DNA of 28,045 bases from an uncultured delta proteobacterium (GTDB lineage Bacteria > RBG-13-61-14 > DRUE01). Every line of letters begins with the position of its first letter. The stretch's first letter is position 1. Position numbers and translations under genes: made by a program. The stretch spans positions 1 to 28,045 of the forward strand of contig CAIYYW010000368.1 of assembly GCA_903930515.1 (NCBI GenBank), in the 5' to 3' direction. Below, piece by piece: positions 1-28,045 of the stretch. The notes beneath the pieces are model-generated. The model was not told where the DNA came from, made no database searches, and saw nothing but the letters and a program-made list of their open reading frames with translations.

Positions 1-1
1 C

Positions 2-1651
2 GACGGAATTAACAATGATTGCGATGCCCTGACCCTGGACGATCCGGATGATGATCTGGATGGGGCTAGTCTTTGCGCTGCCACTGGCAACGATTGCGAT
101 GACGCGGATCCGAACAATTGGATCGCTTGCCTCACTTGTCTTGATGACGATTCGGATACCTATTATGTGGGCTGTGATGCTTATGCCACCATTCTAGGGC
201 CGGATTGCAATGATGGGGATGCGAACAGTTGGAACCCGGCCTCTTGCACCGATTGCGCCGATCTTGATGGGGATGGCTCTTTTGATCTCTGTGATGCTTA
301 TGTCACCGTTTCAGGGCCGGATTGCGATGATGGGGATGCGAACAGTTGGAACCCGGCATCTTGCGCCGATTGCGCCGATCTTGATGGGGATGACTCTTTT
401 GATCTCTGTGATGCTTATGACACCGTTTCAGGCCCGGATTGCAATGATGGGGATGCGAACAGTTGGAACCCGGCATCTTGCGCCGATTGCTTAGATAATG
501 ATCTGGATACCTATTATGCTAACTGTGATGCTTATACCACCGTTTTAGGCCCGGATTGCGATGATGATCCTGTTACTGGTCCTCTTATCAATCCGGCCGC
601 CGCGGAAATCACCTGTAACGGAATTGACGAGAACTGCAATGGACTCTCGGATGATGATCCGGATGGGGACGGTGATGGCGTAAGTTTTTGCCCTGCCACT
701 GGCAACGATTGCGACGATACTGATCCATTTAACTGGGTCAATTGCGCCACCTGCGTAGATACAGATGGAGATGGCGTTAAGGGAACCGCGTGCGATATTG
801 CCGAGGATTGCAATGACGGCGATATTACGATTTATCCCGGCGCGACTGAGATTTGCGATGACGGCATAATCCAGGACTGCGATCGTGCCGCTGATTGCGC
901 CTGCGGCGACGACGTCTGCGAGTTGACCGAGGACGCGGTAACCTGCGCGGCGGATTGCGTCTGCGGAGACGGGATCTGCAGTGGCGGAGAGGATTCAGCC
1001 AGCTGCCTGGCCGATTGTTTCTGCGGAGACGGGCTCTGCAATATAGCTGACGAGGATGCGACCAACTGCGTGGACGATTGTTTCTGCGGAGACACGATCT
1101 GCAGTGTGGGCGAGGATGAGGATACTTGTATTGCGGACTGCCCGGCCACTTGCGGAGATACCTATTGTAATCCCTTGCAGGAAGATCAAGGAATCTGTCC
1201 GGATGATTGTTGGGGAGATTGCGGGGATAATGTGTGCAACAAGTATAATATCGATTGGGATCCGGCTGGAGAGACTGCAAGCACCTGCCCCGAGGATTGC
1301 GAAGGATGCGGAGATTCACTTTGCAATTTCTCTACCGGAGAGGATTCGGGTGTATTTTTCTGCCCGTCTGATTGTCCGGGAACTTGCGGAGACACCTTTT
1401 GCAGTTTTGCAGAGGATTTGGCCGGCTGTCCGGCGGATTGTTGGGTTTGCGGGGATACTTTCTGCACGGCTGGGCAAGAGGATACAAATACCTGCCTGGC
1501 GGATTGTCCGGTAACTTGCGGAGATTTGATCTGCAGTGTGGGAGAGACTAATGCTACCTGCGCGGCGGATTGTCTCGTAACTTGCAACGATGGACTTGGA
1601 ACTTGCGATGCGGGAGAGACTCCTTCCAACTGCCCGGGGGATTGCCCCTAA
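2..1651 (+). CDS. Secreted Cys/Asp-rich repeat protein with MopE-like metal-binding motifs (5' partial)
   Basis: The frame is open from base 2, so the gene starts upstream and only its last ~549 codons are seen. Three zones are visible. The first holds ~39-residue units with a PDCNDGDANSW core. The second has MopE-type putative metal-binding motifs (ICDDGIIQDCD, CNGIDENCNG, DGDGDG), a family rich in Asp and Cys that is usually exported. From about base 898 to the end come eleven units of the form CGDxxC...GED...C..DC, each with about four Cys. There is no transmembrane segment or sorting signal at the C-terminus, which simply ends on a repeat. The Asp-rich DxDxDG stretches suggest calcium or other metal binding, and the paired Cys suggest disulfides formed outside the cytoplasm. 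The exact function is unknown; a surface or matrix protein is likely. Confidence 0.85.
   Translation, partial: DGINNDCDALTLDDPDDDLDGASLCAATGNDCDDADPNNWIACLTCLDDDSDTYYVGCDAYATILGPDCNDGDANSWNPASCTDCADLDGDGSFDLCDAYVTVSGPDCDDGDANSWNPASCADCADLDGDDSFDLCDAYDTVSGPDCNDGDANSWNPASCADCLDNDLDTYYANCDAYTTVLGPDCDDDPVTGPLINPAAAEITCNGIDENCNGLSDDDPDGDGDGVSFCPATGNDCDDTDPFNWVNCATCVDTDGDGVKGTACDIAEDCNDGDITIYPGATEICDDGIIQDCDRAADCACGDDVCELTEDAVTCAADCVCGDGICSGGEDSASCLADCFCGDGLCNIADEDATNCVDDCFCGDTICSVGEDEDTCIADCPATCGDTYCNPLQEDQGICPDDCWGDCGDNVCNKYNIDWDPAGETASTCPEDCEGCGDSLCNFSTGEDSGVFFCPSDCPGTCGDTFCSFAEDLAGCPADCWVCGDTFCTAGQEDTNTCLADCPVTCGDLICSVGETNATCAADCLVTCNDGLGTCDAGETPSNCPGDCP
197..580 (+). repeat. Near-identical 117-bp tandem repeats inside the Cys/Asp-rich gene
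   Basis: The GGGCCGGATTGC / GGCCCGGATTGC block recurs at 197, 314, 431 and 548, an exact 117-bp (39-codon) step, so the reading frame is kept. Units 1 to 3 are nearly identical at DNA level through GATGGGGATGCGAACAGTTGG, while the unit starting at 548 diverges after a few codons. A more diverged copy precedes them near base 80. The similarity suggests recent expansion by slippage or recombination. Confidence 0.85.
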
Positions 1652-1659
1652 GTTCGTAG

Positions 1660-1681
1660 CTTAGACTAGGCTTAGACTAGG
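1660..1681. repeat. 11-bp perfect tandem duplication
   Basis: CTTAGACTAGG occurs twice head to tail just after the stop codon of the Cys-rich gene and just before the terminator hairpin. Probably a slippage product; no function is evident. Confidence 0.8.
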
Positions 1682-1683
1682 TT

Positions 1684-1732
1684 CAGGGTCGGTTGCCCGA
1701 TTATTCGGGCAACCGGCCCTGTTTGTTTTTTA
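1684..1732 (+). terminator. Intrinsic terminator of the Cys-rich repeat gene
   Basis: A 17-bp stem (CAGGGTCGGTTGCCCGA pairing with TCGGGCAACCGGCCCTG, one G-T wobble) with a 4-nt TTAT loop is followed by a T-rich run (GTTTGTTTTTTAT). It begins 33 bp after the stop codon and separates this gene from the downstream operon. The strongest terminator in the window. Confidence 0.92.
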
Positions 1733-1766
1733 TCGGCAGCTGCTTCTGAACCCATTCGCGATCTCA

Positions 1767-1794
1767 TTGCTAAATCCTGCCCAGATGTTAGAAT
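1767..1794 (+). promoter_or_regulatory. Sigma-70-like promoter of the kinase/radical SAM/Ig/McjB operon
   Basis: TTGCTA (1767-1772), 16-bp spacer, TAGAAT (1789-1794). It is the only promoter-like element between the terminator and the first gene of the operon. Transcription would begin near 1801, right at the ATG at 1802; see the start discussion for that gene. Confidence 0.5.
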
Positions 1795-1801
1795 TATATG
1801 T

Positions 1802-2794
1802 ATGCAGGGGAACTTTGTGGTCAAATTTGGAAAGGCCTTGATCTCGGTTCAGACCGATTCGCAGGATCTTTTTGATCCGCTCTCAGCATACCTCCGGGAG
1901 CACCGGGTGGAATCGGACGATTTTGACGCGGAGATTGAGCTGAATCTGAAGAAAATACTTTCCCCCATTCCCACTTATGCCCGGCTGGCGCTCCGGTATT
2001 ACGCGGTAAAGGTCTTTTACCTGGAGGGCCGGGTATATTTCACTGATTTCCGGTCTTTTCTGACCCTGGAGCCGGGCGGGAAGAAGCTGATCGGGTATGT
2101 CTCTCCGGAGACCCTGGAGGAAAGCGGCATTCATTTTTTCACCCATACCTTTTTCACGCTCGCATTGTTTGAGTTGCTGAGGCATCAGGGGTTTTTTTTC
2201 CTGCATTCCTCCGCCCTGATCTCTCCGGAGAAAAAGCCCTGTCTGTTCCCGGCAGGAGGGGGCGAAGGCAAATCCACCCTGGCCCTGCACCTGATCCATC
2301 AGGGCTATCGTTTTATCAGCGATGACATAGTATTTTTAAGCCGCGCTTCGGGACGGGTGACGGTTTCGGGCTTCAAGAAATTAAGCCACCTCTCGCTTGA
2401 GGCGATGAAGCGGTTCCCGGAGCTGGCCCAACTGAAACACGCTCCCAGCCTGGACGGCAAGGGGAAGAAGATCGTGGACCTGGACCGGGTATATCCGGGG
2501 CAGAGGGCGGACCAGGCCGGGGGAAAATTCTTGCTGATTTTCCCAAAGCGGGTTGATAACGGCAATAGCCGGCTCCAGCCTTTGAGCAGTCTGGAGGGGT
2601 TTAAGTTGCTTTTGAGCCAATCGCCCCTGGTGTTTATAGAGCCGGCCTTGGCGAAAGAGCATATGGGGATACTCCGCGACCTGATCGGCTCCTCCCGGCT
2701 CTGGCTTTTGGAAAGCGGCAAGGACTGGATTGAGGACCCGATGGTATTGAAAAATCTGATCGGACGGGCCGGGCAGGGGCGAGGGAAGGAATGA
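1802..2794 (+). CDS. HPr kinase-like (HprK/PCK-fold) protein of a RiPP-type cluster
   Basis: 330 aa. A P-loop sits at residues 152-159 (GGGEGKST) and a Walker-B-like DD at 174-175 (ISDDIVFL), preceded by the family's LHSSALI histidine segment (His135). This is the HprK C-terminal fold without the N-terminal sensor domain of true HPr kinases. Relatives occur in lasso-peptide and other peptide-modification clusters, where some phosphorylate a precursor peptide. Here it heads a four-gene operon and overlaps the radical SAM gene by 4 bp (ATGA). The start is uncertain: ATG 1802 has no Shine-Dalgarno and lies about where the promoter would begin transcription (leaderless), whereas GTG 1817 is preceded by AGGGGA at good spacing. 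The substrate is unknown; a modified peptide or the neighbouring giant protein are candidates. Confidence 0.8.
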   Translation: MQGNFVVKFGKALISVQTDSQDLFDPLSAYLREHRVESDDFDAEIELNLKKILSPIPTYARLALRYYAVKVFYLEGRVYFTDFRSFLTLEPGGKKLIGYVSPETLEESGIHFFTHTFFTLALFELLRHQGFFFLHSSALISPEKKPCLFPAGGGEGKSTLALHLIHQGYRFISDDIVFLSRASGRVTVSGFKKLSHLSLEAMKRFPELAQLKHAPSLDGKGKKIVDLDRVYPGQRADQAGGKFLLIFPKRVDNGNSRLQPLSSLEGFKLLLSQSPLVFIEPALAKEHMGILRDLIGSSRLWLLESGKDWIEDPMVLKNLIGRAGQGRGKE

Positions 2795-3822
2795 GTCCGG
2801 CCAAAATAAATTTTGAGCTGACCGGCGCCTGCAATTTATCCTGCGCCCATTGCCTGCGGGACCGCACTCTTAAGAACGAACTGCCGCTCCCGCTGATCCA
2901 GAAGGCGCTCAAGCAGGCCCGGGCTTACGGCATCAACCGGGTTTCTTTTACCGGCGGGGAGCCTTTGCTTTATTCGCGCTTCCAGGAACTGGCGGAGTCA
3001 ACCGTGTCTTCCGGAGTCCAGTTCGCCCTGGTCACCAACGGCATCCTGCTCCCGCGCTTTACCCGGCTGCTGAGCCGGCCCGAACTCAAGCCCGGGCTGG
3101 ACCGGATTTGCGTCAGCCTGGAAGGCCCGGACCCGGAAACCAACGATCCGGTCCGGGGAAAGGGCAGTTTCAAAAAAGCCCTCCAGGGAATACTATCCGC
3201 GCGATCCCGCGAACTGCCCTTCGCGATCAAGTTCACCATCAATTCCCGGAATTATCAAAAAATAGAAGAGATGGCCCTGCTGGCCGGAAAGCTCGGGGCC
3301 TTTGAGCTGCAACTGGCGCAACTGTATCCCACCCCGCAAAACCTCTCCGCGGGACTCGCGCTCCCGCCCGGGCAGTGGGAATTGGTCCAGGCCGAATCCC
3401 TCCGGCTCAGGGACTTGCTCAAGTTGAATTTGATCTTCAGCGCCGGATGCTATGTGGATGAAAATTTCCCCATTTGCGGACACCTGGGGATGACCGAATA
3501 TTATGTGGACTCGCGCGGATGGCTCTGCCTCTGCTGTATGCTGGCAGGGGTGGCCGGAAGAGACTCCGGCAAAAGGGAAAAAGACCGGATCGCGGATTTG
3601 CGTCAAACCAGCTTCTTTGACGCGCACCGGAAATTGATGGACCGGATCATTTGGTTCCATAAAAAACGCCTGGAGCGGATTGAGCGGGGAGAAGTGAGCG
3701 AGTTGGAACACTACCAATGCCTGTCCTGCGGATTTCATTTCGGCAAACTGGACTGGTTGAAGGATTTTCCGGGAACGGCCTGGGAAGATCTATTCCAGAA
3801 GGCGCGAGGGGGACGGCGATGA
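2791..3822 (+). CDS. Radical SAM protein with C-terminal cysteine cluster (SPASM/Twitch-like)
   Basis: 343 aa. The canonical Cx3CxxC motif is at Cys14, Cys18 and Cys21 (CNLSCAHC), with the GGEP segment (TGGEPLLY) around residue 53, so it should bind one 4Fe-4S cluster and SAM. The C-terminal third has further cysteines (GCYVDENFPICG, LCLCCML, YQCLSCGFH), suggesting one or two auxiliary Fe-S clusters, as in peptide-modifying enzymes. The start is ATG 2791, overlapping the kinase stop as ATGA, with AGGGAAGGA just upstream; its own stop overlaps the next gene in the same way. Together with the kinase and the McjB-like protease this points to post-translational peptide or protein modification. 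The reaction cannot be read from the sequence. Confidence 0.9.
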   Translation: MSPAKINFELTGACNLSCAHCLRDRTLKNELPLPLIQKALKQARAYGINRVSFTGGEPLLYSRFQELAESTVSSGVQFALVTNGILLPRFTRLLSRPELKPGLDRICVSLEGPDPETNDPVRGKGSFKKALQGILSARSRELPFAIKFTINSRNYQKIEEMALLAGKLGAFELQLAQLYPTPQNLSAGLALPPGQWELVQAESLRLRDLLKLNLIFSAGCYVDENFPICGHLGMTEYYVDSRGWLCLCCMLAGVAGRDSGKREKDRIADLRQTSFFDAHRKLMDRIIWFHKKRLERIERGEVSELEHYQCLSCGFHFGKLDWLKDFPGTAWEDLFQKARGGRR

Positions 3823-6800
3823 AAAAACGCCTGGTCGTCTATCTGGCGGCGCTCCTGATCGGCTCCGGTTGTGGACTCGCAGGAGGCGGTGGAGGCGGCG
3901 GCGGAGGAGCCGGAGGAGCCGGGACCGGGCTTGATCCCAGCGTTCCCGACACCTTCATCTACCACCGGCCTCCCCGGCAGACCTCATCTTCGGAGGCCTC
4001 TTTCCGGTTCCATTGTTCAAGTTCGCCCTGCGAATTCGAGTGCCGGCTTAATTCCAGAAAATGGTCCTCCTGTTCCTCCCCCAAGAAATACACGGGCCTG
4101 GCGGAAGGCAAAAATATTTTCCGGGTCCGGGCGACAAACGCCTTGGGAACAACCGATTCCACCCCGGCAAAATATAAATGGGTGATTGATACCATTCCGC
4201 CGGACACGATTATTTCTTCCAAGCCTTTTGACCCGAGCAATTCCGACAACCCATCTTTTGAATTCACCTGCGACCAGGGGGATTGCACCTATGAATGCAA
4301 CCTGGATTTCGGAGCCTGGGTATCCTGCTCCCCGCCGCAAACCTATCCCGGCCTTTCCGATGGCCTTCACACCTTCCAGGCACGAGCCATTGATTTAACC
4401 GGAAATGTTGATCCGATCCCGGTGAGCTTTAGCTGGACCATTGACCTGACTCCGCCGGATACCTCCATCTTTTTCCAGCCGCCGGATCCGAGCAATTCGC
4501 GGGACGCCGCTTTTGATTTCATCTGCGACGAGTCCAATTGTATCTTTCAATGCCAACTGGATGACAGCGGTTTTGTCCCCTGCGCCTTTCCGGCCGCCTA
4601 CTCCGGGCTATCGGAAGGGCATCATTATTTTGAGGCGCGCGCGGTTGACCAGGCGGGAAATACCGACCCGGTCCCGGCCGGATACAACTGGACCGTTGAT
4701 GTCACTCCTCCGGACACCGTGATCACGGCCGCTCCGCCGGACCGCGTCAATTATGACAACGCGAGTTTCTCTTTCATCTGCGACGAGTCGGCTTGCGCTT
4801 TTGAATGTCAACTGGACGGCGGAGGATTCAGCGACTGCGCCTCCCCTAAAAATTATCCGGGCCTGTCCGACGGCAGCCATACTTTCCAGGTCCGGGCCGT
4901 AGATGCCGCGTCCAACCTGGATGGCAGTCCCGCGGGAGATACCTGGAAAATAGACACGGTTCCGCCGGAGACCAACATCGCTTCCCATCCGGCGAACCCG
5001 GTCAATCTGAATTACGGCGCTTTCAGTTTCACCTGCGATGAAGCGGGTTGTAGTTTTGAATGCGATCTGGACGGAGCAGGGTTCAGCGCCTGTGTCTCTC
5101 CCAAAACCTATCCCGGATTGGCCGACGGCAATCATACCTTCCAGGTCCGGGCCACGGACGCGTTGGGCAATCCCGATCCCACTCCCGCGTCATATCCCTG
5201 GCTGATTGATACCACGGCTCCGGACACCAATATTGACTCCAACCCGCCCAACCCCAGCGCTTCCGGCTCCGCGAGCTTTTCCTTCAGTCACACCGAGCCT
5301 GGAAGCACTTTTGAGTGTCAACTGGACTCGGGGGGATGGGTTTCCTGCTCTGCCCCCAAGGATTACTCCGGCCTGACGGACGGCGATCATACTTTCCAGG
5401 TCCGGGCGATTGACCCGGCCGATAATCCGGACTCGAGTCCGGCCGGTTACAGTTGGAAAATTGACACCGCGCCCCCGGACACCAGCATCATTGCCCATCC
5501 CCCGGATCCATCCCATTTGCCAAATCCGGTTTTTGAATTCAACTGCAATGAAGCAATTTGCGCCTTTGAATGTAAAATGGATTCCGGAGCCTGGGCAGCC
5601 TGCTCTTCTCCCAAAGATTACTCCGGCCTGGCGGACGGCGGTCATACTTTCCAGGTCCGAGCGATTGATCAAGTGAACCTGCCCGATCCCGCTCCCGCAT
5701 CTTACATTTGGACTATTGATCTCACGGCCCCGGACACCTATATTGATTCCAACCCGGCCAACCCCAGCGGTTTCGGCTCCGCGAGTTTTTCCTTCAGTTA
5801 CACCGATCCCGGAAGTACTTTTGAGTGTCAACTGGACTCGGGGGGATGGGTTTCCTGCTCTGCCCCCAAAGATTACTCCGGCCTGGCGGACGGCGATCAT
5901 ATCTTTGAGGTCCGGGCCACGGACGCTTTGGGCAATCTCGATCTCACCCCCGCTCAATACAACTGGACCATTGACACCGCGCCCCCGGACACCGGCATCA
6001 TTGCTCATCCCGCGGATCCATCCCATTTGCCAAATCCGGCTTTTGAATTCAACTGCAACGAAGCAATTTGCGTCTTTGAATGTAAAATGGATTCCGGAGC
6101 CTGGGTATCCTGCTCTTCTCCCAAAGATTACTCAGCCCTGGCGGACGGCGGTCATACCTTTCAGGTCCGAGCGATTGATCAAGTGAATTTGCCCGATCCC
6201 GCTCCCGCATCTTACAGTTGGACTATTGATCTCACGGCCCCGGATACTTTTATTGATTCCAACCCGGCCAACCCGGCCGATTCCGGCTCCGCGAGCTTTT
6301 CTTTCTTCGGAGACGAGCCCGGATGCGTCTTGCAATGTCAACTGGACGGCTCCGGATGGGCCGCGTGCTCTTCTCCCAAAGATTATGCCGGGCTGGCGGA
6401 CGGCTATCATACTTTCCAGGTCCGGGCGATTGACCCGGCCGGTAATCCGGACCCGAGTCCGGCCAATTACAGTTGGAAAATTGACACCACGCCCCCGGAC
6501 ACCAATCTCATTTCCTATCCCGCGGATCCGGCCAACCTGTCTTCCGCGACTTTCAGTTTCGGCTGCAATGAAACGGTTTGCTCCTTTGAATGTCAACTGG
6601 ATACAGGCGGGTTTAATGACTGCTCTTCTCCGCAAAATTACACCCTGCTTCCGGACGGAGATCACGCCTTTGAGGTCCGAGCAACCGACGCGGTGGGCCT
6701 GACCGATTCCACGCCCGCGACATATCTCTGGCTGATAGACACCACGCCGCCGAATACGGTTATTACCTTAAGCCCGTCCAACCCGAGCAATTCCCCGGAC

Positions 6801-8744
6801 CCGACTTTTGGATTCGCCGCCGATGAAGGCAATTGCTCTTTTGAATGTAAAATGGATGCCGGGGCCTGGACCGCATGTTCTTCCCCCAAGTCCTACTTCG
6901 GCCTCTCCCAGGCCGGACATACCTTCCAAGTCCGCGCAACCGATGTGGTGGGCCTGACCGATTCCACGCCCGCAACTTTTATCTGGACCATTGACACCAC
7001 GCCCCCGGATACCTCTATCAATTCCACTCCCCCGGACCCGGACAATTCCAGCTCCGCCGCCTTCTCCTTCGCCGCCACCGAGCCGGGTTCCACTTTTGAG
7101 TGTAAATTGGACGGCGGAGGGTTTGCCGCCTGCGCCTCTCCTAAAATTTATACCGGCATCGCTCCGGCCGATCATACTTTCCAGGTCCGCTCCATAGACC
7201 CGGCCGGAAATGTGGACTTGACTCCCGCGGTTTATAGCTGGACCATTGAGGCCAATTCCTATAATTGTTTCCAGATCATTATTGACCCCGCTTACCAGGT
7301 CACCGTGATCCCGCCGAGCTCCTTCTCGCCGGTGGCGGATTATCCCGGCCTGAACGCCGACCGGGTCTCCGACCAGATCCAGGTGAACAGTTGGCTCAGT
7401 TCCAATGACCCCGCGCAACTGGTGATCAAGATTACCAATATCGGCTCCCAGGACCTTCCCCGCCTCTGGATGGACGGATTGCTCCAGATCGGAGGAGAGG
7501 TTCTTGATCCCGACGCCCTCAACCAGGGGGAGCATCCCGTTCTGGTCTTTGGGCCGCTGGCGCCCGGGGAAACAATGTCCCGGACCTTCAACCTCAACCT
7601 CACCGACCTGCCCTGCACCCTGCTCTGGGACCCGCTTAAGATCCAAGGCCGGGTGGCTTATGCCTCTGACTTTAAGATGCCCCTGTCCTGGAGGGCCTGG
7701 TCCGCCAACCTTTCCGGCAAAAACCCGACTATGGTCACCAGCCTCCCGGACCTGTCCGTCCGGATCGGACGCTTGATCTGGACCGCGGGAATGGAATGGA
7801 TCGGCTTTAGCTACTTCGGCGGAAACGGCGATCAAATCGGCATCGTCCATCCCGACGGCTCCCATTTCCGAATCGTCGCCTCGGGCAGCACCCAGATCAA
7901 TTTCTTCCCGGATGGAAAGGAGATTTTTTATCTTTGCTCTTACCGCGTCCCCACCTCCAGCTATGATCTTTGCCTAAATGATTTGTCCGGCGCCTCGGAA
8001 CAGGTCTTGATCCGGGGAGACGGTTATTACTGGGACGGGACCGGCTATCAAGCCTACACCCCCTTGCCCGGCAATTCCGCTTTTTTGCAGACCTCGCTTT
8101 ACCGGCCGACCTTAAGCCCGGATGGGCGGAAAATAATCTTCATCGGCCAGGACCCCAATCTGTCGCTTGCCCCCCTCAACCTCAACCACCGCTGGCTGAT
8201 GCTGGACGCCCAATTCGATCCATCCTCTATGACCCTGCAAGGAGCGCCGGCGCTGGCCGGGAAACTCTTTGATGGGGACACCCTGTCCAATTCCAACAAG
8301 TTCCTGGGACTCTACGAGTTCGTCCCCACTTTCAGCCCGGACGGAAAAAACCTGGTCGGGTTTGTCAAGGAGTTTAAATACAACGCGGTCAGCAAAAAGT
8401 TCGCCCTGGATTTTTACGGCCTGGTCCGGATCAAGATTGACGACCTGATGGCGCAACCTTCCCCCGTTTATATCGGGAATACCAATTATATGACCAAGAT
8501 TCTAGACATCCGCATTTTTTCCAACTCGGTCGACGCCTCATACATTAATTTCCAGGATTATTCCGACCAGGTGGGAGGAATCCTGTTCACGGTCAAATTT
8601 GACGACCAGTATGCAACCGTGTATCTCCTGCCGGTAAATGCCAATTTCGTCCCCCAGGGAGCCCCCAAGGCCTTTATCCAGAACGCATATTTCAACGCCT
8701 TCCCGGATGTGGCCACCCCGGTCCTTCCCGGCGCTTATCAATGA
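3819..8744 (+). CDS. Giant Ig-like repeat lipoprotein with TolB-type beta-propeller C-terminus
   Basis: 1641 aa from ATG 3819, which overlaps the previous stop (ATGA). An in-frame extension to 3717 is rejected because it would bury the signal peptide. MKKR plus a hydrophobic stretch and Cys18 (LLIGSGC) look like a lipoprotein signal, although the residue at -3 is Gly rather than Leu. A Gly-rich linker (LAGGGGGG) follows. Residues ~40-1141 are 13 Ig-like repeats of ~84-85 aa with the frame PPDT...FEC.LD...C.SP..Y.GL.DG.HTFQVRA.D...W.ID. Most repeats have four Cys; repeats 6, 8 and 13 have two. Residues ~1142-1330 form a separate beta-rich domain. The C-terminus carries PDGK-type blades (FFPDGKEIF ~1362, LSPDGRKII ~1431, FSPDGKNLV ~1505), typical of TolB/PD40 propellers. 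A surface adhesion or sensing role is inferred. Confidence 0.88.
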   Translation: MKKRLVVYLAALLIGSGCGLAGGGGGGGGGAGGAGTGLDPSVPDTFIYHRPPRQTSSSEASFRFHCSSSPCEFECRLNSRKWSSCSSPKKYTGLAEGKNIFRVRATNALGTTDSTPAKYKWVIDTIPPDTIISSKPFDPSNSDNPSFEFTCDQGDCTYECNLDFGAWVSCSPPQTYPGLSDGLHTFQARAIDLTGNVDPIPVSFSWTIDLTPPDTSIFFQPPDPSNSRDAAFDFICDESNCIFQCQLDDSGFVPCAFPAAYSGLSEGHHYFEARAVDQAGNTDPVPAGYNWTVDVTPPDTVITAAPPDRVNYDNASFSFICDESACAFECQLDGGGFSDCASPKNYPGLSDGSHTFQVRAVDAASNLDGSPAGDTWKIDTVPPETNIASHPANPVNLNYGAFSFTCDEAGCSFECDLDGAGFSACVSPKTYPGLADGNHTFQVRATDALGNPDPTPASYPWLIDTTAPDTNIDSNPPNPSASGSASFSFSHTEPGSTFECQLDSGGWVSCSAPKDYSGLTDGDHTFQVRAIDPADNPDSSPAGYSWKIDTAPPDTSIIAHPPDPSHLPNPVFEFNCNEAICAFECKMDSGAWAACSSPKDYSGLADGGHTFQVRAIDQVNLPDPAPASYIWTIDLTAPDTYIDSNPANPSGFGSASFSFSYTDPGSTFECQLDSGGWVSCSAPKDYSGLADGDHIFEVRATDALGNLDLTPAQYNWTIDTAPPDTGIIAHPADPSHLPNPAFEFNCNEAICVFECKMDSGAWVSCSSPKDYSALADGGHTFQVRAIDQVNLPDPAPASYSWTIDLTAPDTFIDSNPANPADSGSASFSFFGDEPGCVLQCQLDGSGWAACSSPKDYAGLADGYHTFQVRAIDPAGNPDPSPANYSWKIDTTPPDTNLISYPADPANLSSATFSFGCNETVCSFECQLDTGGFNDCSSPQNYTLLPDGDHAFEVRATDAVGLTDSTPATYLWLIDTTPPNTVITLSPSNPSNSPDPTFGFAADEGNCSFECKMDAGAWTACSSPKSYFGLSQAGHTFQVRATDVVGLTDSTPATFIWTIDTTPPDTSINSTPPDPDNSSSAAFSFAATEPGSTFECKLDGGGFAACASPKIYTGIAPADHTFQVRSIDPAGNVDLTPAVYSWTIEANSYNCFQIIIDPAYQVTVIPPSSFSPVADYPGLNADRVSDQIQVNSWLSSNDPAQLVIKITNIGSQDLPRLWMDGLLQIGGEVLDPDALNQGEHPVLVFGPLAPGETMSRTFNLNLTDLPCTLLWDPLKIQGRVAYASDFKMPLSWRAWSANLSGKNPTMVTSLPDLSVRIGRLIWTAGMEWIGFSYFGGNGDQIGIVHPDGSHFRIVASGSTQINFFPDGKEIFYLCSYRVPTSSYDLCLNDLSGASEQVLIRGDGYYWDGTGYQAYTPLPGNSAFLQTSLYRPTLSPDGRKIIFIGQDPNLSLAPLNLNHRWLMLDAQFDPSSMTLQGAPALAGKLFDGDTLSNSNKFLGLYEFVPTFSPDGKNLVGFVKEFKYNAVSKKFALDFYGLVRIKIDDLMAQPSPVYIGNTNYMTKILDIRIFSNSVDASYINFQDYSDQVGGILFTVKFDDQYATVYLLPVNANFVPQGAPKAFIQNAYFNAFPDVATPVLPGAYQ
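3939..7242 (+). repeat. Thirteen ~255-bp coding tandem repeats (Ig-like modules)
   Basis: The DNA underlying the Ig-like array. Units begin at xxPPDT/xxAPDT codons roughly every 252-258 bp. Between about 5215 and 6300 the sequence matches itself at an offset of exactly 510 bp (for example 5461 versus 5971, 5701 versus 6211), so a two-repeat block duplicated recently; other units are much more diverged. Confidence 0.88.
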
Positions 8745-9223
8745 TGACGGGCCGGATAAAAACTTTCGCGAAATTCGTGCAAACCTGGTCCGGGCTTTGG
8801 CTGTTCCTCCGAATCGGATACTGGATCGCGGCCATCTCCCTCCTGCTCCGGCTGATCCCGCTCCCCCGCCTGCTCCGCCTGCTCACTCCGAAAAAATGTC
8901 CCGGCCGGAAATGGCCGAGGGAAACCCTGATCAATTTCACCAGCTTCTGGCTCGGACGGGAGCGCGCCTTCTTCAGCAGGTCCTGCCTCCGGCGATCCCT
9001 GGTCCTATACCGATACCTCAACCTCCAGGGAGAGCCGGCCGGCTTCCTGATCGGAGTGACCCAAGAAGATCATCAACTCAAGGCCCATTCCTGGATACTG
9101 ATCGGGGGGAAAAAGCTCTTCCCGGACGAGAATATCTCCTACCGGGTGATTTACCAATATCCCCATGCGGGAAGCGGATCGGGCGAAGCGCCGGATCCGG
9201 GGATCTCCGGGATTATGGACTAG
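8741..9223 (+). CDS. Lasso-peptide biosynthesis B2 (McjB C-terminal domain)-like transglutaminase-fold protease
   Basis: 160 aa. The N-terminus is hydrophobic (residues ~19-47, LWLFLRIGYWIAAISLL), so it may be membrane-attached. The core matches the McjB C-terminal family: SCLRRSLVLYRYL with catalytic-type Cys82, then LIGVTQ and KAHSWILIGG with His116, and an acidic residue at the expected distance (Asp129 in FPDEN). McjB-type B2 enzymes are Cys-His-Asp leader peptidases. The usual HAW is HSW here. There is no RRE (B1) domain. The start overlaps the Ig-protein stop (ATGATGA; ATG 8744 is an alternative). Its 3' end overlaps the convergent glycosyltransferase gene by 11 bp. Role inferred: cleavage of a modified precursor or of an envelope protein in this operon. 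Confidence 0.8.
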   Translation: MMTGRIKTFAKFVQTWSGLWLFLRIGYWIAAISLLLRLIPLPRLLRLLTPKKCPGRKWPRETLINFTSFWLGRERAFFSRSCLRRSLVLYRYLNLQGEPAGFLIGVTQEDHQLKAHSWILIGGKKLFPDENISYRVIYQYPHAGSGSGEAPDPGISGIMD

Positions 9224-10712
9224 CCGGTCCGATCCTGGTCACCCGGAAAATTCGGAAGGAGCCGATTTGAGCCTCAAGCGTGATTAAATGGTTTGAAAGT
9301 TCGGTCCGATCCTGATAGCTCAGCCACTGGAACATATCGTTGACGCGGTTGTATTGAAAGTCGTTGGGAAGCCAGACGATCCAGTCGGGCTCAAAGCTCA
9401 GGAAATCCTTGCCTTTAAACTCGGCGTAATAAAAAACCTCCCGGAAATGAAAATAATCCTGGAACGGGAGATCGCGCAGCAGCCAGGAAAACTCGTCATC
9501 CCTCCGGTCCGGGATCAAAATCCGGTAGCGATGATTTTTCAGGATCGGCCGGAAATATTCCGCCAACTGGATCGTCTGCTTCTGTAGCTCGGATTCCCGA
9601 TTCAAAGCCTTCAGCTCCACGCTCCCGAGCCGAAACCCGGCCCAGGTAAAATATTCGCAAAGGATTAAAACCACCAGCCCCCAGGCCAGCTTGTTATAGC
9701 CGCGCGCTTTCAGGGATTGCCAAAGCCGCTGGATCAGGTATCCCGCGTAAAAAATCATAAACACGCTGACCGGGAAGAAGAAGCGCATCTGCGGATACAG
9801 ACCGCGCCAGATGGAAAGGTAAAGGAACAGGAACATAATCGCCGGGATGATCAGCAAGGGATCGCGCGCAATTTTCCTGCGATGGTCCCAGGCATACCAG
9901 AGCCAACCCAGCAGGCAGAGGATCTCAAAGGGCAGGCTGAATTTCTTGGACAGGAAAAAATTGAACCAGCTCAGGGATTTCCAGAGACCGAAGTAAGCGC
10001 CGGTGCTGATCATCTTGTCATAACGGGCCACCCCCAGGCTGTAAAGAAGATCGTGGTGCAAAAACCAGTCCTTGCCGAACCAGACCAGAGCCGAAAGCGA
10101 GATTAGGCCCCCGGCAAAAGCCCAGCGGAAAAATTCCCTGCGGTTTTTCGGGAACAGCCAGTAAGCCAGGGGAAAGGCCAGCAGCCAGTTTTCCGGACGG
10201 GCCAGCCCTCCCAAAAACCCCGCAACCGCATACCCCTTCCAGAGCTCCTTTTGCTCCACCATTTTCGCGCCGAAATAGACGCCGAGCACAATAAAAAAGG
10301 TTCCCGGTACCATCACGATCGCCTGGACCGTGTTGTCAAACAGGTCCGGGGCAAACCCGAGCATCAGCATTGAAAGGAAAGCAAACCCGAAGCTGAGCCT
10401 CTGCCGGGCGCAAAGAAAAAACGCGAACACCAAAAGGGCCGCGAAAACCGCGCTCGTCAACTCAAACCCCAAAGGCCCGCCGGCAAAGACAAAAAGCCCC
10501 AGGATCAGCGAGTAGGGCTTGTAAAACCGGTGGGGAGGGATCGCCAGCTCTCCGGTCTTGACCCAGCGGTAAATAAAATCCAGCGCTGAATATTCATCGT
10601 TGATCAGGGTGGGATACAAACGCCGGATCCAGAAGCAAAAATAAATCAGGATCGCCGCGGAAAAAAGCAACGCCGCGAAAAGCTCGCGATTTTTCCTGCC
10701 CGGATCAGTCAT
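9213..10712 (-). CDS. GT-C-type membrane glycosyltransferase (PMT/ArnT-like)
   Basis: 499 aa from ATG 10712, which overlaps the pyrD stop as ATGA; ATG 10736 would add eight residues but overlap pyrD by 28 bp. About ten or more hydrophobic segments alternate with loops. The first periplasmic-type loop carries an acidic pair (Asp39-Glu40 in LINDEYSALDF), the hallmark of polyprenyl-phosphate-sugar-using GT-C enzymes, and the GLARPENWLLAFPLAYW segment is typical of these integral proteins. The C-terminal ~100 residues are soluble (PDRRDDEFSWLLRDLPFQDY). Donor and acceptor are unknown. It is the last gene of the rimI-pyrK-pyrD operon, and the functional link to pyrimidine synthesis is not obvious. 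Confidence 0.75.
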   Translation of the reverse strand: MTDPGRKNRELFAALLFSAAILIYFCFWIRRLYPTLINDEYSALDFIYRWVKTGELAIPPHRFYKPYSLILGLFVFAGGPLGFELTSAVFAALLVFAFFLCARQRLSFGFAFLSMLMLGFAPDLFDNTVQAIVMVPGTFFIVLGVYFGAKMVEQKELWKGYAVAGFLGGLARPENWLLAFPLAYWLFPKNRREFFRWAFAGGLISLSALVWFGKDWFLHHDLLYSLGVARYDKMISTGAYFGLWKSLSWFNFFLSKKFSLPFEILCLLGWLWYAWDHRRKIARDPLLIIPAIMFLFLYLSIWRGLYPQMRFFFPVSVFMIFYAGYLIQRLWQSLKARGYNKLAWGLVVLILCEYFTWAGFRLGSVELKALNRESELQKQTIQLAEYFRPILKNHRYRILIPDRRDDEFSWLLRDLPFQDYFHFREVFYYAEFKGKDFLSFEPDWIVWLPNDFQYNRVNDMFQWLSYQDRTELSNHLITLEAQIGSFRIFRVTRIGPASP

Positions 10713-11623
10713 TCCGGTTTGAGCGTTCCGATCCATTGCTCTATTGATTGGAGGCCCAGGCCGGAAAGATAGTCTTTGATTTTCCTTAATATTTCCAGCG
10801 GCGCCCTCGGATTAGCCATCACCGCGGTGCCCAGCTCAACCGCCCTTGCTCCCGCCAGCAAAAATTCCAGCGCGTCCCTGCCCGAGCAGATTCCTCCGCA
10901 GCCGATCACCGGGATCCTCACCGCCCTCGCCGCTTCATATACCGCGGCCAGCGCCACCGGCTTGATCGCCGGCCCGCTCAACCCTCCGGTGATCCCGCCC
11001 AGGGCCGGCCGTTTCTTCTCCAATTCAATCGCCATCCCCCGCAAGGTGTTGCTGATCACCACCGCCTCCGCTCCCGCCTCCTCCGCCCACCGCGCCAGCT
11101 CAGCCGGGTCAGACCGGCTCGCGCTCAGCTTGACCCAAACCGGAAGACCCGACCTCGACTTGACCGCCCAAACAATCTGCTTCACCGACCGGCCGTCTCT
11201 CCCGAATTCCAGCCCGCCTTTTTTTACATTCGGGCAGGATAGGTTCAACTCCAGAGCGTTGATCCCGTCCTCCTTGCCCAACCGCTCCGCCAGCTTCGCG
11301 TAATCTTCCCGACGCTCTCCGAAAATATTGACCACCACCCGGGCCTTTTGCTTCCGAAGCAAAGGCAATTTCTCGGAAATAAATTTATCCACCCCAACAT
11401 TCTCCAGCCCGATTGAATTCAACATTCCCCCGGCGGTCTCCCATATCCTCGGCGGAGCGTTGCCCGCTCTCGGCTTGAGCGAAATCCCCTTGGTCACCAC
11501 CGCCCCCATCTGTCCGGCCGGGAAAAAATCCCGGTACCCGTCTCCGTATCCGCAGGTCCCGCTCGCCAGGATGATCGGATTCTTCAGAACCAGTCTCCCG
11601 ATCCGCGTTTCCAGACTCAACAT
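10709..11623 (-). CDS. pyrD: Dihydroorotate dehydrogenase B, catalytic subunit
   Basis: 304 aa, full length for the class 1B enzyme. It oxidises dihydroorotate to orotate in de novo pyrimidine synthesis, using FMN and passing electrons to PyrK and NAD+. Visible signatures are the N-terminal LKNPIILASGTCGYG, VVTKGISLKPRAGN (FMN lysine Lys45), NLSCPNVKKGG with the class 1 catalytic Cys130, and VIGCGGICSGRDALEFLLAGA for FMN phosphate binding. Cys rather than Ser as catalytic base, together with the adjacent pyrK, marks type B. The start ATG overlaps the pyrK stop by 7 bp (ATGTTGA). Cytosolic. Confidence 0.96.
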   Translation of the reverse strand: MLSLETRIGRLVLKNPIILASGTCGYGDGYRDFFPAGQMGAVVTKGISLKPRAGNAPPRIWETAGGMLNSIGLENVGVDKFISEKLPLLRKQKARVVVNIFGERREDYAKLAERLGKEDGINALELNLSCPNVKKGGLEFGRDGRSVKQIVWAVKSRSGLPVWVKLSASRSDPAELARWAEEAGAEAVVISNTLRGMAIELEKKRPALGGITGGLSGPAIKPVALAAVYEAARAVRIPVIGCGGICSGRDALEFLLAGARAVELGTAVMANPRAPLEILRKIKDYLSGLGLQSIEQWIGTLKPE

Positions 11624-12453
11624 CTAACCCTCTCCCAGTCAATTTGATCGAACCGGAGCGCCGGACCATCCAGGCAGGCGTGAAGGTATCCACCCCCAGA
11701 GGCCGGGACCGCGCAGCCCAGGCAGGCCCCCACCCCGCACGCCATCCGCTCTTCATATAAAACCTGGCCCGGTATTTTTTTCGACAATGCCGGCTTTGAC
11801 AGCGACTTGAGCATCGGCTTGGGGCCGCAGGCAAAAATATGTTCCGGCAGACCCTCTTGATCAATCAACTCCTTCACCAGCTCGGTGGCCAGCCCGGCCT
11901 TCCCCAAACTGCCGTCCTCGGTCGCCGGATGGACTTTGAATCTCTTGCTCAATTCCTTCAGCAGAAAAAATCGCGATTTGCTTTTAACCCCCCAGACCAA
12001 CTCAACCGCGCAATTCGGGTTCCTCCCCAACGCCTCCGCCAGAGACCACAACCCCGCCATTCCCATCCCGCCCGCCACCAGCAAAACCCGGCCGCGAAGA
12101 CCTTTGGTCTCAAAACCATTCCCCAGAGGGCCGATGATGCTCAAATCCCCGCCCTCCCGACGCCGGCTTAAAATCTCCGTCCCTTTCCCCATTACCTGAA
12201 AAGCGAACTCCAGAATCCGCCGGTTCGGAAAATACCGGAACCAACTCAACGGCCTCCCCAACAGCGGCTCGCTCCCCTCCCGAACCCGCAGCATAAAAAA
12301 TTGCCCCGGCTTGACCGCAACCCTTCCCGAAAGCCTCAACGAAAGCAGATACAAATCATCCCCGATCCGATGATAGTTATTGATCTTACATTTATAGATC
12401 CCCTTCATTCCCGATTCCTCTTTCGCAAAGGAGCGTGCTTCCCGACAAGTCAT
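11617..12453 (-). CDS. pyrK: Dihydroorotate dehydrogenase B, electron transfer subunit (FAD/2Fe-2S)
   Basis: 278 aa from ATG 12453, which overlaps the rimI stop (ATGA). An internal ATG at 12408 has a better Shine-Dalgarno (GAGG eight bases upstream) and fits the usual PyrK N-terminus, so the first 15 residues may not be made. The FAD-binding segment is GRPLSWFR, the NAD-binding motifs are LLVAGGMGMAGL and FACGPKPML, and the 2Fe-2S cysteines are 239, 244, 247 and 260 (CGVGACLGC then HACLDGP; Cx4Cx2Cx12C). It carries electrons from PyrD FMN to NAD+ in the PyrD2-PyrK2 complex. Confidence 0.95.
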   Translation of the reverse strand: MTCREARSFAKEESGMKGIYKCKINNYHRIGDDLYLLSLRLSGRVAVKPGQFFMLRVREGSEPLLGRPLSWFRYFPNRRILEFAFQVMGKGTEILSRRREGGDLSIIGPLGNGFETKGLRGRVLLVAGGMGMAGLWSLAEALGRNPNCAVELVWGVKSKSRFFLLKELSKRFKVHPATEDGSLGKAGLATELVKELIDQEGLPEHIFACGPKPMLKSLSKPALSKKIPGQVLYEERMACGVGACLGCAVPASGGGYLHACLDGPALRFDQIDWERVRC

Positions 12454-12956
12454 AAGTCAAGACCTGACCCCAACTTAAGTTTCATCACGATCGCGTCCTC
12501 CCCGGTATCATAATAGTATTTGGGCCGGATTCCCACCGGCTGGAACTCAAACGCCCGGTAAAGGGACCGGGCCGGGAAATTACTCGGCCTCACTTCCAGC
12601 CAGACCTCCCTGATCCCCCGGCTTTGAAAATCATCCAGGGCGCTGAGCAAGAGATACCCGGCCAGTCCCCGCCTCCTCCAATCCGGCCGGACAGCCACGC
12701 TCAGGATGGAGGCCTCCGGCTCCATCAGCCAGCAGAAAATATAGCCGGCGATTTCCCCCTCCGAATTCAGCGAGGCCATCCGGTGATATGCGAACTTCAG
12801 TTCCAACTCCTTCAAGAACATCTCCCGGGTCCAGGGGGCGCGGAAACTTATTTGCTCGATCGCCATCGCCTGCTCCAGGTCTTGCTTTTGAAAGGGCCTG
12901 AGCGAGACCAGCGTTTCCCACTGTTTCCGCAATGCCGCTCGTTTCTCCTGACCCAT
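12450..12956 (-). CDS. rimI: Ribosomal protein alanine N-acetyltransferase-like GNAT enzyme
   Basis: 168 aa, GNAT fold. SFRAPWTREMFLKEL is the RimI-type N-terminal signature, VAVRPDWRRRGLAGYLL is the acetyl-CoA pyrophosphate loop (R-R-x-G-x-A), and LEVRPSNFPARSLYRAFEF plus the Tyr-rich KYYYDTGEDAIVM end the domain. RimI acetylates the N-terminal alanine of ribosomal protein S18; other RimI-like GNATs have other targets, so the substrate is an inference. First gene of the minus-strand operon with pyrK and pyrD. The last codons (KLGSGLDL) are encoded by a GGGGTCAGGTCTTGAC sequence that looks like an intergenic repeat and may have replaced the original C-terminus. Confidence 0.88.
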   Translation of the reverse strand: MGQEKRAALRKQWETLVSLRPFQKQDLEQAMAIEQISFRAPWTREMFLKELELKFAYHRMASLNSEGEIAGYIFCWLMEPEASILSVAVRPDWRRRGLAGYLLLSALDDFQSRGIREVWLEVRPSNFPARSLYRAFEFQPVGIRPKYYYDTGEDAIVMKLKLGSGLDL

Positions 12957-13038
12957 CCTTGATCAAGCTATCAAATCCGCCCGGTTTTCGCAAGGGTCAA
13001 GGGGCAAGAGCGCGCCGCGTCCGGCTCTGCCGCTGGAT

Positions 13039-13066
13039 TTGACTGAAGCCGCCATTATAATAGAAT
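13039..13066 (+). promoter_or_regulatory. Promoter of the SHOCT-CDF-lipid kinase-dtd operon
   Basis: TTGACT (13039-13044), 16-bp spacer, TAGAAT (13061-13066). An overlapping TATAAT lies at 13056-13061 but is too close to this -35. Same spacer length and -10 sequence as the element at 1767-1794. The leader of roughly 18 nt contains the Shine-Dalgarno GGAGG. Confidence 0.6.
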
Positions 13067-13090
13067 GGAATCTCTGGTTGGAGGATAAAG

Positions 13091-13960
13091 ATGGATAAGA
13101 AGATAGTGGTATTGGCGATTTTGGTTTCGTTCTGCCTTAATTTCAGCCTGTTTGAAAAAACCAAGTGGGTCTGGCACAAGGGGGAATACAGCTATGTCCG
13201 GGTGGCCAAGCCGGACAAGGGGCTGGAGAGGCTGGACCATCCCGCGGATATTTCTCCGGAGCAGGTCCAAAAAATCCTGGCCGGGATCAAGTATCAGAGG
13301 GCTTGGATCAATCTGGGCGAGTTGGTCAAGGCCAAGGATTATGACCTGTTCACGATGGAGGAAGCCGGAATAATCGCTCCCTATCTTTCGCAGGGATTGA
13401 AGGAATCCAATTCCAGTCAATGGGTGGATTTTTCTTTGGAAGTTCATCGGGGGCAATTTTTGGTTTTCGGAGAGGACCAGGTCACGGACGGAGTGGCCTT
13501 TGTCCGGGAGGGAAAACTGAATCTGGCCTTCCGAAACATTTCCCAGAAGCTGGGCCAGGAAAGCACCCCGAATATTGTCAGCCCGCTCAAGGCCTATCCG
13601 GGATCGGCGCACCTGGTTCCCGGCCCGGGACAGGAACTGAGAAAAAATCAAAAGGGCAAGCAGGAGACTAACTGGCTGGTGATTGATCTTAAATCCTTGA
13701 GCCAGCCCGCGGAAGCCGCGAAGCCGGAGGTGAAAGAGGAAAAGAAACCCGAGCCGGAAAAAGTGGCGGAGCCGGCTCCGGCGGTAATAACTCAGCCGGC
13801 CGCGGTCGAGAAGCCCCAGGGTTCGACCGAGCCTTCCCATCCCAAATCTCTGAAGTCGGTGAAGGAACGGCTGACCGAGCTCCGGGAGATATTCGACCAG
13901 GGCTTGATCAGCGAGGACGAATATAATAAGAAGCGGGAAGATATTTTAAAGGAATTATGA
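13091..13960 (+). CDS. Membrane-anchored/exported protein with C-terminal SHOCT domain
   Basis: 289 aa. Residues 4-20 (KIVVLAILVSFCLNFSL) are a signal peptide or anchor. Residues ~25-205 form a domain I do not recognise (KTKWVWHKGEYSYVRVAKP onward). Residues ~207-250 are a Pro/Glu/Lys/Ala-rich linker (EEKKPEPEKVAEPAPA). The last ~35 residues (ERLTELREIFDQGLISEDEY then KKREDILKEL) are a SHOCT domain, a short two-helix module found at the ends of many membrane proteins and thought to mediate oligomerisation. A good ribosome site (GGAGGATAAAG) precedes ATG 13091. The stop overlaps the CDF gene as ATGA, so the two are translated together. Function unknown. Confidence 0.8.
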   Translation: MDKKIVVLAILVSFCLNFSLFEKTKWVWHKGEYSYVRVAKPDKGLERLDHPADISPEQVQKILAGIKYQRAWINLGELVKAKDYDLFTMEEAGIIAPYLSQGLKESNSSQWVDFSLEVHRGQFLVFGEDQVTDGVAFVREGKLNLAFRNISQKLGQESTPNIVSPLKAYPGSAHLVPGPGQELRKNQKGKQETNWLVIDLKSLSQPAEAAKPEVKEEKKPEPEKVAEPAPAVITQPAAVEKPQGSTEPSHPKSLKSVKERLTELREIFDQGLISEDEYNKKREDILKEL

Positions 13961-14862
13961 GTCTGACCAAGACCCAGGCGGCCGGTCTTTCGGTTATATC
14001 CAATCTTGCCCTGACTTTGCTCAAGCTCGTGGTGGGAATGATCTCCGGATCAATGGCCATTATCGCGGAGGCCGCCCATTCCGGAGCTGACCTGCTCGCC
14101 AGCCTGATCGCATATTTTTCCGTCCGGGTCTCGGACCAGCCTCCCGACCACGATCACCCCTATGGCCACAGCAAGATTGAAAATATCTCCGGGGTGCTGG
14201 AGGCGAGTCTGATTTTTCTGGTGTCCATCTGGATCGTTTATGAAGCGGTCCATAAAATCCGGGTCCGGGCAGAAATTTCCAGCCTCCCGCTCGGGATCGC
14301 GGTTATGGTGATTTCGTTGTTGGCGAATACCGCGGTTTCCCGGATTCTTTACCGGGTCGCCCATCAGACCAGGTCCATCGCCCTGGAAGCGGACGCGGCT
14401 CATCTCTGGAGCGATGTTTTGACTTCGGGCGGAGTAATTTTGACCCTGGCGGTGATCTCCCTCTCCCAGCGTTTTTTCAAGGCGAACCTGGTCCTGCTGG
14501 ATCCGATTTTTTCCATCGTGATCGCGCTCTGGATTTTGGGCATCGCTTACCGCTTGACCCGCAAGTCGTACCCGGCCCTGCTGGACGGAAGGGCTCGGCC
14601 GGAGCTGGAGGATCAGATTATTGGCTTGATCCGGGATTTTTGCGCGGACAGATGCCGGTTTCATAAGCTCCGGACCCGCCAGTCCGGGGCCCGGGTCCAT
14701 ATTGATTTCCATCTCCAGTTTTTGCCTGATACCCATATTGAAGTCGCCCATCAGATCAGCCATCAGCTCAAACAAAAAATTGAACGGGAGGTTCAGGGCG
14801 CGGCGGTGATCATTCACCTGGAGCCGTTGGAAGACGAAACGGACCTCGGTCTGAAGGTTTAA
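13957..14862 (+). CDS. Cation diffusion facilitator (Zn/Fe/Mn-type efflux transporter)
   Basis: 301 aa with the CDF layout: about six transmembrane helices (residues ~9-205) and a cytosolic ferredoxin-like C-terminal domain with His residues (RCRFHKLRTRQSGARVHIDFH, IEVAHQISHQL). The metal site shows as HSGAD in helix 2 (His41, Asp45) and HLWSD in helix 5, both HxxxD, a pattern common in Zn2+-transporting members. HPYGHSKIE is the conserved cytosolic loop. It exports divalent metal in exchange for protons; the metal is not proven. It overlaps the SHOCT gene by 4 bp and is followed after 12 bp by the lipid kinase gene. Confidence 0.93.
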   Translation: MSLTKTQAAGLSVISNLALTLLKLVVGMISGSMAIIAEAAHSGADLLASLIAYFSVRVSDQPPDHDHPYGHSKIENISGVLEASLIFLVSIWIVYEAVHKIRVRAEISSLPLGIAVMVISLLANTAVSRILYRVAHQTRSIALEADAAHLWSDVLTSGGVILTLAVISLSQRFFKANLVLLDPIFSIVIALWILGIAYRLTRKSYPALLDGRARPELEDQIIGLIRDFCADRCRFHKLRTRQSGARVHIDFHLQFLPDTHIEVAHQISHQLKQKIEREVQGAAVIIHLEPLEDETDLGLKV

Positions 14863-14874
14863 AGGAGTGGGGCG

Positions 14875-15810
14875 GTGAGCGGGGATTACAGGATTTTTCT
14901 CGTGGTCAACCCTCATTCTTCCGGGGGCCGGACCAAAAAAGTTTGGCCCGAGATGGTGACCGCGCTGAAAAAAAATATCGGCGATTTTCAGTTCGCCTTC
15001 ACCGAGCGGCCCGGGCAGGCGGTTGAGCTTACCCGCGCGATGCTCAAGGCCGGCTTTGAAATGATCGTCAGCGTGGGCGGGGACGGGACCAACAACGAAG
15101 TGGTCAACGGCTTTTATGAAAACGGACGGGCGATCAATCCCGAGTCGGTCTTTGGCGTCATTTGCTCCGGCACCGGCTCGGATTTCATCAAGACCGCGGG
15201 GGTGCCCCGGGATTTCCGCGAATCGGTAAAACGCCTGGCCGGCAAAAACTACCGCCTGATAGATCTGGGATGGATGAGGCATAAGGATCATTCCGGGAAA
15301 ATGGTGGAGCGATATTTTATCAACATCACCAGCTTCGGAGTGGGCGGGCATGCCGACGCGCTGGTGAACAAATCCAAAAAAACTTTTGGCGGAAAAGCCG
15401 CTTTTTTGTCGGCCACCTTGCGGGCGGGCCTGTTTTACCGGAACCAGCCGGTCAGGATCAAACTGGATATGGGTGTGGAACTGGAGCGGAAGATTTTCAA
15501 CCTGGCGGTTGCCAACGGGAAATTTTTCGGGGCGGGCTTGCAGGTGGCTCCCATGGCCGAACTTGATGATGGGATTCTTGAAATTGTTATCGTGGGCGAT
15601 ATTGGCATCCCGGGAAGGATCCGGCTGGGCGCACTGCTGCCCAAGGGCAAACATATCTCAATGGCCAAGGTGGAGCATTTCCAGGCCCGGGAGATTTATG
15701 CCGATAGCCCGGAGGCCGTGCTCCTGGATGTGGACGGCGAACAGCCGGGATCGCTTCCAGCCGAGTTCAAGGTCATACCCAAGGGGATCCGGTTCAAAAT
15801 TCCCGGATAA
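14875..15810 (+). CDS. Diacylglycerol kinase-family lipid kinase (YegS/BmrU-like)
   Basis: 311 aa with a DAGK catalytic fold: VVNPHSSGG near the N-terminus, the nucleotide-binding SVGGDGTNNEVVNGF at residues 66-80, and CSGTGSDFIKTAGVPRD in place of the usual GTxNDFA. The C-terminal half (FGAGLQVAPMAELDDGILE) is the lipid-binding sandwich. It phosphorylates a lipid such as diacylglycerol or undecaprenol-type substrates at the membrane; which one is not determinable. The start is GTG 14875, chosen because AAGGAG lies at proper spacing and the conserved fold begins at once. dtd follows after one base. Confidence 0.9.
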   Translation: MSGDYRIFLVVNPHSSGGRTKKVWPEMVTALKKNIGDFQFAFTERPGQAVELTRAMLKAGFEMIVSVGGDGTNNEVVNGFYENGRAINPESVFGVICSGTGSDFIKTAGVPRDFRESVKRLAGKNYRLIDLGWMRHKDHSGKMVERYFINITSFGVGGHADALVNKSKKTFGGKAAFLSATLRAGLFYRNQPVRIKLDMGVELERKIFNLAVANGKFFGAGLQVAPMAELDDGILEIVIVGDIGIPGRIRLGALLPKGKHISMAKVEHFQAREIYADSPEAVLLDVDGEQPGSLPAEFKVIPKGIRFKIPG

Positions 15811-15811
15811 A

Positions 15812-16261
15812 ATGCGCGCCGTGGTTCAAAGAGTCAGCCGGGCCAAAGTCATTGTGGCCGGACAAATGATCGGGGAGATCGGCCCCGGATTCCTGGTCTT
15901 GATCGGAGTGGGAAAAGAAGACGCCGAGAGCGATGCCGACTGGCTTTCTGAAAAGATTGCGACGCTTCGCGTCTTTGAGGATTCGGAGGGGAAGATGAAC
16001 CGGGATATTTCCCAGGCCGGAGGGGCGATGCTGGTTGTGAGCCAGTTCACCCTGTACGCGGATTGCCGAAAGGGACGGAGGCCCGGTTTTGATCAGGCCG
16101 CGGACCCGGAGTCTGCCGAGCGGCTTTACAACTATTTTGTGGAAAAACTGAAGGCCCGGGCGGTGCCGGTCCAGACCGGGAGATTTCAGGCGATGATGGA
16201 GGTGGAGCTGGTCAACCAGGGCCCGGTGACCTTGCTTTTGGAGAGCAGGAAGAATTTTTAA
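15812..16261 (+). CDS. dtd: D-aminoacyl-tRNA deacylase
   Basis: 149 aa, full family length. MRAVVQRVSRAKV, LIGVG and the two active-site motifs are present: SQFTLYADCRKGRRP (residues 77-91) and the Gly-cisPro motif as NQGPVT (~135-140; usually N-D/A-GPVT). It hydrolyses D-amino acids (and achiral glycine misloads) from tRNA, a chirality quality-control step in the cytosol. The ATG at 15812 follows the lipid kinase stop after one base, so it is cotranscribed. An upstream in-frame extension within the kinase gene is a shadow. Confidence 0.96.
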   Translation: MRAVVQRVSRAKVIVAGQMIGEIGPGFLVLIGVGKEDAESDADWLSEKIATLRVFEDSEGKMNRDISQAGGAMLVVSQFTLYADCRKGRRPGFDQAADPESAERLYNYFVEKLKARAVPVQTGRFQAMMEVELVNQGPVTLLLESRKNF

Positions 16262-16361
16262 ATCCGACCCTGGAAAAGAGACTCGGGCCGAACCATCATT
16301 ATCGTTTTGCCTTCCGGGGTTTGCGGCCGGGAAGTCCAAGGCTATGATCAATCGGGAATTA

Positions 16362-17723
16362 TTATTTCTTACGCGGTTCTGATGTTTTCTTCCGCCGAAG
16401 TTCCTCCACCCGCTTTTTCAGCTCCGCTTCTTTCCCGAGTTCTCCGGGCTTGAAAAAATGTCTGCCCCGCAACTCCTCCGGCAGGTATTCCTCAATAACA
16501 TAATGCCCGGGAAAATCGTGCGGGTATTGGTAGCCCTTGCCGTATCCGAGCTGTTTCATCAACGCGGTTTCCGGATTGCGCAGATGTTGCGGAACCGAGA
16601 GCGCGCCGGTTTCGGAAATTTCCGCCTTCACCTCATTGAGCGCGGCATTCGCGGAATTGCTTTTCAGCGCGCTGGCGAGAAAAACGCAGGTCTCGGACAT
16701 CGGGATCATCGCTTCGGGAAGGCCCGCGATCTCCAGCGCCTGCTCGCAGGCAACCGCCAGCTGCAGCGCAAAAGGGTCCGCCAGCCCCACATCCTCGGCC
16801 GCGAAAATGATCATCCTTCTGCAGATGAACCGCGCATCCTCCCCAGCCTCCAGCATCCGCACCATCCAATACAAGGCCGCGTCCGGGTCCGATCCCCGCA
16901 TACTCTTGATGAACGCGCTGATCAGATTGTAGTGCTCCTCCCCGGTCTTGTCGTAAAGCAGGGTCCGGCTGGTGAGAGCCTCTTCCGCGTTCCCAAGCGA
17001 AATTTTCTTCGCCTGCTCCGACCGCGCCAGCTCCGCGGCCAGCTCCAGCGCGTTCAGCGCCCGCCGGGCGTCCCCCTCGCAGAGCCGGGCCAGATATTCA
17101 ACCGCCTCCGCCTCAACCTCCATCGGCTCCTGGTTCAAAAACAATCCCCGCTCCCGGTCCGCAACCGCCCGCTTCAAAATCTCCGAGATTTCCTTCTCCC
17201 CCAATCGCTTGAGAACCGCCACCCGGCACCGGCTCAAAAGCGGCGCGATCACCTCAAAGCTGGGATTCTCGGTGGTCGCCCCGATCAAAATAATTTCCCC
17301 TTTTTCCACATAAGGCAGGAACCCGTCCTGCTGGGCCTTGTTCCAGCGATGAATCTCGTCCACAAACAGCACGGTCTGCTTATTCAAAGAACGCTTGACC
17401 CGCTCCGCGTCCTTGAACGCGCCCCTTAAATCGTCCACCCCGGAAAGCACCGCGGAGAAACTCAGGAAATGGGCGTCGCTGGTTTGAGCGAGGATTCTGG
17501 CCAGGGTGGTTTTTCCCGATCCGGGCGGTCCCCAGAAAATCAGGTTGGTGATTTTATTTCCCTCCGCAAGTTGCCTGAGCATCCTGCCTTTCCCCACCAG
17601 ATGCTCCTGCCCGAAAAAATCCTCCAGCCGCCTCGGCCGCATCCGCTCCGCCAAGGGAGAAAATTCCAGGCTTTCCTCCCGCGGCTTCTCCGTCTGATCC
17701 TCAAACAGTTCGTCCATCTTCAT
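16362..17723 (-). CDS. rarA: Replication-associated recombination protein A (AAA+ ATPase)
   Basis: 453 aa from ATG 17723; GTG 17735 and ATG 17717 are alternatives and none has a Shine-Dalgarno. RarA/MgsA is a clamp-loader-like AAA+ ATPase that acts at stalled replication forks. The core starts SPLAERMRPRRLEDFFGQEH; Walker A is WGPPGSGKTTLA (64-75), Walker B FVDEIHRWNKAQQDGFLP (VDEIH at 121-125), sensor 1 IGATTENPSFEV, and GDARRALNALE carries sensor 2. The C-terminal RarA domain has KSMRGSDPDAALYWMVRML, RRMIIFAAEDVGLADP, KSNSANAALNE and VPQHLRNPETALMKQLGYG. Single gene convergent with dtd and divergent from the TPR gene. Confidence 0.95.
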   Translation of the reverse strand: MKMDELFEDQTEKPREESLEFSPLAERMRPRRLEDFFGQEHLVGKGRMLRQLAEGNKITNLIFWGPPGSGKTTLARILAQTSDAHFLSFSAVLSGVDDLRGAFKDAERVKRSLNKQTVLFVDEIHRWNKAQQDGFLPYVEKGEIILIGATTENPSFEVIAPLLSRCRVAVLKRLGEKEISEILKRAVADRERGLFLNQEPMEVEAEAVEYLARLCEGDARRALNALELAAELARSEQAKKISLGNAEEALTSRTLLYDKTGEEHYNLISAFIKSMRGSDPDAALYWMVRMLEAGEDARFICRRMIIFAAEDVGLADPFALQLAVACEQALEIAGLPEAMIPMSETCVFLASALKSNSANAALNEVKAEISETGALSVPQHLRNPETALMKQLGYGKGYQYPHDFPGHYVIEEYLPEELRGRHFFKPGELGKEAELKKRVEELRRKKTSEPRKK

Positions 17724-17725
17724 TA

Positions 17726-17754
17726 AGAATAACACAGCCGGAAACCGGCCTCAA
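17726..17754 (-). promoter_or_regulatory. Possible rarA promoter
   Basis: Reading the minus strand: TTGAGG (17754-17749), 17-bp spacer, TATTCT (17731-17726). Transcription would start about at the ATG cluster 17723/17717, implying a leaderless message. Both hexamers match consensus at only four of six bases. Confidence 0.35.
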
Positions 17755-17785
17755 GCTATAAAATCCGATCCCTCTCCCGGCCAAA

Positions 17786-17814
17786 TTGCAATCGGAACCG
17801 CTTTTAACTAATAT
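17786..17814 (+). promoter_or_regulatory. Possible promoter of the TPR-asnB operon
   Basis: TTGCAA (17786-17791), 17-bp spacer, TAATAT (17809-17814), in an AT-rich patch (TTAATTAA follows). A start near 17821 would leave a leader of only about ten bases before ATG 17831, with no Shine-Dalgarno. Confidence 0.4.
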
Positions 17815-17830
17815 CAGTAATTAATTAAAG

Positions 17831-18244
17831 ATGCCCGGCGAACAAAAAATCGGCAGGATGGATGTCGCGAAAAAAGCGCTCAAGATTGATGAGCTTTCCG
17901 ACCGGGTCAAGATCGCGGTGGAACTCTACAACGGGGCCCAGATAAAATTCGACCGCGGCCTGGATTCTCTCAAGGAATGGGAAAACATCATCAAGGTTTT
18001 GAACTCGGAGGTCAAGCATATCTGGAGCTTTATCGCCATCGCTTCCCACAATATGGGGGTGATCCACGCCCAGAGCGAGGATTTGTTCAAGGCCAAGGAG
18101 TTGTTCGAGCGCGCCCTGGAGATTGATCCGGATTACGCGATGGCCTATTTCAACCTGGCCGTGGTGCATAAGAAACTGGGAGACAAAGTAAAAGCCAAAC
18201 AGCTTTATCAAAAGGCCTGCTCGCTTGGGTATGAGCCTAAATAA
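17831..18244 (+). CDS. Small TPR-repeat protein
   Basis: 137 aa, cytosolic. The N-terminal half is helical and charged (residues 15-60). About two tetratricopeptide repeats follow at ~70-135: ASHNMGVIHAQSEDLFKAKE with LFERALEIDPDY, then AMAYFNLAVVHKKLGDKVKA with KQLYQKACSLGYEP. TPRs bind partner proteins. It ends five bases before the AsnB start codon used here and is surely cotranscribed with asnB, so it could scaffold or regulate the synthetase; that link is inference only. Confidence 0.85.
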   Translation: MPGEQKIGRMDVAKKALKIDELSDRVKIAVELYNGAQIKFDRGLDSLKEWENIIKVLNSEVKHIWSFIAIASHNMGVIHAQSEDLFKAKELFERALEIDPDYAMAYFNLAVVHKKLGDKVKAKQLYQKACSLGYEPK

Positions 18245-18249
18245 AAATG

Positions 18250-20160
18250 ATGTGCGGGTTTGCCGGAAAGTTTTATTTCAATTCCCAAGCCAGGCCCGAC
18301 CCCTCCATCATCCAAAAAATGACCCGCCTCCTGGTCCATCGCGGCCCGGACGAGGAAGGTTTTTTTTCCGAAGACCAGGTCGCGCTCGGGCATCGTCGTC
18401 TCAAGGTCATTGATTTATCCACCGGCTCCCAGCCGATCATCAGCGCCTGCGGCCGGGGGGTGATCGTTTTCAACGGCGAGATTTACAACTTCCAGGAATT
18501 GCGGAAGGAATTGGAAGGCAAGGGCCGGAAGTTTCTCACCCGCACCGACACTGAAGTTATCCTGAACGGCTACCTGGAATACGGAGACTCTTTCCTGGAA
18601 AAACTTTCAGGCGTCTTCGCCTTCGCCATTTACGATCGGGCCGAGAAAAAAATGATCCTGGCCCGGGACCATTTCGGGGTCAAGCCGCTATATTATTATC
18701 TCGGCCCGGGCTGGATCAGTTTTGCCAGCGAATTGAAAGCGCTCCTGCAAGACCCTGCAATCCCGCGGCAGGTTGACCCGGTCGCGATATATCAGCTTTT
18801 CCAGACCCTCTACATCCCGTCTCCCCGGAGCGGCATCCTGGGCGCGCACAAGCTTGAAAACGCTCATTGCCTGATCATCAGGAACGGCCGGGTTCAAGAC
18901 CAAAAGTATTGGCAATTGAGCTCGCGCGATGAATCTCTGGCGCCCTCGGAGAAAGAGGGCCAGGAAAGGGTCTTCGCCGAGATCGAGCGAGCCGTGGAAT
19001 CTCAACTGATCAGCGATGTCCCGATCGGGGTTTTCCTGTCCGGCGGATTGGATTCGTCCACCGTGGCCGCGGCCGGGATCAATCGCACCCAAGGCAAGCT
19101 CAAGACCTACACGGTCGGTTTTGAGGAAGAGCAATGGGACGAGAGCAAATGGGCCAAAGCGGTCGCCGAAAAGCTCAAGGCCGATCACACCTTGCTCCAG
19201 AGCCGCGCCCAGGATTTGGAATCGCTGATTGAAAAATTGGTCTGGCATTTTGACGAGCCGCACGGGAATTACACCGCCGTCGCCAATTACCTGCTCTGCC
19301 AGGCCTGCCGCAAGGAGATCACGGTCGCGCTCTCCGGAGGAGGCGGCGACGAAATCTTCGCCGGTTACACCCATCATATCGCGGACAAGCTGATCAACTA
19401 TTATTATATGCTCACCCCGGCGCTGGCGCGCAAAGCCCTGCTCGGCCCGCTGTTCAAAAGTCTCTCCCCCTCGGACCAGGTTCCCGGAATCCGCCGCCGG
19501 CTTTCGCGCGGCCTTGGCTTTGAAGAAGCGGACCTCGCGCTCCGCCATCTCAGGTTCATCGGCCAACCCGGGTTCAGCAATTACCTGGAACAGGGAGAGG
19601 TGATCGGCTTTGACCGCTTAAGCCCCCAGGACCGATCCGCCAATGACGCCTTTGTCCACTTGAGCCGATACGCCCGGGAGTATCCCGGCACCGACCGGTT
19701 CAACTCGCTGCTCTGGCTGGATTTGAACACCTACCTCTGCGATGACATCCTGATGATGACCGACCGGATGAGTATGGCCAATTCCTTTGAAGTGAGAGTG
19801 CCCCTGATGGATTTAAAAGTAGTGGACGCCGCCTTCTCGCTCCCGTTCCATTACAAGCTCCCGGGCCTGGATCAGAAGCATATCCTCAAGCAATACCTGC
19901 TCCAGTATCTTCCGCCCGAGCTGGTATACCGGCCCAAGCAGGGCTTCGGAATCCCGCTCCAGGTCTGGATCAAAGGCAAGCTGAAAAATTTTTTCCAGCA
20001 AATCTTTGAAAGCGAACTCGCCCGAAATGAAGACTTGGTTTCCATCAGCCTCGCCCGGAAACTGCTCAAGGAACATACCGAACAGGGCCATGACCATACC
20101 AGCCGGATCTGGTTGCTCGCCCACTACCTGCTCTGGAAAAAAACCTTCGCCGTGTCCTGA
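18250..20160 (+). CDS. asnB: Asparagine synthetase (glutamine-hydrolysing)
   Basis: 636 aa, the usual length of the bacterial AsnB family. The start is set at the second of two adjacent ATGs so that Cys2 becomes the N-terminal nucleophile after Met removal (MCGFAG); starting at 18247 would give MMC and spoil it. The glutaminase half shows RGPDEEG, HRRLKVIDLSTGSQP, FNGEIYNFQEL, RTDTEV and ARDHFGVKPLYYY. The synthetase half has the PP-loop FLSGGLDSSTVAA (264-270), FDEPHGNYTA, LSGGGGDEIFAGY and YRPKQGFGIP. It makes asparagine (or amidates a related acid) from aspartate, glutamine and ATP. All catalytic motifs are present, unlike lasso-peptide cyclases, which lose the glutaminase Cys. Confidence 0.94.
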   Translation: MCGFAGKFYFNSQARPDPSIIQKMTRLLVHRGPDEEGFFSEDQVALGHRRLKVIDLSTGSQPIISACGRGVIVFNGEIYNFQELRKELEGKGRKFLTRTDTEVILNGYLEYGDSFLEKLSGVFAFAIYDRAEKKMILARDHFGVKPLYYYLGPGWISFASELKALLQDPAIPRQVDPVAIYQLFQTLYIPSPRSGILGAHKLENAHCLIIRNGRVQDQKYWQLSSRDESLAPSEKEGQERVFAEIERAVESQLISDVPIGVFLSGGLDSSTVAAAGINRTQGKLKTYTVGFEEEQWDESKWAKAVAEKLKADHTLLQSRAQDLESLIEKLVWHFDEPHGNYTAVANYLLCQACRKEITVALSGGGGDEIFAGYTHHIADKLINYYYMLTPALARKALLGPLFKSLSPSDQVPGIRRRLSRGLGFEEADLALRHLRFIGQPGFSNYLEQGEVIGFDRLSPQDRSANDAFVHLSRYAREYPGTDRFNSLLWLDLNTYLCDDILMMTDRMSMANSFEVRVPLMDLKVVDAAFSLPFHYKLPGLDQKHILKQYLLQYLPPELVYRPKQGFGIPLQVWIKGKLKNFFQQIFESELARNEDLVSISLARKLLKEHTEQGHDHTSRIWLLAHYLLWKKTFAVS

Positions 20161-20163
20161 ACC

Positions 20164-20187
20164 GCCAAGACTTGGCCCCAAATTGGG
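20164..20187. promoter_or_regulatory. Two abutting odd-centred palindromes before the phnD-like gene
   Basis: GCCAAGACTTGGC (20164-20176, 6-bp arms around one base) is followed directly by CCCAAATTGGG (20177-20187, 5-bp arms around one base), which touches the -35 box at 20188. With one-base loops they are poor RNA hairpins and no T-run follows, so operator sites fit better than a terminator. Confidence 0.4.
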
Positions 20188-20216
20188 TTGACCAGGGGAA
20201 TGGGATGTGCTAAAAG
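20188..20216 (+). promoter_or_regulatory. Promoter of the PhnD-like gene
   Basis: TTGACC (20188-20193), 17-bp spacer, TAAAAG (20211-20216). It would give a leader of about 70 nt before ATG 20292, which has an AGGGGGCGG ribosome site. Confidence 0.45.
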
Positions 20217-20291
20217 GAAAGTGGCAATTGCGGGAATTGGGGCGGGGGAATGGAACTAAAGGCAGAGGCGATTTTTTCAGAGGGGGCGGAT

Positions 20292-21194
20292 ATGGGGGGA
20301 AAGTCATGGATTCTGGGCCGGCGGTCAATCCGACATTCGGTCGCGGCCATTGGTATCAGCATCGGGGTCTGCTCCGAGATTTGGGGGAGTGCGCCCGGCG
20401 GTTTCCGCAAGGATTGGCCGAATGAGCTCAAGGTCGGCATGGTCGCCACTTACGGGGTCAAGGAGTCGGAGGCGAGATCCCAGCCTTTGATTCATCACCT
20501 GGAGCAAAAGCTGGGGTTGAAGATCAATTGCCGGGTATCCAATGATTTTAATTGGTTCCTGGTATCGTTCGCGAAAAAGGAATTGGATTTCGCCCTGATG
20601 GGTCCGAGCAATTATGTGGACGCGCATAAGCTGTTCGGGGTGGAAGCGGTGGCGATGGAGCTGTCAGAGGACGGCAAACCCGGTTATTACTCGGTGATCG
20701 TCACCTCCGCGTCTTCCGGGATTAACAGCATTGACCAGGGACGGGGCAGGGTGCTGGCCTTCACGGATCAGAATTCTACTTCCGGCTTTATCATCCCGAC
20801 CATCTATTTCATCAAGGAGAAGAAGCAAACCCCGGCTCGGTTCGCTTCCCGGGTCGTGTTCACCGGCACGCCCCAGGATTTGGTGCAAGGGGTTCTGTCG
20901 CAAAAGTATGATTTGGGCGCCACCAACGATTGGACCCTGGCGCGTTTGAGCGAAAGCTTGAAGTTCCGGCCGGACCAACTCCGGGTGCTCTGGAAAAGCG
21001 AGTTGATCCCGGGAGCTCCCTGGGTGACGCGCAAGGACCTGCCGGTGAGTTTGCAGTTTGCGTTCCGGGAGGCTTTGCTTGAATTCAATGAGAACAAAAG
21101 CGCGCTCAAGAAAATGCAGAGCGGAGGGTTCCGTTCCGCCCGGGACGGCGATTACGATGTGATCCGGGAATGGCATAAATTCTTGCCGAGATGA
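20292..21194 (+). CDS. PhnD-like periplasmic phosphonate/phosphate/phosphite-binding protein
   Basis: 300 aa from ATG 20292, chosen over 20250 because of the ribosome site AGGGGGCGG and because an Arg-rich signal peptide follows (GRRSIRHSVAAIGISIGVCS). The mature protein is a type 2 periplasmic binding fold of the PhnD/PtxB family: LKVGMVATYGVKESEARSQP, LDFALMGPSNYVDAHKLFG, FTDQNSTSGFIIPTIYFIKE (the STSG anion-binding segment), QKYDLGATNDWTLA and the C-terminal RDGDYDVIREWHKF. Family members bind phosphonates, phosphite or related anions for an ABC importer, but no permease or ATPase gene is nearby, so it may instead sense a ligand or work with distant transporter genes. Confidence 0.85.
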   Translation: MGGKSWILGRRSIRHSVAAIGISIGVCSEIWGSAPGGFRKDWPNELKVGMVATYGVKESEARSQPLIHHLEQKLGLKINCRVSNDFNWFLVSFAKKELDFALMGPSNYVDAHKLFGVEAVAMELSEDGKPGYYSVIVTSASSGINSIDQGRGRVLAFTDQNSTSGFIIPTIYFIKEKKQTPARFASRVVFTGTPQDLVQGVLSQKYDLGATNDWTLARLSESLKFRPDQLRVLWKSELIPGAPWVTRKDLPVSLQFAFREALLEFNENKSALKKMQSGGFRSARDGDYDVIREWHKFLPR

Positions 21195-21271
21195 AACCAG
21201 GAATAAAAGATTTCAAGGCCTGAAAAAAAGCAGAGCAACGGAAAATAAATTATCAGTCCGACCCCGTTGGA

Positions 21272-21541
21272 TTATTTCCGGTCCGGGGGTTGGCGGTCAA
21301 AAAGCTCTTTGATCACCGCGTCCATCACATCGTCTTTTCCCGCCCGTCCCAGGCAATCGTCGCAAGGGATCTGTTCGGTTTCCAGGATTTCGATTTCAGT
21401 GGGATGCTCGTCAAAAACCACTTCCAGGGGTTCCGAACAAACCGGGCAGGCCGTGTCCAGCACCCAGCAGATCCGGTCGAGCTTGAATTCAGGATCAAAG
21501 ACGATTTTTTTGTTCAGCCGATCTTCTTCCCCCGATCCCAT
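21272..21541 (-). CDS. Small protein with two CxxC knuckles (zinc-ribbon-like)
   Basis: 89 aa, acidic. Cys pairs CPVC and CDDC are separated by ~24 residues (ACPVCSEPLEVVFDEHPTEI, then TEQIPCDDCLGRAGKDDV), a spacing that suits one zinc ribbon. The N-terminus (EEDRLNKKIVFDPEFKLDR) has no signal or membrane segment. Evidence that it is real: its own promoter with a perfect TTGACA, a GGGGGAAG ribosome-site-like run before ATG 21541, and a conserved-looking zinc pattern absent from the plus-strand frame. Function unknown; a nucleic-acid or protein-binding adaptor is possible. It is convergent with the phnD-like gene. Confidence 0.65.
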   Translation of the reverse strand: MGSGEEDRLNKKIVFDPEFKLDRICWVLDTACPVCSEPLEVVFDEHPTEIEILETEQIPCDDCLGRAGKDDVMDAVIKELFDRQPPDRK

Positions 21542-21566
21542 TCTTCCCCCGGTTCCCCCTGAACTG

Positions 21567-21596
21567 AGGATAGAACAAGAATCGGGGGTATGTCAA
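21567..21596 (-). promoter_or_regulatory. Promoter of the small CxxC protein
   Basis: On the minus strand: TTGACA (21596-21591), 18-bp spacer, TATCCT (21572-21567). The leader is about 20 nt and includes the GGGGGAAG ribosome site before ATG 21541. Confidence 0.5.
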
Positions 21597-21632
21597 GCAA
21601 CCGGGGAGGAAGGATGAAGGATGAAAAATGCC

Positions 21633-21683
21633 GATCGGTTGATCAGGGGCGGCGGATGAAATTTTTTTGCCGATCAACCGATC
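21633..21683. promoter_or_regulatory. 12-bp inverted repeat upstream of the VKOR-DsbA promoter
   Basis: GATCGGTTGATC (21633-21644) and its exact reverse complement GATCAACCGATC (21672-21683) flank 27 bases. The right arm lies within a tandem 8-mer, CGATCAAC twice (21671-21686), ending six bases before the -35 box. It could be an operator for a regulator binding to two sites; a hairpin is the alternative. Confidence 0.55.
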
Positions 21684-21691
21684 AACTTTGA

Positions 21692-21720
21692 TTGACTTCC
21701 GGGCCAGTCTCGTTTATATT
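21692..21720 (+). promoter_or_regulatory. Promoter of the VKOR-DsbA/YfhO operon
   Basis: TTGACT (21692-21697), 17-bp spacer, TATATT (21715-21720), each hexamer five of six to consensus. The start of transcription would fall about at 21727, directly on the ATG at 21728. Confidence 0.65.
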
Positions 21721-21727
21721 TTCTAAA

Positions 21728-22927
21728 ATGAAAAAAACGGGGATCAATTCCGGTTCCGGTCGGAGGAAGTTGCTGATCGCGATTTGGATTCTGGCCTGGG
21801 CGGGTCTGGGCTTGAGCCTGGAGCTGACCCGGATCTATTACAATTATTACCAGGATCCAAGATATTCGGCGGGATGCCAGATTTCGGAAACGATTGACTG
21901 CAAGGCGGTTGCCCTGAGCAAATATGCCAAGCTGCTGGGCCTTCCTAACTCCCTTTACGGGAGCGTTTTTTACGGCCTGATTTTGATTATTATCCCTTTC
22001 CGATTGCGGACCCGGGTCCGGATTTTTCAGAACCTGGAGCTTTATGTGGCGGCGCTGGCGATCCTCTCCCTGGTGATGACGGTTGATCTGGCCTACTCCT
22101 CTTTTTTCGTTTTGAAAAAAATCTGCGTCTGGTGCACCTGCCTGTACGCGGTTGACCTCGGATTCCTGGTCCTGGCGATTCTGGCGCTGGGCAGTCCCAG
22201 GGAAGCGGGGGCGAAGGCAAAGGAAGACCTGGCTTTGTTGCGAACCGACCAGCGGGTGCTGGCCGGAGCGGTCGCGGGCGGGATCCTGGTGTTGGTGCTG
22301 GCTTTGTTTTTATATCACCGCTCCCAACAGGTGGTGGATCTTTTTCCGGAAGTCGGCATTTCCGGAGGGATCAGCATCAGCGGGGATCCGGTGGTCGGCC
22401 CCTCCCGAGCCCCGGTCACGATTATTGAGTTCAGCGATTTTCAATGTCCCTATTGCCGGGATTTGTATCAGTCGCTCAAGCAATACCAGGAGAAACATCC
22501 ATCCCAGGTACGGGTGGTGTTCAAGAATTTCCCGCTTGACGGCTCCTGCAACCCGATGCTGAAAGGGACTCCGCATCCAAACAGCTGCCTGGCCGCGATT
22601 GCCTCGGAATGCGCGAATCAGTTGGGATTTTTTGAGGCCTTCTCCGATAAGCTGATGAGCGCCGGCAATTTCAGCATGCCCGTGCTTATGGGAATGGCAT
22701 CGGAATCCGGGGCGGATTTGAACCGGTTCCAGGCCTGTATCACCAGCGGGCAGGCGCAGCAGGAAGTTTTAAACGACATCCGGGAGGCGATCAAGCTCAA
22801 GATCACGGGCACCCCCCTGATGGTGATCAACGGCAGGATCGTGCGCAAGGCCCTGTCCGAGGAGGAGCTGGAAATCGTGATCCGGCGGATCAAGGAAGGC
22901 AAAGAACTTCCGGCTCAACAGGAATGA
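21728..22927 (+). CDS. VKOR-DsbA fusion: self-contained disulfide bond-forming oxidase
   Basis: 399 aa from ATG 21728; a TTG 36 bases upstream overlaps the -35 box and is rejected. The N-terminal part (~1-200) is a vitamin K epoxide reductase membrane domain with about five helices, the loop cysteines Cys50 and Cys58 (CQISETIDCKAV), Ser75 and the quinone-side CVWC at 133-136. The C-terminal part is a DsbA/thioredoxin domain with CPYC at 240-243 (EFSDFQCPYCRDL), a cis-Pro loop (TGTPLMVING) and extra Cys in the insert (GSCNPML, HPNSCLAAI, SECANQ). The VKOR half reoxidises the DsbA half using quinone, so one protein replaces DsbA plus DsbB. It overlaps the YfhO-like gene by ATGA. Likely clients are the Cys-rich exported proteins encoded in this window (inference). 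Confidence 0.93.
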   Translation: MKKTGINSGSGRRKLLIAIWILAWAGLGLSLELTRIYYNYYQDPRYSAGCQISETIDCKAVALSKYAKLLGLPNSLYGSVFYGLILIIIPFRLRTRVRIFQNLELYVAALAILSLVMTVDLAYSSFFVLKKICVWCTCLYAVDLGFLVLAILALGSPREAGAKAKEDLALLRTDQRVLAGAVAGGILVLVLALFLYHRSQQVVDLFPEVGISGGISISGDPVVGPSRAPVTIIEFSDFQCPYCRDLYQSLKQYQEKHPSQVRVVFKNFPLDGSCNPMLKGTPHPNSCLAAIASECANQLGFFEAFSDKLMSAGNFSMPVLMGMASESGADLNRFQACITSGQAQQEVLNDIREAIKLKITGTPLMVINGRIVRKALSEEELEIVIRRIKEGKELPAQQE

Positions 22928-25632
22928 CCCTCCCGGCAACCCCCCTTTCCAAAGAGCTGACCAATTCTTGCCCGAGCGACCTGGAGTGGAAACGGGAAGG
23001 GATTTTTATCGCGGTCCTGTTCCTGGTGATCCTGCTGGGCAACCTGTCATTGCTGTTCCAAAAAACCTACCAGGATTTCCTGGCGTTCAACGGGGATTAT
23101 TTCGTCGGGGTCAGCTATGGCTATAACGAACTGGGAGAGTCGCTCCGGCACGGCTGGTTTTTGCTCTGGGGTTCTTCAATGGGATGCGGGGAGCCGGAGC
23201 AGGCATTTTATGTAGCCGCTTTTTCCTACCCGCTCTCGGTCCTGTTCAGTCTGTTCCCGTATCCCTGGCGGGAGATTTTATTTTATCTCGCGCATTTTGA
23301 ATTGATCGGGATTTTTTCGTATCTGTTGTTCCGGCGGATCGGGATTTCGGGGCCGTCCTCCCTGGCGGCCGCGGGCTGGAACGCACTGAGCGGATACGCC
23401 ATCTGGGTCAGCCTGGTCCCTTCGGCGATCGCTTCCCAGCCCTGGTTTTACCTGATCCTGTATTTATTGGTCCGGCCCCGGGGGCTGGTCCGGGTGAAAA
23501 GATTTTTGATCCTGGTCCTGGCGATGACGATGTTGGCTTTGGCCGGGGACCCGGAAGGAGTGGTTTACGCGGTTTATTTCCTGGGACTATGGCTGGCCGG
23601 GTGCTGGCTTTTTTCCGGGGGAAAAATTCCCTGGAAACCAGCCGGCCTGATCCTGTTGGCGCTGGCAATCTCGCTGGCGCTGTCCTCGGCCCAGGTTTTG
23701 CCGACCCTGAATTTTCTCAGCCGAACCATCCGCTCGGGCAAGCCCGGCTATGCGCTTTATCTTTCCAGCTTCCTGGGTTGGAAAGAGTTGGCGCTGGCGA
23801 TCCTGGGAATTTTCTCCCGCAAGCTGATCAACCTGTATTTCAGCCTGTTCGCGCTCGGGTTCGCCCTCTGGGGGGTTCGGGGAGGGAAAAGCCCGGGATT
23901 GCGCTCCAGCCGGATCGCGCTGTTGGCGGTGATCCTGGTCTTGCTATTGCCCACATTCGGCCTGGGGGAAATTTCTTATCACCTCCCGCTTTATTCCCGG
24001 TTTGTCCGCCATTACAAGCTCGGATTCATACTTCAGTTCCTGGTCCTGGTCCTGGCAGGGTTCGGATTGGACCGGTTTTTGGATCGGGTGCGTTCTGCTG
24101 AAAAATTCCTTCTCCGGCCGGTCCTGATATTTTGCCTGATCGGCCTGGCCGGATTCGCGCTCAGCGGTTGGGACCTTTTCCTGCTGATCCCGCCCGGGGC
24201 CGCGATCCTGTTCCTGCTCATTCCTTGGTTGCGGTCCAGGCCCGCGGTCGGGATCACCCTGTTCTTGCTCGCGGATGTTCTGATCTATCTCTGGCGGCCC
24301 GGGTATCCCTGGTTTGAATTCAAGCCGCTCCGGTATTGGAGCGAGTATGAACGGGTCGCAAAGGGTTCCCCGGGCCGGAGCCGGCTCCAGGTTTTTTATC
24401 CCGCCTTAAGGATTGCCTCCCGCCAATTGGATTTCCCGCTCCCGCGCCAGGTGGTCGCGGAGAACGGCGGAGAAGGGATTGATTTCTGGATGAGTTTTCC
24501 GCTCAAGGATTACGCGCGATTCCTGGCCCTGCTCAACCCGGAGCTGAACCGGCCGGCCCAAAACATCACCCAGATTTTCAACTACAACCTCCCGTTCAAG
24601 GCCGAGGACTATCTCCGGCCGGAAAACCGGCGCCTGATCAATTTGATCGGGTTGAGATGGCTGTTCCTGGATCACTTCTGCCTGAGCGAGACCGATCAGC
24701 GCGAACTGCTGTTTGACCCGGGCTATTTTTTAAACTGGTCCCGGCCCAAGGCCTTCGGCGGATACCGGGTTTCCGAGCTGGATCTCAACAATAAAAAAAA
24801 CGTTCTGCTCGGCGCAAATGATTCCGCGGATTTTCATTACTCCGCAAGGTTCGGCCCCGGCGACATCCTTTCCTTCCAGATCCGTTCCGGGCAAGACCCG
24901 GCCTGGTTCCTGGCGACCGCGGAAGTAAAGGGAGAAAGCCGCCTGCTTTTCGCCCGGATGGAACAAGGGGTTTCCAACTCGGAAATTTTCTCCGCCCGGA
25001 TTCCGGACCGCGCCGATCAACTGGGGTTCCGATTGCTCAAGTCCGCCGGCGACCAGGCGGGCTGGATTGACCCGACCATCCGAAACCGGAGCAAGACCAT
25101 CAAATATGTCAGCGGGGATATGCCCAAGCTGTTTGAAAATGTCCAGGCCTTGCCCCGCGGTTGGATAGTCCATCAGGCAAAATCGTTCCGGGACCAGGAA
25201 CAGTTGATCAAGGTCTTGTCCGACCCGGAAAGATTTGATCCGAAAGAAACCGTGTTGCTTACAAACGCTCCCCGGGATTCGCCGGAGTTGCCCTTGCTCG
25301 CCGCCCCGGCCGGACCGGAGCCGGTTCAAATCCGGCACTATCGGCGGGAGCTGATCCAGCTGGGGACGGAACTGGAAAGCGAAGGGTTCCTGGTCTGGGC
25401 CGATCAATACTATCCGGGATGGCGGGCGTCTGTGAATGGGGAGGAGCGGATGATTTTGAAAGCCGATTTATGCTTCCGCGCGGTCCGGCTCGGGCCGGGA
25501 AGGAACGAATTGGTCTTTTGGTTTCAGCCGATGGATTTCCGGATCGGAATTTACGCCAGCCTGGTCTCCATCCTGTTCTGGATCGCAATCGCCGCCACGA
25601 TCCGTTTTCAGCGGATTTTTTCCAGCTCCTGA
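22924..25632 (+). CDS. YfhO-family polytopic membrane protein
   Basis: 902 aa. After a soluble N-terminus, roughly a dozen transmembrane helices run to about residue 460, with GT-C-like features in the first loops (FNGDYFVGVSYGYNELGES, SSMGCGEPEQAFY). A large extracytoplasmic domain follows (~460-860), then a last helix (GIYASLVSILFWIAIAATI). The end shows the YfhO signature YYPGWRASVNGE ... RAVRLGPGRNELVFWFQP. YfhO proteins are linked to glycosylation of cell-surface polymers in some Gram-positives; the substrate here is unknown. It is translationally coupled to VKOR-DsbA. The 3' end overlaps the convergent gene by 25 bp. Confidence 0.85.
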   Translation: MTLPATPLSKELTNSCPSDLEWKREGIFIAVLFLVILLGNLSLLFQKTYQDFLAFNGDYFVGVSYGYNELGESLRHGWFLLWGSSMGCGEPEQAFYVAAFSYPLSVLFSLFPYPWREILFYLAHFELIGIFSYLLFRRIGISGPSSLAAAGWNALSGYAIWVSLVPSAIASQPWFYLILYLLVRPRGLVRVKRFLILVLAMTMLALAGDPEGVVYAVYFLGLWLAGCWLFSGGKIPWKPAGLILLALAISLALSSAQVLPTLNFLSRTIRSGKPGYALYLSSFLGWKELALAILGIFSRKLINLYFSLFALGFALWGVRGGKSPGLRSSRIALLAVILVLLLPTFGLGEISYHLPLYSRFVRHYKLGFILQFLVLVLAGFGLDRFLDRVRSAEKFLLRPVLIFCLIGLAGFALSGWDLFLLIPPGAAILFLLIPWLRSRPAVGITLFLLADVLIYLWRPGYPWFEFKPLRYWSEYERVAKGSPGRSRLQVFYPALRIASRQLDFPLPRQVVAENGGEGIDFWMSFPLKDYARFLALLNPELNRPAQNITQIFNYNLPFKAEDYLRPENRRLINLIGLRWLFLDHFCLSETDQRELLFDPGYFLNWSRPKAFGGYRVSELDLNNKKNVLLGANDSADFHYSARFGPGDILSFQIRSGQDPAWFLATAEVKGESRLLFARMEQGVSNSEIFSARIPDRADQLGFRLLKSAGDQAGWIDPTIRNRSKTIKYVSGDMPKLFENVQALPRGWIVHQAKSFRDQEQLIKVLSDPERFDPKETVLLTNAPRDSPELPLLAAPAGPEPVQIRHYRRELIQLGTELESEGFLVWADQYYPGWRASVNGEERMILKADLCFRAVRLGPGRNELVFWFQPMDFRIGIYASLVSILFWIAIAATIRFQRIFSSS

Positions 25633-26582
25633 CTCATCCAGTTCTTGCTCCCGAACACCATTTGAAGCGTGTCCCCCTCCTTGACCTGGACGAACCCGTT
25701 ATAGTCATTATCCAGGTTGCCGCTCCCGGCCATTTTGGCCTTGTGCGTTTCCGGCCCCTCCAGCGAGACATCTATCATCACCGAGTGCGGCCCGGCCGGG
25801 ACATTATCAAACCCGGCGTAAACCTTCTCCCAGAAATAGGTTACCGAGGTCAATTTGGTTTCCCCGTATTCGTTCTCCTTCTTCTGCTCCTGGAAGCGGG
25901 TGGGCATAATCACCAGCGCGTATTTCCCGTCCAAGACCACCATCAGGTGCGCCGAGGACTTTTGCTCCTTGGCAACCTCCAAAATCGGCCCGCGGATTTC
26001 TATATTGACGGTCCCGCCTCCGCCGGCCATAATTTTCGTCCGGTGCGCCCCTCCCGGAGCGGTCTTGGGGGGTGTGGGCGCCGGAGCGGGCGTCGGCTGG
26101 GGCTGAGGTGTTGGAACAGGCTTTGGAACAGGGGTCGGCAGGGGGGCAGGGGTCGGCACGGGAACCGGCACGGGCTTGACTGGCTCCGGCTTGGGCAGAG
26201 GCAGAGGTGTTGGCTTTTCAGGCTCAGGCGCGGGCTTGACAGGCTCAAGCACGGGCTTTTCGGGCTCAGGCGCCGGGGCAGGAGTAGGTTCGGGAGGAGC
26301 AGGCTCGGCCACGGTCTGGCCGTGAACGGGTTCAGCCGGCTCCGGCGGCTTCTGCGCCAATTCCACCGGTTTCCCGGCAAATTGCGCCTTGATCATCCCG
26401 GGCCCTTCCAGTCCGAGCAGGAGAAGTATGAAGAGGATGATGCTGATCAGGACCCCGGTTTTTCCGTTGGATTCTTTTTTGAGGAAACTGAGGATCATAA
26501 ACACCAGGAAGGTGATCAGGCCGAGCAGTCCCAGAAATAGCATCAGCCCCGACAGGTTATCGCTATTGATCAATCCGCTCAT
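25608..26582 (-). CDS. Two-TM protein with long Pro/Glu-rich linker and beta-rich C-terminal domain
   Basis: 324 aa. Two transmembrane helices (residues ~10-35, LSGLMLFLGLLGLITFLVFM, and ~43-60, TGVLISIILFILLLLGL) enclose a short basic loop. Residues ~70-175 are almost wholly Pro, Glu, Lys, Val, Thr and Ala (EPEKPVLEPVKPAPEPEKP, PVPVPTPAPLPTPVPKPVP), a stiff wall-spanning linker. The C-terminus (~180-324) is a beta-rich domain (TVNIEIRGPILEVAKEQ, LMVVLDGKYALVIMPTR, AGPHSVMIDVSLEG). The architecture recalls TonB-like or other periplasm-spanning proteins, but I do not recognise the domain. Its ATG overlaps the flavin reductase stop (ATGA). Confidence 0.75.
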   Translation of the reverse strand: MSGLINSDNLSGLMLFLGLLGLITFLVFMILSFLKKESNGKTGVLISIILFILLLLGLEGPGMIKAQFAGKPVELAQKPPEPAEPVHGQTVAEPAPPEPTPAPAPEPEKPVLEPVKPAPEPEKPTPLPLPKPEPVKPVPVPVPTPAPLPTPVPKPVPTPQPQPTPAPAPTPPKTAPGGAHRTKIMAGGGGTVNIEIRGPILEVAKEQKSSAHLMVVLDGKYALVIMPTRFQEQKKENEYGETKLTSVTYFWEKVYAGFDNVPAGPHSVMIDVSLEGPETHKAKMAGSGNLDNDYNGFVQVKEGDTLQMVFGSKNWMSQELEKIR

Positions 26583-27142
26583 TGCTCCTTGCTAAAACCG
26601 TATCTGCCCACCAGTTTGCCGATGGAATAATATTGATCCGCAATCGGGAAAAAAGCAAGCGGGTCCAGCTTCTTGATGTCCGGCTTTCCGTTCTCGTCCA
26701 GGATCTTCTCCTCAACCTGAACCGCAACCACCTGGGCCAGAAAATGGGTATGGCTCCCGAACCGCAAAGTCCCCACCAGCTTGCATTCCAAATTGATCGG
26801 GCATTCCTTGATTGAAGGGACACGGACCTTGATTGAGGGCGCCGGGGTCAGGCCGGTCAAATTGAACTTGTTCTTCTTCTGACCCGAGACTGTCCCGCAT
26901 AAATCCACGGCCCAAGCCAGCTTGCGGGTCGGGATATTGATCACAAACTCGCGGCTCTTAAGGATCAGGTCGTGAGAATAACGGGACGGCCGGATCCCGA
27001 TCTGGACCATCACCGGGTTGCTGGAAACCACCCCGCACCAGGCCAAGGTGATGATGTTCGGCTTCTTGCCCCCATCCTGGCAACTAACCAAGATCGGCGG
27101 CAACGGAAACAGCCACGGATTCGCCGCGATCACCTTCTTCAT
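26579..27142 (-). CDS. Flavin reductase-like (flavoredoxin-type) FMN-binding split-barrel protein
   Basis: 187 aa, normal length for this family. PLPPILVSCQD, NIITLAWCGVVSSNPVMVQI and IRPSRYSHDLILKSREFVIN form the FMN-binding split barrel; FGSHTHFLAQVVAVQV supplies the conserved His region, and the end is YSIGKLVGRYGFS. Members reduce flavin with NAD(P)H or act as flavoredoxin electron carriers; the partner is unknown. The ribosome site is strong (AAGGAGG, eight bases before ATG 27142). It heads a two-gene operon with the Pro-rich membrane protein, and a near-consensus promoter lies upstream. Confidence 0.9.
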   Translation of the reverse strand: MKKVIAANPWLFPLPPILVSCQDGGKKPNIITLAWCGVVSSNPVMVQIGIRPSRYSHDLILKSREFVINIPTRKLAWAVDLCGTVSGQKKNKFNLTGLTPAPSIKVRVPSIKECPINLECKLVGTLRFGSHTHFLAQVVAVQVEEKILDENGKPDIKKLDPLAFFPIADQYYSIGKLVGRYGFSKEQ

Positions 27143-27195
27143 CTATTCATCCTCCTTATTTGCTGGGACGCAGACACCAAACCACCGACACCGGG

Positions 27196-27216
27196 GCGCA
27201 GATACCCTGTCTGCGC
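27196..27216 (-). promoter_or_regulatory. Perfect 7-bp hairpin in the flavin reductase leader
   Basis: GCGCAGA (27196-27202), a 7-nt loop, TCTGCGC (27210-27216). It lies in the 5' leader about 60 bases upstream of the start codon and has no T-run after it. It may influence message stability or bind a regulator. Confidence 0.5.
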
Positions 27217-27234
27217 GCAAAACCTTATATTACT

Positions 27235-27263
27235 ATTATAGTCCATTGGTCCAAAAAGGTCAA
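27235..27263 (-). promoter_or_regulatory. Near-consensus promoter of the flavin reductase operon
   Basis: On the minus strand: TTGACC (27263-27258), 17-bp spacer, TATAAT (27240-27235). The best promoter in the window. The leader is about 86 nt and ends with AAGGAGG. Confidence 0.8.
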
Positions 27264-27401
27264 AATACCCCTGCCCGATCATTTCCAGGCCGTCCGGAGG
27301 GCTTTAATGTGCGAGCGGCTTTAGTAGCCGCGATACTTGGACGCAGAGAATTCCAATTTTTTGCAATTGGTAATTTCGGCCAGTCCAACCCCGGCTTCTA
27401 T

Positions 27402-27430
27402 TTGCATCCGCGCCCAAAGCTCTTTAAAAT
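27402..27430 (+). promoter_or_regulatory. Promoter of the 71-aa membrane microprotein
   Basis: TTGCAT (27402-27407), 17-bp spacer, TAAAAT (27425-27430). Start about 27437; the leader contains AAAGGAG before ATG 27464. Confidence 0.65.
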
Positions 27431-27463
27431 AGAGAACAGCCTGTCTTGATAAAGGAGAGCGCA

Positions 27464-27679
27464 ATGGAATTTTGGACATTTGCCGACGGCGGCTTTTCCG
27501 TGATGCTGGCCCTGACCATCCTGGTAATCATCTATGCCGTCACCCTGATCAACCGCCAGGTCCGACTCCTCCAATACCAGGTCTCCACCCTTGAGGAAGA
27601 TATCAAACTCCTGTCCGAAGAACTCAAAATGGTCTCCAACCGAAACCCCGACCCAAACCAGCCCAGCTCCCAAAAGTAG
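27464..27679 (+). CDS. 71-aa single-pass membrane protein with coiled coil
   Basis: Starts at ATG 27464, chosen over 27446 for the AAAGGAG ribosome site nine bases upstream. Residues ~10-30 (GFSVMLALTILVIIYAVTLI) are one transmembrane helix. Residues ~31-60 (RQVRLLQYQVSTLEEDIKLL, SEELKMV) form a coiled coil with a leucine heptad pattern. The tail is Pro/Gln/Ser-rich (NPDPNQPSSQK). The layout resembles small division- or envelope-associated proteins, but I recognise no family. It has its own promoter and no obvious terminator. Confidence 0.75.
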   Translation: MEFWTFADGGFSVMLALTILVIIYAVTLINRQVRLLQYQVSTLEEDIKLLSEELKMVSNRNPDPNQPSSQK

Positions 27680-27751
27680 GGATTCGGAGTTCGGGAACGC
27701 GGAACATTGATCTCACCGCAAAGAACGCAAAGGAATTGAGGGTTCGGAGTT
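27680..27751. repeat. Short direct repeats and 9-bp tandem repeat
   Basis: GGATTCGGAGTT (27680-27691) recurs as GGGTTCGGAGTT (27740-27751), 60 bases apart. Between them, CGCAAAGAA and CGCAAAGGA (27717-27734) form a 9-bp tandem. The CGCAAAG pattern is typical of dispersed intergenic repeats in several bacterial groups (recalled, not checked). Confidence 0.5.
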
Positions 27752-27832
27752 AGGCCCCGGCTACTGGCTGTTGGCTTCTTTCCTTGCTCTAATCGTTACC
27801 TTTTAATTAAAGGTCTGACCCCCGGCACTAGA

Positions 27833-28045
27833 GATGTTTATGTTTGTCCGGCTGGGAATTTTTTGAAGCGGCGTCATCATAAATGGAAGCGTCGGGGGGA
27901 TTATTACTATTGCCCCGCGAAGTTGTGCAACGCTTGCGATTTAAAGAAGCAGTGCACTCGCTCGGAGACGGGTCGGAGCGTGATCCGTTATGAGGGTCAG
28001 GAGATGATTGATCGGGCTCGGTCGCAGAGTCATAGTTATGCGGCG
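27833..28045 (+). pseudogene. IS1182-like transposase fragment (5' truncated, runs off window)
   Basis: In the frame of base 27740 (open after the TGA at 27737-27739) the homologous part begins at about 27833: DVYVCPAGNFLKRR, then GDYYYCPAKLCNACDLKKQC and TRSETGRSVIRYEGQ. The CPAG and CxxCxxxxxC cysteine cluster, and the RYEGQEM helix after it, match the middle to C-terminal part of IS1182-family DDE transposases. No start codon with a ribosome site and no N-terminal DDE region is present upstream, and sequence before 27833 looks like intergenic repeats. So it is a 5'-truncated remnant, or the left end of an element broken during insertion. The 3' end lies beyond the window. Confidence 0.7.

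Follow-up and report, generated by a model that had tools for sequence, protein, structure and literature searches.

A kinase, radical SAM and B2 peptidase operon as the probable enzyme half of a split RiPP pathway with lasso-type leaders

Introduction

Operons that join peptide-modifying enzymes to a very large envelope protein raise the question of what the enzymes act on. We analyzed such a case in a window of 28,045 nucleotides (the whole stretch of DNA under study) from an uncultured delta proteobacterium. A preliminary description, made from the sequence alone, had recognized a RiPP-like operon of kinase, radical SAM enzyme (rSAM), giant lipoprotein and leader peptidase. It saw neither a precursor peptide nor an RRE, and regarded the giant protein as the only obvious substrate.

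The closest frame of reference is the lasso peptide pathway. Lasso leaders carry a motif at positions -17 to -12 and usually a Thr at -2, a lasso kinase phosphorylates Ser3 of the core, and the B1 protein assists both the kinase and the B2 peptidase (PMC10368454). The bsf cluster of Bradymonas sediminis adjoins a gene for an FG-GAP protein (PMC10368454). We found no description of the present gene set in the open-access literature.

Results

The operon and its surroundings

Gene calls and the ATGA overlaps at every junction agree with the earlier proposal of a four-gene operon (Table 1). The MopE-like protein upstream falls into the same similarity cluster as the giant protein, here named LpB, and is kin to the MopE part of LpB from a genome of the same order (G002); its membership in the system is uncertain. 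Next to the B2 gene, the window carries PMT-like, dihydroorotate dehydrogenase-like and RimI-like genes (9213-12956), an arrangement shared with a genome of the same genus (G001; L023 700-5646).

Table 1. Positions of the features discussed in the text.
Feature	Position	Strand	Remarks
MopE-like Cys/Asp-rich repeat protein	2..1651	+	Cu-binding_MopE 3.7e-10; cut off by contig start
Terminator-like hairpin closing the MopE-like gene	1684..1721	+	17-pair stem, then T run
Promoter-like site of the four-gene operon	1767..1794	+	TTGCTA-16-TAGAAT, 9/12 matches; consensus match only
HprK-like peptide kinase (predicted)	1802..2794	+	330 aa
rSAM with C-terminal auxiliary Cys residues	2791..3822	+	343 aa
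LpB, probable giant lipoprotein, Ig-like repeats and C-terminal PD40/TolB-like module	3819..8744	+	1641 aa; system-associated secreted protein
B2-type leader peptidase (lasso B2 family)	8741..9223	+	160 aa
FFGRF(R/Y)P-tailed proteins (anammox loci)	L062 8259; L064 1712, 9519; L072 8652; L175 7260

The three enzymes

The Walker A motif of the kinase reads GGGEGKST and, like the rSAM Cys motif, is as described before. The best NCBIfam matches were HprK_rel_A (5e-11) and HprK_rel_B (2e-10), both far under cut-off; at 42.2 bits against a cut-off of 200 the kinase falls outside the curated HprK_rel_A model, and the Hpr_kinase_C match is likewise under cut-off. The strongest PDB sequence matches were HPr kinases (6e-9). 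Residues H135, G156, K157, D174, D175 and D308 are invariant across the kinase family, which retains the Walker A motif, the His and the Asp-Asp pair.

The rSAM matches PF04055 (3e-21) and contains eight Cys residues that are invariant among 25 homologues (C14, C18, C21, C229, C248, C249, C310, C313), combining CxxxCxxC with conserved C-terminal Cys residues as in SPASM/twitch-type enzymes. A Foldseek search with its AF2 model (pLDDT 90.6) returned BlsE, SuiB, SkfB, anSME and PqqE, a likeness between predicted and known structures that leaves the reaction unfixed. Equivalog scores stayed below cut-off for PqqE (70 of 381 bits) and mycofactocin (78 of 265 bits). When placed among 48 other rSAMs, the family enzymes formed a single clade with support 99/99.

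The B2 protein exceeds the cut-offs of both PF13471 (43.9 bits, cut-off 26) and NF033537, lasso_biosyn_B2 (44.4 bits, cut-off 33). Cys82, His116 and Asp129 had been put forward as its catalytic residues; in 17 aligned family B2 proteins the Cys and the His are invariant, while the column of Asp129 varies, often holding an acidic residue. A phage search with B2 as query gave no match.

An RRE and, in the sister species, a precursor are encoded apart from the enzymes

The MAG that contains the window (3.65 Mb, 401 contigs, 93% complete) has a single PqqD (RRE), encoded on contig C98. This protein matches PF05402 above cut-off, and its best NCBIfam model is lasso_PqqD_Bac, with 52.8 bits under the cut-off of 80. 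It is followed on C98 by an open gene for a 713-residue lipoprotein (LpA) that runs off the contig. In the sister species G001, one contig (C699) carries PqqD, a homologous LpA and a 43-aa precursor (MKMKKEKKSYQKPEIKKNKHLVNVTFLSGPSVPGTPGSPGSVV). Kinase, rSAM and B2 are found together on another (C317), where no giant lipoprotein separates rSAM from B2, and LpB, with a different N-terminal part, sits on yet another contig. In G002 all parts are contiguous in the order PqqD-LpA-precursor-kinase-rSAM-LpB-B2. LpA is single-copy in the window MAG, G001 and G002.

The system is thus split in the sister species and apparently also in the window genome. The preliminary description had seen one half of it. 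Its statement that precursor and RRE are missing holds within the operon and fails beyond it, where a PqqD is present on C98 of the MAG and PqqD, LpA and precursor share one contig in G001. A separate precursor and RRE outside the operon, named there as a finding that would refute the proposal, is what we observed: the RRE in the MAG, the precursors in its relatives.

In the window MAG, neither the precursor from G002, nor the end of LpA plus precursor from G001, nor a four-sequence profile led to a credible precursor; a match on C39 (E 0.43) was rejected. The precursor of this MAG is expected to follow LpA, past the point where C98 breaks off.

The family loci showed no sign of a lasso cyclase: tblastn with the window AsnB as query gave no Asn-synthase match in 31 loci, a search that a divergent cyclase could escape. 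Asn_synthase homologues are present somewhere in every genome searched. The window itself encodes an asparagine-synthase/XrtA-type amidotransferase (18247-20160), under the NCBIfam cut-off for lasso cyclase.

The precursors share a lasso-type leader

Precursors in the family are short ORFs with a basic leader, mostly located directly before the kinase gene. All 17 first-found precursors fit the pattern [FY]xxPx[LIV]x9T, compared with 0.36% of shuffled sequences, and their register equals that of lasso leaders (Y at -17, Thr at -2). Some were first chosen by a loose leader pattern and others by position alone, and the fit is therefore partly selected. A profile trained on seven precursors was run against 6653 small ORFs and recovered held-out ones before kinases, with E from 7.6e-15 to 3e-4. 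Three further genomes found by the rSAM profile alone served as an out-of-sample set: kinase and B2 were present in all three, PqqD in two and a precursor in two, the small-ORF step having used the leader motif. One of these precursors (L143) fits the register and the other (L141) has Val at -2.

A profile also matched an ORF on contig C1 of G043 that fits the register and has a second copy, which fits as well. These tandem precursors (L159, ~7262-7643) lie directly before a gene for a 1071-aa lipoprotein (7691-10906), unlinked to the enzyme cassette on C14. Other weak profile matches in other genomes were rejected after reading. In G207, L056 and the L057-L060 group, the surroundings of the enzymes yielded no precursor.

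The predicted cores are of two main types, FFG[ST]FxP and A/G/P/S-rich, the latter in the relatives of the window. Because core motifs differ between lineages, a single reaction may not be common to all. Asp or Glu at ring positions 7-9 is absent from 15 of 17 predicted cores, and most cores, judged by their sequence, are unable to form a lasso ring.

One Brocadia locus (L064; 1979-2282, 10296-10484) holds two or more precursors, possibly three, of which one precedes a second, apparently broken kinase gene. In a second Brocadia locus (L175, 7260-10449), a precursor and part of a kinase are accompanied by a small secreted protein and a protease ending in FFGRFRP; from reading the sequences, we take the former to be chagasin-like and the latter papain-like.

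Distribution of the cassette

A search of genome contigs with an rSAM alignment recovered 26 close loci, along with many that are distant. Near the close loci a kinase was encoded almost always, PqqD and B2 mostly, and a PF14907 nucleotidyltransferase in many cases. The earlier view of a RiPP-type operon is supported. By sequence comparison, kinase and rSAM form a monophyletic cassette across several phyla, with hosts that include Deltaproteobacteria, Schekmanbacteria, Nitrospira, Thermodesulfovibrionia, anammox planctomycetes, Acidobacteria, Desulfosarcina and Trueperaceae. More distant rSAM loci carry PqqD and B2, or PqqD and kinase (L093 9286-11005, L125 8775-10981), suggesting that related gene combinations occur outside the rSAM clade. 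Upstream of the precursor, loci from Nitrospira, anammox bacteria, Deltaproteobacteria and Acidobacteria repeatedly encode small secreted proteins that resemble an STN-type domain and have no Pfam match (L063 5349-5924, L077 7812-8696).

Large secreted proteins accompany the cassette

LpB matches Big_13 (5e-34) and PD40 (2e-5) in Pfam and contains 255-bp tandem repeats. Its N-terminus (...LLIGSGC) is not a canonical lipobox, and on this sequence the assignment as a lipoprotein is probable; the G002 homologue has ...LPAC. The N-terminal modules vary by genome (Ig, MopE, Kelch; G002 has MopE repeats in place of Ig at the same gene position), whereas the C-terminal module is conserved and single-copy in the window MAG (G000), G001 and G002. 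LpB lies between rSAM and B2 in two of these three genomes. The proposed gene order recurs in G002 but not at that junction in G001.

G022, from an unrelated lineage and akin to the window at domain level only, encodes a PD40 lipoprotein directly before B2, in addition to PqqD and a 917-residue probable lipoprotein. Together with the single-copy C-terminal module, this upholds the earlier claim that the giant envelope protein belongs with the operon. Large secreted proteins, called by a simple hydrophobicity rule, were found near the cassette at 10 of 24 family loci, compared with 7 of 49 control loci (P=0.017).

In anammox genomes, the neighbors of the precursors include five large secreted proteins that end in [GS]FFGRF[RY]P(K). 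These tails resemble the core GFFG[TS]FxP but carry Arg where the core has Ser/Thr. In a pattern scan of 15 genomes, which sees FFGxFxP-stop and no other tail variants, there were few hits per genome, and plausible protein ends were mostly at cassette loci. The tail thus looks dedicated rather than general, and a general FFGRFRP sorting signal is disfavored. The likeness in sequence between tail and core does not establish the tails as substrates.

Discussion

We consider it likely that the operon supplies the enzymes for a split RiPP pathway comprising short precursor, PqqD, kinase, rSAM and B2, and that the product is not a lasso peptide. The family is best read from its sequences as a RiPP group that borrows lasso leader processing together with phosphorylation and that uses an rSAM, with no lasso cyclase detected.

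The genomes show the gene content, the conserved catalytic residues, the leader register and the co-occurrence; all reactions, their order and the part of the lipoproteins are our inference. A precursor with a lasso-type leader, encoded beside PqqD and away from the enzymes in the sister species, would be bound through its leader by PqqD (RRE/B1), which would present the core. By analogy with the bsf and pseudomycoidin enzymes (PMC10368454, PMC9266682), the HprK-like kinase would phosphorylate Ser/Thr of the core with the help of the RRE. The rSAM would add a further core modification of unspecified chemistry, and the core would not be turned into a lasso. B2, again by analogy, would cut one residue past the conserved leader Thr (Thr at -2) and release a core of about 6-28 residues. 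The PF14907 nucleotidyltransferase of many relatives could elaborate the phosphate. As secreted partners, LpA and LpB would probably dock or carry the peptide or respond to it.

Phosphorylated lasso clusters (bsf, PMC10368454; paeninodin and pseudomycoidin types, PMC9266682) are alike in having a discrete RRE (B1), B2, a kinase and often a nucleotidyltransferase, as well as a YxxPxL leader of identical register in which position -2 is usually Thr. In contrast to them, the family has an rSAM instead of a detectable clustered Asn-synthase-like cyclase, most of its cores lack the ring Asp/Glu, and large secreted partners recur. The lasso features that it does have are the leader, a B2 with Cys and His, and the RRE/B1 protein (PF05402).

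rSAM RiPP maturases of the PQQ, mycofactocin, SkfB and SuiB types share an rSAM with C-terminal Cys residues, PqqD and a short precursor, and the solved structures closest to the family rSAM include SkfB, SuiB and PqqE. Nevertheless, this enzyme scores far under all equivalog cut-offs, and those systems are not known to have a lasso-type leader, a B2 peptidase or a kinase. SynChlorMet (Scm) and HPr-rel-A, as defined in NCBIfam, also combine HprK-like and PqqD-like proteins, Scm with rSAM proteins in addition; here, however, no tested protein reached the cut-off of any Scm or HPr-rel-A model, and ScmC-ScmF were all far under.

About 300 lasso-model RREs that co-occur with rSAM enzymes were counted as false positives by RRE-Finder; we found no precursor, B2, kinase or product assigned to them there (PMC7470986). 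These RREs may include the family described here, and hence the group may have been glimpsed before.

An extension of the split pathway with the same enzymology, which we regard as possible and tentative, is that the large secreted proteins, which have C-terminal modules in common, use the modified peptide as a cofactor, an anchor or a partner in assembly. In G001 and G043, precursors that are not linked to the enzymes still lie beside such proteins, variable N-terminal parts on a conserved C-terminal module would suit such a partner, and the FFGRFRP tails mimic FFG[ST]FxP. On the other hand, the mimicry is seen only in anammox genomes and the enrichment of large proteins is modest. The bolder form of this idea, a widespread undescribed RiPP class in which lasso-type leader machinery, a kinase and an rSAM yield a short, phosphorylated peptide that is a partner of giant secreted proteins in attachment or assembly, some of them with tails copying the core, strikes us as rather doubtful.

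It is unlikely that the giant surface protein is the main target of the enzymes and that they modify or process its repeats. The location of LpB within the operon, the beta-propeller lipoprotein beside B2 again in G002 and G022, the enrichment near the cassette and the core-like anammox tails would fit such a role. However, the relatives carry dedicated precursors with lasso-type leaders, and the giant protein as only substrate is not supported. Furthermore, LpB lies away from the rSAM-B2 junction in G001, only its C-terminal module is conserved, and Arg replaces the core Ser/Thr in the anammox tails. The giant protein recurs as a partner of the pathway and is at most a putative substrate; since the tails of large anammox neighbors copy the core, a weaker link between core and large proteins may exist.

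A lasso pathway in which an unlinked asparagine-synthase homologue provides the cyclase in trans is very improbable: leader, B1-type PqqD and B2 are lasso-like and such homologues occur in every genome searched, but the missing cyclase at the loci (barring a divergent one), with an rSAM gene there instead, and the unsuitable cores led us to reject it.

For the split pathway with its short precursors, the explicit precursors, leader register and predicted cut site make the reactions directly testable. If the proposal is true, lasso-type leader recognition and B2 cleavage would be a general platform that is not bound to the lasso fold, joined here to rSAM chemistry and phosphorylation. The group extends into nitrifiers and anammox bacteria, from which, to our knowledge, few RiPPs have been described. 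Should the core-like tails of the large secreted proteins be functional, they would tie a RiPP to the cell surface.
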